From contig ONBK01000002.1 in the NCBI GenBank assembly GCA_900316055.1, positions 103,090 to 167,089 of the forward strand: a stretch of 64,000 nucleotides of DNA, given 5' to 3'. The translations under genes were made by a program, and so were the position numbers. Below the pieces are notes generated by a model. The model had not been told where the DNA came from and made no database searches. It saw nothing but the letters and a program-made list of their open reading frames with translations. This document shows, one piece after another, positions 1-64,000 of this stretch. This stretch comes from an uncultured Bacteroidales bacterium (GTDB lineage Bacteria > Bacteroidota > Bacteroidia > Bacteroidales > P3). The stretch's first letter is position 1. Every line of letters starts with the position of its first letter.

Positions 1-1
1 G

Positions 2-748
2 ACGGCCAATGAGGAAGGGGTGTGTGAGACCTACGGCAGCGGCGTCTATGCCGACAGCAGCAGTGTCGTGATTGGCTACCGCTTGCTCGACACCCTGCCT
101 CAGGGTGGGCATTGGGAGTTCCTTGGCTGGAGCGATGGCGCAAGCGGCAACCCCCGCACCCTTGTCGTTACCTCCGATACCGCCGTGGTGGCCCTCTTTG
201 AGTGGGTGACCGACCCGGTGACGGACACCATGTGGCGCACCGTTACCGTCCGCCTGGTCGACCTCGCCACCGGCAACACCATTGAGGAAAGCGATGTGGT
301 GTATGTCGAAGGTGCCGGTCGATATATGGACAGCACCATGGTGACTCTCACGGCACACTACGCTGACACCCCCCTGTTCTACGGCTGGGTGACCACTGCC
401 GACGACACCATCAGCAGCAACCCCTTCCGCTTCATTGTCACCTGTGACACCCTTATCACCGCTGTCTACGCACCGTTGCCCGTCGGCATCGACGAAGTGG
501 AAAGTTCAAAGTGGAAAGTGGAAATCTTCCCCAATCCGGCCACCACCGAGGTTACCATCCTTACTCAGGCACTCAAGCAATCAGACAATCAAGCAATCAC
601 CATCCTCGACCTCCACGGTCGTGTGGTCTACACTCAAGCAATCAGATACTCAAGCACTCAAGCAATCACCATCGACATCAGCTCCTTGCCGCGAGGCGTC
701 TACTATGTGCGCATCGGCAGTGTGGTTAAGAAACTTGTTATCCAGTAG
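2..748 (+). CDS. T9SS type A sorting-domain protein, C-terminal part (5' end outside window)
   Basis: The frame is open to the left edge with no stop, so this is the C-terminal 248 residues or so of a larger secreted protein. Two beta-rich repeats are visible, of the InlB B-repeat type: each carries an F-x-G-W core and ends near a phrase like TAVVALFEW or LITAVYAP. They are followed by VGIDEVE and a type A sorting domain with the FPNPAT motif, LDLHGRVVY, RGVYYVRIG and a terminal KKLVIQ. By family knowledge such domains send proteins through the type IX secretion system to the surface. Oddly, the sorting domain is interrupted twice by peptides such as TQALKQSDNQAI, encoded by an 8-bp DNA repeat, and once by ESSKWKVE, encoded by a GTGGAAA-type repeat. 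Its original function cannot be told from this fragment. Confidence 0.85.
   Translation, partial: TANEEGVCETYGSGVYADSSSVVIGYRLLDTLPQGGHWEFLGWSDGASGNPRTLVVTSDTAVVALFEWVTDPVTDTMWRTVTVRLVDLATGNTIEESDVVYVEGAGRYMDSTMVTLTAHYADTPLFYGWVTTADDTISSNPFRFIVTCDTLITAVYAPLPVGIDEVESSKWKVEIFPNPATTEVTILTQALKQSDNQAITILDLHGRVVYTQAIRYSSTQAITIDISSLPRGVYYVRIGSVVKKLVIQ
570..668 (+). repeat. In-frame AAGCAATC octamer repeats (two tracts)
   Basis: Tracts at 570-599 and 631-668 are degenerate tandem copies of an 8-bp unit, AAGCAATC. They are translated in frame as QALKQSDNQAI and TQAIRYSSTQAI within the sorting domain of the upstream gene. The same unit recurs at 3691-3729, 5576-5615, 18248-18290 (minus-strand gene) and 57866-57902. 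Confidence 0.85.
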
Positions 749-764
749 AAATGAGAAAGGAATA

Positions 765-3700
765 ATGAGAAACATGAAAAAGATACTTTTCAGCCTTTTG
801 TTGCTGGTGGCGATGGTGCCCCTTCGTGCTAGCCAGCTCACCGTGGCCGACGGCACGCAGCAGAACATGTATGTCCCCATGCAGACGATGAATGCGCCGA
901 TGCACACGCAGATGATTTATCCAGCATCGATGCTGACGCCGCTCGTGGGGCAGTATATCACCGAGCTGCGCTTCTACAGCACCTCGTCGAACTTCCAGTG
1001 GCCGGTGAACTTCACCGTCCGTATGGGTACGTCTCCCTACAGTAGCTTCAGTGGCAACAGCCTGATTACCACTCCCGAGCTGACGCAGGTGCTGGTGGGG
1101 CCTTTTCAATCTGTCGCTGGGGGCTATGTGCTGGTGCTCGACCAGCCCTACCTCTACAATGGTGGCGACCTGCTGCTGGACATCACGATGGGCGGTTTCA
1201 GCAGCTCGACCTATTTCTGGTACTACGGCATCACACGGAGCAACGCTTCGTGCTATTTCGTGGACAGCTACACCCCCTACACGCAGCGGCAGAGTTTCCT
1301 GCCGAAGCTGACCTTCACCTACGGCAGCACCATCTGTGGGCGCCCGACAGCGCTGACGCTCGACAGTGTGGGCGGCAGCACGGCAACCCTCCACTGGAAT
1401 GTGGCAACCAACACGACGGGTTATTTCGTGACCCTCGACGGGGAGAACTATCCCCTGCAGACAGACACGAGCATTAGCCTTAGCGGCCTTGTGTCGAACC
1501 GGGTGTACACCGTGAGTGTGAGCTCCATCTGCACCTCGGGCGATACGCTGGTGTCGCAATCCCTCGACTTCCTCACCGTCGATACCTCCACGGCCTTGTG
1601 GCTACCTTACTTCTGTGACTTCGAGACTCCCCAACCCAACGGGCTTCCCACCTGGTGGCAGCGCACCGACTCGTGCACTACCTATGCGGGGGTGCGCCCA
1701 GCGGTGATAGAGGCCTCGGACTCTTACGGCTACGAGGGGACACATGTGCTGCGGTTCGGCAACGGCTGCGGTCCCACGGGTTTGATGACGGCTCCGCTGC
1801 CAGCGGCCTCAAAGGAGCTGCACGTGAGTTTCTGGTACATGAGCACCTCCTTCGATGAGGAACCCATCGAAGTAGGCCTTGTGGACACCGCCGGAGTGTT
1901 CCATCTGGCCAGACAGTTTGCGGTGGGGGAGGACGACGACTACTACGAATGGCGGCTGGCCGACTTCTATACCGACACAATGAATATTGCCGGGCCGGTG
2001 CGGCTGGCCTTCCGCTTTCAGACGAGCGACATCTTCTCCATCGACAACCTCTCCATCGAGCGGGTGCCCTACTGCCCGCGGCCGCTGGCCGCCACGGTCG
2101 ATAGCATCACCGCTACCACCGCAAGGGCGCACCTCACCCCCGCCGACAGTGGGGCTACGATGATTCTGAGCCTTAACGGTAGGCAAAGGATAACCACCAC
2201 CGACACCGTGGTCTCCCTCTCCGGCCTCGTGCCCTCGCAGCACTATACACTCTCGGTGCGCACCCTCTCTCCTTTGGGCGACACCTCGCAAGCCCTCAAT
2301 ACCGAGTTCCGCACCCTCTGCGACAGCGTGATGCGCTTACCCTGGAGCGAGGGTTTCGATGACCTGGCCATCGGTGCCACACACCCATGCCTGACGGTCA
2401 CCGAACAATCGCCGCGCAGCAGCTACGACCCAGAGAACCCCATTGTGAGCGGACCTGGGGGCTATGGTACAGGAACCCACAGCGGTAGCGCTATGCTTAG
2501 GGTGGGTCAGGGTGACCAACAGGTGATTTATATAGCCACCCCCATCATCACTACCCCCGCCAATGCGCTGCACGTCGACTTTTGGTATATGCCCAAAGGC
2601 TATTTCAGTGCCGGATACTTTCAGGCGGGCTTCCAGACGTCGCCTACCGACACCGCCTCGTTCACGCCCTTCTACTCGTCGCCCAGGCTCAACAGCAGCG
2701 GAGAGTTTGTGTGGAAACATGTTGAGATATACACCGACACGCTCTCCACGGCGTTGCCCGACACCGTGTGCTTTGTGCTTCGGGTGAAGACGGCTGGGTA
2801 CCTCTACATCGATGACATCGAGATTGGCTCCACCTTCAACTGTCCACAGCCGATAGATGTTCGCATGCGCAACGTTACGTCGGTCTCTGCCGAGCTGGCA
2901 TGGGATGCAAGCAGCGAGGGTGGACAATACCAGGTGCTGCTCGACGGAGCAGTGGTAGCCTCTTCGGTGTCGAATACACACTATTTGATTACCGGCCTTA
3001 CCCCGCAGCAGAACTACACTGCTGCCGTGCGCGCGGTGTGCAGCGACGGGTCGCTGGGTGACTTGCATGAAGTGGACTTCGCCACGCCTTGTGTGGCCAC
3101 GGGATTGCCCATCGAGGAGGACTTTGAGACCATAGCCCTCGGGGAGACCCTTCCTGCCTGCTGGACGGCAGTGCTCAATAGCAGCAACTATCCTCGTGTG
3201 GCGCAGAGGCCCACTGATGCCCATAGCGGCACCGGGGTGCTCGATTTTTGGGGCTTCGACGGCGAGCAGAGTTTGGCACAAACGCCGCGTTTCGCCTTCC
3301 CGGAGAGTGGTCTTCATATCCGCTTCTGGGAGAGCCATTATTACCGCGACTCGGCCATCGTCGTGGGACTGATGACCGATGTGTCGGACCTCTCGACAAT
3401 GGTGCCGTTGTGGGTCTTCAACGGGGCGGACCAGTGGAGCAGTTCCTCGTGGAGTGAACACGAGTTTTACATCGACAGCTTGCCGGGTGCCGACACCGTC
3501 TGTGTGGCATTCTTCAGCATCAACGGCGCCTCGCTCGATGTCGATGACCTCCTTGTCGAAGCGATGCCCACGTGTCTCCGACCCTCGCAACCCACGGTGA
3601 CCGACTTGAGCTACGACAGTATCACCCTCGGTTGGAGCGGCATGGGCGACGCCTACCAGATATGCTACGGTACCGACAGCATCCCCTCAGCCACTCAAGC

Positions 3701-4928
3701 AATTATACACTCAAGCAATCAGACAATCACCCTCCACGCCCTCAGCGGCAACACCACCTACTATGCCTGGGTACGTTCGCTCTGTGGTGCTACCGACACC
3801 TCGGAATGGTTGTATATCGGAAGCTTCACCACCGACTGCAACCCTGCGCCGTTGCCCTACTACGAGTCGTTCGACGGTTATATCAACATGGCAGAAGCCT
3901 CGTGCTGGAACCGCGCCAGAGGATGGGTCGACAGTCTTGACTATCCCGGCTATGCGCTCGACTATCGATATGCCTCCCAGTGGAGTATCTACAATGTTTA
4001 CGGAAGCCTTGGCGCGATGCGGGTGACGGTGGATTTCTACAATGAGCATGAGTGGCTCATCTCGCCGCTGATTGCTGTGAGCGACTCGGCCAAGCTCTCG
4101 TTCGACATCAGGATGACACGCGGTATGGGCGAAAGTTCCCCCGATAGTCTCTCCGACGAAACCCGCTTTGGCGTCGCCTTTACGGTCGACAATGGCTCCT
4201 CGTGGCAGGTGCTCGCCGACTGGGGCGGTGCTGCTGGTGGCAATCTCATGCAGAGCATGGATTCGCTGAATTGGCACCCCACCATAACGCTGCCGGCAGA
4301 GGCTATGGGTAATATACGCCTCGGATTCTTCGTGCAAACAGGACTAAATACGGATAACGTCTACTTGCATCTCGATAATGTTAAGGTGGAGCTTGACAGC
4401 GCGCGTATTCCGCCGGTGCTCGACACGTTCACTGTCTACATCAACCGTGTCTGCCGCAGCTGCGGGGAGAATATCCCTGCCGACTATGTTGTCGGCGAAG
4501 GCCGCTATGAGGAAGGGGATACAGTGAGCCTCGAGGGACTTGTGCAGGGAGAAGGCGTCAGCTTCGACTTTTGGATTCTCGAAACAGGCGACACCATCTT
4601 TGACAATCCCTACAGCTTCGTTATCCATTCCGACCGTATCATCACCGCCTACTTTAGCCAGAATGTCGGTATCGACGATGTTGAAGGCAGTGACTTCCTT
4701 ATTTATCCTAATCCTGCCACTACGACGGTGACGATTGTGCTTGATGAGTCAATGGATGCGAATACCTCGCTTCAGGTTCTCGACCAGCAAGGCCGTGTGG
4801 TCTATGAATGCCGGCAGGATGCCGGTGCTCCACTCACCATCGACGTCAGCCGATGGGCCGCCGGCACCTACTTCGTCCGCATCGTTAACGACAGTGGCGC
4901 CATCGTCAAGAAACTTATACTGCGTTAA
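765..4928 (+). CDS. Large T9SS cargo protein with alternating FN3 and MAM-like/choice-of-anchor J domains
   Basis: The start at ATG 765 gives MRNMKKILF followed by a hydrophobic signal peptide ending near LRAS, for 1387 aa; ATG 774 is an alternative. After the signal comes a beta-sandwich domain starting LTVADGTQQN (about residues 24-185). Then follow four rounds of a fibronectin III-like unit (near 190, 435, 692, 937) and a choice-of-anchor J-like unit opening with LPYFCDFE or LPIEEDFE (near 280, 522, 780, 1030). Next come an InlB-like repeat (about 1220) and a type A sorting domain from about 1300 (YPNPATTTV, RGVYYVRI-like AAGTYFVRIV, KKLILR). The inferred role is a surface-exposed or released adhesin or binding protein exported by T9SS; the ligand is unknown. 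The N-terminal domain is shared with the genes at 39886 and 44148, so these are paralogues. A repeat-encoded stretch (TQAIIHSSNQTI) lies in the fourth FN3 unit. Confidence 0.87.
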   Translation: MRNMKKILFSLLLLVAMVPLRASQLTVADGTQQNMYVPMQTMNAPMHTQMIYPASMLTPLVGQYITELRFYSTSSNFQWPVNFTVRMGTSPYSSFSGNSLITTPELTQVLVGPFQSVAGGYVLVLDQPYLYNGGDLLLDITMGGFSSSTYFWYYGITRSNASCYFVDSYTPYTQRQSFLPKLTFTYGSTICGRPTALTLDSVGGSTATLHWNVATNTTGYFVTLDGENYPLQTDTSISLSGLVSNRVYTVSVSSICTSGDTLVSQSLDFLTVDTSTALWLPYFCDFETPQPNGLPTWWQRTDSCTTYAGVRPAVIEASDSYGYEGTHVLRFGNGCGPTGLMTAPLPAASKELHVSFWYMSTSFDEEPIEVGLVDTAGVFHLARQFAVGEDDDYYEWRLADFYTDTMNIAGPVRLAFRFQTSDIFSIDNLSIERVPYCPRPLAATVDSITATTARAHLTPADSGATMILSLNGRQRITTTDTVVSLSGLVPSQHYTLSVRTLSPLGDTSQALNTEFRTLCDSVMRLPWSEGFDDLAIGATHPCLTVTEQSPRSSYDPENPIVSGPGGYGTGTHSGSAMLRVGQGDQQVIYIATPIITTPANALHVDFWYMPKGYFSAGYFQAGFQTSPTDTASFTPFYSSPRLNSSGEFVWKHVEIYTDTLSTALPDTVCFVLRVKTAGYLYIDDIEIGSTFNCPQPIDVRMRNVTSVSAELAWDASSEGGQYQVLLDGAVVASSVSNTHYLITGLTPQQNYTAAVRAVCSDGSLGDLHEVDFATPCVATGLPIEEDFETIALGETLPACWTAVLNSSNYPRVAQRPTDAHSGTGVLDFWGFDGEQSLAQTPRFAFPESGLHIRFWESHYYRDSAIVVGLMTDVSDLSTMVPLWVFNGADQWSSSSWSEHEFYIDSLPGADTVCVAFFSINGASLDVDDLLVEAMPTCLRPSQPTVTDLSYDSITLGWSGMGDAYQICYGTDSIPSATQAIIHSSNQTITLHALSGNTTYYAWVRSLCGATDTSEWLYIGSFTTDCNPAPLPYYESFDGYINMAEASCWNRARGWVDSLDYPGYALDYRYASQWSIYNVYGSLGAMRVTVDFYNEHEWLISPLIAVSDSAKLSFDIRMTRGMGESSPDSLSDETRFGVAFTVDNGSSWQVLADWGGAAGGNLMQSMDSLNWHPTITLPAEAMGNIRLGFFVQTGLNTDNVYLHLDNVKVELDSARIPPVLDTFTVYINRVCRSCGENIPADYVVGEGRYEEGDTVSLEGLVQGEGVSFDFWILETGDTIFDNPYSFVIHSDRIITAYFSQNVGIDDVEGSDFLIYPNPATTTVTIVLDESMDANTSLQVLDQQGRVVYECRQDAGAPLTIDVSRWAAGTYFVRIVNDSGAIVKKLILR
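3691..3729 (+). repeat. In-frame AAGCAATC repeat tract
   Basis: The degenerate octamer tract reads ATQAIIHSSNQTIT within an FN3-like domain of the T9SS cargo protein. It carries the same unit and orientation relative to the gene as the tract at 570-668. Confidence 0.8.
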
Positions 4929-4976
4929 AACTGAGAAAATCCATGTGGCTGCGGTGCTGCTGTTTGATAACTTATT

Positions 4977-5008
4977 TTTGCCATTCCTCATAAAGTTCGT
5001 ATCTTTGC
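4977..5008 (+). promoter_or_regulatory. Bacteroidota-type promoter
   Basis: TTTG at 4977-4980 is followed by exactly 19 bases and TATCTTTGC at 5000-5008. This is a full match to the Bacteroidota sigma-ABfr consensus. It lies 17 bases before the ATG of the TonB-domain gene at 5026. Confidence 0.85.
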
Positions 5009-5025
5009 ATCCCAAATAATCTGCA

Positions 5026-5511
5026 ATGATAACGAAAAGACTCTTGATAGCGACGGTCATGCTGCTTGTTGGCTTTTTTGCCGTCGCCCAGAACGACAGC
5101 GTCGACACCAACGACCAGACGATGGTCTTCCATCCATTCACAGTCGACCCCGAATTTCCCGGTGGCATTGACTCCCTCTATGCATACCTCTGCCGCAATG
5201 TCAGCTATCCAGCTGAGGCTCGTGACAGCAACATCACCGGCAAGGTCTATGTCACTTTTGTCGTGGAACGCGACGGCAGCATCAGTAATCCCAAGATTCT
5301 GCGTGACATCGGTGGAGGTTGCGGCGCCGCCGCCGTCGAGGCAGTCAAGAACATGCCGCGTTGGAAGCCTGGCCGCCAAGGAAGGGAGCCAGTCCCTGTG
5401 CAGTTCAACTTGCCTGTCAACTTCTCCCTCGACGAGGACGACGACCCCGAAACAAAGGATATCACGCGCGAGGAAAAATGCCTCTATCGCATGACCCACA
5501 GGAAGCAGTGA
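5026..5511 (+). CDS. TonB C-terminal domain protein (short, exported)
   Basis: This 161-aa protein starts with a signal peptide or membrane segment (MITKRLLIATVMLLVG...AVAQ). It then has a single TonB C-terminal-like domain: DPEFPGGIDSLYAYL, SYPAEARDSNITGKVYV, GSISNPKILRDIGGGCG, and NMPRWKPG. TonB C-termini normally contact outer-membrane receptors to pass on energy from ExbBD, but this protein lacks the proline-rich spacer of a classical TonB. It may be a periplasmic relative. The core is closely similar to the C-terminus of the minus-strand protein at 16484-17281 (KVYVTFVVE, GSISNPKILRDIGGGCGA), although codons differ, so the duplication is not very recent. A strong promoter lies directly upstream. 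Confidence 0.85.
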   Translation: MITKRLLIATVMLLVGFFAVAQNDSVDTNDQTMVFHPFTVDPEFPGGIDSLYAYLCRNVSYPAEARDSNITGKVYVTFVVERDGSISNPKILRDIGGGCGAAAVEAVKNMPRWKPGRQGREPVPVQFNLPVNFSLDEDDDPETKDITREEKCLYRMTHRKQ

Positions 5512-5521
5512 AAAACATTTT

Positions 5522-5553
5522 TTTGCCATTCCGCAAAAAGTTTGTATCTTTGC
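5522..5553 (+). promoter_or_regulatory. Bacteroidota-type promoter of purM
   Basis: TTTG (5522-5525), 19 bases, then TATCTTTGC (5545-5553) forms a full consensus. The transcribed leader is then almost wholly the AAGCAATC repeat tract up to the purM ATG. Confidence 0.85.
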
Positions 5554-5575
5554 ATTTTAATTGGTTGGACGACCA

Positions 5576-5615
5576 GTCACTCAAACAATCAAGCAATCAA
5601 GCAATCAGGCAATCA
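5576..5615 (+). repeat. AAGCAATC repeat forming the purM leader
   Basis: Degenerate 8-bp units run directly into the start codon at 5616. A core of the tract is nearly identical to the in-frame tract at 57866-57902 inside the radical SAM gene. Confidence 0.85.
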
Positions 5616-6788
5616 ATGGACAAATATAATCAGCGCGGGGTTTCCGCTTCGAAAGAGGACGTTCACAACGCCATCAAGAATATCGACAAGGGACTTTATC
5701 CCAATGCTTTCTGCAAGATTATCCCCGACTTGCTGGGCGGCGACCCTGCCTACTGCAATATCATGCACGCCGACGGCGCTGGCACCAAGAGCTCGCTGGC
5801 CTATATGTACTGGAAGGAGACGGGTGACCTCAGCGTATGGAAAGGCATCGCCATCGATGCTATCGTGATGAATACCGACGATCTTCTGTGTGTTGGTGCC
5901 CTCGACCATATCCTATTGAGTTCCACCATCGGACGTAACAAGCAGCTGGTACCCGGCGAGGTGATTTCCGCCGTCATCAATGGTACCGAGGAGTTCTGCC
6001 AGACAATGCGCGATATGGGTATCGATATCGTTCTCACCGGCGGTGAGACGGCCGACGTGGGAGACTTGGTTCGCACCATCATTGTCGACAGTACCGTTAC
6101 TGCTCGCATGCGTCGTGCCGATGTTATTGACAATGCCAATATCAAGGCTGGCAATGTCATTGTGGCTTTGGCATCTTATGGCCAGGCTACCTACGAGACG
6201 GCCTACAATGGTGGCATGGGCAGCAACGGCCTCACCTCGGCCCGCCACGACGTCTTCTCGCATGTATACGCTGAGAAATACCCCATGTGCTACGACAAGA
6301 ATCTCCCCGACAGTGTGGTCTTCTGCGGCTCCAAACTGCTCACCGACCCCACAGAGGTGCCGGGCGTGGATGCCGGCCACATGGTGCTCTCGCCGACACG
6401 TACCTATGCACCTATCATCCGCAAGGTTTTAGATGAATACCGTCCGAAGATTGATGGCATGATCCACTGTTCCGGTGGCGCCCAAACCAAGGTGCTCCAC
6501 TTCATCGGTGGCCGTCCGTTGCATGTGGTGAAGGATAACCTTTTCCCTGTGCCGCCGCTCTTCAAGATGATTCACGAAGAGAGCAAGACCGACTGGCAGG
6601 AGATGTACAAGGTCTTCAATATGGGTCACCGAATGGAACTCTACACCGACGAGGAGACCGCCCGCGGCATCATTGATATCTCGAAGAGTTTCAATGTCGA
6701 TGCCCAGATTATCGGCCGTGTGGAAGAGGCTCCGAAAGCGCAAGTGACGGTGAAGAGCGAGAATGGTCAATACGAATATTTTGGGTAG
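5616..6788 (+). CDS. purM: Phosphoribosylformylglycinamidine cyclo-ligase (AIR synthase)
   Basis: This 390-aa protein starts MDKYNQRGV. It catalyses ATP-dependent closure of the imidazole ring of FGAM to AIR, step five of purine synthesis, in the cytosol. Family hallmarks visible are HADGAGTKSSLAY near residue 50, VMNTDDLLCVGA near 85, LTGGETADVGD near 140, and the C-terminal AIRS domain with HCSGGAQTKVLHF near 285. Length agrees with the longer Bacteroidales form (about 390 aa). The ATG at 5616 was chosen because everything upstream in frame is promoter and repeat DNA. A perfect Bacteroidota promoter lies about 60 bases upstream. Confidence 0.93.
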   Translation: MDKYNQRGVSASKEDVHNAIKNIDKGLYPNAFCKIIPDLLGGDPAYCNIMHADGAGTKSSLAYMYWKETGDLSVWKGIAIDAIVMNTDDLLCVGALDHILLSSTIGRNKQLVPGEVISAVINGTEEFCQTMRDMGIDIVLTGGETADVGDLVRTIIVDSTVTARMRRADVIDNANIKAGNVIVALASYGQATYETAYNGGMGSNGLTSARHDVFSHVYAEKYPMCYDKNLPDSVVFCGSKLLTDPTEVPGVDAGHMVLSPTRTYAPIIRKVLDEYRPKIDGMIHCSGGAQTKVLHFIGGRPLHVVKDNLFPVPPLFKMIHEESKTDWQEMYKVFNMGHRMELYTDEETARGIIDISKSFNVDAQIIGRVEEAPKAQVTVKSENGQYEYFG

Positions 6789-6796
6789 CCCTACAG

Positions 6797-6816
6797 TCGT
6801 TATATCGTGATAACGA
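6797..6816 (+). terminator. Possible purM terminator hairpin
   Basis: The perfect 7-bp arms TCGTTAT/ATAACGA with a 6-base loop lie just after purM. A T-rich stretch follows about 15 bases later rather than immediately, so the call is tentative. Confidence 0.45.
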
Positions 6817-6885
6817 AATAACGTTTTAAATTTTTTTCGTCGCTGCACAATAAAAAATAAATGCCTCCGTTTTAAGGGCGCATTT

Positions 6886-6958
6886 GCGATAGTAGCTCAG
6901 TTGGCAGAGCGGCGGCTTCCCAAGCCGCAGGTCGCGGGTTCGAACCCCGTCTATCGCT
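6886..6958 (+). tRNA. tRNA-Gly (anticodon CCC)
   Basis: A full cloverleaf can be drawn. The acceptor stem is GCGATAG/CTATCGC, the D arm is GCTC...GAGC, the anticodon stem is GCGGC/GCCGC around loop TTCCCAA (anticodon CCC at 6919-6921), and the T arm has loop TTCGAAC. The discriminator base is T and no CCA is encoded. It decodes GGG glycine codons. Confidence 0.95.
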
Positions 6959-6968
6959 CGAAATATAT

Positions 6969-7003
6969 GAAAATTGAGATTTTATTCTCAGTTTTCATTT
7001 TTT
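6969..7003 (+). terminator. Terminator after tRNA-Gly
   Basis: An 11-bp stem with one G-T wobble (6969-6979 with 6986-6996) and loop TTTTAT is followed by ATTTTTT. It overlaps the -33 region of the yitT promoter. Confidence 0.75.
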
Positions 7004-7008
7004 ATTTG

Positions 7009-7017
7009 TATCTTTGC
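7009..7017 (+). promoter_or_regulatory. -7 box of the YitT-gene promoter
   Basis: TATCTTTGC at 7009-7017 is a perfect -7 element. The matching -33 position (around 6986-6989) is degenerate and lies inside the tRNA terminator. The leader to the ATG at 7069 is A/T rich. Confidence 0.65.
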
Positions 7018-7068
7018 ATTTTTAATATATTACTAATAATTAACTAAATAAAAAACAATAAGAGAGTT

Positions 7069-8028
7069 ATGACAAATTTCGACTCGAAAAGCAAGTTTAG
7101 ACAAGAGGTTGTCTCTTATCTGTTGCTGATTGTGGGTAGTGCACTGTTCGCCATTGGCGATGTGATGTTCGTGAATCCCTATCTGATGGCTCCTGGCGGT
7201 ACCTATGGTCTTTCCAACGTCTTCAGCAGCCTTTGGGGTGGCAGAATTGCCCTCTACGCCATCTGCATGGATATCCCCCTGCTGATTATCGGCACCTGGA
7301 TACTTGGTCCTAAGTTCGGTCTGAAGACCATTATCTCCACCTTCCTCATCTTCGGCTTTACCTATCTGCTTGAATTGGTGTGGGGTTATACTCCTGTCAT
7401 CCATGATGGTACGGTGTTTTTTTCTGAACCCGCCAGTACGGATGGTTTGGTAGCGTTGAAGGAGCACGGTGTCTGGTTCAAACCCGACTACATCCTCAAC
7501 ACTGTGGTTGCCGGCCTCATCTACGGCGTGGCCATCGGCATGATTTTCCGCAGCGGTGCCACCAGTGGCGGTTCGGATATCATCTCCATGATTCTCCACA
7601 AGTACACCAAAATCTCCCTCGGTACCCTTGTCATGATTGTCGACGGTATCATCACCATCAGCACATTCATCGCCTTTGGCGACATCCGTCTGCCTATCTA
7701 CTCCATCATCATCATCTACATCGAGGGCAAGGTCATTGACCTCGTGGTCGACGGCATGAAGAGTTACAAGACCATGTTCATCGTCACCGACGAGATGGAG
7801 GCCGTGCGCAACTATATCCTCAACGACCTCAAGCGTGGCGGCACCTGTCTTACCGGCACCGGCCTCTATCAAGGCAATGAGCGCAAGATGATTTATGTCA
7901 CCCTTGACCGCGCCGATATGGTGAAACTGAGAAGCACTCTGCATCTGATCGACCCGAAGGCTTTCGTGAATATTATGGACAGCAGCGAAATCCTCGGCAT
8001 GGGATTTAAAGCATTGCCGAAAGAGTAA
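7069..8028 (+). CDS. YitT family membrane protein (DUF161/DUF2179)
   Basis: This 319-aa protein has about five to six hydrophobic helices in the first 230 residues and a soluble C-terminal domain of about 80 residues. Family signatures are the first helix with GSALFAIGDVMFVNPYLMAPGG and the later GMIFRSGATSGGSDII. The C-terminal domain (FIVTDEMEAVRNYILNDLKRG ... LTGTGLYQG ... MIYVTLDR) is DUF2179, a ligand-binding-like fold. It is an inner-membrane protein of unknown substrate, and the family is common in Bacteroidales and Firmicutes. It has its own promoter and stands alone downstream of tRNA-Gly. Confidence 0.9.
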   Translation: MTNFDSKSKFRQEVVSYLLLIVGSALFAIGDVMFVNPYLMAPGGTYGLSNVFSSLWGGRIALYAICMDIPLLIIGTWILGPKFGLKTIISTFLIFGFTYLLELVWGYTPVIHDGTVFFSEPASTDGLVALKEHGVWFKPDYILNTVVAGLIYGVAIGMIFRSGATSGGSDIISMILHKYTKISLGTLVMIVDGIITISTFIAFGDIRLPIYSIIIIYIEGKVIDLVVDGMKSYKTMFIVTDEMEAVRNYILNDLKRGGTCLTGTGLYQGNERKMIYVTLDRADMVKLRSTLHLIDPKAFVNIMDSSEILGMGFKALPKE

Positions 8029-8051
8029 TGCTTGAATGTTTGAATGCTTGA
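8026..8051 (+). repeat. TTGAATGC-type repeat before the glycosyltransferase start
   Basis: The 23 bases between the YitT stop and the next ATG are tandem TTGAATG/CTTGAATG units ending at the start codon. A related tract (AATGCTTGAATGCGTAAATG) spans the pdxJ end and the GH20-like leader at 60806-60844. Confidence 0.75.
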
Positions 8052-9251
8052 ATGATGAAGATACTCCAGCTCTGCAACAAACCCCCTTATCCGTCGGTAG
8101 ATGGCGGTACAATGGCGATGAACAGCATCACCCAGGGGTTGCTGTCTCAGGGTTGTGAGGTGAAGGTGCTGACGGTGGAGACCGACAAACACCCGGTACG
8201 GAGAGAACTTATTCCGTCCGAATACCTCGAACAGACGGGTATGGAGTCGGTGTACGTGGACCTCGCCGTGAAGGCACTTCCTGCGGCGTTCGCCCTGTTG
8301 TGTGGCGAGTCGTATCATGTGAAGCGTTATGTCAGTGAGGCTTTTGCCGCCAAATTGCGCGAGGTGTTGGAGAAAGAGCAGTTCGACATTGTGCATGTGG
8401 AGAGTATCTTCCTCACGCCTTATGTGCCGCTCATCAGGAAGTATTCCGACGCGAAAGTCATCCTGCGGGCCCACAATGTGGAGCACCTTATCTGGAAACG
8501 GGTGGCGCAAAGCTGTCCGAATCTGTTGAAGCGGTGGTATCTGAAGCACCTCTCGTTGTCACTTCGTGCTTATGAATTGGAGCATATAGGCGACTATGAC
8601 GGCATTGTATGCATCACTCGCAACGATGCCGACACGTTCCGTCAGGCGGGCTGTAGGAAGCCCATCGCAAGTATTCCCTTCGGGGTGGACTCCGGCGAGG
8701 TGCCGAGTGTGGAGGTGGAGCCCGACTCGCTTTTCCATATCGGTGCTATGGACTGGCTCCCCAATCAGGAGAGTATTCGCTGGCTGCTCGAGGAGGTGTG
8801 GCCCGTGGTGCACCGCGAGGTGCCGCAGGCAAAGCTCTATCTGGCGGGGCGCAAGATGCCGGCCCAGTGGATGAACGCTACCATCGAGGGTGTTTCGGTG
8901 ATAGGTGAGGTGCCCGACGCGATGTATTTCATCGGCAGCAAGAAAATCAACGTGGTGCCCCTGCTCAGTGGCAGTGGTATCAGGGTGAAGATTATCGAAG
9001 CGATGTCGATAGGCAAGACGGTAGTCACCACCACCGTAGGAGCCCAAGGTATCGACTATATTGACGGAGAGAATATCCTCATTGCCGATACCCCAGAGGA
9101 GTTTGCCCGTCAAATCAAGCGATGCTTGGAAGACGACGCATTCTGCAACAGGGTGGGGGAGGCCGCGGCTCGGCTGGTGGCCAATCAATACGACGAGCGT
9201 AAACTTGCAGTACAACTGATTGATTTTTATAACAAAAGATTGGAAATATGA
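8052..9251 (+). CDS. Glycosyltransferase family 4-like protein
   Basis: This 399-aa protein starts MMKILQLCN (the second ATG, 8055, could also serve). It has the GT-B layout. The N-terminal Rossmann half carries KPPYPSVDGGT near residue 10. The C-terminal donor-binding half has FHIGAMDWLPNQES near 230, LYLAGRKMP, VPLLSGSGIRVKIIEAMSIGK near 300-320 and VVTTTVGAQGI. The E of the EAMSIGK segment corresponds to the conserved nucleotide-sugar-binding position of the family. No signal peptide is seen, so it is probably a cytosolic or membrane-peripheral enzyme making surface glycans; donor and acceptor are unknown. It overlaps the next gene by four bases (ATGA), so the two are translationally coupled. 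Confidence 0.88.
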   Translation: MMKILQLCNKPPYPSVDGGTMAMNSITQGLLSQGCEVKVLTVETDKHPVRRELIPSEYLEQTGMESVYVDLAVKALPAAFALLCGESYHVKRYVSEAFAAKLREVLEKEQFDIVHVESIFLTPYVPLIRKYSDAKVILRAHNVEHLIWKRVAQSCPNLLKRWYLKHLSLSLRAYELEHIGDYDGIVCITRNDADTFRQAGCRKPIASIPFGVDSGEVPSVEVEPDSLFHIGAMDWLPNQESIRWLLEEVWPVVHREVPQAKLYLAGRKMPAQWMNATIEGVSVIGEVPDAMYFIGSKKINVVPLLSGSGIRVKIIEAMSIGKTVVTTTVGAQGIDYIDGENILIADTPEEFARQIKRCLEDDAFCNRVGEAAARLVANQYDERKLAVQLIDFYNKRLEI

Positions 9252-9781
9252 AAAAGATTCTTTTGGCAGGTTTAATGGGTCTAGTAGGCTTTATGGGCCT
9301 GATGGGCAATTCGGTTCAGGCTCAGTTGACCATTCCGGGAACCAAGGTGACCTTCCGTCTCAACAATGAGGACTGGCGTTATCTCCGCACTTTTGAGTTG
9401 AAGGAGGGAGGCGATATCTACCTCTACTGCTACACGGGGGAGGTGATTACCGATTCGCAGGGCGACACCGTGCTGCCGCAGTTGCGCATCTATGTGAACA
9501 AGAACTTCGACGGCGACCTCTATGAGTTCGTCTACAGCCGCTACGAGCGTATGCCTTATCAGTCGCTGTGGGAATTCAGCGAGGGACAGGGTCTGCCGGC
9601 CTCCGGTGGATTGGGCTATATCGGAGCTTACACCAATCCTTCCGACGAAAAGGATTATCAGTTCTATATGACCTATTTCAAGGACAAGAAGACTTTTGTG
9701 GAGTTCCGACTGGAGACGACGAAGGATACTTTTGAGCAGATGAATTTCGAGTTTACGGATATCTTGGGTTCGATAAAGTAA
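9248..9781 (+). CDS. Small exported protein of unknown function
   Basis: This 177-aa protein has a clear signal peptide (MKKILLAGLMGL...NSVQAQ). The mature part, about 152 residues, begins LTIPGTKVTFRL and is rich in aromatic and acidic residues (WRYLRTFELKEGGDIYLYCY). I do not recognise the family. Its start codon overlaps the glycosyltransferase stop (ATGA), so it is likely co-expressed. The signal-peptide core (GLMGLVGFMGLMG) is itself encoded by a 9-bp DNA repeat. Confidence 0.75.
   Translation: MKKILLAGLMGLVGFMGLMGNSVQAQLTIPGTKVTFRLNNEDWRYLRTFELKEGGDIYLYCYTGEVITDSQGDTVLPQLRIYVNKNFDGDLYEFVYSRYERMPYQSLWEFSEGQGLPASGGLGYIGAYTNPSDEKDYQFYMTYFKDKKTFVEFRLETTKDTFEQMNFEFTDILGSIK
9269..9306 (+). 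repeat. 9-bp repeat encoding the signal-peptide core
   Basis: Degenerate units around TTTATGGGC read GLMGLVGFMGLMG. This is an in-frame short repeat inside a coding region, and the unit is a multiple of three. Confidence 0.65.
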
Positions 9782-9815
9782 CGGTTAACGGTTAACGGTT
9801 AAAGTTTAAGGTTTA
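9780..9815 (+). repeat. GTTAACG-type leader repeat
   Basis: Units of TAACGGT shade into TTTAAGG and end about 10 bases before ATG 9827. This belongs to the family seen at 15803-15827, 20681-20716 and 22641-22790. The unit contains TAA, and the family is seen only between genes. Confidence 0.8.
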
Positions 9816-9826
9816 AAGTTGTTTTG

Positions 9827-12589
9827 ATGAGAAGGTTGTTGCTGTTTGGGTGCTGTTTGTTGGGGGCTTTCTCCACAGGGGCGCAGGGTCTTTTCCCCGA
9901 CTCTACGATGGACTATGATGCGCGTTTCACCCAGTTCCACAGAGCCTATGCATTGTCGCCCGACGATGTGGAGGCTCTCGACAATCTCGCTCTTTTCTAT
10001 TTCGACAACTCTAATCCGATGCGTAACCTGCCGTTGGCAATGGAGTATATCCAGCGTGCCGAGCAGCGTCATGTGTGGCTGATTGAGAACAACAGGAATA
10101 GTGACTTGCGACGTCTGTTGCGCAAGGGAATCACCATTACCACCCTCCGTCAGGAGAAGCAGGCAATCATCACTGCCGCCCGCAACACTGTGGCTGTGCG
10201 GACCGATATGCCGAAAGAGGAGATCGACAGATACCTCGAGGTTTTCGGTTTCGACATGGAGATGGTGGCTCGGTTGCAGCAGTTCCGCATAGAGCGTATC
10301 TATGAGGAGGACCTGCAGACGGGAACGGTAGCTTCCTACTACCATTACATCGAACACTATCCCGGCACCCGGGAGGCTGAGCTGATGGAGGAACGACTGG
10401 CGCCATTGGCTCCAGGGCTCTTCGCAGAGGTGGCTTCCGAGGAGGAGGCTGACGCAGTGGCTGCCCAATACCCCCTCAGTCCTTCGGTGCAGCGGGCATC
10501 GCAGCGTTGCAAGAGCAGGCTGGCCTATGAGGAGGCTTCCCGTCAGAACAGCATGGAGTCTTACAAGGCGTTCCTCGACCGTTATTCTTTCAGTAATGAG
10601 GGTCAGCAGGCCCGTGAGCAGCTCGACAGGATGATAGGGTGGAGATACGCCGATTGCCGCACGGCAATGGATTATGTAGTCTTTGCCAATACCTATCCCG
10701 ACTTCTCTAAGGCCGACAAGGCTTTGGCTGAAGCCCGGCGGCTGATTGCCGAGAAGCATGAGGTGGCGGCCGCCCGCTACTATCTGGAGCATTTCGACCT
10801 CGACCCTTATCGCAATGAAATCTTCGGTCTCTATTATTCGTGGCATTCTGCCGAGGGCAACAGTGAACCCATCAGGCGGTTTCTCTCCGAGCATCCCGAC
10901 TATCCCTATATCGGTATGGTCCAGGACGACCTGCGGGCTGCGAGAGCCATCGACACTGTCGACCTGCGGGGCAGTTTCTCTGAGGCGGAATATGCAGAGT
11001 ATGCCGATTATGTGCGCCATCTGACGGGCAAAGGGGTGGCTATCGTTCCGTTGCAGCGTATGCTGCAGGAGTTGATCGATGCTCGCCACTACCAAGCGGC
11101 CCTCGAGAGAGTGAAGAAGTTCGAACTGTCGTTTGAGAATGTGGCGGAATACCAAGAGTTGCAGGAAGTCCTTGCCGCTCCGGCAACGGGGCACAGGGCT
11201 GTGCAAGAGTTCGCCGAAGGTGGCAGCGTGATGAATCCTGCCGTCAACGAGTCTGACGGACGACTTTACTATACCCGTGTGACGGACAGTAGCAAAACGG
11301 TCTGCTATGCTGTCAAGGTAGGACAACAGTGGAAGCCGGCAGGAAAGGTCTCTTTCGACGGGCCTGTGGCTAACGAGGGACTGACATTTTTCGGCTTCTA
11401 TGACGGCGGTTTCCGTATGCTGCTGGGTGCCGACGGAAACATCATGATTGCCGAGAGGGAGGATGGTGTGTGGCGTGTGACTGATATACCTCCTTATCCT
11501 GTTAATACCGACTATATTGAGACGGATGCCTATATGCTGCCCGACGGCAGCGGAATGCTTCTGGCTTCCGACCGTCCCGGTGGGCATAATATCCAATCTT
11601 CAGGAGCCTATTTCCATGGCGACAATGCACTGGCCACCGACCTCTGGTTCGTTCCCTATACGGCTGGCAAATGGGGGCCGGCGGTGAACCTCGGCAACGG
11701 GGTCAATACTCCTTTCTCGGAGCGCAGCCCGCTGCTGAGCCGCAACCTCCGTACGCTCTATTTCGTCACCGACGGCCGTGGAGGGTTGGGATTTGGAGAT
11801 GTGTATGTGGCTACCCGCAACGACCTCGGCGACTGGACCTCGTGGTCGACCCCGAGAAATGTCGGCAAGGAGATTAATTCGGGCTACGATGAGTCGGGAC
11901 TCAGTTTCTCGTCGGACGAGAAGAATATCTATATGTCCGTGGGCTCCAAGAGCGGTCTCCACGCCTGCTATAGTTTCACCACGATGCACAACAGTGCCAG
12001 AACAGTCAATCCTCTCGCTGTCGACCTCCATGGTCTTGGAGGCTCCTTGTTGAAGGTGTATGTGGCCGACATGGAGCAGCAGTCGGTGACGCAGGAGGTG
12101 GACTGTTCCGACTCGGTGGAGAGAGTGACTGTGAATGTCTTCGGCGACAGGAGGTGTGCCGTTATCGCTGATGCGGGGCGGATGTTTGCGCCTGCCGCCA
12201 TTGTAGAGCCACAGGGGCGGGAACGAGTGATTTTGAGAGGCTATTCCTTCAGGGAACTGGTGCGGATGGAGAAACCGATGCCGCTTTATGTCGTCTCATT
12301 CGACTCTCAGGCACCAGTGCTATCCACGCCGGCACAGCTTCAGTTGGCACTTGTGGCACGTTTCCTCCAGCTCCACCCCACGGCGGTTGTCGAGTTTTGC
12401 ATTGATGTGGCGGGGATGGATGACGGGGAGTGCTACCGTCGTTCAACGGAGCAGGGAAATACAATACGCAATACGATGAACTACAACGGAATCGACGATT
12501 CCCGAATCCTTGTGTCGCCCTATGGCAATGTGAATGTCAAGAAGGGAGAGCGGACGGGAGTCGCGGTTCGATTCAGAGAAAAACAGTAA
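9827..12589 (+). CDS. PorE-like TPR / beta-propeller / OmpA-like protein
   Basis: This 920-aa protein starts at ATG 9827 (a TTG lies just before it). A signal peptide ends near STGAQG. Residues of about 25-450 are helical, TPR-like. About 460-720 is a PD40-type beta-propeller (LLASDRPGG, LYFVTDGRGGLGFGDVYVA, NIYMSVGSKSG). A small beta domain follows at about 720-800. The end (about 820-920) resembles a degenerate OmpA peptidoglycan-binding domain (VVEFCIDVAGM ... NTIRNTMNYNGIDDSRI). The same order of parts is known for PorE of Porphyromonas gingivalis, which links the T9SS to peptidoglycan. This protein is longer, has a type I rather than lipoprotein signal, and its OmpA part is weak. PorE function is therefore an inference. 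Confidence 0.7.
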   Translation: MRRLLLFGCCLLGAFSTGAQGLFPDSTMDYDARFTQFHRAYALSPDDVEALDNLALFYFDNSNPMRNLPLAMEYIQRAEQRHVWLIENNRNSDLRRLLRKGITITTLRQEKQAIITAARNTVAVRTDMPKEEIDRYLEVFGFDMEMVARLQQFRIERIYEEDLQTGTVASYYHYIEHYPGTREAELMEERLAPLAPGLFAEVASEEEADAVAAQYPLSPSVQRASQRCKSRLAYEEASRQNSMESYKAFLDRYSFSNEGQQAREQLDRMIGWRYADCRTAMDYVVFANTYPDFSKADKALAEARRLIAEKHEVAAARYYLEHFDLDPYRNEIFGLYYSWHSAEGNSEPIRRFLSEHPDYPYIGMVQDDLRAARAIDTVDLRGSFSEAEYAEYADYVRHLTGKGVAIVPLQRMLQELIDARHYQAALERVKKFELSFENVAEYQELQEVLAAPATGHRAVQEFAEGGSVMNPAVNESDGRLYYTRVTDSSKTVCYAVKVGQQWKPAGKVSFDGPVANEGLTFFGFYDGGFRMLLGADGNIMIAEREDGVWRVTDIPPYPVNTDYIETDAYMLPDGSGMLLASDRPGGHNIQSSGAYFHGDNALATDLWFVPYTAGKWGPAVNLGNGVNTPFSERSPLLSRNLRTLYFVTDGRGGLGFGDVYVATRNDLGDWTSWSTPRNVGKEINSGYDESGLSFSSDEKNIYMSVGSKSGLHACYSFTTMHNSARTVNPLAVDLHGLGGSLLKVYVADMEQQSVTQEVDCSDSVERVTVNVFGDRRCAVIADAGRMFAPAAIVEPQGRERVILRGYSFRELVRMEKPMPLYVVSFDSQAPVLSTPAQLQLALVARFLQLHPTAVVEFCIDVAGMDDGECYRRSTEQGNTIRNTMNYNGIDDSRILVSPYGNVNVKKGERTGVAVRFREKQ

Positions 12590-12598
12590 AAACGCAAT

Positions 12599-13408
12599 AT
12601 GGAACAACACCGTACAATTAAGGTCGACGGCCGCATGGTACACTATCGTGACGAGGGCCGCAACAACAACAAGACAGTGGTACTGCTCCACGGATTCCTC
12701 CAGAACTTGGATGTCTGGAGTTCCTATGTGCTGAGCTATATGCGCGATTTCCGCGTGATTACCATCGATTTGCCCGGTCACGGCCACACCGACAGTTATG
12801 GGGAGGTGCATTCGATGGATATGATGGCTCGTGTGGTGAAGACTGTGCTTGACGAAGCCGGTGTGAATCAGTGTGTGATGGTAGGCCATTCGATGGGAGG
12901 CTATGTGGCGTTGGCTTTTGCGGAGAAGTATCCATATTCGCTCCGTGGTCTGGGACTCATCAACTCTCATGCCCTCAGCGACAGTGGGTCGCACCGCGAG
13001 AGCCGTCAGGCGGTGTGTGAGCAGGTGAAGGAGAATAGGGCTTCGTTTATAGTGAACTTCGTCCCCTCACTCTTTGACAGTGCCAATCGTGCCGCCCTCT
13101 CGCAGGATATCAAGGATTTGCAGGAGCAGTGCCTTGAGACCCGGACAGAGTCTATTATCGCGGCCCAGATGGGTATGATGAACAGACCCTCGAGGATTGC
13201 TGTCCTCGAGAAATTGGAGATTCCGGTGATGTTTATCTACGGGAAGAACGACAACAGGATACCCATCGAGATAGCCATTACGCAGGCTATGATACCCAGC
13301 CATTCGGAGATATTGTTGCTTGACCATGTGGGACATATGTCGTTTATGGAAGAGCGAGAATATGTGAAGCCTCGAATCAAGAATTTTGTCGAGACTTGTT
13401 ATTATTAA
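12599..13408 (+). CDS. Alpha/beta hydrolase
   Basis: This 269-aa cytosolic protein has a standard alpha/beta hydrolase fold. It shows the oxyanion motif LLHGFLQN (about residue 29), IDLPGHGHTD (about 56), the nucleophile elbow GHSMGG with Ser98, an acidic residue in FIYGKNDNRIP (about 220), and the catalytic His in DHVGHMSF near the C-terminus. The substrate cannot be read from sequence; esterase or MenH-like annotations are common for such proteins but nothing here decides. It starts nine bases after the PorE-like gene, so it is probably in the same transcript. Confidence 0.88.
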   Translation: MEQHRTIKVDGRMVHYRDEGRNNNKTVVLLHGFLQNLDVWSSYVLSYMRDFRVITIDLPGHGHTDSYGEVHSMDMMARVVKTVLDEAGVNQCVMVGHSMGGYVALAFAEKYPYSLRGLGLINSHALSDSGSHRESRQAVCEQVKENRASFIVNFVPSLFDSANRAALSQDIKDLQEQCLETRTESIIAAQMGMMNRPSRIAVLEKLEIPVMFIYGKNDNRIPIEIAITQAMIPSHSEILLLDHVGHMSFMEEREYVKPRIKNFVETCYY

Positions 13409-13453
13409 TGGTTAATGGTTATTGAGGGCTGAGGCTGTTAATGATTAATGGTT
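13405..13453 (+). repeat. TTAATGG-type intergenic repeat
   Basis: Degenerate units of TTAATGG lie after the hydrolase stop. This is a variant of the GTTAACG family and lies before the gdhA promoter. Confidence 0.65.
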
Positions 13454-13489
13454 TGTGACGAAGAAAATTGTTAAAATAGAAAAATAATT

Positions 13490-13521
13490 TTTTTTATATA
13501 AAAAAAAGGGTGTACATTTGC
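13490..13521 (+). promoter_or_regulatory. gdhA promoter
   Basis: TTTT at 13490-13493, 19 bases, then TACATTTGC at 13513-13521. The surrounding DNA is very A/T rich. The leader to ATG 13566 is about 40 bases. Confidence 0.7.
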
Positions 13522-13565
13522 TGAACTGAAAAACAATCAAAGTTTAACCTAATTTATTCAATATC

Positions 13566-14909
13566 ATGAAAGTAAAAGAAATCATGGCTAACCTGGAGGC
13601 CAAACATCCGGGCGAAAACGAGTACTTGCAGGCTGTCCGCGAGGTTCTGGAAACCATCGAGACCGAATACAACAAACACCCCGAGTTCGAGGCTGCTAAG
13701 ATCGTCGAGCGCATTGTCGAGCCCGATCGTATCTTCAAGTTCCGCGTTGTGTGGGTTGACGATAAGGGTAAGACCCAGGTGAACCTCGGTTACCGTGTGC
13801 AGTACAACGCCGCTCTCGGTGCTTACAAGGGTGGTCTCCGCTTCCATCCGAAGGTGAACGAGTCGATGCTGAAGTTCCTCGGTTTCGAGCAGATCTTCAA
13901 GAACAGCCTCACCATGCTGCCTCTCGGCGGTGGTAAGGGTGGTGCCGACTTCGATCCCGTTGGAAAGAGCGACGCTGAGATCATGCGCTTCTGCCAGGCC
14001 TTCGTTTATGAACTCTGGCGCAACATCGGTCCTGACCAGGACAGCCCCGCTGGTGACGTGGGAGTCGGTGGCCGCGAAATCGGTTACATGTACGGTATGT
14101 ACAAGAAACTCGCCCGCGAGCACTCCACTGGCGCTCTGACCGGTAAGAGCTACGGCTGGGGTGGTTCCCTCATCCGTCCCGAGGCCACTGGTTTCGGTGC
14201 CATCTACTATGTTGAGCGCATGGTGAAGGAGAAGAAAGACACCATGAAGGGTAAGAGAATTGCTCTCTCTGGCTTCGGTAACGTGGCTTGGGGTGCTGCC
14301 ATCAAGGCCACCGAGCTGGGTGCCAAGGTCGTCGCTATCAGCGGTCCTGACGGTGTCTGCGAGATCGAGAAGGGTATCACCAAGGATATGATCGACTACA
14401 TGCTTGAGATGCGCGCCAGCAACCGTAACAAGGTTGAGGATATGGCCACCAAGTTCCCGAAACTGGCCAAGTTCACTGCCGGCAAGAAGGCTTGGAGCGT
14501 GAAGTGCGACATCGCTATGCCCTGCGCTTTCCAGAACGAGCTCGACGAGAAGGATGCCAAGGAGCTGCTGAAGAACGGTGTGAAATACGTTGCCGAGGTC
14601 TCCAACATGGGTTGCCAGCCCGGCGCTATCGCCGCTATCCAGAAGGCTAAAGTGCCCTTCGGTCCTGGTAAGGCTGTCAACGCTGGTGGTGTTGCCACCT
14701 CTGGTCTCGAAATCTGCCAGAACGCTGAGCACCGCAACTGGACTGCCGAAGAGGTCGACAAGAACCTCCACACCATCATGAACAACATCTATGACATGTG
14801 CGTTGAGCACGGCAAGGAGAAAGACGGTTCCATCAACTATGTGAAGGGTGCCAACATCGCCGGCTTCATGCGCGTTGCCAAAGCTATGGTTGCTCAGGGT
14901 ATCATCTAA
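13566..14909 (+). CDS. gdhA: Glutamate dehydrogenase, hexameric (NADP-type)
   Basis: This 447-aa protein has the usual length for the hexameric S50-I type. It makes glutamate from 2-oxoglutarate and ammonia. Visible hallmarks are YKGGLRFHP (residues 88-95) and LPLGGGKGGADFDP with the catalytic-type Lys124. Others are PAGDVGVGGREIGY and the nucleotide-binding GFGNVAWGAA near 240. The codons are strongly C-ending and uniform, unlike many neighbours, which fits high expression. It has its own promoter and terminator, so it is a single-gene unit. With glnA at 49 kb it covers ammonia assimilation. NADP preference is assumed from the family. Confidence 0.96.
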   Translation: MKVKEIMANLEAKHPGENEYLQAVREVLETIETEYNKHPEFEAAKIVERIVEPDRIFKFRVVWVDDKGKTQVNLGYRVQYNAALGAYKGGLRFHPKVNESMLKFLGFEQIFKNSLTMLPLGGGKGGADFDPVGKSDAEIMRFCQAFVYELWRNIGPDQDSPAGDVGVGGREIGYMYGMYKKLAREHSTGALTGKSYGWGGSLIRPEATGFGAIYYVERMVKEKKDTMKGKRIALSGFGNVAWGAAIKATELGAKVVAISGPDGVCEIEKGITKDMIDYMLEMRASNRNKVEDMATKFPKLAKFTAGKKAWSVKCDIAMPCAFQNELDEKDAKELLKNGVKYVAEVSNMGCQPGAIAAIQKAKVPFGPGKAVNAGGVATSGLEICQNAEHRNWTAEEVDKNLHTIMNNIYDMCVEHGKEKDGSINYVKGANIAGFMRVAKAMVAQGII

Positions 14910-14910
14910 T

Positions 14911-14948
14911 CAGTTAAGAGTTTTGAGTTAAGAGTTCAAAGTTAATTC
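14911..14948 (+). repeat. GAGTTAA-type repeat after gdhA
   Basis: Degenerate GAGTTAA / GAGTTTT units lie between the gdhA stop and its terminator. The same family is found in frame inside panC (17921-17958). Confidence 0.75.
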
Positions 14949-14973
14949 TTGACACTAAATAATTAACACCTGA

Positions 14974-15006
14974 AGAGGGTCGCTACACAGCGGCCCTCTC
15001 TTTTTT
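14974..15006 (+). terminator. gdhA terminator
   Basis: A 10-bp stem (14974-14983 with 14990-14999, one G-T wobble) has a 6-base loop and is followed by CTTTTTT. Confidence 0.9.
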
Positions 15007-15084
15007 CTGCCAATGGCACAATAAACATCCTTTATGGCACGTTATTTGCAATAAACCTATAGAACCTTAAAAACTGACTTTCTT

Positions 15085-15804
15085 ATGCAGAATTTGATGA
15101 TGTACTTTGGAGGTGGATCGGAATCAACCCTCATGTGGGGACTCTTTATTGCATTGACGCTCATCTCCATGTTGGTGAGCAGCAATGTGAACCGCAAGTT
15201 CAAGAAGTATGCCGGCATTCGTACCGAAGGTGGCCTCACCGGCCGCGAGGTGGCAGAGATGATGTTGCGCGATAACGACATCTGTGATGTGCAGATTAAT
15301 ATGGTGAAGGGCACGCTGACCGATCATTACAACCCTACCAATAAGACGCTTAACCTCAGCCCTGAAGTCTACAACGGCACCTCTGTGGCCGCCGCTGCTG
15401 TCGCTGCCCACGAGTGCGGTCATGCTGTGCAGCATGCTGTGGGTTATGCCCCTCTGGGTATGCGTTCGGCGCTTGTCCCAGTGGTTTCTTTCTCCAGCAA
15501 GTGGGTCTCCTGGGTACTTCTCGGTGGCCTGCTCCTCGTCAAGACTTTCCCTCAGTTGCTCCTTGTGGGCATCGGCCTCTTTGCCCTCACCACGCTCTTC
15601 TCCATCATCACTTTGCCTGTAGAGATCAATGCATCGGCACGAGCCCTGAAGTGGATACAGCATCGAGACATCACCTCCACCTCCACCCACCAGTATGCCG
15701 TGAGCGCCCTGCGTTCGGCCGCCTACACCTACGTGATGTCTGCACTCACTTCGTTGGCCACGCTGGCTTACTATGTGATGATTTATCTTGGAGAGAGAAA
15801 GTAA
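15085..15804 (+). CDS. Zinc metallopeptidase, YugP-like (PF04298)
   Basis: This 239-aa integral membrane protein has an N-terminal helix (about residues 17-33) and a soluble part with the zinc motif HECGH (His109, Glu110, His113) within AAAAVAAHECGHAVQHA. Two to three helices follow at about 125-180 and 205-235. NASARAL near 190 is a further conserved family segment. The family is named for its HExxH motif; natural substrates are unknown. The neutral zinc metallopeptidase label is family-based. It is separated from gdhA by a strong terminator. Confidence 0.9.
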   Translation: MQNLMMYFGGGSESTLMWGLFIALTLISMLVSSNVNRKFKKYAGIRTEGGLTGREVAEMMLRDNDICDVQINMVKGTLTDHYNPTNKTLNLSPEVYNGTSVAAAAVAAHECGHAVQHAVGYAPLGMRSALVPVVSFSSKWVSWVLLGGLLLVKTFPQLLLVGIGLFALTTLFSIITLPVEINASARALKWIQHRDITSTSTHQYAVSALRSAAYTYVMSALTSLATLAYYVMIYLGERK

Positions 15805-15827
15805 CGTTTAACGATTAACGTTTAAAG
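15803..15827 (+). repeat. GTTTAACG-type leader repeat before aroQ
   Basis: Units around TAACGTT/TAACGAT fill the gap after the peptidase stop. They belong to the GTTAACG family. Confidence 0.7.
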
Positions 15828-15847
15828 AGGCTGACGCGTTGAAAAAG

Positions 15848-16270
15848 ATGAAAAAGATTGAAATTATCAACGGACCGAACCTGAATCTTACAGGTATCCG
15901 CGAGCCGGAGGTGTATGGTTCCACAACGATGGAAGAGTATCTTGTCGAATTGCGTAAGCAGTTCCCCGAAGTGGAGATAGGGTATTACCAGAGCAATGTG
16001 GAGGGTGAACTTATCGACCGCATCCAGCAGGTGGGCTTTGGTGTCGATGGCCTTATCGTTAATATGGGAGGTTACAGCCACACTTCTGTGGCGCTCCGCG
16101 ATGCTCTCTTGGCAGTCACAGCGCCTGCTGTCGAGGTTCATTTGAGCAATATCTTTTCCCGCGAGGAATACCGCCACCATTCCTTCATTACCTCGGCTTG
16201 CCTCGGCATGGTCTGCGGACTTGGTCTTAAAGGCTATGAAATGGCTCTTTCCGCTCTTGTTGGAGATTGA
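15848..16270 (+). CDS. aroQ: 3-dehydroquinate dehydratase, type II
   Basis: This 140-aa protein has the typical type II length. It dehydrates 3-dehydroquinate to 3-dehydroshikimate in the shikimate pathway. Signatures are INGPNLN near the start, YQSNVEGELID near 50, the substrate-binding NMGGYSHTSVALRDAL near 75, and EVHLSNIFSREEYRHHS near 100 with the conserved His. ATG 15848 (MKKIEIINGPN) matches the start of relatives; a TTG nine bases earlier is possible but less likely. Other shikimate genes in the window are aroK (35387) and the DAHP synthase/chorismate mutase (55422). Confidence 0.95.
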   Translation: MKKIEIINGPNLNLTGIREPEVYGSTTMEEYLVELRKQFPEVEIGYYQSNVEGELIDRIQQVGFGVDGLIVNMGGYSHTSVALRDALLAVTAPAVEVHLSNIFSREEYRHHSFITSACLGMVCGLGLKGYEMALSALVGD

Positions 16271-16306
16271 AAAGCTTTTGTTGGAAATCAATCACTTACA
16301 AGCCTT

Positions 16307-16340
16307 AAAACGCATCTAATATCCTGGTTAGGTGCGTTTT
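16307..16340 (+). terminator. Bidirectional terminator hairpin
   Basis: A 13-bp stem (16307-16319 with 16328-16340, one wobble) and 8-base loop carries A-run and T-run ends. It can terminate aroQ. Confidence 0.85.
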
Positions 16341-16386
16341 ATTGTTTCAGTAAACATGTAATTAATTGATAATCAGATGTGGTATA

Positions 16387-16441
16387 ATACCAACACCGTA
16401 TCAACACCGTATGAACTCCATACCAACACCTACCCATACAC
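16387..16441 (+). repeat. 11-bp tandem repeat (GTACCAACACC family)
   Basis: Four to five units of 11 bp occur in strict register at 16387, 16398, 16409, 16420 and 16431 (ATACCAACACC, GTATCAACACC, GTATGAACTCC ...). Partly inverted copies follow towards 16480. The same family builds the perfect inverted repeat at 63407-63473. It lies between the convergent aroQ and TonB-protein genes. Confidence 0.8.
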
Positions 16442-16483
16442 GACCATGGTCGGAGATGATACGGCGACGGTATGGATGAGGGA

Positions 16484-17281
16484 CTATTTCAGTTGGAAAT
16501 TGACGGGCAAGTTAAACTGCACACGGGCGGGTTTCCCCCTTTGCTTGCCAGGAATCCAACGGGGCATCTGATTCAATATTCGGATGACTTCTGCGCCACA
16601 TCCGCCGCCAATGTCGCGTAGGATTTTTGGGTTGCTGATGCTGCCGTCGGATTCCACGACGAAGGTGACATAGACCTTGCCTTCGATTTTGTTGTTACGT
16701 GCGAGGGTGGGGTATTGAATGTTACGCTCTATCCAAGCGTACATCGAGTCGATGCCACCGGGAAATTCAGGATCAGTATCCACCACTCTGAATATACGCA
16801 CCTCGCCTTCTTCAACTTCACCTACAATGAGAGTTTCGTCGTATGGAGGAGGAGGTGGTGGTGGTAGGGTGTCGTCTTCGATGCAAATACCGTCCATGAT
16901 AATTTCGCTATTTTCTTCGATGATATCTTTCTGTTCGGTTCTGTTGGCCGAGTTGTCATCAGGAGGCAGGGTGGTCTCTATGGTATCGGAGGGCGAGGCG
17001 AGGCTGTCGGTTTTCACTAGCGGGCCTTGTCCGTCTGGTTGCTGGCCGCCGCAGGCAGCCAGTGAGAGACTGAGACCTGCCACCGTGGCGGCTTTCCCGA
17101 GGTGCAGTCGCTGGACCAATGATTTCTCGAGGTAGCGCACCTCTGCTTCGCAGCGAGGACAAGTGCCGCGGCAAGGACCGTCGTAGGTGCATTCCCGCTG
17201 CTCCAGTGGAATCTTGTTCTCTTCGGCGATGCGGTGCCGCACGGCCTTGAGTTGCTTGCAGATGCTCTTGCCTCGTTGCAT
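16484..17281 (-). CDS. TonB-domain protein with N-terminal four-cysteine module
   Basis: This 265-aa protein has an unusual layout. Residues 1-60 form a charged, probably cytoplasmic segment with Cys31, Cys37, Cys41 and Cys44 (the last three within CRGTCPRC), a likely metal-binding knuckle. Residues 62-77 are one hydrophobic helix (GKAATVAGLSLSLAAC). About 80-150 is an acidic, proline-rich linker with PPPPPPP. Residues 165-265 are a TonB C-terminal domain (DPEFPGGIDSMYAWI, GKVYVTFVVE, NPKILRDIGGGCG). This order (cytoplasm, helix, spacer, TonB domain) fits an energy transducer whose cytoplasmic part might sense something. It is the last gene of a four-gene minus-strand run and starts three bases after the panC stop. 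Confidence 0.83.
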   Translation of the reverse strand: MQRGKSICKQLKAVRHRIAEENKIPLEQRECTYDGPCRGTCPRCEAEVRYLEKSLVQRLHLGKAATVAGLSLSLAACGGQQPDGQGPLVKTDSLASPSDTIETTLPPDDNSANRTEQKDIIEENSEIIMDGICIEDDTLPPPPPPPYDETLIVGEVEEGEVRIFRVVDTDPEFPGGIDSMYAWIERNIQYPTLARNNKIEGKVYVTFVVESDGSISNPKILRDIGGGCGAEVIRILNQMPRWIPGKQRGKPARVQFNLPVNFQLK

Positions 17282-17284
17282 GGG

Positions 17285-18196
17285 TTAGAACTTAACGATA
17301 TCGATTAGTCGCACTCCGTCGAGCCAGACGGTGATGCAGCCTACGGCGCCGTTCTTCTCAGCGTCGGCCCAGGAGGCGATGGGCTGGAGGGTGATGGCAT
17401 CGACAATCTCGAAGTATTCAGGTTCAAATTTCAGCCCGTTGGGGCAAAGTGAGGGGTTCACCTTGTGGAACGAGCTGAGTGTGTCGAGCACCCATTCCTT
17501 CACGTCGTCGACCTCCTCGTATTCGGCCATCTCGGAGGCCTGCTCGAGGGTGGCGTTGATGGTGGGGGCTATGGCGCGGGCGGCAGGCGAGAGACGCATA
17601 TTGCGGCTGCTGAGGGCCAGGCCGTCGTCAGCACGCACGATGGGGCAGGGAACGAGCTCAATGGGGTATTTGATTTGCTCCAGCAAGTTGCGGATGACGG
17701 CAATCTGCTGGTAGTCCTTCTCGCCAAAGTAGGCGCGGGTGGGCTGTGCGAGGTCGAAGAGACGGCGCACCACCACGGCGACGCCACTGAAGTGACCGGG
17801 ACGGCGTGGACCCTCCATCACCTCCTCCACGGGGCCGAAATGATAGACCTCCTTGGGTTCGCCCTGCGGATACATCTCCTCCACGGTCGGCGTGAACGCG
17901 AGCAGTTCCTTGGCCTTGGAATCACTCTTCACTCTTAACTCTAAACTCTTAACTAACTCAAGGTCTTTCTCGATGGTGCGGGGGTATTTCTCGAGGTCTT
18001 CCTTGTTGTTGAACTGGATGGGGTTGACGAAGAGGGAGACGACGACGAGGTCGTTTTCCTTCAGGGCGCGCTCGATGAGCGAGAGGTGACCCTCGTGGAG
18101 GGCTCCCATGGTGGGCACAAGGCCTATCTCGAGGTGTTGGTTTTTCGCTTCTTTGACGGCCGATTCGATGTCGGCGGCTTTCAAAATCTGTTTCAT
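17285..18196 (-). CDS. panC: Pantothenate synthetase
   Basis: This 303-aa protein joins pantoate and beta-alanine with ATP to give pantothenate for coenzyme A. Visible motifs are VPTMGALHEGH (27-37), LFVNPIQF (55-62), GPRRPGHFSGVAVVV, YFGEKDYQQ, and SSRNMRLSP. The usual length is about 280. The excess is largely a stretch at residues 80-93 (LELVKSLELRVKSD) where relatives have only a short turn, and this stretch is encoded by GAGTTAA-type repeat DNA. All catalytic motifs are intact, so the enzyme is probably functional. The start overlaps the upstream gene's stop (TAATG), so it is translationally coupled in a minus-strand operon. Confidence 0.94.
   Translation of the reverse strand: MKQILKAADIESAVKEAKNQHLEIGLVPTMGALHEGHLSLIERALKENDLVVVSLFVNPIQFNNKEDLEKYPRTIEKDLELVKSLELRVKSDSKAKELLAFTPTVEEMYPQGEPKEVYHFGPVEEVMEGPRRPGHFSGVAVVVRRLFDLAQPTRAYFGEKDYQQIAVIRNLLEQIKYPIELVPCPIVRADDGLALSSRNMRLSPAARAIAPTINATLEQASEMAEYEEVDDVKEWVLDTLSSFHKVNPSLCPNGLKFEPEYFEIVDAITLQPIASWADAEKNGAVGCITVWLDGVRLIDIVKF
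17921..17958 (-). repeat. In-frame GAGTTAA-type repeat inside panC
   Basis: Read on the coding strand, GAGTTTA, GAGTTAA, GAGTGAA and GAGTGAT units encode LVKSLELRVKSD. The reading frame used avoids the TAA and TAG triplets in the unit. The same family lies between gdhA and its terminator (14911-14948). Confidence 0.82.
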
Positions 18197-18684
18197 TATT
18201 CTTGGTCTTTTATTTCTTCATAAGGGGTAAATCCTTCGTCGTCGGTGTTGTCTGATTGCTTGAATGTCTGATTGCTTGATTGCTTGAGTGTTTTTCGGTT
18301 GAGGTAGCGGTTGGGAAGTTCGAGGAGGTAGTTGACGGCCATGAGGATGAGGCTGAAAAGGACGGCGGTGCCGAGGTGGTCGACATGGAATCCGGAGACC
18401 AGCTCGGAGGCCAGCAGGATGATGAGGGCATTGATGACGAAAAGCAGCAAGCCGAGGGTGACGGGGTTGGAGGGCAGGGCGATGACGATAAGGATGGGGC
18501 GGAGGGTGTTGTTGAGGATGGAGATGACGAGGGCGGTGAGGATGACGGCGCCGAAGCTCTCGACGGTGATGCCGGGCAGGAGCCAAGCCCCTACCATGAC
18601 AGCGATGGAGAGTACCACGAGGCGCGTCAGACAGCCGCCTTGGCTGGTGTAGAAATGACCTCCGTTGTTAACAGTGACTTTCAA
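18196..18684 (-). CDS. Phage-holin-superfamily IV membrane protein (PF04020, YvlD-like)
   Basis: This 162-aa protein has four hydrophobic helices between residues of about 18 and 125 (LVVLSIAVMVGAWLLPGI, VILTALVISILNN, LGLLLFVINALIILLAS, AVLFSLILMAVNYLL). NTLRPILI and NPVTLGLLLFVINA are family signatures. Despite the name, this chromosomal family is not a prophage lysis gene; its role is unknown. There is no in-frame ATG near the N-terminus. The best start is TTG at 18684, which forms the last bases of an upstream AATTGTTAA repeat. The C-terminal tail contains KTLKQSSNQTFKQSDN, encoded by the AAGCAATC repeat. The stop overlaps the panC start. Confidence 0.85.
   Translation of the reverse strand: MKVTVNNGGHFYTSQGGCLTRLVVLSIAVMVGAWLLPGITVESFGAVILTALVISILNNTLRPILIVIALPSNPVTLGLLLFVINALIILLASELVSGFHVDHLGTAVLFSLILMAVNYLLELPNRYLNRKTLKQSSNQTFKQSDNTDDEGFTPYEEIKDQE
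18248..18290 (-). repeat. In-frame AAGCAATC repeat in the PF04020 gene
   Basis: On the coding (minus) strand the octamer units read LKQSSNQTFKQSDN. The repeat is in the sense orientation relative to the gene, as in all other coding copies in the window. Confidence 0.85.
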
Positions 18685-18716
18685 TTGTTAATTGTTAATT
18701 TTCAATTATCAACTCT
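18685..18716 (-). repeat. AATTGTTAA-type repeat across tsaC-like end and leader
   Basis: Degenerate AATTAAC / AATTGAAA units cover the last codons of the upstream gene (GELIIEN) and the 10-base gap, and reach the TTG start at 18684. A related CAATTTT tract precedes the metK promoter at 58260-58290. Confidence 0.65.
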
Positions 18717-19318
18717 CCTTTTCCTTGGCGGACGAGTGCGATGCCGTCGCTGCAGTCGACGACGGTGGAGGGAGCGGGGTCGGCGATGCCGCCGTCAACC
18801 ACGAGGTCCACGCGGTTGCCGAAGCGATCGTGGATAAGTTCGGGGTCGGTGTAGTTTTCGGGCTCGTCTTCCTCGCCTAAGGGACGCACGGAGGTGCAGA
18901 TGAGCGGCATGCCCACTTCGGAGATGATGGCCAGCGTGATGTCGTTGTCAGGTACGCGGATGCCGATGGTCTTGTTGGCGTTCTGGAAGTTGCGGGGCAG
19001 GTTGCCGCTGGCCTCGAGGATGAAGGTGTAAGGCCCCGGGAGGCAGCCCTTGAGGAGGGCGAAGGTGCCCTTATCCATCGCGCGGACATACTCCGACGCC
19101 TGACTCAGGCTGTCGCAGAGCATCGAGTATTTGGCCTGTTTGAGGCGGAAGCCTTTGAGTTGGGCGATACTCTCCGCAGCCTTCTTATGTTCCATGCTGC
19201 AGGCGAAACAATAGAGGGTGTCGGTAGGCAGAATGACGATGCCCCCGTCGCGCAGGATGTCGGCTATGCGCCTCACATCGCGCACGTTAGGATTTCCGTT
19301 GTATAATTTTATAATCAT
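18695..19318 (-). CDS. L-threonylcarbamoyladenylate synthase-type protein (TsaC/YciO/Sua5 fold)
   Basis: This 207-aa protein has the YrdC fold. Family members use threonine, bicarbonate and ATP to make the precursor of t6A in tRNA. Visible signatures are GGIVILPTDTLYCFAC near residue 26, KGFRLKQAKYSMLCDSL near 55, LLKGCLPGPYTFIL near 90, IGIRVPDND near 118, and PLICTSVRPLGEEDE near 135. In the family the basic KR-type patch around 55-65 separates TsaC from YciO paralogues. This one (RLKQAKYSM) looks closer to the YciO subtype, so the tRNA role is likely but not certain. It is the first gene of the four-gene minus-strand run. Confidence 0.87.
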   Translation of the reverse strand: MIIKLYNGNPNVRDVRRIADILRDGGIVILPTDTLYCFACSMEHKKAAESIAQLKGFRLKQAKYSMLCDSLSQASEYVRAMDKGTFALLKGCLPGPYTFILEASGNLPRNFQNANKTIGIRVPDNDITLAIISEVGMPLICTSVRPLGEEDEPENYTDPELIHDRFGNRVDLVVDGGIADPAPSTVVDCSDGIALVRQGKGELIIEN

Positions 19319-19413
19319 AATCTCGACGAAAATACAAAATGCAAAAATACAAAATAAAATTGAAAATGTTATTGCCTTTAAAATATTTTTTTAGATTGTT
19401 CGTTAATAAAAAT

Positions 19414-20682
19414 ATGAAAACCGCTGGTTTCAAAATAATGGCATTTGTGGTGCTGATGGCGTTGGACCTCGCTGGAGTTGGTGCTCAAGACGTGCGTTTT
19501 GAGGATTGGTTTACCGGCGGGACGCTGCGGATGGATTGTCTACGGGAAGGGTCGGCACAGGGCGACACCGTGTGGGTGGAGCATTGGATTGACCGGCAGT
19601 CGGAGTGGTTCGGCTCTCGGATACAGCTGCTCGACCCCTTTGACAATGGCGACTACCGTGTGGTGATGCGCGATGCGGCGACGGGTCACGAGCTCTATTC
19701 GCGCGGCTACAGCAACCTCTTCCGCGAGTACAAGGACACCCCCGAGGGCAAGACCGTGAAGGCCCGCTTCGAAGAGACGCTGCTGTTGCCCATGCCGAAG
19801 GACAAGGTGCAGATAGCTTTGCAGAAACGCGACAAGGAGATGCGTCTGCAGGATCAGACGGTGGTGGAGTTTTTGGGAGTGAAAGGGAGTGAGAAGGGAG
19901 TGAAAGAAGAGGAAGTCCAGTGGACTTCCGGGCAGAGTGGGTGTGAGGCTGAAAAGGCAAATGGTAAAGATGTCTCTACCAAGTTCGATGTGGCGTTTGT
20001 GATGCAAGGGTTCGATGACGATACAATCTATTACAATAGTATTTGCCGACGGATGACCGAAGTGCTCTTTGGCAAGGAGCCTTTTGCGAGTCACCGCGAC
20101 GTTTTCAATCTCTATTTCGTTAAGGGAGACGCGGGGGCGGAGTACAATACCTTCGGTGCCGACCGCTATGCGATGACCTTCAAGGTGTGGCAGCTGTACG
20201 ATGTGCTGGGTACGACGCCCTGTGACCATATCATCATCGTGCTCAACAACGAGAAGTATGGCGGAGGCGCCATCTATAACTTCTACTCAGTCACCTCGTT
20301 GCATAAGATGGCCGAGAATGTGCTACCGCACGAGCTGGGCCACGGAATCGGTGGGTTGGCCGACGAGTATGTGGACGAGGATTTGAGCTATGCAGACCTG
20401 CATCGCACCACCTACGAGCCGTTGGAACCCAATATTACCAATCTGGTGGATTTTAGGAGCAAGTGGCAGTCGTTGCTGCCCGAGGGGACGCCTGTGCCGA
20501 CGCCCGATAACGAGAATATTCTGCGCACAGAGAATGGCCCGTTGGGAGTCTATGAAGGAGCTGGCTATTCCTCTAAAGGGGTGTACCGTCCCGTGATGCA
20601 CTGCATGATGAGAGACTATGCGCCGTTCTGCCCGGTATGCTCAAAGAGATTGGAGGAGGTGATGGGGTTGTATACGAGGTAA
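19414..20682 (+). CDS. Peptidase M64 (IgA-peptidase-like metalloprotease), exported
   Basis: The start at ATG 19414 gives a signal peptide (MKTAGFKIM...GVGAQ), for 422 aa. The N-terminal M64 domain (about 25-170) begins VRFEDWFTGGTLRMDC. The catalytic part has the zinc motif HELGH (His306, Glu307, His310) within LPHELGHGIGGLADEYV, and DVAFVMQGF and NAG-type AEYNTFGADR segments typical of Bacteroidota M64. It is probably periplasmic or surface-located. A low-complexity segment at about 155-190 (GVKGSEKGVKEEEVQWTSGQSG) lies between the domains. It is encoded by GGGAGTG repeats plus a 19-bp palindrome and looks like an in-frame insertion in a linker. Confidence 0.88.
   Translation: MKTAGFKIMAFVVLMALDLAGVGAQDVRFEDWFTGGTLRMDCLREGSAQGDTVWVEHWIDRQSEWFGSRIQLLDPFDNGDYRVVMRDAATGHELYSRGYSNLFREYKDTPEGKTVKARFEETLLLPMPKDKVQIALQKRDKEMRLQDQTVVEFLGVKGSEKGVKEEEVQWTSGQSGCEAEKANGKDVSTKFDVAFVMQGFDDDTIYYNSICRRMTEVLFGKEPFASHRDVFNLYFVKGDAGAEYNTFGADRYAMTFKVWQLYDVLGTTPCDHIIIVLNNEKYGGGAIYNFYSVTSLHKMAENVLPHELGHGIGGLADEYVDEDLSYADLHRTTYEPLEPNITNLVDFRSKWQSLLPEGTPVPTPDNENILRTENGPLGVYEGAGYSSKGVYRPVMHCMMRDYAPFCPVCSKRLEEVMGLYTR
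19876..19929 (+). repeat. In-frame GGGAGTGA repeats plus a 19-bp palindrome in the M64 gene
   Basis: GGGAGTGA-like units occur at 19876-19908. A palindrome with 9-base arms (GGAAGTCCA / TGGACTTCC) around a single G lies at 19911-19929. They are translated GVKGSEKGVKEEEVQWTSG between the two peptidase domains. Confidence 0.75.
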
Positions 20683-20716
20683 CGGTTAAAAGTTAATGGT
20701 TAACGGTTAAAGATTA
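20681..20716 (+). repeat. GTTAACG-type leader repeat
   Basis: Units of TAACGGTTAAA fill the whole gap between the M64 stop and ATG 20717. This is the same family as 9780-9815. Confidence 0.8.
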
Positions 20717-21994
20717 ATGAAAAAGATATTTTATATTGTTTTTGTTGCGTTTGTGGCGTGGGGCTTGCAGGGATGCGAGAAGGAGGGTTTTGTGCGCGAT
20801 GGGGGAGGAGTGAAGCTCGAGTTCTCGGCCGATACGGTGGCTTTCGACACGGTGTTCACCACTGTGGGGACGGCGACGAAGCGGCTGACGGTGTACAACC
20901 GCTCGGATGACAACCTGCTGCTGAGCAGCGTGACCCTCGAAGGGGGCCGTGCGAGCCGTTTCCGCCTGAATGTCGACGGCGACACCTCGCTGACGGCGCG
21001 CGAGGTGGAGATAGAGGCTGGCGACAGCATCTTCATCTTTATTCAAGCGAATATCAACCCTAATGACAACCAGCAGCCCTTCTTGGTGGAAGATGCCATC
21101 AGTTTCAGCAACGGCCAGCGAATTCCGTTGACGGCATGGGGCCGCAACGCCATCTACCATATCACACCGAAAGACTCGGTGTGGCTGCGCATAGGCAACG
21201 AAACTTGGACGGACAACTTGCCGCATATCGTGATAGGAAACATTCTGGTGAGTGAAGACTGCATGCTGCGGTTGCTTCCGGGGACGGAGGTCTACTTCGG
21301 CGACAATGCGATGTTGATAGTGGACTCGGCAGCGCGCTTGGTGGCGCAGGGGACGGCGGAGAAGCCGATACTCTTCACTTCGCTGCGTCACGACGGCTGG
21401 TACAGCTTCCTCCCAGGACAGTGGCAGACGATATGGTTCTACAACTACAGCACGGGTAACGTGATTGACCATGCGCTGATAGAGAACGGCACGGGCGGCT
21501 TGAGAGGTTATCCGGGATCGCAACTCGCGGTGAACAACAGCGTGATTCGCAATATGAGCGACTGTGGCATTATCGGGCAGGGAGCCACCATCACGGGGCG
21601 CAACCTGCTGGTGTACGACTGCCTGGCAAGTTTCACGGCGCTGATAGGTGGCAATTATGACTTCCGTCGCTGCACCTTCGCCAACTACTGGAACTACAGC
21701 GGACGCAAGTTGGAGACCCTCGTGCTGAGTAACAACATGTACGTGAACGGCAATGTGGTGGGAGGAAATCTGGAGAAGGCCGATTTCACGGATTGTATCG
21801 TGTGGGGTACCTATTACAACGGTGAGGTGCTGCTGAGCGAGGCGGAGGGGTTTTCGTTCAATTACCGCTTCCTGCATAGCATTGTGAAGGGTGGCGAATG
21901 GAGTGAGGATCCGTTATTTGCCGACCCTCAGGAGGATGACTACACGCTGCAGGATGACTCGCCGGCCATAGGTATCGGGTATAATTTTGAGTGA
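20717..21994 (+). CDS. Lipoprotein with right-handed beta-helix
   Basis: This 425-aa protein has a lipobox WGLQGC with Cys20 and acidic residues after it. Residues of about 30-140 resemble an Ig-like or abnormal-spindle-like beta domain (DTVAFDTVFTTVGTATKRLTVYN). From about 160 the chain becomes a parallel beta-helix: a pattern such as LRLLPGTEVYFGDNAMLIVD, AQGTAEKPILFTS, IDHALIENGTGG, NSVIRNMSDCGI. The end DPLFADPQEDDYTLQDDSPAIG is a classic beta-helix C-cap. It is probably an outer-membrane-anchored protein, either binding or lyase-like; no catalytic residues can be assigned. Confidence 0.83.
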   Translation: MKKIFYIVFVAFVAWGLQGCEKEGFVRDGGGVKLEFSADTVAFDTVFTTVGTATKRLTVYNRSDDNLLLSSVTLEGGRASRFRLNVDGDTSLTAREVEIEAGDSIFIFIQANINPNDNQQPFLVEDAISFSNGQRIPLTAWGRNAIYHITPKDSVWLRIGNETWTDNLPHIVIGNILVSEDCMLRLLPGTEVYFGDNAMLIVDSAARLVAQGTAEKPILFTSLRHDGWYSFLPGQWQTIWFYNYSTGNVIDHALIENGTGGLRGYPGSQLAVNNSVIRNMSDCGIIGQGATITGRNLLVYDCLASFTALIGGNYDFRRCTFANYWNYSGRKLETLVLSNNMYVNGNVVGGNLEKADFTDCIVWGTYYNGEVLLSEAEGFSFNYRFLHSIVKGGEWSEDPLFADPQEDDYTLQDDSPAIGIGYNFE

Positions 21995-22016
21995 TGAGTG
22001 ATGAACGATGAATGAA
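21990..22016 (+). repeat. GAGTGATGA-type repeat before ruvA
   Basis: Degenerate GAGTGAT / GAACGAT / GAATGAA units start within the last codon of the lipoprotein and run into the ruvA leader. Confidence 0.65.
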
Positions 22017-22036
22017 GAATTATAAATTTTGAAAGT

Positions 22037-22639
22037 ATGTTTGAATATTTTGAAGGAAAACTGGCTATGTTGGAACCCACACAGGCGGTCGTCGACTGCG
22101 GCGGTGTGGGATATCTGTTGGAGATAACGTTGAACACCTACGAGGCGCTGCGGAAGGCCGATGCGACCCGAGTGAAAGTTTATGTCCATTTGGTGGTGCG
22201 CGAGGATGCACAACAACTATATGGGTTTTCTGATTTAGCCGAGCGCGAGATGTTTCGTTTGCTGGTGGGAGTGAACGGTGTGGGCAACCAGACGGCACGT
22301 GTGATGCTGTCATCGTTGACCGTTGACGAATTGCGTGCTGCCATCCAGACACAGGATGTCAAGAAGGTGCAGCGCGTGAAAGGTATTGGTGCGAAGACGG
22401 CGCAGAGGATTGTGATGGAGTTGGCGGATAAGGTGGGAATGAAAGGAATGCAAGGAATACAAGGAGTGCCGGGAGTGCAAGTAAATCAGGCGCGCGACGA
22501 GGCGATGACGGCATTGACGATGCTGGGATTCCCGAAGGCTGCGGTAGAGAAACTGCTGATGGCTTCGGATTGGCGGCATGAGGACGGCAGCGCGATGACA
22601 GTGGAGGAGATTGTGAAGGAAGGGCTGAGGAGGTTGTAA
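22037..22639 (+). CDS. ruvA: Holliday junction branch migration protein RuvA
   Basis: This 200-aa protein has a normal length. It binds four-way DNA junctions as a tetramer and loads the RuvB motor. Domain I (1-65) starts MFEYFEGKLA with VVDCGGVGYLLEI. Domain II has two helix-hairpin-helix motifs (LLVGVNGVGNQTA near 75 and VKGIGAKTAQRIVMEL near 112). Domain III (155-200) is the RuvB-binding UBA-like bundle. The flexible linker (135-152) reads MKGMQGIQGVPGVQ, collagen-like Gly-x-x, because it is encoded by 9-bp GGAATGCAA repeats. No ruvB or ruvC is nearby. Confidence 0.95.
   Translation: MFEYFEGKLAMLEPTQAVVDCGGVGYLLEITLNTYEALRKADATRVKVYVHLVVREDAQQLYGFSDLAEREMFRLLVGVNGVGNQTARVMLSSLTVDELRAAIQTQDVKKVQRVKGIGAKTAQRIVMELADKVGMKGMQGIQGVPGVQVNQARDEAMTALTMLGFPKAAVEKLLMASDWRHEDGSAMTVEEIVKEGLRRL
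22440..22490 (+). repeat. In-frame 9-bp repeat in the ruvA linker
   Basis: Degenerate GGAATGCAA / GGAGTGCAA units encode the Gly-rich linker between domains II and III. The unit length of nine preserves the frame. Confidence 0.75.
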
Positions 22640-22640
22640 T

Positions 22641-22790
22641 AACGGTTAACGGTTAAAGATTTAATATAACGTTTAACGGTTAAAGGTTAACGTTTAACGA
22701 TTTTGTTGTGATAAAGGTTAACGGTTAATGGTTAGCGTAACGGTTAAAGATTTAATATAACGGTTAACGATTAACGGTTAAAAGATTTTA
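22641..22790 (+). repeat. Long GTTAACG-type repeat array between ruvA and sprA
   Basis: About 150 bases consist almost wholly of TAACGGTTAAC-like units. A longer block (AACGGTTAAAGATTTAATAT, with more matching on either side) occurs twice, near 22650 and 22740, showing a higher-order duplication. A last partial unit (GGTTAACGG) reappears immediately before the sprA start. Confidence 0.85.
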
Positions 22791-22809
22791 AGATTATTTA
22801 TTATAAAAT

Positions 22810-22849
22810 AACGAAGGCAATGCAATAATTTTGTGTTGTCTTCGTTTTT
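22810..22849 (+). terminator. ruvA terminator
   Basis: An 11-bp stem (22810-22820 with 22836-22846, one wobble), loop of 15 and T run separate ruvA from sprA. Confidence 0.8.
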
Positions 22850-22869
22850 GTAGGGTCAAAAGAACGGTT

Positions 22870-22899
22870 TGCTCCACGAGGTCGCAGGCCTGCGGAGCA
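22870..22899. repeat. Palindromic element before sprA
   Basis: TGCTCC/GGAGCA arms (22870-22875, 22894-22899) enclose the perfect 10-bp palindrome GCAGGCCTGC (22884-22893). It is GC-rich in an otherwise A/T-rich gap and may be a REP-like sequence. Confidence 0.55.
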
Positions 22900-22919
22900 G
22901 GAAGAAAGGTTAACGGTTT

Positions 22920-25900
22920 TTGAAGATTAGTCGATATATATTGTTGCTGCTGCTGATGGTCGGTCTGTCTGTGCCCGTATGGGGGCAGGCGGATTCATCG
23001 GAATATACACCGATGGGCAGTGGCTACACGCCGTCATCGATAACAACGACGGTGGAATACGATGCCGCAACAGGTACCTACGTGAGGGTGAAGAGATTGG
23101 GTAATATGGTGTTGGGCAGAGAATATATGACCTTCGACGAGTACCAGGATTGGAAGATGGATGAGTTGATGCAGCAGTATTGGGACGAGAAAAAGGAGGG
23201 TACGGTGCTGGACAATTCAGAGGGTGGATTACTGAGCAAGATTCCCGGATTTAGTCAGATTAGCGAGAAGTTGAACCTGTTGAATGGCAAGCCTCTGATT
23301 GACATCACACCGAGTGGTAGTGCGGAATTGACGTTCCAGATAGTGAACAACTACCGCGACGACCCGCAGCGTGACGCTTCGGAGCGTAGTGTCACGACTT
23401 TCGACTTCGACGAGAACCTGCAAATTAACCTGAATGCGAAGATTGGCGACCTTATCAGTTTCGACATCAACCAGAACACCCATGCCACCTTCGATTTCGA
23501 GAACAAGTTGAAGCTGAAGTACGAAGGAAAGGAGGATGATATCCTGCAACTGTTCGAAGCTGCAGACATCTCGTTCCCTCTTCCGACCACCCTTATCAAG
23601 GGTAGTCAGCAGCTGTTTGGTTTTCATACAAAGCTGAAATTTGGTAAGTTGACTGTCGATGCCGTGTTGAGTGAGAAAGAGACGAGTACGGAGAATATGC
23701 AGGTGAAAGGCGGTGCGAGTAGTCATGAATTCGAGATTCGGGCCGATGAATACGAGGACAACCGCCACTTCTTTATCGCACAGTATTTCTATGACCATTA
23801 CAACCAGGCCATGAGTACGCTGCCCGTGGTGAATTCGAATGTGAAAATCCTGCGTATAGAGGTGTGGCGCACAAATGTGGGTGCTGCAGTCACTCAGAAT
23901 CGCAATATTGTGGCTCTCACCGATTTGGGAGAGGGTGTGCCATCGAATGTGCGAGTGCATGGGAGCGGACCGCAACTGCCGCGCAATAGTGCCAACGACC
24001 TGTTGCAGTTGGTGAACCCCGCCAGTATTCGTAGCGTCAACTCGGTGACGGGATTCATGCAGGGCATCGGGTTTGTTGCCGGTACGGACTATGAAAAGGT
24101 GGAGAGTGCCCGACTGCTGAACAGTAACGAGTACACTTTCAACCGCGAGTTGGGTTTCATCACGCTGAACCAGCCTTTGGCCAACGACCAGGTGCTGGCA
24201 GTGGCATTCCAATACCAGGTGGTGGGAGACACGACGGTGTATCAGGTGGGTGAGTTGACAACCGACGGTGTGAACGACCCGAATACCCTTGTGGTGAAGC
24301 TCCTAAAAGGTACGACGGTGAATACGCACCATCCGCTGTGGAAACTGATGATGAAGAACGTCTACTTCTTGAAGAGTAGTCAGCTGAGCCGGGAGGGCTT
24401 CCGTCTGAATGTGCTGTATGAGAGTTCAGAAGGCGGCGTAGGTGTGGGATTCTTCACCGAGGGACCGCATCAGGGTGTGCCGCTGATAGAGCTTTTCGGC
24501 ATGGACCGCATGGATGCGAGTCAGAGCTATTATTATGCTGACGGAGTGTTCGACTGGTTCGACTCGGCAGCCTTCAAGGGCGGACTTATACAAGCATCGA
24601 CCGGACGAATCTTCTTCCCCTATGTGGAACCTTTCGGCAAGGATTTGCGAACGATATTGGGCGACGATGAGATGGCGAATCGCTACTGTTTCGACTCGCT
24701 TTACACGATGACGCAGGCTTTGGCGCAGCAGTATGCCGAGCGAAACCGGTTCTATTTGGAGGGCTATTATACCAGTACTGTGAGTGGAGAGATTTCGTTG
24801 GGCTACAGTGTCACGCAGGGTAGTGTGACGGTCACGGCGGGAGGAATGCCCTTGATAGAGAATGTGGACTACACGGTGGACTATACTATGGGTACGGTGC
24901 GCATCATCAACGAGAGTATCTTGAGTTCCGGTACCCCCATCAGTGTGAGCTCGGAGAACAACTCGTTCAGCATGACCACCAAGCGCATGCTGGGCTTGCA
25001 TTTGAACTACGAGTTCGCCCCCGATTTCAACTTAGGAGCCACGGTGATGAACCTGCATGAGAAGCCGCTGACGCAGAAGAATAACTTCGGTGACGAGCCG
25101 ACGAGCAACACCATCTGGGGTGTGGACTTGAACTGGAGAGGCGAGGTGCCGATGATAACGAAATTGGTGGACTTGTTGCCTGGTATTGACACTAAGGCCC
25201 CGAGTAATCTGTCGCTCACGGCAGAGTTTGCCCATTTCATTCCGGGGATGTCGCAGACGGGCATGAGTGAGGGCAGTGTGAGTTATGTCGACGATTTTGA
25301 GGGCGCAGAGAGCAGCATCAGCCTGACCACAGTGAACTCGTGGTTTTTGGCTAGCACCCCGCAGGACTGGCAGCGGCCGATGGCCATGTTCCCCGAGACG
25401 GCTCCCAGCAGTGGGTTGGCCTATGGTTTCAACAGGGCCAAGTTGGCCTGGTACCGTATCAGCAACGATTTTTACAATAGTGGCACACGTCCGTCGAACA
25501 TCACCGCCGACGACCTCTCGAAACCCTATGCAAGAAGAATTTACGAGCAGGAGGTCTTCCCCAACAAAGACCGTGTGGCCGGCCAACCCACGTATATCTA
25601 CGAGCTGAATCTGGCCTATTATCCGACGGAGAAAGGCCCTTATAACTACGATGTGGCTCCGTCGGCCTATAGTGCCGGTATCACGGACAGTGGCACGTTG
25701 GTGGACCCGAAGAGCCGTTGGGGCGGCATTATGAGGAAGTTGGACTATACGGACTTTGAGACCCAGAATATCGAGACCATAGAGTTCTGGCTGATGGACC
25801 CCTTCATCGAAAACCCTCAACATACGGGAGGTAAGCTGTATATCAACTTGGGCGATGTGAGTGAGGATATCTTGCGTGACGGTCGGAAAGCCTTTGAGAA

Positions 25901-28900
25901 CGGATTGCCCACGAGTGCAGTGGTGGTAAATGTAGACACCACCATTTGGGGCCGAGTGCCCACTACGCAGCCCATCGTCAATGCCTTTGACAACGATGCC
26001 CAGTCGCGTATGTATCAGGATGTGGGTTATGACGGCATAAGCAGCACCCATGGGATGACCGACGAGCAGTCGTTCTTTGCTGACTATTTAGAGCGCATTG
26101 CGCAGCGTTACGGAACAGCTTCGGTGGCCTATCAGAAGGCGGCGGAAGACCCGTCGAGCGACGACTTCCGCTACTTCCGCAGCTCGTACTATGATGCCAA
26201 CAATGTAAAAATCAACGACCGCTACAAGTTGTACAACAACCCCGAGGGCAACTCGCCCGTGGACGAGGACACCGACGAAGAGTACATGACGAGTGCCAGT
26301 GCCTATCCCAATGTCGAGGACATCAACAAAGACAACACCCTGAGTGAGGCGGAGAACTACTACCAGTATGAGATTGACTTGCGGCCCGACAGGATGATGA
26401 TAGGGGAGAATCACATTGTTGATATCCAGGAGGCGCGGAACATCCAGCTTGCCAATGGCGAGACCACCACCTGCCGGTGGTATCAGTTCCGCATCCCCAT
26501 CCGGGAGCCCAACCAGAAAGTGGGCAACATCAACGGCTTCCAGTCGATACGCTTCATGAGAGTCTTCCTGAACGACTTCGAGGAACCGGTGATACTGCGT
26601 TTCGCTACGATGGATTTGGTGTACTCCACGTGGAGGAAATATGGCGAGAATCTGATGCAACCCGGCGACTATGCCACGGGGACGACAGAGGAGGCCAGTT
26701 TTAATATCTCGACCGTCAACATCGAAGAGAACGGCAGTCGCCAGCCGGTACCTTATGTGCTACCTCCGGGTATTGAGCGTGAGGAGTGGTATTCGAGCGG
26801 CAGCAGCTACACGCAGTTGAATGAGCAGTCGATGGCACTGGATGTGGACCAGCTGTCGAGTGGCGATGCGCGGGCCATCTACCGTGCCACGAGCTATGAC
26901 TTGCGGCAGTACGGCCACCTGAAGATGTTCGTCCATGCGGAGAAGAAATATGCCACCGAACAGGTGGAGGATGGAGACCTGACGGTTTTTGTGCGGTTGG
27001 GTACGGACTTCACGAGCAACTATTACGAATACGAATTGCCGCTGACCTTCACGCCGTGGAACACGCCGGCTGACGACCCTTACGGCATCTGGCCTGTGGA
27101 GAACAATGTTGATGTGGACCTGCAGCGCCTGACGGAGTTGAAGACCAACCGGAACCGTCGGATACGTGCCGGCGAGAGTGGATTGTCGCCCACGGTCCTT
27201 TATAGTGAGATGGTCGACGGCAAGCGGTACACTGTGTTGGGTACCCCGAATCTGGGCAAGGTGAAAGTCATCATGGTTGGTGTGCGCAATCCGAAGAAAG
27301 AAACCCTCACCGACGGCAACAATATGCTGCCGAAGTCGGCCGTGGTGTGGATTAACGAGCTGCGCCTGAGTGACTATCGAAACAAAGGCGGCTGGGCGGC
27401 AATGGCAATGGCGAGGACGAACTTGGCCGACGTGGGCAACCTGTCGCTCTACGGCAGCTACACCACCGCCAACTTCGGCAATCTGGAAGACCCGCTTGTT
27501 AAAGAAGAGCTGATGAACACCTTCACCTTCCAGACCACTTTTGATATGGAGTTGGCGAAATTCTTGCCCGAGGAGTGGGGCTTGCATATCCCGTTCTATA
27601 TCGACCACACGAGAGAGATAGGAAGTCCGGAGTACAACCCGTACAACCCCGATGTGCTGTTGAGTGACGACTTGGACACCTACCGAACCTCGGAGGAGCG
27701 GGACAGTGTGAGACATATGACGCAACGGAGGAAATCGATGACGAATCTGAGTTTTGCCAATGTGAGGAAAGACCGGGTGGGGAAAGATGCAGCTAAGCCG
27801 AAGATATATGACATAGAGAACTTCTCGTTTTCGTATGCCTACAGCGGCGAGCGGAGCAGTGATGAAGAGACAGAACACTACAGCAAGGATCAGCACCGAG
27901 GAGGATTCACCTACAACTACAGCCTGCAGCCCAAGCCTGTCAAACCATTCGAGAAAGTGAAGTTGTTTAAAGGAAAGGCATGGAAGATAGTAAGGGAATT
28001 TAACTTCTACTATCTGCCCAAGAGCCTGAGTTTCTCGACGGAGATATACAGAGACTTTGAGGAGACCCTGTTGAGGAACAAGAGTGCCGCGCAGGTGATT
28101 ATCAAACCCACCTATTTCAAGCAATTCACATGGCAGCGAAACTACGGACTTCAGTATGACCTGATGCGGTCGTTGCGGATACAGTATTCAGCCAATGCCA
28201 ATGCGCGTATCGAGGAGCCGATAGGGAGGATAGAGACGTCGTCTGCCAGTGACTCGATATGGCGCTCGATAGCGCGAGGAGGCACCATGCAGAACTTCAA
28301 GCAGGACATCACGGTGAACTATGATGTGCCGATAGGAAAGTTGCCGTATATGGACTTCTTGAAGATGCCGTTGAGCTACCGGACGAACTTCATCTACCAG
28401 GGCACCACGCAGGCCTTGCAGTCGCTGGGCTCGACACTGCAGGGGTCGGGAATCTACCAGATATCGACCACTGCCAATATGACGACCTTATACAACAAAA
28501 TTCCCTTGCTGAAGAACGCCAATACCCCTGCGAGTCAGAAAAAAACTGCCGAGAAGGGTGGCAAGAAGAACCAGCCGAAGCTGACACCGCAGGACTCGTT
28601 GGCCGTGGCCGACAGTCTGCGGCATGCAGAGTTGATGGAGACATTGAAGCAGATAGGCTACTTCGGACTGCGGATGGTGACGGCAGTGAAAGACTTCACA
28701 CTGCAGTATAATGTCACCAATGGTTCGCGCCTGCCGGGTTATATGGGAGAGTCGCGCCTGTTCGGTCTGGATCCGAGTAATGCTTGGACCCCTGGGGTGG
28801 GGTATATATTGGGGTACGACTTGGATGTCGCCGAGGACTTGTTGCGGCGGGACCTGCTGTCGAGGGACTCGTTGTTTAACCAGCCTCACGAGATGACCAG

Positions 28901-30035
28901 TAACAAATCGTTCACGATGCAAGCCAATGTGGAGCCGATAAGGGACCTGAAGATAATACTGAATGCCTCACAGAACTATGCTTCGCGTGACGAATACTAC
29001 TATAAGTACCTTACAGACAGAGGATATGTTGACGGGCCGTTGTCACAGCGACAGACGGGTACCTACACCACCACTACGTGGAGTTTCTCGACGGCCTTTA
29101 CAGACCCCGACGAATTGTTCGCCCAGTTCTTGGAGAATCGTAGCATTATAGCAGGGCGGTTAGCGGAAGCCAATCCAGACCCCTACAGCAACCAAATGGT
29201 GCTGGACACGATGAACGGACAGTATTATCCAGCGGGCTACAGCGCCAACTCGCAGACGGTGCTGCTGACGGCCTTCTTGGCGACCTATATGGGCAAGGAT
29301 GCCGGCAGTATGGGCTTTTCTCCCTTCCAGAAATTCCCGTTGCCAAACTGGAATATCAACTACAACGGATTGAACAATGTGCAGTTCCTCAAGAAGTGGT
29401 TCACCAACATCACACTGTCACACCGCTATACCTCTACCTATAGCATTGGTAACTTCTACACCGATGCCACTATTTCGGGACTCAATGACTACGACTATGG
29501 CAGTGAGACGCAGGTGAACAGTATGGGAGATTATGTGCCGCCGGTGAGTATGGAGGGAGTGCAGATTACGGAGCAGTTCAATCCCCTGTTCAGAATAGCA
29601 GTGAACATGGTGAACAGCTTCCAGTTCAACTTCTCGTTGCAGAAGAACCGGACGTTGATGCTGTCGTTTTCGAATAACCAGTTGACGGAAACGACGAGGG
29701 ATGGATTCACTGTCGGTGCTGGATACCGGTTCAAGGATGTCAAATTCAATGTACGCTTCGCCGACAAGGTCCATAAGTTGAAGAGCGACATCGTGGTGCA
29801 ACTGAACCTGACATACAATAGTAACAAGACCAATATCAGGAAGATTAATCAGAACCTAAGCCAGATATCGTCTGGCAGCTCTGTGTGGATGGCAGAGTTG
29901 AGTGGTGAGTATACGCTGACGACGAATCTGACGGTGAAGGCTTTCTTCCAGACGAATATCAACACTCCGTATATATCCAATTCGTATCCGAATTCCACCA
30001 CGAAAGGTGGACTGACCATTAGATTCTCGTTTTAA
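22920..30035 (+). CDS. sprA: T9SS outer-membrane translocon protein SprA/Sov
   Basis: This 2371-aa protein has the size expected for SprA (about 2400) or Sov (about 2500). It is the giant beta-barrel through which T9SS cargo crosses the outer membrane. The signal peptide is KISRYILLLLLMVGLSVPVWGQ. SprA-type segments repeat through the chain, for example LNLLNGKPLIDITPSGSAE near residue 120, VDYTMGTVRIINESILSSG near 660, and YVDDFEGAESSISL near 788. The end is a barrel-like terminal strand (GGLTIRFSF). The only plausible start is TTG 22920, since an in-frame stop lies just upstream in repeat DNA; a purine-rich AGGAAGAAAGG sits about 10 bases before it. The next gene starts at the very next base. 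It would export the sorting-domain proteins at 2-4928 and 39886-48881. Confidence 0.95.
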   Translation: MKISRYILLLLLMVGLSVPVWGQADSSEYTPMGSGYTPSSITTTVEYDAATGTYVRVKRLGNMVLGREYMTFDEYQDWKMDELMQQYWDEKKEGTVLDNSEGGLLSKIPGFSQISEKLNLLNGKPLIDITPSGSAELTFQIVNNYRDDPQRDASERSVTTFDFDENLQINLNAKIGDLISFDINQNTHATFDFENKLKLKYEGKEDDILQLFEAADISFPLPTTLIKGSQQLFGFHTKLKFGKLTVDAVLSEKETSTENMQVKGGASSHEFEIRADEYEDNRHFFIAQYFYDHYNQAMSTLPVVNSNVKILRIEVWRTNVGAAVTQNRNIVALTDLGEGVPSNVRVHGSGPQLPRNSANDLLQLVNPASIRSVNSVTGFMQGIGFVAGTDYEKVESARLLNSNEYTFNRELGFITLNQPLANDQVLAVAFQYQVVGDTTVYQVGELTTDGVNDPNTLVVKLLKGTTVNTHHPLWKLMMKNVYFLKSSQLSREGFRLNVLYESSEGGVGVGFFTEGPHQGVPLIELFGMDRMDASQSYYYADGVFDWFDSAAFKGGLIQASTGRIFFPYVEPFGKDLRTILGDDEMANRYCFDSLYTMTQALAQQYAERNRFYLEGYYTSTVSGEISLGYSVTQGSVTVTAGGMPLIENVDYTVDYTMGTVRIINESILSSGTPISVSSENNSFSMTTKRMLGLHLNYEFAPDFNLGATVMNLHEKPLTQKNNFGDEPTSNTIWGVDLNWRGEVPMITKLVDLLPGIDTKAPSNLSLTAEFAHFIPGMSQTGMSEGSVSYVDDFEGAESSISLTTVNSWFLASTPQDWQRPMAMFPETAPSSGLAYGFNRAKLAWYRISNDFYNSGTRPSNITADDLSKPYARRIYEQEVFPNKDRVAGQPTYIYELNLAYYPTEKGPYNYDVAPSAYSAGITDSGTLVDPKSRWGGIMRKLDYTDFETQNIETIEFWLMDPFIENPQHTGGKLYINLGDVSEDILRDGRKAFENGLPTSAVVVNVDTTIWGRVPTTQPIVNAFDNDAQSRMYQDVGYDGISSTHGMTDEQSFFADYLERIAQRYGTASVAYQKAAEDPSSDDFRYFRSSYYDANNVKINDRYKLYNNPEGNSPVDEDTDEEYMTSASAYPNVEDINKDNTLSEAENYYQYEIDLRPDRMMIGENHIVDIQEARNIQLANGETTTCRWYQFRIPIREPNQKVGNINGFQSIRFMRVFLNDFEEPVILRFATMDLVYSTWRKYGENLMQPGDYATGTTEEASFNISTVNIEENGSRQPVPYVLPPGIEREEWYSSGSSYTQLNEQSMALDVDQLSSGDARAIYRATSYDLRQYGHLKMFVHAEKKYATEQVEDGDLTVFVRLGTDFTSNYYEYELPLTFTPWNTPADDPYGIWPVENNVDVDLQRLTELKTNRNRRIRAGESGLSPTVLYSEMVDGKRYTVLGTPNLGKVKVIMVGVRNPKKETLTDGNNMLPKSAVVWINELRLSDYRNKGGWAAMAMARTNLADVGNLSLYGSYTTANFGNLEDPLVKEELMNTFTFQTTFDMELAKFLPEEWGLHIPFYIDHTREIGSPEYNPYNPDVLLSDDLDTYRTSEERDSVRHMTQRRKSMTNLSFANVRKDRVGKDAAKPKIYDIENFSFSYAYSGERSSDEETEHYSKDQHRGGFTYNYSLQPKPVKPFEKVKLFKGKAWKIVREFNFYYLPKSLSFSTEIYRDFEETLLRNKSAAQVIIKPTYFKQFTWQRNYGLQYDLMRSLRIQYSANANARIEEPIGRIETSSASDSIWRSIARGGTMQNFKQDITVNYDVPIGKLPYMDFLKMPLSYRTNFIYQGTTQALQSLGSTLQGSGIYQISTTANMTTLYNKIPLLKNANTPASQKKTAEKGGKKNQPKLTPQDSLAVADSLRHAELMETLKQIGYFGLRMVTAVKDFTLQYNVTNGSRLPGYMGESRLFGLDPSNAWTPGVGYILGYDLDVAEDLLRRDLLSRDSLFNQPHEMTSNKSFTMQANVEPIRDLKIILNASQNYASRDEYYYKYLTDRGYVDGPLSQRQTGTYTTTTWSFSTAFTDPDELFAQFLENRSIIAGRLAEANPDPYSNQMVLDTMNGQYYPAGYSANSQTVLLTAFLATYMGKDAGSMGFSPFQKFPLPNWNINYNGLNNVQFLKKWFTNITLSHRYTSTYSIGNFYTDATISGLNDYDYGSETQVNSMGDYVPPVSMEGVQITEQFNPLFRIAVNMVNSFQFNFSLQKNRTLMLSFSNNQLTETTRDGFTVGAGYRFKDVKFNVRFADKVHKLKSDIVVQLNLTYNSNKTNIRKINQNLSQISSGSSVWMAELSGEYTLTTNLTVKAFFQTNINTPYISNSYPNSTTKGGLTIRFSF

Positions 30036-31475
30036 ATGAAGAAAAAAGACCGATTCAAAAATTTCGACGACGAGGTGCGGGAGCTTGTACTGGACTTCGA
30101 GAATACGGTGCTCCGAGGGGAGAGCCAGTTTTTTGATGTCGACGAGATGGAAATCATCATCGATTACTATTTCGAGGTGAACGACCCGAAGCCGTTGGAC
30201 CGGGCTGTGCAGTATGCGGAGCAGTTGTATCCGAACAGTACGTCGGTGAGACTGCGGAGGGCGCATCTGATGATTGCCCGAGGACAGTATCGGAAAGCCC
30301 TTGCGGTGCTCAACAGGATGAGGGAGGAGGAACCGGAGAACACGGATGTGGCCTACTCGCTCGGGGTGGCCAACGGAGCGGTTGGAGAGTCGAAAAAGGC
30401 TATCGAATACTTCAAGGAGGCCGCTACCGACGGCTGGATGCTGGGACGCATCTATGCCAATATGGCAGAGGAGTACTACAAGATGAAGGACTACGACTCG
30501 GCATTGAACTACTATCGGAAAGCCATGGAGAGTGATTCGTGTGACGAGTACACCATATATAACTACTATGATGTCTGCTATGAGACAGGGCGAGTGGAAC
30601 AGGCGGCAGAGTACCTGAAGAGGTATGTGAACGAACATCCTTACAACAAGGAGGCGTGGTATTGTCTGGGTTGCGCCTATCGTGACCTCACGCTCTATGA
30701 GAAGGCTGTCGACGCTTACGAGTTTGCAGTGGCCATTGACAAGGGGTATGTCGATGCGTATGTGGCAATGTCGCAGACGCAAGATTTTATGGGACATACC
30801 AGCGAGGCGGTGTCGACGATGATTAGGGTTCTTGAGTTTACTGACGACCGTGCCCGTGTCTACCGCACCATAGGCTCGCTCTATGCCCGCGAGGCCAACT
30901 ATGATACCGCTGTGGCCTATTTCCGCAAGGCCATCGAGGAAAACCCCACCGATGCAGAGGCCTATGCCGATATGGCGGTATGCTCTATCGAGATGGGAGA
31001 TTCAACAACGGCGCTCTCGCACGTGGAGAAGGCATTGCATGTGATGGAGTTGAACCCCTCGGAGGTTTTCCCCGACGGCAATCCTGACGTGCTGTGCTCT
31101 GCGGGAATGGTGTATGATGCCGTGGACGACTTCGAGAAGGCTTCGGAGTATTTCGAGCGGATGATATGCACAGGGTATTATACCGAGCCGCAATGCCAGC
31201 TCTATACGCAGTTTCTGTTCAACCACAAGGTCTACGAAGTGATGGAACAGTTTGCCGAGGAGTCGCTCGATGTCTATCCGCACAGTTCGTTTTACTCCAC
31301 CTATCTTGCGGCAGCTTATTTCTATATGAATCGTTACAACCGGGCGCGGAAGATGCTACCAGATGTATCGCCCGCAATGCTTGCCGAGATATGCCCCGAG
31401 ATTATTAGCCATCCATTGCTGGGGCCGCTGGTGCCTGCCGACCCGTGGAACAATAGTGAAGAACAAAAACTATAA
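30036..31475 (+). CDS. Tetratricopeptide-repeat protein
   Basis: This 479-aa protein starts immediately after the sprA stop. It has no signal peptide and is probably cytosolic. At least eight TPR-like helical pairs run from about 65 to 440, for example NTDVAYSLGVANGAVGESKKAIEYFKEA, PYNKEAWYCLGCAYRDLTLYEKAVDAYEFA, and YRTIGSLYAREANYDTAVAYFRKAIEENP. The N-terminal 60 residues are charged (MKKKDRFKNFDDEVRELVLD). Such proteins are scaffolds; the partner is unknown. Position suggests co-expression with sprA, but a secretion role is inference only. Confidence 0.87.
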   Translation: MKKKDRFKNFDDEVRELVLDFENTVLRGESQFFDVDEMEIIIDYYFEVNDPKPLDRAVQYAEQLYPNSTSVRLRRAHLMIARGQYRKALAVLNRMREEEPENTDVAYSLGVANGAVGESKKAIEYFKEAATDGWMLGRIYANMAEEYYKMKDYDSALNYYRKAMESDSCDEYTIYNYYDVCYETGRVEQAAEYLKRYVNEHPYNKEAWYCLGCAYRDLTLYEKAVDAYEFAVAIDKGYVDAYVAMSQTQDFMGHTSEAVSTMIRVLEFTDDRARVYRTIGSLYAREANYDTAVAYFRKAIEENPTDAEAYADMAVCSIEMGDSTTALSHVEKALHVMELNPSEVFPDGNPDVLCSAGMVYDAVDDFEKASEYFERMICTGYYTEPQCQLYTQFLFNHKVYEVMEQFAEESLDVYPHSSFYSTYLAAAYFYMNRYNRARKMLPDVSPAMLAEICPEIISHPLLGPLVPADPWNNSEEQKL

Positions 31476-31480
31476 CAAAG

Positions 31481-32245
31481 ATGATAAAAAAAGGATTGCT
31501 TCTCATACTGTTTTTTGCGGCAATTGTTGCTGTCAGTCCTGTACAAGCACAAGAAGAGGTGGGAGTCGCCGAGGCTGTTCGTGGCGACACAGCCTCTACG
31601 GGCTTTGTGGCAAAGGCTCTCCATTGGTATGATGCCCACATGAACTATTGGGCTGTCGGTGGCCTCATGGCTATCGAGAGTTCTTTCATTCCCTTCCCAT
31701 CGGAAGTGGTTATTCCTCCGGCGGTATATGTTGCGGCTAACCCTCAGGGGAAGAGCGGTATGGTGATATGGCTGGTGGTGTTGGTGGGTACCTTGGGCGC
31801 TTTGTTGGGTGCCCTCATCAACTACTTCCTCTCACGTTGGCTCGGACGCCCCATTATCTATGCTTTTGTGGATAGTAAATGGGGACATATGCTCCGACTC
31901 TCGGGTGAAAAAATGGAACGTGCCGAGAAATATTTCAACGAGCATGGAGTGGTTTCGACGCTTGTTGGCCGCCTCATCCCCGTGGTTCGTCAGCTCATCT
32001 CCATCCCTGCGGGACTCAGCAAGATGAATATCTGGGCTTTTATGCTCTATACCACCATCGGAGCCTTGGTGTGGAACTGTATTTTGGCACTCTTGGGTTG
32101 GCTCGCTTATAAGACCGCCGATCCCACCGTCATCGAGAAATACAGCAATATCCTCAGCTATGTCATCATCGGCCTCTTTGTGGCCGTGGTGGCCTTCTTT
32201 GTCATTCGTTACTTCGTCAAGAAACGCAAAAATGATTCCCAATAA
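31481..32245 (+). CDS. DedA family membrane protein
   Basis: This 254-aa protein has an N-terminal hydrophobic leader (MIKKGLLLILFFAAIV...VQAQ), then about 50 residues, then the DedA core. The core shows ESSFIPFPSEVVIPPAVYVA, GALLGALINYFLSRWLGRPII, FNEHGVVSTLVGRLIPVVRQLISIPAG (the family Arg-rich motif), and two final helices. DedA proteins are inner-membrane transporters or scramblases linked to lipid carrier recycling. It is the third gene after sprA and overlaps sufS by 14 bases. An N-terminal cleavable-looking leader before a DedA domain is somewhat unusual. Confidence 0.9.
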   Translation: MIKKGLLLILFFAAIVAVSPVQAQEEVGVAEAVRGDTASTGFVAKALHWYDAHMNYWAVGGLMAIESSFIPFPSEVVIPPAVYVAANPQGKSGMVIWLVVLVGTLGALLGALINYFLSRWLGRPIIYAFVDSKWGHMLRLSGEKMERAEKYFNEHGVVSTLVGRLIPVVRQLISIPAGLSKMNIWAFMLYTTIGALVWNCILALLGWLAYKTADPTVIEKYSNILSYVIIGLFVAVVAFFVIRYFVKKRKNDSQ

Positions 32246-33434
32246 TATCCAATCTCAGTTCCCCATTCTCGACACTCAAGTGCATGGTCACCCGCTGGTC
32301 TACCTCGACAATGCGGCCACTACGCAGAAGCCTCAGAGTGTTATCGAGGCTCTTGATGATTACTACCGTACCCTCAATAGCAATATCCACCGTGGAGCGC
32401 ACCACCTCGCTGCTGCCGCTACCGAGCGTTATGAGGCCGTGCGCCGTCAGGTGCAGCATCTTATCAACGCCCGTCACAGTCACGAGATAGTCTTCACTCG
32501 TGGCACCACTGAGAGTATCAATCTTGTGGCCTCCTCATTTTCCAAACGTTACTTCACTGGCGATGACGAGGTCATCGTATCCGGTATGGAGCATCATTCT
32601 GACATTGTCCCTTGGCAGCTTGCCGGTGCTACTTTGCGCCCCATTCCCTTCAGCGACGAGGGTGTCCTCGATCTCGAGACCTATGAGAAACTCTTCTCTT
32701 CGAAGACCCGCATCGTGGCTGTCAACCACGTCTCCAATACCCTCGGTACCGTCAACCCCGTGGCCGAAATCATCCGTATTGCCCACAATCACGGTGTCCC
32801 CGTCCTTATCGATGGTGCACAGTCTATCTCTCATCTCAAAGTCGACGTGCAGGCACTCGGTTGCGACTTCTATTGCTTCTCTGGACATAAGATGTATGGC
32901 CCCATGGGAGTCGGCGTGATGTATGGTCGCGAGGAGATACTCAATGAACTGCCGCCTTATCAGGGTGGGGGAGAGATGATTGAGAATGTCACCTTCGAGC
33001 GGACTACCTACAACCAGCTGCCTTTTAAGTTCGAGGCCGGCACCCCCTCTGTGGGCGATGTCATCGGTCTCGGGGTGGCCATCGACTTTATGCAAGAGGT
33101 GGGTGTCGATAATATTGCTGCCCATGAGGATGACCTGTTGCGTTACGCCACAGAAGGACTCTCACGTATTCCCGGAGTTCGTATTTTCGGCACCGCGCCG
33201 CAGAAGACCTCCGTGCTCTCCTTCCTCGTCGGAGACGCTCATCCCTACGATATAGGCACCCTCCTCGACCAACTCGGCATCGCCGTTCGCACGGGTCACC
33301 ACTGTACTCAGCCCATCATGGACCGCTACCATATCCCCGGCACCGTCCGCGCCTCTTTTGCTGTCTATAACACCAGAGAGGAGGTGGAGGTGTTTCTTAA
33401 GGCGTTGGAGAGGGTTTTGCCTCTTTTGGGGTAG
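32232..33434 (+). CDS. sufS: Cysteine desulfurase, SufS type
   Basis: This 400-aa protein starts at ATG 32232 (MIPNNIQSQFPILDTQ). It is a PLP enzyme that takes sulfur from cysteine for Fe-S cluster assembly. Visible are YLDNAATTQKPQSVI, TRGTTESINLVA, DGAQSISHLKVDV, the PLP lysine Lys220 in SGHKMYGPMG, and the active-site Cys358 in RTGHHCTQP, which is the type II (SufS) form. No other suf genes are adjacent, although in many Bacteroidales sufS lies with sufBCD. The start overlaps the dedA end by 14 bases. A REP palindrome begins in its stop codon. Confidence 0.93.
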   Translation: MIPNNIQSQFPILDTQVHGHPLVYLDNAATTQKPQSVIEALDDYYRTLNSNIHRGAHHLAAAATERYEAVRRQVQHLINARHSHEIVFTRGTTESINLVASSFSKRYFTGDDEVIVSGMEHHSDIVPWQLAGATLRPIPFSDEGVLDLETYEKLFSSKTRIVAVNHVSNTLGTVNPVAEIIRIAHNHGVPVLIDGAQSISHLKVDVQALGCDFYCFSGHKMYGPMGVGVMYGREEILNELPPYQGGGEMIENVTFERTTYNQLPFKFEAGTPSVGDVIGLGVAIDFMQEVGVDNIAAHEDDLLRYATEGLSRIPGVRIFGTAPQKTSVLSFLVGDAHPYDIGTLLDQLGIAVRTGHHCTQPIMDRYHIPGTVRASFAVYNTREEVEVFLKALERVLPLLG

Positions 33435-33670
33435 TCCCGTAGGGACGATATATTTTAGCCGTGGGTGTGAGCCCACGGCTAATGAAAAAACAAAACAAAT
33501 GTAGCCCTGTAGGGGCGACACAAACACAGCAACAATGGCCAATAGTTATGCTCAAATATACGTCCACATCACTTTCCACGTGAAGGATGACAGCAGGATT
33601 GACAAGGAAGATCTGACCAATCTGTGCAAGTATATTACGGGTATTAATATATCGCCCCTACGGGGCTTCT
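33434..33670. repeat. REP-like palindrome cluster
   Basis: Four palindromes are visible: GTCCCGTAGGGAC (33434-33446), AGCCGTGGG/CCCACGGCT (33457-33480), GCCCTGTAGGGGC (33504-33516) and GCCCCTACGGGGC (33654-33666). The last two are near-copies of each other and bracket the truncated transposase reading frame. The layout fits a REP element pair with a REP-associated Y1 transposase. Confidence 0.78.
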
Positions 33671-33699
33671 TGACTTCTTTCTCCTTAACTTCAAAATGA
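33535..33699 (+). pseudogene. Truncated Y1 (IS200/RAYT-type) transposase remnant
   Basis: The frame starts MANSYAQIYVHITFHVKDDS and continues RIDKEDLTNLCKYITGI. It resembles the N-terminus of Y1 transposases of the IS200/REP-associated group, which typically begin MANTYTQIxIHxVFAVK and continue to a KYITGI segment. After about 37 residues it runs into the GCCCCTACGGGGC palindrome and stops at codon 55. The HUH motif and catalytic tyrosine are absent, so it cannot be active. Its stop is one base before the recN ATG. Assignment rests on this N-terminal resemblance. Confidence 0.7.
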
Positions 33700-33700
33700 A

Positions 33701-35353
33701 ATGTTGACATCATTACATATAGAAAACTACGCTCTCATTCGCGAGTCCGATATTTCTTTCGGGTCGGGATTTGTGGTGATCACCGGCGAAACAGGTGCCG
33801 GTAAGAGCATCATGCTGGGCGCTCTTGGGCTGCTGTTGGGTCAACGGGCCGATGTCTCTGTGTTGGCCGACAAGGACCGCAAATGCGTTGTTGAGGCCCG
33901 TTTCGATATCTCGGGTCTTGGATTGCAGCCTCTCTTCGACGAAGCGGATGTTGACTACGACGACCTCCTCATCCTCCGTCGCGAGATATTACCTTCCGCC
34001 AAGAGCCGTGCTTTCGCCAACGATACCCCCGTACAGCTGCCTTTCCTCAAGGCACTGGCACCGCGCATTATCGATATTCACTCACAGCATCAGACACTCA
34101 CACTCACCGACAGCCATTTCCGACTTGAATTACTCGATGTCCTCGCCGACAAGCCAGTGCTGCCAGCCTATATAGATACCTACCGAACTTATACCGGCCT
34201 GAAAAAACAACTGGAGGAGTTGACGGCAACAGAGGCGAAGAATCGCCGCGATGCCGACTACCTGCAGTTCCAGTTCTCCGAACTCGACGATGCCCGCCTG
34301 GATGACGGCGAGCAGGAATCTCTGGAGCAGGAGTCGCAGCTGTTGGCTCATGCGGAGGCTGTCCGTGAGGGACTCTCTGCAGCGGCAGCGCTGTTGGATG
34401 ACGAGGAAGGACAAGCCGTCCTGTCGCGTCTCCGTCAGGCCAAAACGGCCCTCTCTCATATCGCTACCTATCACCCCGCGGCGGAGTCGCTCCATGACCG
34501 TATCAACACCTCACTTATCGACCTCGATGACATCAGCAATGAGTTGCAGCACACCGCCGAAGGTGTGACCTACAGCCCTGAGCGGCAACAGCAGGTCGAC
34601 GAGCGGTTGGCGCTTCTCTACCGCCTGCAGAAGAAACATGGTGTCAGCACTGTGGCTGAGCTTATTGCGTTGCGTGACGACCTCGACCGTAAACTGCAGT
34701 CCATCTCCACCCTCGACGAGCGCATCCAGCGGCTCATGGAGCAGGTGGACAAAGCCTATACTGCCATGCAGGCTGCCGCTGATACGCTTACCGCTTCGCG
34801 TATCAAAGCGGGCAAGTTGCTGTCTAAAAATATCTTGCCCACCCTTCATGAACTCGGTATGCCAGAAGCCCGGTTCGCTGTCGACATCACCGCCACCACG
34901 ACTTATGACCCCACGGGTCACGATGCCGTTGCGTTCCTCTTCAACGCCAATCGGGGTGGCGAGATGCGCGATATTGCGAAGGTGGCCTCCGGAGGTGAGT
35001 TGTCGCGTCTGATGTTGGCCGTCAAGAGCATGCTTACCAGTCATTCGCTGCTGCCCACCATCATCTTTGATGAGATAGATACCGGTGTTTCAGGCGATAT
35101 CTCGGTGGCTGTAGGCACCATCATGAACCGTATGGCCGTCAGCATGCAGGTCATCGCCATCTCCCATCTGCCGCAGATTGCTGCGAAAGCGGCACAACAT
35201 CTCAAAGTCTATAAAGAGGATGATGGTGACCGCACCATCTCGCGCATCCGCGAGCTCTCTTCCAATGACCGCATTACCGAGGTGGCCACGATGCTCAGCA
35301 GCGACCCTCCCACCCCCGCTGCCCTCCAAACAGCCAAAGAATTAATGTCATAA
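33701..35353 (+). CDS. recN: DNA repair protein RecN
   Basis: This 550-aa protein has the expected length. It is an SMC-like ATPase that acts at double-strand breaks. It has an N-terminal ATPase half with Walker A GETGAGKS (residues 29-36), DIHSQHQTLTLTD near 130, and coiled coil at about 155-370. The C-terminal half has the signature VASGGELSRLMLA and Walker B TIIFDEIDTGVSG, then AISHLPQIAAKA. Start ATG 33701 gives the conserved MLxSLxIxNYALI opening. The transposase/REP remnant occupies its whole 5' leader. Confidence 0.95.
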   Translation: MLTSLHIENYALIRESDISFGSGFVVITGETGAGKSIMLGALGLLLGQRADVSVLADKDRKCVVEARFDISGLGLQPLFDEADVDYDDLLILRREILPSAKSRAFANDTPVQLPFLKALAPRIIDIHSQHQTLTLTDSHFRLELLDVLADKPVLPAYIDTYRTYTGLKKQLEELTATEAKNRRDADYLQFQFSELDDARLDDGEQESLEQESQLLAHAEAVREGLSAAAALLDDEEGQAVLSRLRQAKTALSHIATYHPAAESLHDRINTSLIDLDDISNELQHTAEGVTYSPERQQQVDERLALLYRLQKKHGVSTVAELIALRDDLDRKLQSISTLDERIQRLMEQVDKAYTAMQAAADTLTASRIKAGKLLSKNILPTLHELGMPEARFAVDITATTTYDPTGHDAVAFLFNANRGGEMRDIAKVASGGELSRLMLAVKSMLTSHSLLPTIIFDEIDTGVSGDISVAVGTIMNRMAVSMQVIAISHLPQIAAKAAQHLKVYKEDDGDRTISRIRELSSNDRITEVATMLSSDPPTPAALQTAKELMS

Positions 35354-35385
35354 CCTCCTACCTCCTACCTCAAACCTCTTACCTA
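35353..35385 (+). repeat. ACCTCCT-type leader repeat before aroK
   Basis: TAACCTCCTACCTCCTACCT-like 7-bp units run from the recN stop to the aroK ATG. Confidence 0.75.
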
Positions 35386-35386
35386 A

Positions 35387-35863
35387 ATGAAGTATTACCT
35401 CGTTGGATATATGTATTGTGGTAAGTCCACCTTCGGTCGCCGTCTGGCGGAAGAGAAGGGGATGGACTTCCTCGACCTCGATCGTGCCTTCGAGGCTCGC
35501 TACCACTATACTGTTCCACGATTCTTCGAGACCTTCGGTGAGGCGGCTTTCCGCAAGTTGGAGACGCAGATGTTGCATTCCACCGCCGATCTCGACAATG
35601 TCGTCATCTCCTGCGGTGGCGGAACCCCCTGTCATTCGGATAATATGGACTTTGTCCTTGCTCACGGTACCGCCATCTACCTCCAAATGAGTGTTGACGC
35701 CCTGGTGGCTCGTGCCCTCCGCAGTCGCAATCCGCGACCCAAGCTCCACGGTCTCCCAGAAGAGGAACTGCGCTGTCAGATTGCTGCAGGGCTAAAAGAA
35801 AGGGAGCCCATCTATCTTCGGGCCCCCATTGTCTTGGATGGATTGAATCCCCAACTAGTATGA
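35387..35863 (+). CDS. aroK: Shikimate kinase
   Basis: This 158-aa protein is slightly shorter than most. It phosphorylates shikimate at the 3-OH using ATP. Visible are Walker A GYMYCGKST (residues 7-15), DLDRAFEARY with the substrate-binding Asp near 34, RKLETQML with the conserved Arg, SCGGGTP near 80, and LRSRNPRPKL in the lid. Its last codons form one arm of the terminator hairpin shared with the convergent nucleoside kinase. It works downstream of aroQ in the same pathway. Confidence 0.93.
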   Translation: MKYYLVGYMYCGKSTFGRRLAEEKGMDFLDLDRAFEARYHYTVPRFFETFGEAAFRKLETQMLHSTADLDNVVISCGGGTPCHSDNMDFVLAHGTAIYLQMSVDALVARALRSRNPRPKLHGLPEEELRCQIAAGLKEREPIYLRAPIVLDGLNPQLV

Positions 35864-35880
35864 CTGGTTTAACTAGTTGG
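35851..35880. terminator. Hairpin between convergent aroK and nucleoside kinase genes
   Basis: Perfect 9-bp arms CCAACTAGT/ACTAGTTGG with a 12-base loop overlap the aroK stop. No T run follows, so the terminator call is tentative. Confidence 0.5.
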
Positions 35881-35881
35881 T

Positions 35882-37570
35882 CTAGTACTCAAAGGCACTT
35901 CCTCCCAGAAATTCTCTCATAATCGAGTTGTAGGGGATAAACTTGTCTTCTATCGGCAGCAGCAACTCTGAGAATCCCAGCAGTTGTTGGGCAATGGAGT
36001 ATTCCTCGCAGTCTTTCGGCACCTGTTTCAAGAGCGGTTCCGCGTAGCGTTTCAGCACGCCTAACTCGTAGAGCAACGCGCTGTTGAACATCACGTTGGC
36101 GTTTTCCTGATAGGGGAAGATATGCTTTCTTTCTCCGCGTACCACTTCGGGCCAGCGACGTAGCGTCTCGTAGGCGTTCCATCCGCGGAAGTTGTTGTCC
36201 CTCACGATACGGCGCACCAGTCGGTTGTCGGTACCGTGAATGATGTTCTGTTTGTCGATGGCCAGCTGTGTCAGCGCGCTGACGTAAACCTTGTATTTCA
36301 GTCCTTCGTCTATTTCGGCCGTCAGCTTGGGATTGAGGGCGTGGATGCCTTCCACCACAAGGATACTGTTGGGACCCAGCTTCAGCGTCTTTCCGCTGTA
36401 GAAGGGCTCGCCTTTAAGGAAATCGAAGGTGGGTATCTTCACCTCCTCACCGTGGAAGAGGGCGTTGAGGTGTTCGTTGAGCAGCGGGATGTCGAGGGCG
36501 TCGATACTCTCGAAGTCGTATTCACCGTTGGGCAGCTTGGGAGTGCGCTCGCGGCACATGAAGTAGTCGTCGAGCGACAACTGTTTGACGTCGTATCCCA
36601 GCACCGAGAGCTGTACGCTTAGACGGCGGCACGAGGTGGTCTTTCCGCTACTCGAGGGCCCCGCCAGCAGTACCATGCGGGCACCGCTCTGTCGCACCTG
36701 GTCGGCAATCTCGGCATATTTCTTCTCGTGCAGCGCTTCCGCCAGCAGGATGAGCTCTTGTCCGCCTCCGTTGTACACGATGCGGTTGTAGTCGCCCACT
36801 GTAGGCGTATGCAGCAGATCCACCCATTCGTGGTGCTCACGGAAGATGTTGAAGAGCTTGGGCGTGTTGCTGAACATCGACAGTTTGTCGGGATGTTCGG
36901 GGTCGGCGCACAGCAGCAGGAATCCGTCCTCATAGGTGCGGAAGTCCCACGTGGTGAGACATCCTGTCGAGGGGGCCAGTTTGCCGTTGATTTTGTGTAC
37001 GGTATCGCCGAGGAAGGTCATCTCGATATACAGCTGGCGCAGGTGTTCCATGATGTAGAGCGTCTTCTCCATGTGGCGCGGACGGATGAGCTCGATGGCA
37101 TCTTTCAGCAACATCGTTTTGGCCACAAAGGGGATGTCCTGTTCCTGCAGCGCTATCATGCGATCGCGCACAGTGCTGCACACCTCCATGGGGTCGGGCA
37201 GCACGAAGTCGTCCACCGCCGACGTGATGCGGCAGTAGAAGCCGTTCTGCATCGAGTGGTCGATGCTCAAGGTGGCTTTGGGATAGCAGTCGTGAACCGC
37301 AGTGTAGAGCATCATCGTCAGCGCGTTGCGGTACATCCGGAATCCCTGACGGCTCGTTATATCCAAAAGATGGATGGTCTTGGGATTGTAGATGCGGTAT
37401 TGCAGATGCTCCACCTTGTTGTTCACCAGCGCGCCGAGGATGGGCCACGGAGCCTTCCCGTCGCTCTCGGTCTTCTGTTTGGTATATTCAGCCGCCAGTT
37501 CAGCGACCTGCGTCCCCTGCTCAATCCATTTCCTCTCGCCAGTATTGGTTAATACGATTTCTACCTTCAT
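35882..37570 (-). CDS. Nucleoside (uridine-type) kinase with N-terminal TGS-like domain
   Basis: This 562-aa protein has an N-terminal TGS/threonyl-tRNA-synthetase-like part. Residues 1-70 (IVLTNTGERKWIEQGTQVAELA) are TGS-like, and about 75-260 resembles the synthetase editing region. A P-loop kinase follows, with Walker A GPSSSGKTTS (304-313). DDYF in LSLDDYFMCRERTP, FDFLKGEP, VVEGIHALNP and HGTDNRLVRRIVRDNNFRG are uridine-kinase-like. The family is widespread in Bacteroidota as nucleoside kinase; the exact substrate is not proven. It is the last gene of a minus-strand run after pepP and the four-helix-bundle gene. Confidence 0.9.
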   Translation of the reverse strand: MKVEIVLTNTGERKWIEQGTQVAELAAEYTKQKTESDGKAPWPILGALVNNKVEHLQYRIYNPKTIHLLDITSRQGFRMYRNALTMMLYTAVHDCYPKATLSIDHSMQNGFYCRITSAVDDFVLPDPMEVCSTVRDRMIALQEQDIPFVAKTMLLKDAIELIRPRHMEKTLYIMEHLRQLYIEMTFLGDTVHKINGKLAPSTGCLTTWDFRTYEDGFLLLCADPEHPDKLSMFSNTPKLFNIFREHHEWVDLLHTPTVGDYNRIVYNGGGQELILLAEALHEKKYAEIADQVRQSGARMVLLAGPSSSGKTTSCRRLSVQLSVLGYDVKQLSLDDYFMCRERTPKLPNGEYDFESIDALDIPLLNEHLNALFHGEEVKIPTFDFLKGEPFYSGKTLKLGPNSILVVEGIHALNPKLTAEIDEGLKYKVYVSALTQLAIDKQNIIHGTDNRLVRRIVRDNNFRGWNAYETLRRWPEVVRGERKHIFPYQENANVMFNSALLYELGVLKRYAEPLLKQVPKDCEEYSIAQQLLGFSELLLPIEDKFIPYNSIMREFLGGSAFEY

Positions 37571-37610
37571 TTTTAGTAGTTAAGTAGTAAAGGAGTTAAG
37601 TAGTTAAGAC
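37571..37610. repeat. AGTTAAGTAG repeat, left member of an inverted pair
   Basis: AGTAGTTAAGTAGT-like units lie between the nucleoside kinase ATG and the four-helix-bundle gene end. The 17 bases at 37594-37610 are the exact reverse complement of 38092-38108. Similarity continues with one gap for about 20 more bases. Confidence 0.88.
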
Positions 37611-37628
37611 AAATGCATCTGTTGCTGC

Positions 37629-38003
37629 TTAATCATCCCAATTTTGTTTGTTTTTTATTGCAAAAATATAGCTGTTCAGTATTTTGCTTGTCTCTTCGAT
37701 TTCATTAATCATCGTATTTGCTTCGTCCTGTGAGATGTAATTGAAGTCCATAGACAAGTAAATGTAGCATCGACACTCTTCCAAGCTTCCTTGTGAGTAG
37801 TTGTAGAACCGTAGTTTGTCGTCTTTTTCTATTCGTTTATACCCTTCTGCTATGTTGGCGGCTATAGACACTGCTGCACGTTGAAACTGGGAGGTTAACC
37901 CAAATTTTTCTTCCATCGGAAATCTCTTGGTAACGCTGTACACCTGTTTAATAAACACGCGTGCTTTTTGCCAAGCAATGACATCCTCAAAACGTACAGT
38001 CAT
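37629..38003 (-). CDS. Four helix bundle protein (23S rRNA-intervening-sequence / S23 family)
   Basis: This 124-aa protein starts MTVRFEDVIAWQKAR. Four amphipathic helices and the segments FGLTSQFQRAAVSIAANIAEGYKR and YNYSQGSLEECRCYI are the hallmarks of the IVS/S23 four-helix-bundle family. Relatives occur inside 23S rRNA intervening sequences and in diversity-generating retroelements; solitary copies like this have no known job. The gene and flanks (37571-38136) are clearly more A/T-rich than the neighbours and are bracketed by inverted repeats. Acquisition as a unit is therefore plausible. Confidence 0.9.
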   Translation of the reverse strand: MTVRFEDVIAWQKARVFIKQVYSVTKRFPMEEKFGLTSQFQRAAVSIAANIAEGYKRIEKDDKLRFYNYSQGSLEECRCYIYLSMDFNYISQDEANTMINEIEETSKILNSYIFAIKNKQNWDD

Positions 38004-38091
38004 AATATTTTATGTTTGTTGAATATTATGTTTGTCGTATACAAAGTGTTGTTTTCAGTTATAAAAAAACAAGTTGTATACAAATTGTATT

Positions 38092-38128
38092 GTCTTAACT
38101 ACTTAACTACTGTCTACTTAACTACTTG
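38092..38128. repeat. AGTTAAGTAG repeat, right member of an inverted pair
   Basis: GTCTTAACTACTTAACT at 38092-38108 is a perfect inverted match to 37594-37610, followed by a second CTACTTAACTACT unit. It lies between the four-helix-bundle start and the pepP end. The A/T-rich DNA between (38035-38090) also holds GTATACAA/TTGTATAC inverted pairs. Confidence 0.88.
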
Positions 38129-38136
38129 ATCATGAT

Positions 38137-39513
<1,377 letters not shown>

Positions 39514-39780
39514 AATTATGCGGTTTTTATAATTTTTCGATAATGAAATTTAACGTTGCTCGGAGGGAAATATTGTGTGCCTCTGCTCTTTTTCTTTTGT
39601 GCGGATACAACACTCGGTGGATACAATCTCTGTTATCCGCTTGTTGTTAGGTTGTTGTCCGCTATTTGTCCTCTTTTAAAGCGGACAAGTAGCGGACAAA
39701 TGAGCTATTGATGTGCTACTTAAAGGGGTGGTGACGTTGAGGGTGGAAATGTTAATTTTTTTATGAATGAGGTTAAAATG
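39514..39780. other. Intergenic region with a 17-bp inverted repeat
   Basis: No gene was found between the divergent pepP and T9SS cargo genes. At 39655-39671 and 39683-39699 lie 17-base arms (TTGTCCGCTATTTGTCC and its complement, one mismatch) with an 11-base loop. Further GCGGATAC/TATCCGC motifs lie at 39600-39640. It could be a terminator-like or protein-binding site. Nothing else is recognised. Confidence 0.6.
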
Positions 39781-39811
39781 ATTGCGAATTAAATTTTTTT
39801 TGTATATTTGC
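39781..39811 (+). promoter_or_regulatory. Promoter of the T9SS cargo pair
   Basis: ATTG at 39781-39784, 18 bases, then TATATTTGC at 39803-39811. This is a near-consensus Bacteroidota promoter 75 bases before ATG 39886. Confidence 0.7.
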
Positions 39812-39885
39812 AAGTTGAACCCATCATAGGGTACCAAAGTATAACAAAGAATATCAGTTGGATAAATAATAAAAAATATAATAAC

Positions 39886-42800
39886 ATGAAAAAGACTCTA
39901 CGTGTTTTGGTTTTGGCAATGGCGACATTGATGCCTTTTTTTGCATCTTCGCAGACGCATTCGTTGACGGTGGCCGACGGTACGGCTACCAATGAGTATG
40001 TCCCTGTCTACGGATATTATGTAGATGCGCTTCAGAAGACGCAGTACATCTATCCTGCGGGAATGATTGACGCTGCGGTTGAGGATTACGATATGGATGG
40101 CGGCAGCATCATCTCGATGACCTTTTATCTTTCGTCGCCCGCCACGAGTGCATGGGGCTGCACCTTCAATGTGAAGGTGATGGAGGTTCCCGGAACTTCG
40201 CTGAATGGTTTTGCCAACCTCTCCACGCTGGGTACAGCCGTCTACACCGGTGTGCTCAATGGTACGCAGTCGACGATGACGATTAACCTCACGACCCCTT
40301 ATACCTACCAAGGCGGAAATATTTTGGTTGAGTTTACCAATGCGAACACGGGTACCTATAGTCACGCCTTTTTCTATGGAGTCAATACAACATACACCTC
40401 CGCTTGGGAATCGTCCTATCTTGCCGGCGAAGGTTCGCCCTATAACTTCATCCCCAAGACCACATTTACCTTTGCCGGTGGCACGCAGGTCTCCTGTCCG
40501 TCGGCAATCAACCTCACTACCAGCGAGGTCCTCGATACGGCGGTGACGCTCAGTTGGGGTACTTCGCCCATTACCGGTACCACCTATAGCGTCTATCATG
40601 GTGAGGACAGCACGTTGATTGCTTCCGGCATCACCGGCACCAGTTACACCGTCACGGGCCTCACCCCCAACAGCGACTATACTTTCATCGTCGAGGCCAA
40701 CTGCTCGGCCACCGAGTCGTCGCTGTGGAGAACAATCAGCGCCTCGACCGTATGCAGCCTTCTGCCGTTACCTTACAGCACCAATTTCGATGAAATGCCC
40801 GCCAACGACAACCCCCTGTGCTGGGATGTGATGGGTGGCGGCTCCTTCGTGCATGAGAATACGTCTCAAGCCTATAATGGCGACCAGTTCCTCGACTTGC
40901 GCGGTGAGCTGCATAACTTCGCCGTGATGCCTCGCTTCAGCGAATCGCTTAACGGCAAGCAGGTGCGATTCATGACCCGCCCCGAAGGCCAATATACTGC
41001 TTGCGGCAACCTGCAGGTGGGCTATATCACCAATGTCAACGACCCCACCACCTTCGTGCCTCTTGCCACTTTCTCATATGCATATTGGGAATACGATATG
41101 AACTACTATGAGCAGATTGTGGAGTTTAACAATGTTCCCGAAGGCGCCCGCGTGGCGTTCTGTCACAATCCGGTGTACGACAACTATTTTTGGTTTGTCG
41201 ATAGCGTGGTAATCGAGAATCAGCCTCCTTGTGCTCGTCCCACGAACTTCCAAGTGACGGCAACCACGCCGACTTCTGTCACTTTTTCTTGGGTCGACGT
41301 CATGAATACCAGTGTTACCTATAGCATTCTTGACTTTTACGACTCAACGGTGTATGCTTCTGGCATCACCGGTACCAGCTACACCCTTACGGGCCTTACC
41401 CCCAACACTCTCTATTCCTTCTCGCTGGAGGCTAACTGCTCGGCTACGGAATCTTCGTTCTGGCAATCGATCGATGTCCGTACCGACTGCGGTGTACAGA
41501 GCGTGCCCTACTTTGACAACTTCGAGGGACAAATCTCCGGCGAACACCCGATTTGCTGGGAGCATCTTACTCATGCAACTGGCAACGTCAACCTCTGCTA
41601 TGTTTACGGCTATTGGGTTTATGAGGGTCAGAGAGCGCTCTATTTCGACTACAGCCAGTCGACGGGCAACACCCTGGCTCTGCCCTCTTTCAGCACTCCC
41701 ACCAACCAGCTGCGTATGCGCTTCATGCACCGCTCTGAGTCAGAGTCTTCGGAAAACGGCAATATGCAGGTGGGTTATTTGACCGACTCCAGCGATGCCA
41801 CTACCTTCGTGCCGCTGGCTACATTGGATCGCACCACCACCTACACCCAGGCGATTGTCAATTTCGATGCCGCTCCCGCTAACGCCATTATGGCTTTCCG
41901 CCATGTGGGCACCGGAGCTTGGCTCTGCTGGGTGGTCGACAACCTCAATGTCGAGCTTATTCCTTCGTGCCCCGATATTACGGGCTTGAATCTGGTCAAC
42001 CTGACCACGAACAGTGCCACCGTCGCTTGGAACGGCACAGATGCTACCGCCTATCAGGTGGAAGCCCTTCTGGGCAGCACCGTGGCGGGCAGCGCGACGG
42101 TGACTGACACCGTGGCCACCATCTCGGGCCTCACGTTCGGAAACGACTATCATTTCCGTGTGCGCGGCATCTGCGCTGCCGGCGACACCTCCGCATGGAG
42201 CGACCTCCTCTCCGTCCATATTGGCTATTGCGTTCCTGCGCCGGTCTCGCGCGATGGTTCCGGCATCACCAATGTCACCTTCGGTGTGGACGAGGTGGTC
42301 AACAACAATGTCCATAACCAGTCGGCTCCCTTCTATGACGACCACAGCAACCTCGTCGGCTCCTTCCCCTTGGATATGCCCGCCGACGTGGCCATCACCT
42401 ACCAAACTGGCTACACCTACGTCACCCTTATCTGGATTGACTGGAACAAAAATATGATGTTCGAGGACGACGAGATTGTCTATACCGGCCAGAGTGGCAA
42501 TGAATCGCCCACCACTCTCACCGCCTCCTTCATCATCGATCCCTCGCACGACACAGGCTACTACCGCATGCGCATCGCCGGTTCCGATGGCTACTTCGAT
42601 GACTATTATAACTATGGCAGCGGTCCCCACGACCCCTGTGGCTCGCCCAGCTATGCGGTGTATGAGGACTACACGGTGCATATCACCGAGGCCCTGCCCT
42701 GCATGGCTGTCACCGATGTGACCTGCAGCAATATCACCGACGGCTCTGTCACCCTCCAATGGAACCACGTCGGTGTGGCTACCTTCACCATCATGAATGG

Positions 42801-44100
42801 CAGCACCGTCCTTGCTTCGGGCATCAGCGGTAACTCCTATACGGTGACCGGCCTCACCCCCGCCACCTACTACACCCTTTCGGTGGTGGCCAACTGCGCC
42901 GCCGGCGACAACGGTGATCCCGTGTCCGTCAGCTTCGCCACCCTCTGCAGTGGCGCACAGACGCTGCCCTTCGAGGCCGACTTCAGCGAGACGAGTAGCA
43001 CCCGCAGCTGCTGGACGCTCACCAGCGACAACATGCAGAACAGCGTCAGCTTTGTTGCCGACAGTCTCGGTCACTACAGCATGCACTTCTCCTCCCTCAA
43101 CCTGGCCTCCAACAGCGAATACAACCAGCACGCCTATTCGCCCGTCCTCGACGGCACCGGCCTCGATGCCATGAAGGTGCGCATCCGTTATCGCACGGAG
43201 ACCACTACCGACCTGCTCTACTTCGGCTACACCATCGGCAACCAGACCGTGTGGAATCCCGCCGAACATTATACCTATGGTGCCAACGATGCCGCCATCT
43301 ATGAGGCCTACCTCCCTGCTACCGCTGAGAGGATAGCCATCCGCTACTATGGCGACAATAGATACAATGCCTTTATCGACAGCGTGGTGGTTACCTCTGC
43401 CGTCGTCAACGAGGTGACTCTGGTGAACGCCGATGCCACGATGGGTAGCGTTAGCCCCGAGGGTCTCACCGTCGTTGCTGCCGGCGAGAGCTTCACCGCT
43501 ACGGCTACCGCCAACGACGGCTATCGCTTCGTTGCCTGGATGCATGGTACGACCGAGGTGAGCACCGAGCCCATCTATACCTTCGTTCCCACCGCCGACA
43601 TCACCCTCACCGCCACCTTCGCCCTCAATATCAACTACTACACCGTCGAGGTGTCCTATGACGAGAACATGGGTGTGGTGACCGGAGCCGGTACCTTTGA
43701 AGAAGGCACCGAGGTGACCCTCACGGCTCGTCCTTTCGATGGTTTCGAGTTTGTGGAATGGGTCGAGGGCGAGAATGTGTACAACGAGAACCCCTATGTC
43801 TTCACGCTGACAGGCAACCGTAACATCACGGCTACGTTCCGCTATAGGGACGCCATCGACGATGTCGAGGGCAGCCATGTGGCGCTCTATCCCAACCCTG
43901 CCAGCACCTCGGTGACCCTCACGGGTCTCACCGCCGGCAGTCAGGTGACCCTCCTCGACCTCAATGGTCGCGAGAGTGGCAAGTGGACGGTGAACAGCGG
44001 CAAACTGACCATCGACGTGAGCGACAAAGCCAAGGGCGCCTATTTCGTGCGCATCGTCAATGCCAACAACACCGTGGTGCGCAAACTCATTGTTAAATAG
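39886..44100 (+). CDS. Large T9SS cargo protein with FN3, anchor-J-like and GEVED domains
   Basis: The start at ATG 39886 gives a signal peptide (MKKTLRVLVLAMATLMPFFASSQ), for 1404 aa. In order: LTVADGTATNEYVPVYG domain (27-200); FN3-like units near 203, 448, 695 and 938 (each starting CPxx or CxxP and ending before an LPY or LPF segment). Anchor-J-like beta-sandwiches lie near 292, 539 and 1027. A GEVED-like domain at about 781-935 ends SYAVYEDYTVHI. Two InlB-like repeats lie near 1177 and 1252, and the type A sorting domain is at 1322-1404 (YPNPASTSV, KGAYFVRIV, RKLIVK). It is exported by T9SS to the surface; a binding or adhesive role is inferred. The sorting domain contains SGKWTVNSGKL, reminiscent of the GTGGAAA-type insertion in the first gene. 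It is probably co-transcribed with the next gene, 47 bases away. Confidence 0.88.
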   Translation: MKKTLRVLVLAMATLMPFFASSQTHSLTVADGTATNEYVPVYGYYVDALQKTQYIYPAGMIDAAVEDYDMDGGSIISMTFYLSSPATSAWGCTFNVKVMEVPGTSLNGFANLSTLGTAVYTGVLNGTQSTMTINLTTPYTYQGGNILVEFTNANTGTYSHAFFYGVNTTYTSAWESSYLAGEGSPYNFIPKTTFTFAGGTQVSCPSAINLTTSEVLDTAVTLSWGTSPITGTTYSVYHGEDSTLIASGITGTSYTVTGLTPNSDYTFIVEANCSATESSLWRTISASTVCSLLPLPYSTNFDEMPANDNPLCWDVMGGGSFVHENTSQAYNGDQFLDLRGELHNFAVMPRFSESLNGKQVRFMTRPEGQYTACGNLQVGYITNVNDPTTFVPLATFSYAYWEYDMNYYEQIVEFNNVPEGARVAFCHNPVYDNYFWFVDSVVIENQPPCARPTNFQVTATTPTSVTFSWVDVMNTSVTYSILDFYDSTVYASGITGTSYTLTGLTPNTLYSFSLEANCSATESSFWQSIDVRTDCGVQSVPYFDNFEGQISGEHPICWEHLTHATGNVNLCYVYGYWVYEGQRALYFDYSQSTGNTLALPSFSTPTNQLRMRFMHRSESESSENGNMQVGYLTDSSDATTFVPLATLDRTTTYTQAIVNFDAAPANAIMAFRHVGTGAWLCWVVDNLNVELIPSCPDITGLNLVNLTTNSATVAWNGTDATAYQVEALLGSTVAGSATVTDTVATISGLTFGNDYHFRVRGICAAGDTSAWSDLLSVHIGYCVPAPVSRDGSGITNVTFGVDEVVNNNVHNQSAPFYDDHSNLVGSFPLDMPADVAITYQTGYTYVTLIWIDWNKNMMFEDDEIVYTGQSGNESPTTLTASFIIDPSHDTGYYRMRIAGSDGYFDDYYNYGSGPHDPCGSPSYAVYEDYTVHITEALPCMAVTDVTCSNITDGSVTLQWNHVGVATFTIMNGSTVLASGISGNSYTVTGLTPATYYTLSVVANCAAGDNGDPVSVSFATLCSGAQTLPFEADFSETSSTRSCWTLTSDNMQNSVSFVADSLGHYSMHFSSLNLASNSEYNQHAYSPVLDGTGLDAMKVRIRYRTETTTDLLYFGYTIGNQTVWNPAEHYTYGANDAAIYEAYLPATAERIAIRYYGDNRYNAFIDSVVVTSAVVNEVTLVNADATMGSVSPEGLTVVAAGESFTATATANDGYRFVAWMHGTTEVSTEPIYTFVPTADITLTATFALNINYYTVEVSYDENMGVVTGAGTFEEGTEVTLTARPFDGFEFVEWVEGENVYNENPYVFTLTGNRNITATFRYRDAIDDVEGSHVALYPNPASTSVTLTGLTAGSQVTLLDLNGRESGKWTVNSGKLTIDVSDKAKGAYFVRIVNANNTVVRKLIVK

Positions 44101-44147
44101 AATATTTATATTAATTCATTTATTTATTAACTAACAACAAAAACATT

Positions 44148-47100
44148 ATGCAAAAGTTTTTACGCAACTTGATGCTTACGGTAGCCATGCTGCTGCCCTT
44201 CGCATCGCAAGCGCAAACGATGTATTTGACTGTGGCCGACAGCACGGCAACCAATGATTACGTGCCTGTCTATGGTCTCTATGTCGATGACTTCGTTCGC
44301 TGCCAGACCGTCTATCCCGCTGATATGCTTACGGACTTGACGGGAGAAAACATTCTGGGCTTAACCTATTACTTGGGCACTCCTGCTGCCAGTTCGTGGG
44401 GCGTAGCCCAGTTCGTGGTCAATGTTAAGGAAGTGACCGGCACCACCCTATCTGCCTTCGAGGACATGACGGGGGCTACTACGGTCTACACAGGCTCTCT
44501 CGATGCCACTCAGGCGACCATGGAGATTGAGTTTAACACTCCTTACGCCTACCAAGGTGGCAACCTTCTGATTGAAATCTACAACACCTTGGAGGGTACC
44601 TACAAGGGTGCCTCTTTCTATGGTAAAAATGTTACTGGTGCCAGCTGGCAGGGTTACAATGGCACCAGTGTTGCCAATATCACTGGTGCTGCCCGTGCTT
44701 TCATGCCCAAGACCACTTTCGTCTATGGTACTGCTCCGACCTGTTTCAAGGTTCAGAACCTCACTGCCTCTGATATTACTAGCAGCAGCATTACCCTCTC
44801 TTGGGATGACACCATCAACAGCGGTGCCACCTACACTATCTATGACATGAGTGATACTACTGTCGTCAATGTGACTATTGTTGACAACACAGCCATTATT
44901 GATGAGCTTGATGCTAATACAGTTTACACTTTCGGTGTACAGACCGATTGTGGTGCTGGTGATATTGCTAATGGCTACACTGTTGTTAGCATTCGTACTG
45001 CTTGCAGTGCCGAGGGGTTGCCTTTCATCGAGGACTTCTCTGCTTCTCTCGCTACCGATCCTTGCTGGCGTGGTTCTACCGGCACTACAGCTGCACAGGC
45101 AATAGCAGGTACTGCACTGACGCTCACTACCAACCAGTGGACCTATGAAAGCTCCACCAGCAATGGCCTCGAAGCTGGCCACTACCGTGTGAATATCTAC
45201 GGTACCAACTGCAAGAAATGGATGATTACCCCTACTATCGATTTCAGCACCGCTTCTTCGCCTCTGCTGTCGTTCGACGCTGCTTTCACCGTCTATAGTG
45301 GCACTGGTGTAGCTACCGGTTTCGAAAACAATGCCACTCAGCTCTTTATGATTCTTGCCTCCACCGACAATGGACAGACTTGGGATTCGGTTGCCAGTAT
45401 CAGCTTGGCTTCGATTGCCAGCACTTCGTACATCCGTCAGTATGTCGACCTCAGCGAATATGCTGGTGACACCGTCCGTATCGCCTTCTATGCTCAGTCC
45501 ACTGTCTCTGGTGGTGACAACAACCTCCACGTCGACAACGTTTCTATTGACGAGAGCACCGGCGACATCTGCTATCCTGTCTCTGGTATGACTGTGAGCG
45601 ACCTCACTTCTAATTCTGCCACACTGACTTGGAATGCTAGTGCTGACTCTTATACGCTTTCCTTTACTGATGGAACGGATACAACCGACTATACCTATTA
45701 TGACACCGTTGCTGAGTTCTATACCCTTCTGCCCAACACGCAGTATACTGCCATCATCGTTGCCAACTGTAGCAGTGATAATGAGAGCGATCCTGTTTCC
45801 TTTACTTTCCGTACCAACTGCGGTGCCGAGGAGCTGCCCTTTATCGAGGACTTCTCTGCTTCTCTCGCTACCGATCTTTGCTGGCGTGGTGCCTCCGGTA
45901 CCACTGCCGCTGAGGCAATGGCAGGTACTGCTCTGACCCTCGCTGCCAACAACCAGTGGGTTTATTCGAACGCCGTCAGCAATGGCCTCGAAGCTGGCCA
46001 CTACCGTGTGAATATCTACGGTACCAGCTGCAAGAAATGGATGATTACCCCTACTATCGATTTCAGCACCGCTTCTTCGCCTCTGCTGTCGTTCGACGCA
46101 GCTTTCACCGCCTATAGTGGCACTGGTGTAGCTACCGGTTTCGAAAATAATGCCACTCAGCTCTTTATGATTCTTGCCTCCACCGACAATGGCCAGACTT
46201 GGGATTCGGTTGCCAATATCAGCTTGGCTTCGATTGCCAGCACTTCGTACCTCCGTCAGTATGTCGACCTCAGCGAATATGCTGGAGATACCGTCCGCAT
46301 TGCCTTCTATGCTCAGTCCACTGTCTCTGGTGGTGACAACAACCTGCATATCGACAATATCTCCATTGACGAACTGGTTGGCGATCTCTGTCTGCCTGTG
46401 ACTGGCCTCGATGTGGATGATGTCACTACCGACGGCGCTACCCTCATTTGGAACGGCACCGCTGCCGGCAGCTACACCATTATCGACATGGCCGACTCTT
46501 CGTTCGTGGCCACCGTTACCGACACCACCTATGACCTCACCGGCCTCACTGCCATGACGCAGTACGCCTATGGCGTCGTCGCCAACTGCAGCAGCAGCAA
46601 TAGCGACACTATGGTTGTTGTCTTCAACACCGCCTGCGTCGCCGTCGAGCTGCCTTACACCGAGGACTTCGAGGAAACCAGCGCTGCCCTTGGTTGCTGG
46701 ACCGTTGAGGATATTGCTTCCAGCACTGGTATTGTCGAGGACGGCTACACCAGCTATGCCTACAGCGGCACCCGTGCCTTCAAGTTCGGTTACAATACCA
46801 ATCCTCCCCAGTACCTCATCTCGCCCGAGCTCAGCGGCGCCGACAACGGTGTTGTCGTGAGCTTCATGTACAAGGCGGGCAGCGCTACTTATCCTGAGAG
46901 TTTCCAGTTGGGTTACTCCACCACCACCGATGATGTCGAAGACTTCACCTGGGGCACTGAGCAGACCAACATTGTAAACCTCACCTACGAGCAATACATC
47001 GAGTATCTGCCCGCCGGTACCAAGTATGTGGCCTTCAAGTACACCGCCAACGACCAGCTCTCTCTCTACATCGACAGCGTGGTCTTCGCTCCAATGAGCG

Positions 47101-48881
47101 GCAGCTTCTGCTTCCCCATTGCTGATCTGGCCGTCGACACTGTTACCACCAACAGCATCACCCTCTCTTGGAACGATGCCAATAACAGCGGTGCTACCTA
47201 TTCCATCTACAGTGCTGAAGGTGAAGTTATCGCCTCCGGTTTGACTGCCACCACCTACACTGTCACCGGTCTGACCGCTCTGACCGGCTACACCTTCGGT
47301 GTGGTTGCCAACTGCTCTGAGACCGATGCTTCCAACGTAACTCTTATCAGTGCCTCTACCGCTTGCGCCGGTGCTACCTGCGATGTCTATATCTATGCTG
47401 AAGACAGCTACGGTGACGGTTGGAACGGTGCCAGCATCGACGTGATGCAGGGCGGTGCCGTTGTGGCTAACTACACCCTGTTAGACACTGCCGAAATCGC
47501 CATTGTCGAGGTCTGCGCCTCTGCTCCTGTGTCGTTCCTGTGGAACTCTGGTAGCTATGACGACGAGGCCAGCTTCATGATTATCGATGTCAATGGTGAC
47601 AGCCTCTTTGCTGCTGAGGATGCCAGCGACCTGACCGACGGTGCTGTCTTCTTCGCCACCGCTACTCCTTGCAGCGAGGTTTCTGGCGAAGTGACCATCA
47701 CCTTTGCTGTGAACGATGCCACTATGGGTACCACCACTCCCGCTCCTGGCACCTACACCTATGAAGAGGGTGAAACTATTTCCCTCAGCGCTACCGCCTA
47801 CGAAGGTTACCGCCTCAGTGGCTGGCATATCGAAATCCCGATGCTCAGTGTCGACACCACCGTCGCTGCCGACTTCCCGGCCTACACCGACACTGTGAGC
47901 TTTGTGATGAATGGTAGCACCTTCACCGCCATCTTCGCCGTCGATGTTCCTGAGGTTACCATCGCCGCCAGCGACATCCTCTACTGGGTGGGCGAAGGCT
48001 CCAACCAGGCTGTCCTCGCTATCAACTGGCCCGACACCGCTCTCGCTTGGGGTTACCGCTTCAACGGTACCGCTACCGTTCAGGATATGATTGAGGATAT
48101 CGCCGAAGCCGACCCGCGCTTCAGCTACACCATTGAAAATGGCTACCTCAGCGACTTCACCTTCGTTTGCGAGAATGGCGAGACCCTGACGGGTGCCAAT
48201 GCCGGCTACTGGGAGAGCAAGAACAACGGTATCTCTGATGCCGGTATGGCTCAGACCCTCAGCAATGGTGACTTCGAGAAGTGGGCCAACAGCGCCGCCG
48301 GCGTTGTGGTCGACAGCATCTACTACGAAGGCTGGGGCTGGAGCTACATCTACAACTACCCGATGACCATCCATCCCGTCACCGTGCCTCAAGGCGAGAT
48401 TGTGACCATTACCTTCACTGTGAACGATGCCTCCATGGGTACCATCACTCCCAGCGGTGTCCAGACCTACCATGTGGGTGAGACCCTCACCGTGACCGCT
48501 ACTCCGTATGCCGGCTATCAACTGGTCGCTTGGCAGATTACGATTGATGGCGAAACCCAGACCGTGACCGAGGATATCACGACTACCTACACCGATGCAG
48601 TTATTCCTGAGGTTGATGGCGCCATCATCACCGCTGTCTTCCAGCGTGAGACCGGTATCGACGATGTCGAAGCCGGTGACTTCAAGGCCTACAGCATCGA
48701 CAGCCGTATCGTCGTGAAGGGTGTCGAGAACATGAATGTCAATATCTACGATGTGACCGGCCGCGTTGTGTACAACGAGGCTAAGGCTGCCGAAACCGTC
48801 GAGTTCACCGTGCCCAGCGCTGGTGTCTACATGGTGAAGGCCGGCAACGCCCCCGCCAAACGCGTGGTGGTGGTTCGCTAA
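44148..48881 (+). CDS. Large T9SS cargo protein with an internal tandem duplication
   Basis: This 1577-aa protein has a signal peptide ending ASQAQ. The LTVADSTATNDYVPVYG domain (26-195) is shared with the previous gene. FN3-like units lie near 198, 475, 748 and 988, and anchor-J-like domains near 291, 563 and 832. The first two anchor-J domains (291-469 and 563-742) are almost identical. A CDVYIYAEDSYGDGWNG domain lies near 1078, InlB-like repeats near 1181 and 1420, and an unassigned domain near 1270 (ILYWVGEGSNQAVLAINW). The C-terminal sorting domain (1503-1577) is GIDDVEAGDFKAY ... DVTGRVVYN ... GVYMVKAG ... KRVVVVR. It lacks the usual YPNPA phrase, so it is a divergent type A signal. It is a surface protein of unknown ligand. 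Confidence 0.87.
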   Translation: MQKFLRNLMLTVAMLLPFASQAQTMYLTVADSTATNDYVPVYGLYVDDFVRCQTVYPADMLTDLTGENILGLTYYLGTPAASSWGVAQFVVNVKEVTGTTLSAFEDMTGATTVYTGSLDATQATMEIEFNTPYAYQGGNLLIEIYNTLEGTYKGASFYGKNVTGASWQGYNGTSVANITGAARAFMPKTTFVYGTAPTCFKVQNLTASDITSSSITLSWDDTINSGATYTIYDMSDTTVVNVTIVDNTAIIDELDANTVYTFGVQTDCGAGDIANGYTVVSIRTACSAEGLPFIEDFSASLATDPCWRGSTGTTAAQAIAGTALTLTTNQWTYESSTSNGLEAGHYRVNIYGTNCKKWMITPTIDFSTASSPLLSFDAAFTVYSGTGVATGFENNATQLFMILASTDNGQTWDSVASISLASIASTSYIRQYVDLSEYAGDTVRIAFYAQSTVSGGDNNLHVDNVSIDESTGDICYPVSGMTVSDLTSNSATLTWNASADSYTLSFTDGTDTTDYTYYDTVAEFYTLLPNTQYTAIIVANCSSDNESDPVSFTFRTNCGAEELPFIEDFSASLATDLCWRGASGTTAAEAMAGTALTLAANNQWVYSNAVSNGLEAGHYRVNIYGTSCKKWMITPTIDFSTASSPLLSFDAAFTAYSGTGVATGFENNATQLFMILASTDNGQTWDSVANISLASIASTSYLRQYVDLSEYAGDTVRIAFYAQSTVSGGDNNLHIDNISIDELVGDLCLPVTGLDVDDVTTDGATLIWNGTAAGSYTIIDMADSSFVATVTDTTYDLTGLTAMTQYAYGVVANCSSSNSDTMVVVFNTACVAVELPYTEDFEETSAALGCWTVEDIASSTGIVEDGYTSYAYSGTRAFKFGYNTNPPQYLISPELSGADNGVVVSFMYKAGSATYPESFQLGYSTTTDDVEDFTWGTEQTNIVNLTYEQYIEYLPAGTKYVAFKYTANDQLSLYIDSVVFAPMSGSFCFPIADLAVDTVTTNSITLSWNDANNSGATYSIYSAEGEVIASGLTATTYTVTGLTALTGYTFGVVANCSETDASNVTLISASTACAGATCDVYIYAEDSYGDGWNGASIDVMQGGAVVANYTLLDTAEIAIVEVCASAPVSFLWNSGSYDDEASFMIIDVNGDSLFAAEDASDLTDGAVFFATATPCSEVSGEVTITFAVNDATMGTTTPAPGTYTYEEGETISLSATAYEGYRLSGWHIEIPMLSVDTTVAADFPAYTDTVSFVMNGSTFTAIFAVDVPEVTIAASDILYWVGEGSNQAVLAINWPDTALAWGYRFNGTATVQDMIEDIAEADPRFSYTIENGYLSDFTFVCENGETLTGANAGYWESKNNGISDAGMAQTLSNGDFEKWANSAAGVVVDSIYYEGWGWSYIYNYPMTIHPVTVPQGEIVTITFTVNDASMGTITPSGVQTYHVGETLTVTATPYAGYQLVAWQITIDGETQTVTEDITTTYTDAVIPEVDGAIITAVFQRETGIDDVEAGDFKAYSIDSRIVVKGVENMNVNIYDVTGRVVYNEAKAAETVEFTVPSAGVYMVKAGNAPAKRVVVVR
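45018..46373 (+). repeat. Internal tandem duplication in the T9SS cargo gene
   Basis: Segments 45018-45554 and 45834-46373 (spacing 816 bp, 272 codons) are nearly identical in both DNA and protein. For example, HYRVNIYGT, KKWMITPTIDF and ASTDNGQTWDSVA occur in each. The FN3-like units between them are not as similar. Confidence 0.92.
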
Positions 48882-48908
48882 CCGCATCGAATAACACTAA
48901 ACTTGCAA

Positions 48909-48942
48909 AACGGGTTCCCGGAAGGGAGCCCGTTTTTTTTTT
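48909..48942 (+). terminator. Terminator of the T9SS cargo operon
   Basis: The stem CGGGTTCCC/GGGAGCCCG (one wobble) has a GGAA tetraloop and a run of ten T. Confidence 0.93.
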
Positions 48943-49017
48943 CTTTTATAATGAATACAATAAAAACAACTACTTTTCGTTATCTCCGAACCAACTTATT
49001 AAAACAACATATATATC

Positions 49018-50523
49018 ATGACACAAGAACAACTCAGGTTCAACCCCAACCCCTTAGTGGCTTTTCTGCAGAAACCCATGCAGGAGTTCACCAAGGCTGA
49101 TATCCTCAAGATCATCGAGGAATTCCAAATCGAGATGATCAACTTCCGCTACATGGCGGACGACGGAAAGCTGCATACGCTGAACTTCGTCATCCAGAGC
49201 TTGGAGCACGTCGACGAGGTGCTCACCTCCGGCGAGCGCGTGGATGGCAGCTCGCTGTTTCCCTATCTGGAGGCCGGCAATTCGGATCTCTATGTCATTC
49301 CGCGTTTCCGCACTGCTTTCCTCGACCCCTTCACCGAGGTGCCGACACTCGACCTGCTCTGCTCGTTCTTCACCAAGGACGGCGAACCCTTCGCCATGGC
49401 TCCTGAGTACACGCTGCAGAAAGCTGACCGTGCTTTCCGTGAGGCCACGGGCGGCATGGAATTCGAGGTGATGGGTGAGTTGGAATACTACGCCATCGCC
49501 CCCAAGCAGGACGAATATATGCCCGAAGACCAGCACGGCTACCACGTCTCCATGCCCTATTGCAAGTTCGAGGAGTTTCGCACCGAAGCCATGCGTATGA
49601 TTGCTGCCGCCGGTGGCGAAATCAAATACGGCCACTCGGAGGTGGGTAATTTCACCTTGGGTGACCTGATGTACGAGCAGAACGAGATAGAGTTTCTGCC
49701 CACTCATCTTGAGCAGGCTGCCGACCAATTGGTCATCGCCAAGTGGATGATGCGCGAGTTGGGCTACAAATACGGCATCACCGTCACCTTCGCTCCGAAA
49801 ATTACTGTCGGCAAGGCCGGCAGCGGTATGCACGTACACACCCGTGTATCGAAAGACGGCAAGAATATGTATGTCGGCGAGAATGGTCTGAGCGACGTGG
49901 CTATGAAGACTATGGCTGGCATCCTGAGCCTCGCCGGCTCCCTTACCGCCTTCGGCAACACCAATCCTACAAGTTACTTCCGTTTGGTGCCTCACCAGGA
50001 GGCTCCCACGAATATCTGCTGGGGTGACCGCAACCGCAGCGCCATGGTGCGTGTGCCGTTGGGATGGAGCAAGTCGGCCGGTAATATGATGGCTGCAGCC
50101 AATCCTTTGGAGAAGAACGACAAGGTTGACTTCACGCGCAAGCAGACCATCGAACTGCGCACGCCCGACGGCAGCGCCAATATCTATCTGCTGTTGGCCG
50201 GTATGACTGTGGCTGCCCGTCACGGCTTCGAGATGCAGGATGCCGTGCAGTATGCCAAGGACCGCTATGTCAGCGTGAATATCTTCGAGCATGAGGATGT
50301 GTTGGCCAAACTCGATGTGCTACCCGACAGCTGCGCCGCCAGTGCCGACCTGCTGGAGAAAGACCGCGCTGTGTATGAACAGGACGGTATCTTCGCCCCG
50401 CAGCTTATCGATGGTATCCTCAAGGGATTGCGCTCTTTCGACGACCGCACCCTCCGCGCCGACATCGGCAAGGACAGCGAGAAGACGCTGGCCTTGGTGG
50501 AGAGATTTATCCACTGCGGGTAA
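49018..50523 (+). CDS. glnA: Glutamine synthetase
   Basis: This 501-aa protein makes glutamine from glutamate, ammonia and ATP. The beta-Grasp N-terminus includes INFRYMADDGKLHTL and VDGSSLFPYLEAGNSDLYVIP. The catalytic domain shows EFEVMGELEYYA, VGNFTLGDLMYEQNEIEFLP, TFAPKITVGKAGSGMHVHT (metal/ATP site), NPTSYFRLVPHQEAPTNICW and NRSAMVRVP. Length fits the GlnA type I-like group of Bacteroidota (about 500), shorter than GlnN type III. It pairs functionally with gdhA. The previous terminator isolates it from the cargo genes. Confidence 0.93.
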   Translation: MTQEQLRFNPNPLVAFLQKPMQEFTKADILKIIEEFQIEMINFRYMADDGKLHTLNFVIQSLEHVDEVLTSGERVDGSSLFPYLEAGNSDLYVIPRFRTAFLDPFTEVPTLDLLCSFFTKDGEPFAMAPEYTLQKADRAFREATGGMEFEVMGELEYYAIAPKQDEYMPEDQHGYHVSMPYCKFEEFRTEAMRMIAAAGGEIKYGHSEVGNFTLGDLMYEQNEIEFLPTHLEQAADQLVIAKWMMRELGYKYGITVTFAPKITVGKAGSGMHVHTRVSKDGKNMYVGENGLSDVAMKTMAGILSLAGSLTAFGNTNPTSYFRLVPHQEAPTNICWGDRNRSAMVRVPLGWSKSAGNMMAAANPLEKNDKVDFTRKQTIELRTPDGSANIYLLLAGMTVAARHGFEMQDAVQYAKDRYVSVNIFEHEDVLAKLDVLPDSCAASADLLEKDRAVYEQDGIFAPQLIDGILKGLRSFDDRTLRADIGKDSEKTLALVERFIHCG

Positions 50524-50535
50524 ACTATAGTAACC

Positions 50536-51213
50536 ATGAACAAGGTGACTCTTCTTATTGGCGGCAACCAGGGAAACCGGGAGCTGCTGATAGACCAGGC
50601 GACAGAGCAGATACGGCAACGTATCGGCTCTGTCGTTGCTTTGTCGAGTATCTATGAGACGGAGCCATGGGGCGACTTTGAGGACAATCCCCAAACTTTC
50701 CTCAACCGCGCCCTGCTGGTGGAGACGAGTCTGGCACCATTGGAAGTGCTGTGTGAGGCCCTCTCGATAGAGAAGGAGCTGGGAAGGGTGAGAAAAGTGA
50801 TTAGATGGGATGAAGCATCTCGGTCACAGGATACCCCTCAGTCACTTCGTGACAGCTCCCCTATTTTAGGGGAGCAACAGAAAACGGGCGAGTCCTTCTT
50901 TGTAGAAACTGGCCAGCAGGAAGTATCCATTCAAGGATCCTCCCCTAAGATGGGGAATGAGCACGATGTCCAGTGGGTATCTGCCGAAGGGCGGGGGGGG
51001 ACAGAAAAAAAACAACGAATGTATTCAAGCCGCCCGATGGACATCGATCTTATCTTCTACGACGACCTAGTGATGAATACCGTAGAACTAACCCTGCCGC
51101 ATCCGCGGATGCATATGCGGCGCTTTGTCCTCGAGCCATTGGCCGAAATCATGCCCAACCACCGGCATCCCTTGCTCGGGAAAACGGTTACGGAACTTCT
51201 GTCTGAGTTATGA
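50536..51213 (+). CDS. folK: HPPK (folate pathway) with a large in-frame insertion
   Basis: This is 6-hydroxymethyl-7,8-dihydropterin pyrophosphokinase, 225 aa where about 150-160 is normal. The family core is intact: LLIGGNQGNRE (7-16), YETEPWG (40-46), FLNRALLVET, ELGRVRK (81-87), then SSRPMDIDLIFYDD (164-177), LPHPRMHMRRFVLEPL. Between GRVRK and the RPxDIDL motif lie about 70 extra residues (88-160), at the mobile catalytic loop 3. Of these, 99-148 are encoded by a 150-bp palindromic element. The rest includes a G8 and an A8 run. Whether the enzyme still works is uncertain, although the frame is open and every other motif is kept. It overlaps the next gene by four bases. Confidence 0.9.
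   Translation: MNKVTLLIGGNQGNRELLIDQATEQIRQRIGSVVALSSIYETEPWGDFEDNPQTFLNRALLVETSLAPLEVLCEALSIEKELGRVRKVIRWDEASRSQDTPQSLRDSSPILGEQQKTGESFFVETGQQEVSIQGSSPKMGNEHDVQWVSAEGRGGTEKKQRMYSSRPMDIDLIFYDDLVMNTVELTLPHPRMHMRRFVLEPLAEIMPNHRHPLLGKTVTELLSEL
50831..50980 (+). repeat. Protein-coding palindromic element, copy 1 (in folK)
   Basis: The element is 150 bp from ATACCC to GGGTAT, exactly 50 codons. The left half has two hairpins, GTCAC-TTC-GTGAC and GCTCCCCT-ATTT-TAGGGGAGC-type. The right half (from 50938) is a degenerate inverted copy with TCCCCTAAGATGGGGA. It is translated [17 protein letters not shown] ... GSSPKMGN. A second copy lies in pdxJ in the same reading frame. Confidence 0.88.
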
Positions 51214-53645
51214 AACGCTTATCAATAATACTCCTCTTTTTGTTGCCGCTGATGGCGCTGGCGCAGAGCTATACCGTCAGCGGGGCCATCACTGACGCCA
51301 AGAGCGGCGAGACGCTTATCGGCGCCACGGTGCTCGACACGCGCAGCGGCAAGGGTGTCGTGACCAACCTCTACGGCCACTATTCGCTGACGCTGAAGAG
51401 CGACTCGGTGAACCTCAAGGTGAGCTTCGTGGGTTACGAGCCCCAGTTCTTCAACTTCAAGCTCGACAAGAATCGCGAGATTAACGTCAAGCTCTCGTCG
51501 AGTGTCACCCTCGAGGAGGTGACCATCACCGCCGAGCGCACGGGCGACACCCGTTCATCGCAGATGAGCGCTGTGGTGATGTCTGTGGAGAAGTTGAAGA
51601 CGGTGCCGGTGATGTTCGGCGAGGCAGACCTCATCAAGGCACTGCAGCTGATGCCGGGTGTGCAGAGCGGCTCGGAGGGCAACAGCGGCATGTATGTGCG
51701 CGGCGGCGGTCCCGACGAGAACCTCTTCCTGCTTGATGGTGTGCCGCTCTACAACGTGAGCCACATGGGTGGATTCTTTTCGGCATTCAATACCGATGCC
51801 ATCAAGAATGTGACGCTCTACAAAGGCTCGTTTCCCGCCCGTTTCGGCGGTCGCTTGAGTGCTGTGCTCGACGTGACGCAGAACAACGGTAACGACAAGG
51901 AACTGCACGGCAATGCGTCGATAGGACTTATCTCTGCGAAGTTCAATCTGGAGGGTCCTATCGTCAAGGAGAAGACCACCTTCAGCCTCTCGGCACGCCG
52001 CACCTATGCCGAGCTGTTCATCATTCCCGCCATCATGTGGCTCGATGAGGTTACCTCGGAGGAGGAGAAAGAGGGACCTACGGTGGCACAGAACGCCAAA
52101 TTCGACGCGGGATACTACTTTTATGACATAAACGCGAAACTTACACATAAATTCAGCGACAAGAGTCGCCTCTATGTCTCGTTTTATAAGGGAAACGACA
52201 ATATTCACGGCCGTGTGAAGACGGTCACCTCTCTGAACGAGAATGTCTATCTGGGATTTGAAAACGAGTGGGGTAATATGGTGGGGGCTCTGCGTTGGAA
52301 CTATGAGCTGACTCCCAAACTCTTCATGAATCTCTCTGCCAACTACACGCAGTATGACAATATGATAAACGGCAGCGTGGAGAAACTGGCTACCCCCAGC
52401 GACCCGAACCCCTCGACCATGGGGGCCGATTATCGTTCGGGCATCAAAGAAGCTACGTTGCGTGCCGACTTCGACCTCTCGCCCAATCCTGAGCATAACA
52501 CTAAGTTCGGAACGCTCTTCACGCGGCATTGGTTTACCCCCGAGGTGGCCAGTGGCAGCGTGAACTACTATGACTCGATACAGATGAACCAGGCGCTGCA
52601 TTTTGACTCTGTCATCTTCAGTGGCACGTTGCCGGCAAATGAGTTGGCTGCCTACGTGGAGGACGACTGGGCACTGACGGAGACCTTAAAGATAAATTAT
52701 GGACTCCATTTCAGCGCTTTCGAAGTAGAAAACTCGTTCTACTCGTCGCTACAGCCGCGCCTGTCGGGTCGCATGATGCTGAGTGATGACCTCTCGATAA
52801 AGGTGGGCTATGCGCGCATGCGGCAGTATGTGCACCTGCTGAGCACCACCAGCGTGACGCTCCCCACAGACCTCTGGGTGCCGGTGACCGACAGGGTGGC
52901 CCCCATGACTTCGGACCAGATAGCCGCAGGCATCAACTATAGCCGCAGCGGCATCGCCGACTTCAGCATAGAAGCCTACTACAAGAAGATGGACAACCTC
53001 ATCGAATATAAAGACGGTGCCACGTTCATGGGTAGTACCGAGAACTGGGAGAACCTGGTGTATACCGGTGAGGGTTGGAGCTACGGCTTGGAACTACTGG
53101 TGCAACGCGAGGTGGGCAACCTCACCGGTTGGATTGGCTATACCTGGAGCCGTACGATGCACCTCTTCGATCGTCCGGGGCAGGTGCTGAACGAAGGCAA
53201 GGCCTTCCCTGCGAAATATGACCGCCGGCATGATATCTCCATCGTGCTCAACTACAAGTTTAGCGACCGAGTGGATGTTAGTGCTACATGGGTCTTCTCC
53301 ACGGGCAATGCCGCTTCGTTAGCCACGCAGAGCTATCCTGTGGCGCAGGAGGACCCCGAGGACTATGAGGGTAACGGCTATGGCCAGTCGGTGAATTATA
53401 TCGAGGGCCGCAACAACTACCGCATGCCCAATTACCATAGGCTGGACATTGGAGCCAATTTCCATCGCAAATTCAAACGCGCACGCCGCACCATCAGTGT
53501 GAGCATATATAATGTTTATAATAGGCAGAACCCCTACATGCTTTACCGCTCCAAGAACGAGACCTACCAAGGATATCCTTCGGCGCTGGTGCAGCTGAGT
53601 ATCTTCCCGATACTGCCGAGTGTGGGGTATACACTGTATTTTTAG
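51210..53645 (+). CDS. TonB-dependent receptor (CarboxypepD_reg-like + plug + barrel)
   Basis: This 811-aa outer-membrane protein has a signal peptide ending LMALAQ. Residues 20-100 are a carboxypeptidase-regulatory-like domain (YTVSGAITDAKSGETLIGATV). About 110-220 is a plug (LIKALQLMPGVQSGSEGNSGMYVRGG, DENLFLLDGVPLYN). The remainder is a beta-barrel ending LSIFPILPSVGYTLYF. It uptakes or binds an unknown ligand with TonB energy. It starts in the folK stop (ATGA overlap) and is followed by a DUF4249 lipoprotein, a pairing often seen in Bacteroidota. No SusD-like partner is present. Confidence 0.92.
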   Translation: MKRLSIILLFLLPLMALAQSYTVSGAITDAKSGETLIGATVLDTRSGKGVVTNLYGHYSLTLKSDSVNLKVSFVGYEPQFFNFKLDKNREINVKLSSSVTLEEVTITAERTGDTRSSQMSAVVMSVEKLKTVPVMFGEADLIKALQLMPGVQSGSEGNSGMYVRGGGPDENLFLLDGVPLYNVSHMGGFFSAFNTDAIKNVTLYKGSFPARFGGRLSAVLDVTQNNGNDKELHGNASIGLISAKFNLEGPIVKEKTTFSLSARRTYAELFIIPAIMWLDEVTSEEEKEGPTVAQNAKFDAGYYFYDINAKLTHKFSDKSRLYVSFYKGNDNIHGRVKTVTSLNENVYLGFENEWGNMVGALRWNYELTPKLFMNLSANYTQYDNMINGSVEKLATPSDPNPSTMGADYRSGIKEATLRADFDLSPNPEHNTKFGTLFTRHWFTPEVASGSVNYYDSIQMNQALHFDSVIFSGTLPANELAAYVEDDWALTETLKINYGLHFSAFEVENSFYSSLQPRLSGRMMLSDDLSIKVGYARMRQYVHLLSTTSVTLPTDLWVPVTDRVAPMTSDQIAAGINYSRSGIADFSIEAYYKKMDNLIEYKDGATFMGSTENWENLVYTGEGWSYGLELLVQREVGNLTGWIGYTWSRTMHLFDRPGQVLNEGKAFPAKYDRRHDISIVLNYKFSDRVDVSATWVFSTGNAASLATQSYPVAQEDPEDYEGNGYGQSVNYIEGRNNYRMPNYHRLDIGANFHRKFKRARRTISVSIYNVYNRQNPYMLYRSKNETYQGYPSALVQLSIFPILPSVGYTLYF

Positions 53646-53651
53646 TAGTCG

Positions 53652-53688
53652 GAACAGTCAGAATAACCGGAGTAATCAGAATAATCAG
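53652..53688 (+). repeat. CAGAATAA-type leader repeat
   Basis: CAGAATAACCGGAGTAATCA-like 8-9-bp units run to the ATG at 53689. The same family is in frame in the GH20-like gene at 62641-62669. Confidence 0.78.
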
Positions 53689-54735
53689 ATGAAAAAAATA
53701 TATTCTCTCCTTTTTGTTTTAGTGGTCCTCTTCTCGAGTTGTGAGAAGGTGCTCGAAATCGAGAACGACCCGTCGCAGGCGCAGCTGGTACTCAATGCGG
53801 TGCCGTCGGTGGATAAGCAGGCGTTTGTCTATTTCGCCAATACCCGTTTCTTTCTTGACACCTCGAATAACCAGCCGGTCAGCGATGTCAGCATGACCCT
53901 CACCATCAATGGTGTTCCCTACTCGACTCCCGACTCGGTGGTGAATTGTAAGTATTTCTTTCCTTATGTATACGCTGAGGGAGACAGTTTGGAGATAGAT
54001 GTCAATGCCGGTGGACGTTTCGTCCATGCGAAGACCTACGTGCCTTACCTGCCGACCATCAGCAACCTGCAACTGCTGAATAACGACTATGGCTCCACTT
54101 TCCGCTACTATCTGGCGGACTTCGATTTTCAAGACCATGCGGGGATGGAGGAGTACTACAGTCTCGCCCTCACGGTGCGCGACAGCGGCATAAGGTTCAA
54201 CGAATGGAAGCAGCGGTTCGACACTGTCGACACGGTGCATGTATCCTATTTCATGCTGCGTACCAACCCCGAGATTACGGGCAATGCCTCCAACACCAAT
54301 CCTATGTTGGGTTACCTCTATACCCGCAACCTGTTCAGGGATTCAGAGATCGACGGGCAGAGTTACCATGTGAGTATGCGTATCCTTCATTTGATTGATA
54401 CCAACGAGGTGCAGCCCTTCAAGCACGAATATACCGTAAGTTTAGAATCGGTGACCCCGGCGCGCTACCGTTACATTATCGATGTGTCGCGACAAAACTC
54501 TTCGGGAGGCTTCTTCAGCGAGCAGGGGCAGGTGAGAGGCAATGTCGATGGGGCGTTGGGTATTTTCGCCGGTAGCGCCAGATGCAAATTTTCATTCTGG
54601 CCCGATACGTTGGCATTGGCTCCGACGGCATCAAAAGAGTTCTCTGATGAAGAAAATGAAAAAATATTTTGCCAGTTAAAAAAATGTTCGTATCTTTGCA
54701 GTCCGAAATCGAGGGGAGAAAACCTTCGAAAATGA
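53689..54735 (+). CDS. DUF4249-type lipoprotein
   Basis: This 348-aa protein starts at ATG 53689. The lipobox LFSSC has Cys18 followed by Glu. The body fits DUF4249: EIENDPSQAQLVLNAVPS near 24, PVSDVSMTLTINGVPY near 70, then beta-rich segments and YSLALTVRD. It is probably an outer-membrane lipoprotein working with the TonB-dependent receptor just upstream. The last 25 or so residues (from about NEKIFCQLKK) are encoded by the promoter and leader DNA of rplU. The C-terminal tail is therefore probably read-through of regulatory DNA rather than a conserved part. Confidence 0.82.
   Translation: MKKIYSLLFVLVVLFSSCEKVLEIENDPSQAQLVLNAVPSVDKQAFVYFANTRFFLDTSNNQPVSDVSMTLTINGVPYSTPDSVVNCKYFFPYVYAEGDSLEIDVNAGGRFVHAKTYVPYLPTISNLQLLNNDYGSTFRYYLADFDFQDHAGMEEYYSLALTVRDSGIRFNEWKQRFDTVDTVHVSYFMLRTNPEITGNASNTNPMLGYLYTRNLFRDSEIDGQSYHVSMRILHLIDTNEVQPFKHEYTVSLESVTPARYRYIIDVSRQNSSGGFFSEQGQVRGNVDGALGIFAGSARCKFSFWPDTLALAPTASKEFSDEENEKIFCQLKKCSYLCSPKSRGENLRK
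54668..54699 (+). promoter_or_regulatory. rplU-rpmA promoter (inside the DUF4249 reading frame)
   Basis: TTTG at 54668-54671, 19 bases, TATCTTTGC at 54691-54699 is a full consensus. It lies within the last codons of the upstream gene, 68 bases before the rplU ATG. Confidence 0.85.
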
Positions 54736-54766
54736 GTGAAAGTAATTAAAAAACAAACAATTAGAA

Positions 54767-55075
54767 ATGTACGCAATCGTAGAAATCGCAGGCAAGCAAT
54801 TCAAGGTCGCCCAAGATCAGAAGATTTTCGTCAACCGTCTGAAGAACGAAGAGGGTAGCGAAGTGTCTTTTGACACCGTGATGCTTAAAGACAATGATGG
54901 CAACGTCGAGGTGGGTAAACCTTACATCGCTGGTGCTAATGTTAAGGCTACCGTCCTCCGCCACCTTAAGGGCGATAAGGTTCTGGTGTTTAAGAAAATC
55001 CGTCGTAAAGGCTATCAGAAAATGAACGGCCACCGCGACTATCTGACCCAGATTAAAATCGATAGCATCAACTAA
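54767..55075 (+). CDS. rplU: Ribosomal protein L21 (bL21)
   Basis: This 102-aa protein has normal length. It begins MYAIVEIAGKQFKVAQDQKI, with VGKPYIAGANVKATVLRHLKGDKVLVFKKIRRKGYQKMNGHRD, the RNA-binding end of bL21. It binds 23S rRNA in the large subunit. It is followed after 33 bases by rpmA, the standard bacterial order. Confidence 0.97.
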   Translation: MYAIVEIAGKQFKVAQDQKIFVNRLKNEEGSEVSFDTVMLKDNDGNVEVGKPYIAGANVKATVLRHLKGDKVLVFKKIRRKGYQKMNGHRDYLTQIKIDSIN

Positions 55076-55108
55076 TCCAAGTGTCTAACCTTTTAAAAAC
55101 AGTATAGT

Positions 55109-55369
55109 ATGGCTCATAAAAAAGGTGTCGGTAGTTCCAGCAATGGTCGTGAATCCGAAAGCAAACGCTTAGGCGTGAAAATCTTTGGTGGTCAGAAGTG
55201 CATCGCTGGCAATATCATCGTTCGTCAGCGTGGTACCGCCCACAACCCTGGCCAGAATGTTGGCATGGGTAAAGACCACACCCTCTTTGCACTTATCGAC
55301 GGTGTCGTTAAGTTCCACAAAGGCCGCGAAGACCGTAGCTACGTCTCCGTGATTCCCGTTGAAGAGTAA
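55109..55369 (+). CDS. rpmA: Ribosomal protein L27 (bL27)
   Basis: This 86-aa protein begins [24 protein letters not shown] and includes [27 protein letters not shown]. The N-terminal tail starts directly AHKKG, the form that reaches the peptidyl-transferase centre without needing cleavage as in Firmicutes. It ends with a good terminator. Confidence 0.97.
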
Positions 55370-55390
55370 TTTTTTCATAGTTTTGCGATG

Positions 55391-55423
55391 GCCCTGCTCT
55401 GTCTTGGAGCGGGGCTTTTTTTT
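55391..55423 (+). terminator. rplU-rpmA terminator
   Basis: The 9-bp stem GCCCTGCTC/GAGCGGGGC (one wobble) with a short loop is followed by eight T. It overlaps the end of the convergent DAHP synthase gene. Confidence 0.92.
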
Positions 55424-56483
55424 AATCCTCTATCTGAACTCTGACGCTTTCGCCGTGGATTTTTTCCAGTAGTTCTTTCACGAAGTCTGGATTGAGCCCA
55501 AGGTCGGCAGCCATCTGCAGGCGGTCGTGCATCACCTCTTCCCAGCGTTTGGCTTGATAGACTGTCAACTGTTGCTCGCGTTTAATGTGGGCTATTTGAC
55601 GTGAGAGGTTCATGCGTAAACTGAGAAGGCCGAGGAGCTCGTGGTCGATGTCGTCGATTTGTTTGCGCAGGGGCTCCAGACTGGCGGGGTTTCCGTTACC
55701 GGAAGAATAGGGTAGGGTGTTTAGGATTGTGGCTAGTTCGGTGGGAGTGAGTTGTTGCGCTCCGTCGGTGAGGGCGTCGGCAGGGGAGGGGTGAACTTCG
55801 AGCATCAACCCGTCATAGTCGAGTTGTACGGCAGCCAATGCCAACGAAGCCACCAGGCGCCTGTCTCCACCGATGTGGCTGGGGTCGCAGATGACAGGAA
55901 TGTCGGGCCGCTGTCGACGTAGTTCCAGGGCTACCTCCCAAAGAGGGTCGTTGCGGTAGATCTGCTGGGCGTTGCGCCAGTGGTAGACACTGAAGCCGCG
56001 GTGTACGGCGGCGACATGGTCGATGCCTGCCTGTTGCATGCGCTCAATGGCACCTATCCATAGTTTGAGGTCGGGGCTTATAGGATTTTTCACCATCACT
56101 TGTATGGTGCTGCCACGTAGACTTTCGCAGATTTCTTCCACCATGAAAGGGTTGGCGGTGGTGCGGGCGCCGAGCCAGACGGTATGGATGCCGTATTGTT
56201 GGCATAGCTCTGCATGTTCGGGACGTGCCACCTCGCAGCAAAAACGCACAGGGGCACCGTCGGACATGCGCAACGGGCTTTCAGTGATTTCTTTCATCCA
56301 TCGAAGGGCGGGCTCGCCAAGGCCTTCGAAGCCTCCCGGTCGGGTGCGCGGTTTCCATACGCCTCCACGAATCATCCGCACCCGCGGCATGCGACACAAG
56401 GATTCGCTGACGGCCAGCAGCTGCTCGCGGCTCTCTACGCTGCAGGGACCGGCAATGATAAAGGGTCTGTCGTTCTGTTCCAT
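55422..56483 (-). CDS. Bifunctional DAHP synthase / chorismate mutase (type II AroQ class)
   Basis: The start at ATG 56483 (MEQNDRPFIIAGPCSVES) gives 353 aa. Residues of about 5-245 are a DAHP synthase barrel: GPCSVES, GGVWKPRTRPGGFEG, VWLGARTTANPF, KNPISPDLKLWIGA, DPSHIGGDR (metal site) and LMLEVHPSP. About 265-353 is an AroQ-class chorismate mutase: LEPLRKQIDDIDHELLGLLSLRMNLSRQIAHIK. The fusion makes the first step and the chorismate-to-prephenate step of aromatic amino acid synthesis. A TAttTTTGC box (56494-56502, minus strand) lies 10 bases upstream of this start, which rules against the longer reading frame upstream. Confidence 0.93.
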   Translation of the reverse strand: MEQNDRPFIIAGPCSVESREQLLAVSESLCRMPRVRMIRGGVWKPRTRPGGFEGLGEPALRWMKEITESPLRMSDGAPVRFCCEVARPEHAELCQQYGIHTVWLGARTTANPFMVEEICESLRGSTIQVMVKNPISPDLKLWIGAIERMQQAGIDHVAAVHRGFSVYHWRNAQQIYRNDPLWEVALELRRQRPDIPVICDPSHIGGDRRLVASLALAAVQLDYDGLMLEVHPSPADALTDGAQQLTPTELATILNTLPYSSGNGNPASLEPLRKQIDDIDHELLGLLSLRMNLSRQIAHIKREQQLTVYQAKRWEEVMHDRLQMAADLGLNPDFVKELLEKIHGESVRVQIED

Positions 56484-56493
56484 AAAATGATTT

Positions 56494-56502
56494 GCAAAAA
56501 TA
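56494..56502 (-). promoter_or_regulatory. -7 box of the DAHPS/CM promoter
   Basis: On the minus strand TATTTTTGC fits TAnnTTTGC; TTTC about 18 bases upstream is a weak -33. The implied leader is very short. Confidence 0.6.
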
Positions 56503-56537
56503 CACAATTTTTTCGACATGGAAACGTTATCTTTTAC

Positions 56538-57083
56538 ATGAAAATAAAATATCTGAAACTGAAGAACTGGCTGCTCGTCACTTTGATGGGCGCATTTGGC
56601 CTTTCGTCCTGTCACTGCCACAAGGAGGTTGAGAAAACCGAAGTCAAAGAGACTCCCGAGGTGAACCCTCGCGAGGAGATACGTCTGATGTATGGCGTGC
56701 CGACCATGAATTTCATGATTCGCGGTCAGGTGAAAGATGCCGACGGACGCCCTGTAAAGAATATCCGCGTCAATATGTTGGAACGCAACATGGAAGTGAA
56801 GGACGGCGAACTGCAAGGCGATCCCGCAAAAGTGCGGCAGTGGCTCGACGGGACTGCTGTGTCTACCGACAGGAACGGGAATTTTGAAATCAACAATAGT
56901 GGTATCCCGCAAGAGGAGGTGAAACTGATGGTGCGTGATGTCGATGGACAGGAAAATGGCGAGTTCAAGAACCAGGTGTTTGAGATGAAGGTGGAGCAGA
57001 GCGATGTGGACCGTACCGGTGCCGGTGGATGGAATCATGGAACCTTCAAAAAAGAGGTGGAGATTAGACTGGAAGGAAAATAG
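56538..57083 (+). CDS. Putative lipoprotein of the rSAM/lipoprotein system
   Basis: This 181-aa protein starts at ATG 56538. The lipobox FGLSSC has Cys25, immediately followed by HCH. The mature part holds a carboxypeptidase-regulatory-like beta sandwich (MIRGQVKDADGRPVKNIRVNM ... STDRNGNFEIN) and ends in a lysine- and glycine-containing tail. It resembles the putative lipoprotein partner (TIGR04134-type) of a dedicated radical SAM enzyme, found in Bacteroidales. The enzyme gene follows directly. What the enzyme does to the lipoprotein is unknown; Cys27 and the tail are possible targets. Confidence 0.82.
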   Translation: MKIKYLKLKNWLLVTLMGAFGLSSCHCHKEVEKTEVKETPEVNPREEIRLMYGVPTMNFMIRGQVKDADGRPVKNIRVNMLERNMEVKDGELQGDPAKVRQWLDGTAVSTDRNGNFEINNSGIPQEEVKLMVRDVDGQENGEFKNQVFEMKVEQSDVDRTGAGGWNHGTFKKEVEIRLEGK

Positions 57084-57088
57084 TATCT

Positions 57089-57148
57089 CCTAGGGCATCC
57101 TAGGATAGCCTAGGAGTGCCTAGAATTACCTAGGACTTCTTAGCAAAA
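57089..57148 (+). repeat. 10-bp CCTAGGATAG repeat forming the radical SAM leader
   Basis: Five units in exact 10-bp register (57089, 57099, 57109, 57119, 57129) begin CCTAG. A sixth decayed unit (CTTAGCAAAA) ends one base before the ATG at 57150. The array is the entire gap between the two genes. Confidence 0.88.
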
Positions 57149-57149
57149 G

Positions 57150-58256
57150 ATGAGCCTCTCCCTCAAACAACGTGTCGGTCTTGAAATGCAGCGTTCGCTG
57201 CGGCATACCAATGAGCAGTTGCATCCGCTGCGTTCGTTGTTTTGGGAGTGCACGCTGCGGTGCAATATGAGTTGCCGTCATTGTGGCAGCGACTGTAAGG
57301 TACAGCCCGACGTGCAGGATATGCCCGCCGAGGATTTCCTAAAAGTTATTGATACAATTACGCCTCATGTCAATCCACATGAGGTATTTATTATTTTTAC
57401 AGGCGGTGAGGCGCTATTGCGCGACGACCTGGAGCAGGTGGGAATCGAACTCTACCGTCGTGAGTATCCTTGGGGTGTGGTGACCAACGGATTCCTTTTG
57501 AATGAGAAACGATTGAATTCTTTGCTGGCCAGCGGCATGCACTCCATTACCGTCAGCCTCGACGGCTTTGGGGAACAGCACAACTGGATACGGAGACATC
57601 CGCAGTCGTTCGAGAAGGCCATAGAAGCTATCAAATTGCTGGCTCGGCAGAAAGATTTGTTGTGGGATGTGGTGACTTGCGTCAATCCCCGCAGCTATGG
57701 TCAGTTGGCTGAATTCAAAGACTATCTGATTTCTATCGGTGTGCGCCATTGGCGCCTCTTTAGTATTTTCCCCATGGGGCGTGCTGCCCACGACCCTGAC
57801 TTGCAGCTCACCGATGAGCAGTTCCGTGGTATTCTCGATTTTATCAAAGACTGTCGGTCGGAATATTCTCAAGCAATCAAGCAATCAAGCAATCAGGCAA
57901 TCCTCGACGTCAGCTATGCGTGCGAGGGCTTCCTTGGCGAGTACGAGCAGAAAGTCCGCGACCATTTCTTCTACTGCCGTAGTGGCGTCGAGGTGGCTTC
58001 GATACGTTGCGACGGCGCCATCAGTGGCTGCACCTCGGTACGCAGCCACATGGATCAGGGCAATATCTATAAGGACGATTTCTGGGAGGTCTGGCAGAAC
58101 CGCTTCCAACTGATGCGCGACCGTTCGTGGGCCAAGAAAGGACAGTGTAAAGACTGCAAGGTCTGGCGTTACTGCGAGGGCTCCGGCTTGCACCTCTATG
58201 ACGACAACGGCGAGTTGCTTACCTGCCATTACAATAGATTGAAAAGCGAAAGGTGA
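57150..58256 (+). CDS. Radical SAM enzyme of the rSAM/lipoprotein system (SPASM-like C-terminus)
   Basis: This 368-aa protein has the radical SAM cluster motif C-x3-C-x2-C at Cys38, Cys42 and Cys45 (CNMSCRHC), plus Cys34 and Cys49 nearby. FTGGEALLRDDL near 90 is the GGE motif and VSLDGFGEQHNWIR is near 133. The C-terminal half has SPASM-type cysteines (FFYCRSGVEVASIRC, ISGCTS, CKDCKVWRYCEGSG). It fits the TIGR04133-type partner of the upstream lipoprotein. At residues 239-252 a peptide YSQAIKQSSNQAIL is encoded by the AAGCAATC repeat. It lies before the SPASM region and looks like a tolerated insertion. The product of the reaction is unknown. Confidence 0.88.
   Translation: MSLSLKQRVGLEMQRSLRHTNEQLHPLRSLFWECTLRCNMSCRHCGSDCKVQPDVQDMPAEDFLKVIDTITPHVNPHEVFIIFTGGEALLRDDLEQVGIELYRREYPWGVVTNGFLLNEKRLNSLLASGMHSITVSLDGFGEQHNWIRRHPQSFEKAIEAIKLLARQKDLLWDVVTCVNPRSYGQLAEFKDYLISIGVRHWRLFSIFPMGRAAHDPDLQLTDEQFRGILDFIKDCRSEYSQAIKQSSNQAILDVSYACEGFLGEYEQKVRDHFFYCRSGVEVASIRCDGAISGCTSVRSHMDQGNIYKDDFWEVWQNRFQLMRDRSWAKKGQCKDCKVWRYCEGSGLHLYDDNGELLTCHYNRLKSER
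57866..57902 (+). repeat. In-frame AAGCAATC repeat in the radical SAM gene
   Basis: Octamer units encode SQAIKQSSNQAI. The tract is almost identical to the non-coding tract in the purM leader (5576-5615). Confidence 0.88.
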
Positions 58257-58258
58257 TT

Positions 58259-58290
58259 TTTTCAATTTTCAATTCTCAATTTTCAATTTA
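58259..58290 (+). repeat. CAATTTT repeat upstream of the metK promoter
   Basis: TTTTCAATTTTCAATTCTCA-like 7-8-bp units occupy the position of the -33 region of the metK promoter. Confidence 0.75.
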
Positions 58291-58295
58291 TTTCG

Positions 58296-58304
58296 TATCT
58301 TTGC
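58296..58304 (+). promoter_or_regulatory. metK promoter -7 box
   Basis: TATCTTTGC at 58296-58304 is a perfect -7 box. The -33 position (58273-58276, TTCT) is poor and lies in the CAATTTT repeat. Confidence 0.7.
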
Positions 58305-58401
58305 AGTCGCAAATGTGGATAGATTTGTAATGATTGCAACCACTTGAAAAAATGCTAAAGCGTTGTTCAACTGCGACTTCATTCTCAAATCTGTTACATT
58401 T
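58305..58401 (+). ncRNA. Candidate structured leader of metK
   Basis: In the 132-base leader, 58311-58327 can pair with 58386-58401: AAATGT/ACATTT and AGATTTG/CAAATCT with one bulge and two wobbles, about 16 bp. Inside lie AATGA/TCATT and TTGAA/TTCAA pairs. AGTCGCA (58305-58311) also pairs perfectly with TGCGACT (58372-58378), crossing the long helix as a pseudoknot would. No match to the SAM-I or SAM-II cores is seen. It is a hypothesis from hand pairing only. Confidence 0.4.
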
Positions 58402-58436
58402 AGAACATAGTATTAACTAACTAAATTGTAACAAAA

Positions 58437-59693
58437 ATGAGTTATTTCTTTACATCAGAGAGTGTTTCCGAAGGCCATCCCGACAAAGTGGCCGACCAGA
58501 TTTCCGATGCTTTGCTCGATGAATTCCTCCGCCGCGACCCTGAGAGTCATGTGGCCTGCGAGACGATGGTGACCACCGGTCTTGCCGTTGTGAGCGGCGA
58601 GGTGACCTGCAACGGGTGGGTCGACATTCAGGAGACCGTCCGCGACGTCATCAAGGAAATAGGTTACACCAAAGGCGAGTACAAGTTCGAGGCTGAATCG
58701 TGCGCCGTACTCTCTACCATCCACGGCCAAAGCGGCGACATCAATCAAGGGGTCAGCCGAAAGAAAGAGGAGGAGCAAGGTGCCGGCGACCAAGGCATGA
58801 TGTTCGGCTATGCCTGCAATGAGACACGTGAATACATGCCGCTGCCCATCACGCTGGCACATATCTTCCTGTTGGAACTTACTCGTATCCGCAAAGAGGG
58901 CAAGGTGATGACTTACCTGAGACCCGATGCCAAGAGCCAGATTACCATCGAATACAGCGATGAGGGCAAGCCGTTGCGAGTCGACACCATCGTGCTGTCG
59001 ACCCAGCACGACGAGTTCGACACCGAACGCCGTATGCTCAAGCAGATAGAGAAGGATGTCCGAGAGATATTGATACCCCGTGTGATGAAGCTCATCAACG
59101 CCAAGAATCGCGCCCTCTTCGCCAAGAAGGACTACAAACTGTACGTCAACCCCACCGGCAAGTTCGTTATTGGCGGTCCTCACGGCGATACGGGTCTTAC
59201 GGGTCGCAAGATCATCGTCGACACCTATGGTGGACGCGGTGCCCATGGTGGCGGTGCCTTCAGCGGCAAAGACCCCTCGAAAGTCGACCGCTCGGCAGCC
59301 TATGCCACCCGTCATATCGCCAAGAACATGGTGGCGGCGGGACTCTGCGACGAGGTGCTGGTGCAGGTAGCCTATGCCATCGGTGTGGCCGAGCCTGTAG
59401 GATTTTATGTAAATACTTACGGCACTGCCAAAGTTAAACTCACCGACGGCGAGATAGCAAAGCGAGTGGAAAAACTCTTCGATATGCGTCCCTTCGCCAT
59501 TACTAAACGCTTCGGTCTGAAGAACCCCATCTACCGTCGCACGGCCGCTTATGGCCACATGGGACGTGACCCCAAAGAGGAAACCGTGGTGCTGTACGAC
59601 GCCGAAGGCCGCAAGCATACAAAGAAGGTGCAGTTCTTCGGCTGGGAAAAACTCGATATGGTCGACGCAATAAAGAAGGAATTTAATATATGA
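58437..59693 (+). CDS. metK: S-adenosylmethionine synthetase
   Basis: This 418-aa protein is slightly longer than the E. coli enzyme, as usual in Bacteroidota. It makes SAM from methionine and ATP. Signatures are [21 protein letters not shown] (5-25), [12 protein letters not shown] near 117, [21 protein letters not shown] and [19 protein letters not shown]. It has its own promoter and a long leader with possible structure. It overlaps the DUF4491 gene by four bases. SAM supply is relevant to the radical SAM gene just upstream, although they have separate promoters. Confidence 0.96.
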
Positions 59694-59995
59694 ATTACAC
59701 AGGCCTTATTATTGGTGTCGCAACATTCTTGTGTATCGGCCTTTTCCATCCATTGGTGATCAAGGCAGAATATTATTTCGGAGTGGGGTGCTGGTGGGTA
59801 TTCCTCGTGTTGGGATTGATTTGCATCGGCGGATCGTTATGGGTTGAGGACACAATACTGTCCACCTTGTTTGGAGTCACTGCATTCTCAAGTCTGTGGT
59901 CTATTTTGGAAATTTTCAAGCAGCGTGAACGTGTCATGAAAGGTTGGTTCCCGGAAAATCCTAAGAGAAAAAACAAATATAATGACCAAGCTTAG
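59690..59995 (+). CDS. DUF4491 family small membrane protein
   Basis: This 101-aa protein has three hydrophobic helices ([56 protein letters not shown]) and a basic cytosolic tail ([16 protein letters not shown]). [13 protein letters not shown] and GWFPENPKR match DUF4491 as I know it. Function unknown. It is coupled to metK (ATGA) and overlaps pdxJ by 14 bases, so the three genes form one translation unit. Confidence 0.86.
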
Positions 59996-60824
59996 TGTAA
60001 ATATCAACAAGGTGGCCACCATCCGCAATGCACGTGGCGGCAACACACCGGATGTATTGAAATTTGCAGTGGACTGCGAGCGTTTCGGGGCCCAGGGTAT
60101 CACCGTCCATCCGCGTCCCGACGAGCGCCATATCCGCTATGCCGATGCGCTGGCCATCAAACCGCTCATCGGTGTAGAATATAATATTGAAGGAAATCCC
60201 AAAGGCATCTCGAAAAGCCGTCCCTACGGTTTCATCGACTTGGTGAAGGAAATCAAACCTGCGCAGGTGACGCTGGTGCCCGACGCCGAAGGGGTGCTGA
60301 CCTCCAACGCCGGCTGGGACACCGTCAAGAACCAGGGCTATCTGTGTGATGTAGTCGAGGAGTTCAAACAATGTGGCATCCGTGTGAGTATCTTCATCGA
60401 CGCCAACCCCCAGATGATTGAGATGGCCGCCAAGACGGGTACGGATAGGGTGGAGTTGTATACTGAGGCGTATGCTTCGGGGTACCATCGCTGTGTAGTT
60501 AATACCCCCTCCCCCCTTCGGGATACTCCCCCTATGTTAGGGGGAGAGCAGGAGAATGCTTATGGCTGCTCCCCTAAAATAGGGGAGCTGTCCGAAGGAC
60601 TGAGGGGTATAATCGCACCTTTCGTCGAGGCCGCCAAGGTGGCCCGAGATTGCGGCCTCGGACTCAATGCAGGACATGACCTCTCTTTAGAAAACCTCAC
60701 CTACTTCCATCAACAAATTCCTTGGTGCGACGAGGTCTCTATCGGCCACGCCCTTATCAGCGACGCCCTCTATCTTGGCATTGAGGAGACCATCCACCGT
60801 TACCTTAAATGCTTGAATGCGTAA
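59982..60824 (+). CDS. pdxJ: Pyridoxine 5'-phosphate synthase with an in-frame insertion
   Basis: This 280-aa protein is about 240 in relatives. It condenses 1-deoxyxylulose 5-phosphate with aminoacetone 3-phosphate to give pyridoxine phosphate. Core motifs are intact: [17 protein letters not shown] (3-19), [19 protein letters not shown] near 69, [21 protein letters not shown] near 155, then after the insertion [21 protein letters not shown] and [13 protein letters not shown]. Residues 174-210 ([16 protein letters not shown] ... [15 protein letters not shown]) are extra and come from a 109-bp palindromic element related to the one in folK. The insertion lies in a loop of the barrel before helix 6, so activity may be kept. 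Confidence 0.94.
60502..60610 (+). repeat. Protein-coding palindromic element, copy 2 (in pdxJ)
   Basis: The element is 109 bp from ATACCCC to GGGGTAT. The left half carries CCCTTCGGG and CTCCCCC...GGGGGAG hairpins. The right half is an inverted copy with GCTCCCCTAAAATAGGGGAG followed by CTGTCCGAAGGACTGAGGGG. That right half, read in reverse complement, is almost the left half of the folK copy. Peptide [14 protein letters not shown]...SPKIGE. Confidence 0.9.
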
Positions 60825-60844
60825 ATGTGTTAATGCGTAAGTGT
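60806..60844 (+). repeat. AATGCGTAA/AATGCTTG-type repeat across the pdxJ end and GH20 leader
   Basis: Units AATGCTTG, AATGCGTA, AATGTGTT, AATGCGTA run through the pdxJ stop (CLNA end) to the ATG at 60845. Similar to the tract at 8026-8051. Confidence 0.72.
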
Positions 60845-63385
60845 ATGAAAAGAATTATTGTTGTATTGTTGCTGGCTATTAGTTTGTCGGCCTATGCTCA
60901 GGAACAGATTAATTTAGGCCTGATACCCACGCCGCAGAGGGTAAAAGTCGGACACCCATATAAGCGCTTGTTCAAAGTCAATAGTGTGAGAGTTAAAGAG
61001 TATCGAGTTGATACACTTCCTGTGGAACGCAATTTGCAGCAGGCCTATCAATTGAGTATGGGTGCTGGTGAGATAACTATCCGCTATGTGGGCGAAGAAG
61101 GTCTTCAGAATGCTCGGCTTACGCTAGAACAGCTTCGCGAGGTGTACCCTACGTATTCACAAGGCATCACCATTATTGACTGGCCGGCCTACTGCTGGCG
61201 CGGTTGGATGGACGATATTAGTCGCGGACCTGTACCGCACCAGGCCTTCCGCGAGAAGCAATGGAATAGGCTCCATGCGCTGAAGTTCAACTACTGCAAC
61301 TACTATACCGAGCATACGCTCTACCAGCCGGAGTTTCCCGACCTGGCGCCCGCCTATGCCGCCGAGTGCAAGCCGCACCCTGACGAGGTCATCAACCTGC
61401 AACTCTTCGCCCATGCCGAGAAGACGCTACGCATCCCCTTCTATCAGCACCTGATGGACAGCAAGGCCAACTTCGACCCCGGCAACGAGGCAACCTTCGA
61501 CTTCCTCAGAAAGCGTATCAAAGCCGCATACGACCGCATCCCCAACTCGCCCTTCTTCATCATCAACTGCGACGAGACCGAGCAACTTGGCACAGGTCGC
61601 GCGAAGGAACTCGTCGACAGCCTTGGCGCCGACCAAGTCTATGTCGACTTCATCAACCGCTGCTATAATATCGTCAAAGAACTTTCACCTTTCACCTCTC
61701 ACCTTTCACCTCGCATCGCCATGTGGGGCGACATTGTCGCCAAGAACCCCGAGATGATGCGCCAGCTGCCGAAGGACATGACCTACATCATGTGGGCCTA
61801 CGAGCCTATCGATAGCTTCAAGCATTTGATAAAACCCTTCAAGGATCAGGGCAACCCCTTCTGGGTCGCCGCCTCGACGGGACACAGCGCCACCATGACC
61901 TCCACGCCGCAGCGCTACATCAAGAATATTGCCAACCTCTTCCGTGACGGCTACCGCGACGGTGCCGAAGGCGCCATGCTCACCTGCTGGGACGACAACG
62001 GTGAGGCTCTCTTCGACAACTCTTGGCATGCCCAGTACTGGGCCGCCGAGATGGCCTGGAACCCCCTCAAGACCGACAACCCCGAAGAGCTGCGCCAGCG
62101 CGAGGAGCAGTTCAACAAGAACTTCGAACACCTTTTCTACGGTCGCCGTGTGGACGGCGGTTCGCCCGCCGTCTTAACCCAGCAACTCTACTCCGTCGGC
62201 GCCCTGATGTACGATCCCGTCGCCGGCGACTGGTACACCTCCGCCGCCCTCCTCGAGCCCCTCCTCAACTTCAACCCAGAAAACACATCTGACGATATTT
62301 ATTTACATAGTGGCTCGTTGTATTGGTATCTGACAGATTCACTTAGTATTGACTCCGCTGCCAACCCTCACGCACATTATGCAGTATCTCGAATGATTGC
62401 CACCGGTACAAAGGCGGTATTACGTAAATTAATTTTTCAGCAATGTATTGATTTTGATGAAAGATTGATTTGGGAAATAAGGTTTAGAAGCGAAGATTAT
62501 CTACGGACACTCTTTAACCTCAAGCGCGAATACCTCCGCCTCTGGGACCAAGAGAATGGCGACTACGAGCGCTATATTGTGTGTAATAGATACGATGCGC
62601 TCGCACGCGAAGTGCTGGAACTCGACCGTCATGTTTTTGCTCAGATTATTCAGAATAATCAGAATACCCAAAGTATTCCGATGGTGCAACTGAGAACCCT
62701 CTACAACGACCGCCCCATCTACTATACCCTCGACGGTAGCGAGCCCACCGCCTCCTCCACGAAATACGAAGGCCCCTTCCCGCTGGAGCGTTCCGCCACC
62801 ATCCGTTCTATATCATATAATGAATATGGCGAGGGTGTCATCAGCGAACAGTACCTGCTGAGCCACCTCGGCATGGGCGCCAAGATAACCCTCAACACCA
62901 AGTACAGCGACTATAAGGCCATCTACTCGGGTGGGGGAGAGTCCGCCCTCATCGACGGCCAACTCGGCAGCAACACCACCTACGCCGACGGTCACTGGCA
63001 AGGCTACTGGGGCGACAGCATCGACGCCACTATAGATTTTGGCAAGCCTACAGAAATACATGAGGTGAGTATGCGCTTCATGCAGAACACTTTTGACTGG
63101 ATACTAGCTCCCACCCAAGTCAAGGTCTATGTGTCAGAGAATGGCAAAAAATGGACCCTTGTTTCCGGCAAACATTTCGATATGGACCCACGCGAAACTG
63201 GCATGCGCCTGCGCAGTTACACCGTAGACCTAATGCAAACGAGCAAAGGGGAGGCGAAAATAATAGGCTATCCTGTCACCCGCTACCTCCGCGTCGTCGT
63301 CCCCAACCCCGGTCCGCTGCCCGCGTGGCATCCCGCTCCCGGCCAGCCCTCCTACCTCTTCACCGACGAAATCATAGTCAAGTAA
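60845..63385 (+). CDS. Exported GH20-like beta-hexosaminidase with chitobiase-C and F5/8C-like domains
   Basis: ATG 60845 gives a signal peptide (MKRIIVVLLLAISLSAYAQ), for 846 aa. About 20-105 is a GH20 N-terminal-like domain. About 110-460 is the barrel, starting DWPAYCWRGWMDDISRGPVP, with an Asp-Glu pair in FFIINCDETEQLG that fits the GH20 acid/base pair. About 620-660 is a chitobiase C-terminal-like unit (PIYYTLDGSEPTASSTKYEG). About 690-846 is a discoidin/F5/8-like carbohydrate-binding domain (YWGDSIDATIDFGKPTEIHEVSMRF). The usual GH20 HxGGDE motif is replaced by NCDE, so substrate specificity is uncertain. Two repeat-encoded stretches are present: LSPFTSHLSP and IIQNNQNTQS. Base composition changes along the gene. 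Confidence 0.82.
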   Translation: MKRIIVVLLLAISLSAYAQEQINLGLIPTPQRVKVGHPYKRLFKVNSVRVKEYRVDTLPVERNLQQAYQLSMGAGEITIRYVGEEGLQNARLTLEQLREVYPTYSQGITIIDWPAYCWRGWMDDISRGPVPHQAFREKQWNRLHALKFNYCNYYTEHTLYQPEFPDLAPAYAAECKPHPDEVINLQLFAHAEKTLRIPFYQHLMDSKANFDPGNEATFDFLRKRIKAAYDRIPNSPFFIINCDETEQLGTGRAKELVDSLGADQVYVDFINRCYNIVKELSPFTSHLSPRIAMWGDIVAKNPEMMRQLPKDMTYIMWAYEPIDSFKHLIKPFKDQGNPFWVAASTGHSATMTSTPQRYIKNIANLFRDGYRDGAEGAMLTCWDDNGEALFDNSWHAQYWAAEMAWNPLKTDNPEELRQREEQFNKNFEHLFYGRRVDGGSPAVLTQQLYSVGALMYDPVAGDWYTSAALLEPLLNFNPENTSDDIYLHSGSLYWYLTDSLSIDSAANPHAHYAVSRMIATGTKAVLRKLIFQQCIDFDERLIWEIRFRSEDYLRTLFNLKREYLRLWDQENGDYERYIVCNRYDALAREVLELDRHVFAQIIQNNQNTQSIPMVQLRTLYNDRPIYYTLDGSEPTASSTKYEGPFPLERSATIRSISYNEYGEGVISEQYLLSHLGMGAKITLNTKYSDYKAIYSGGGESALIDGQLGSNTTYADGHWQGYWGDSIDATIDFGKPTEIHEVSMRFMQNTFDWILAPTQVKVYVSENGKKWTLVSGKHFDMDPRETGMRLRSYTVDLMQTSKGEAKIIGYPVTRYLRVVVPNPGPLPAWHPAPGQPSYLFTDEIIVK
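61683..61710 (+). repeat. In-frame TTTCACC repeat in the GH20-like gene
   Basis: Four TTTCACC-type 7-bp units encode LSPFTSHLSP between two conserved barrel segments. Confidence 0.78.
62641..62669 (+). repeat. In-frame CAGAATAAT repeat in the GH20-like gene
   Basis: ATTCAGAATAATCAGAATAC-like units encode IIQNNQNTQ. The same family forms the leader of the DUF4249 gene (53652-53688). Confidence 0.78.
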
Positions 63386-63742
63386 CCCTTTTCTACCTAT
63401 CATCATCGTACCAACACCGTACCAACTCCTACCCTAGTAGTATTTGGGTAGGAGTTGGTACGGTGTTGGTACGGTCTTGGTACGTGATTCATAGGGAGTT
63501 AGGTGCTTTCTGATGTAGGGTGTTCGGCGTTTTGTTTATTTTACTGATTTTCAATATTATATATTATTTTTGCCGGTTTTTTCCGGAATTTGGGGTCTTT
63601 TTGATGAAAAAAATGTCTTTTTTCCGTCTGAACCATGGCCTTTTTGCGAGAAAAGAACATCGGTGGCGAAAAATTTTTAAATTTTATAGTTTTGGTTTAT
63701 AGAATGATATGTTGTTTTGAAAATTTTTTTTGAAAAAATATT
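63386..63742. other. Gene-free region between the GH20-like gene and the rrn promoter
   Basis: It holds the large inverted repeat (63407-63473) and about 250 bases of A/T-rich DNA. Short reading frames here have no recognisable family and are low-complexity, so none is called. Confidence 0.7.
63407..63473. repeat. Perfect 28-bp inverted repeat built from 11-bp units
   Basis: Arms 63407-63434 and 63446-63473 are exact reverse complements around an 11-base loop (TAGTAGTATTT). Each arm is made of GTACCAACACC and GTACCAACTCC units plus TACCC. There is no T run. The same unit family is at 16387-16441. Confidence 0.93.
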
Positions 63743-63773
63743 TTGTCAGTTTGAAAAATGGTTGTACTTTTGC
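63743..63773 (+). promoter_or_regulatory. rRNA operon promoter
   Basis: TTTG at 63743-63746, 19 bases, TACTTTTG at 63766-63773 is a full Bacteroidota consensus. A leader of about 160 bases precedes the mature 16S start and contains GAAAGCGAAAGAAC, a possible antitermination or processing region. Confidence 0.85.
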
Positions 63774-63940
63774 ATCCGCTTTCGACGAAAAACCGACTTG
63801 TTAATAAAGTTGTTGATAAATAGAAAGAAAGCGAAAGAACTTTGAAATTAATGAGTAGATGAGATAGCGTGTGTCAAGTTTCATACATAAGGTATGAGAC
63901 GGACACGAAGACGAGTCAAAGGTAAAGAAGAACAATTCTT

Positions 63941-64000
63941 ACAATGAAGAGTTTGATCCTGGCTCAGGATGAACGCTAGCGGCAGGCTTAACACATGCAA
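63941..64000 (+). rRNA. 16S ribosomal RNA, 5' end (continues beyond window)
   Basis: The sequence contains the universal 16S start AGAGTTTGATCCTGGCTCAG followed by GATGAACGCTAGCGGCAGGC, the form typical of Bacteroidota. The exact 5' end is placed by alignment with E. coli G6, so it is approximate by a few bases. Only about 60 bases are in the window. Confidence 0.95.

Follow-up and report, generated by a model that had tools for sequence, protein, structure and literature searches.

Readable copies of a probable dispersed two-armed palindromic element inside pdxJ and other genes of an uncultured Bacteroidales bacterium

The best-known cases of palindromic repeats read in frame inside protein-coding genes come from the intracellular lineage Rickettsia. 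The cited accounts outline Rickettsia palindromic elements (RPE) as palindromic repeats of about 150 bp that lie in frame in unrelated genes and encode a recurrent peptide (PMC10969869, PMC3733652). The GTAG and CGTC REPs, in the outline given by Di Nocera and co-workers in 2013, are short palindromes that have one stem of 6-13 bp and bear GTAG or CGTC as a terminal tag, often arranged as inverted dimers and in some cases located inside ORFs of known proteins, and Bacteroidetes are among the five phyla from which that source reports CGTC repeats (PMC3733652). REPINs or BIMEs are presented in the cited summaries as two inverted palindromes forming one unit of mosaic composition (PMC3116915, PMC2817692), and for mitochondrial genes of Nematomorpha the source abstracts inverted repeats within coding sequence that are kept readable (PMC6649704). 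Here, a palindromic insert in pdxJ of an uncultured Bacteroidales bacterium was analyzed together with related copies, starting from a window of 64,000 nucleotides (the whole stretch of DNA that was analyzed). We consider it very likely that the insert belongs to a dispersed family of two-armed palindromic elements that carry no gene themselves and are similar to a MITE or a REP pair, and that the readable genic copies of this family survive. The features concerned are, in window coordinates:

59982 to 60824, plus strand: pdxJ, the host gene, 280 aa; ORF open through the insert; Pfam PdxJ match at residues 3-277, E = 4e-82
60502 to 60610, no strand assigned: palindromic element in pdxJ, 109 bp, codons of about 175-209; inverted repeats, without counterpart in 66 aligned relatives
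60502 to 60548, plus strand: left arm of the pdxJ copy, consisting of an outer part, stem-loop 1 and the inner hairpin CTCCCCCTATGTTAGGGGGAG (60526-60546)
60568 to 60610, minus strand: right arm of the pdxJ copy, facing the left arm, with the inner hairpin GCTCCCCTAAAATAGGGGAGC (60568-60588)
50536 to 51213, plus strand: folK, the second host gene, 225 aa; ORF open through the insert; Pfam HPPK match in two stretches, E = 6e-32
50831 to 50875, plus strand: left arm of the folK copy; reverse-complement match to the right arm in pdxJ (96%); arm model E = 5e-14
50939 to 51003, minus strand: degenerate right arm of the folK copy, recognized by eye; hairpin CTCCCCTAAGATGGGG, then GCCGAAGGGCGGGGGGG

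The right arm in pdxJ also holds stem-loop 1 (GTCCGAAGGAC) and the outer part ACTGAGGGGTAT, and it matched a covariance model built from 57 of 58 distinct arms with E = 5e-14, whereas the left arm matched the model at positions 163590-163634 of contig C19 with E = 1e-4. The core hairpin CTCCCCTAWNWTAGGGGAG occurs three times in the 64-kb window when up to three mismatches are allowed, as compared to a mean of 0.06 occurrences in 100 dinucleotide shuffles of the window, none of which reached three. Folded as single-stranded DNA, the pdxJ insert gave a z-score of -6.4 (three copies: -6.4, -10.8 and -6.0). The sequence-only reading had stated that pdxJ and folK share the same element in the same frame, and this was borne out: both ORFs are intact, the hairpins are read in one common register (..CCT ANN NTA..), and the peptides ending in CSPKIGE in pdxJ and SSPKMGN in folK are read as it had given them. 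The reverse-complement match between the copies that it described was likewise recovered, since the left arm in folK and the right arm in pdxJ agree in opposite orientation at 96% over about 44 bp (E = 1e-12) and the pdxJ insert itself contains inverted arms. The degenerate right arm in folK forms an 88% inverted repeat with the left hairpin and was without match in the arm-model search of the own genome. A pattern search of that genome returned three loci; besides pdxJ and folK, the element was located on contig C13 in a 328-aa ORF with a Dus (tRNA-dihydrouridine synthase) match at residues 8-311. The copy in this third host reads THTPPPFGSPSPKLGEE in the same register as in pdxJ and folK, and this gene has a second, degenerate arm about 130 bases further upstream (arm model E = 5e-6). 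All three strong loci of the own genome are inside genes and in frame; further arm-model matches there were weak (E of 0.02-0.4). Apart from the element, the window holds a SAM-II riboswitch at 58309-58368 (Rfam RF01726, 56.9 bits).

Comparison of the copies revealed a common arm anatomy: CACAC(T/C)CCTC is followed by a variable stem-loop and the hairpin CTCCCCTANNNTAGGGGAG, and a short core separates the two arms, which are in facing orientation. The variable stem 1 falls into three classes (CACC...GGTCCCC; CGTC or CGCC...CAC; AGTC...ACAG or CCAG), and its 125 distinct sequences have a longest perfect stem of 5.4 bp on average as compared to 3.1 bp after shuffling, which indicates that pairing is kept while the letters change. 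A frequent second type of right arm, recognized by eye, reads CTCCCCCTCTAAGTTAGAGGGGGTG...GGGGGCGTGTGT. Two arms were found by profile in 36 of 157 distinct copies, spanning 121-225 bp, and in the rest the second arm is diverged or of another type. A perfect 11-bp palindrome, TTAGCCGTGGGTGTGAGCCCACGGCTAA, is located between ORFs at window positions 33455-33482, and similar palindromes (GCCGTGGG...CCCACGG) adjoin element copies at three loci (L104, L121 and L143).

With at most one mismatch, the core hairpin was detected in 15 of the 121 family genomes sampled, that is, in 15 of 51 from the genus of the window as compared to 0 of 70 from other genera; the reversed pattern, used as control on the same sample, gave one match per strand in a single genome. 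Within the genus, 56 of 120 genomes matched the arm model at E ≤ 0.01, many of them with one or two matches near the limit, where single matches of about E = 0.01 may be due to chance, and the number of arm matches per genome ranged from none to at least 49. Across the order, 22 of 393 genomes matched at E ≤ 1e-5; they represent 17 of 206 genera, among them the genus of the window. Partial matches (23-71% of the query) were present in 12 of 72,556 plasmid records, all from sphingomonads, e.g., the Sphingomonas plasmids L293 and L294, and the core hairpin occurred in six stretches of five viral contigs, three of these stretches showing a recognizable arm (L288, L290 and L292). The arm-like palindromes of viral contigs and of plasmids from another phylum may go back to a shared ancestor, or GC-rich hairpins may have converged.

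With regard to the insertion site, 80 pdxJ loci were fetched and 66 could be aligned. Neither the insert nor its peptide was present in any of the 66 aligned relatives, in which the site corresponds to a loop of variable length; thus, pdxJ orthologues carrying the peptide without palindromic DNA, an outcome named by the sequence-only reading as speaking against its view, did not appear among them. The 14 unaligned loci include the closest relative, L073, which shows 91% identity over residues 1-175 and is cut by the contig end within the loop. A different palindrome-rich stretch (GTACGGGCAGCTTGCCCGTAC...CACAGACCAGCAGTCTGTG) occupies the same loop in the last bases of this contig (L073:1980-2050). 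Of 30 folK loci, 24 allowed the loop to be read, the copy of the window itself (L295) among them, and the loop length varied from 21 to 94 aa. Elsewhere, this loop contains other repeated sequence, e.g., NLKLKNEKLLPQSNYSNNQAIKQSSNHK twice in L296, and L306 is a further case, from which it follows that the loop accepts several repeat types. An AlphaFold2 model of PdxJ based on 40 aligned proteins had a mean pLDDT of 88, with the barrel mostly above 90 and residues 181-200 at about 50-56, between helices 162-173 and 205-223. The match to the homologous structure 6w6a stops at PdxJ residue 168 and resumes at residue 210, with seven chain residues in between. We read the surviving genic copies as tolerated loops of protein that are probably disordered.

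The reading frame was evaluated for 187 elements from fetched loci, of which 157 are distinct, an uneven sample drawn mostly from high-copy genomes. Eighteen of the distinct copies lie at edges, and the other 139 were judged via codon scores of their flanks. Forty-nine of them are open and in frame inside genes with coding flanks; they include orthologues, 17 falling on seven shared sites, and thus represent about 39 sites. Among the other 90 copies, flanks are coding on one side in 40, on neither side in 34, and on the same strand with a shift in eight, while six are in the same frame with a stop and two have coding flanks on opposite strands. The codon-score caller is conservative, as the folK and dus copies were scored as non-coding. 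In 10 of the 14 shifted or stopped copies, the reading that comes from upstream stops short of the element; in three others (L239 twice and L242) it terminates within the element or its first arm, and in one (L232) directly past the element. Judged by reading, not by homology, these 14 copies are taken as intergenic or located at gene ends. A clear case of a broken gene was not seen among the copies read, with 74 of the 139 (coding on one or neither side) uncertain, so that broken genes may be missed. This would also be observed if insertion were directed to readable sites instead of being filtered later. Loss by selection, however, predicts the same picture, and a transposition machinery able to sense the reading frame is not known to us, which leaves directed insertion extremely improbable.

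All 60 arms scored across the 49 genic copies are read in one register, 31 of them opposite to and 29 along the gene. Of the 57 distinct genic arms, 0 and 3 are free of stops in the two alternative sense registers; for 90 distinct arms from the remaining judged copies, the corresponding counts are 5 and 6, as compared to 87 that are open in the register in use. Since the palindrome puts TAG or TAA into the other registers, frame agreement follows from stop avoidance alone, and a selected peptide is not needed to explain the shared frame. The sequence-only reading had taken the shared frame to suggest selection for a tolerated, stop-free peptide or insertion only where the result is readable. 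In line with it, the element is dispersed in unrelated genes, the genic copies found stay readable, and they are not spread over the three frames; selection for the peptide, by contrast, is superfluous, and the use of both orientations yields different peptides, which argues against one favoured peptide. Coding selection was also probed via the hairpin spacing modulo 3 (20 of 20 genic copies as compared to 8 of 20 copies with stops in the registers of both strands), and the spacing was rejected as evidence because the stops in the other hairpin registers mean that an open frame forces the spacing. It might still be argued that the encoded peptide itself is useful, e.g., as an interaction tag, and kept by positive selection, given that a motif of the SP(N/K)LGE type recurs in many unrelated proteins (SPx[LI]G in 48 of the 49 genic copies). 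This motif is, however, forced by the palindrome in its single open register, the flanking peptides differ with the nearly equal use of both orientations, and a given site carries different arms in different species, all of which renders a useful peptide very unlikely.

Pfam matches were obtained for 40 of 47 host ORFs scanned, seven being without any, and the hosts are mostly ordinary conserved proteins. Domains that span the insert are PHP (5-249), NIF3 (5-300), TatD (4-271), Radical_SAM_N (4-328) and RibD_C (302-455). That the hosts are unrelated, the positions within genes variable, both orientations used and the arm consensus free of a T-run speaks against hairpins acting as mRNA regulators (terminators, stability or attenuation) with an incidental in-frame reading; although many copies lie between genes and some directly after a stop codon, we regard such a role as highly improbable. 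Returning to a dispersed element whose readable copies survive, we propose that copies would settle both between and inside genes, where essentially one register per strand is stop-free; those with a suitable landing phase and length could then persist as an extra protein loop, and other genic insertions would presumably be removed by selection. Judging from the sequences, the insert would be translated and tolerated by the enzymes, and unreadable insertions would be lost.

Between species, orthologous sites vary in the class or the length of their arms, with flanks that align and a frame that is kept. Arms differ at site A between L089 and L152 and at site D between L127 plus L110 and L221, whereas at site F (L124 and L159) indels of 8 and 7 nt jointly preserve the frame and a third right arm is present in L048 (UBA2939); at site B, L154 was unaligned and excluded. 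The gene downstream of pdxJ (60809-63385) is element-free at window positions 62140-62227, and its relatives L124, L159, L006 and L048 carry the element in frame at the matching place. Pooled over seven sites, third codon positions were identical in 50 of 55 hairpin codons as compared to 1483 of 2365 in the rest of the same genes (p = 6e-6), a result for which one of nine single comparisons was below 0.05, codons were chosen based on the motif, and constraint and exchange are not separable. Together, the arm differences and the third-position identity fit a replacement by other copies, the alternative being repeated insertion into one loop. The element may be both mobile and coding, with ends open to exchange: inside genes, its arms would be replaced by arms of other copies through gene conversion or renewed insertion with the frame kept, a scenario that we consider possible rather than probable. 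If it holds true, one enzyme loop would carry different peptides in different species, and protein loops would be a lasting refuge for the element. Alternatively, the insert could be excised or bypassed at the level of RNA or ribosome and never appear in the protein, for which the strong hairpin folding and the excess of conserved third positions in hairpin codons might be quoted. Exchange between copies also explains the latter, and removal or bypass needs neither an open frame, which genic copies have (the class itself being defined by openness), nor indels that compensate to multiples of three; this explanation is highly improbable.

The element is probably mobile, as suggested by its patchy presence and by copy numbers from none to at least 49. 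A clean empty site at base level was not found among the relatives, where alignment to the base failed because their flanks are loops of variable length. Terminal inverted repeats of the form CACAC(T/C)CCTC...GAGG(A/G)GTGTG were identified in 35 pairs, a few with one changed base, and no flank repeat stood out as target-site duplication in these pairs, whose ends are not fixed by empty sites. A RAYT/Y1 transposase was considered as mover but gained no support: Y1 was detected in 16 of 21 genomes with five or more arm matches as compared to 57 of 99 others (p = 0.14, Fisher), none of the 30 Y1 loci fetched contained an arm, Y1 being the sole transposase family searched in the genus, and genome G099 with at least 49 arm matches had no Y1 candidate. 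By analogy, terminal hairpins on either side without a visible duplication are reminiscent of single-strand (HUH) transposition, although the distribution of Y1 genes does not follow that of the element.

A literature search that included short DNA and peptide strings of the element and mostly left subscription papers outside its coverage returned no report of the family. This is a new family of a kind already known (RPE and intragenic REP) in a lineage without report in the literature searched. It accounts for odd SPNLGE or SPKLGE segments in predicted proteins and calls for caution in reading them as functional domains, and loops that are empty, filled or arm-exchanged form natural series in which enzyme tolerance to insertions can be studied. 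Similar to MITEs, the element has inverted ends, no gene of its own and a patchy copy number; unlike them, it showed no target-site duplication in the 35 pairs and is without known parent transposon. It resembles REPINs and BIMEs, as summarized for these, in the unit of two inverted palindromes (36 of 157 distinct copies) and in mosaic composition, and differs from them in lacking association with a Y1 (RAYT) transposase. With GTAG and CGTC REPs as outlined by their authors, it has in common that palindromes are short, pair up in inverted orientation and in part lie within ORFs; in contrast to them, it has two hairpins per arm. CGTC stands beside stem 1 in one arm class only and is followed by AG, whereas A-T is given for the first and second pairs of CGTC repeats, so that the second stem pair differs (compared by eye). 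The palindromes of Nematomorpha, as abstracted, are perfect repeats in animal mitochondria, whereas the Bacteroidales element forms a dispersed bacterial family. With RPE, compared by description, it shares the in-frame location in unrelated protein genes (49 of 139 judged copies; Pfam matches in 40 of 47 hosts), and it differs in its host, an uncultured Bacteroidales genus, in the use of both orientations and in arm classes that vary at orthologous sites; the RPE sequences are presumably other than those of the Bacteroidales element. Taken together, its occurrence in a gut Bacteroidales genus with genomes of 2-3 Mb implies that in-frame palindromes would not depend on the intracellular setting of Rickettsia.
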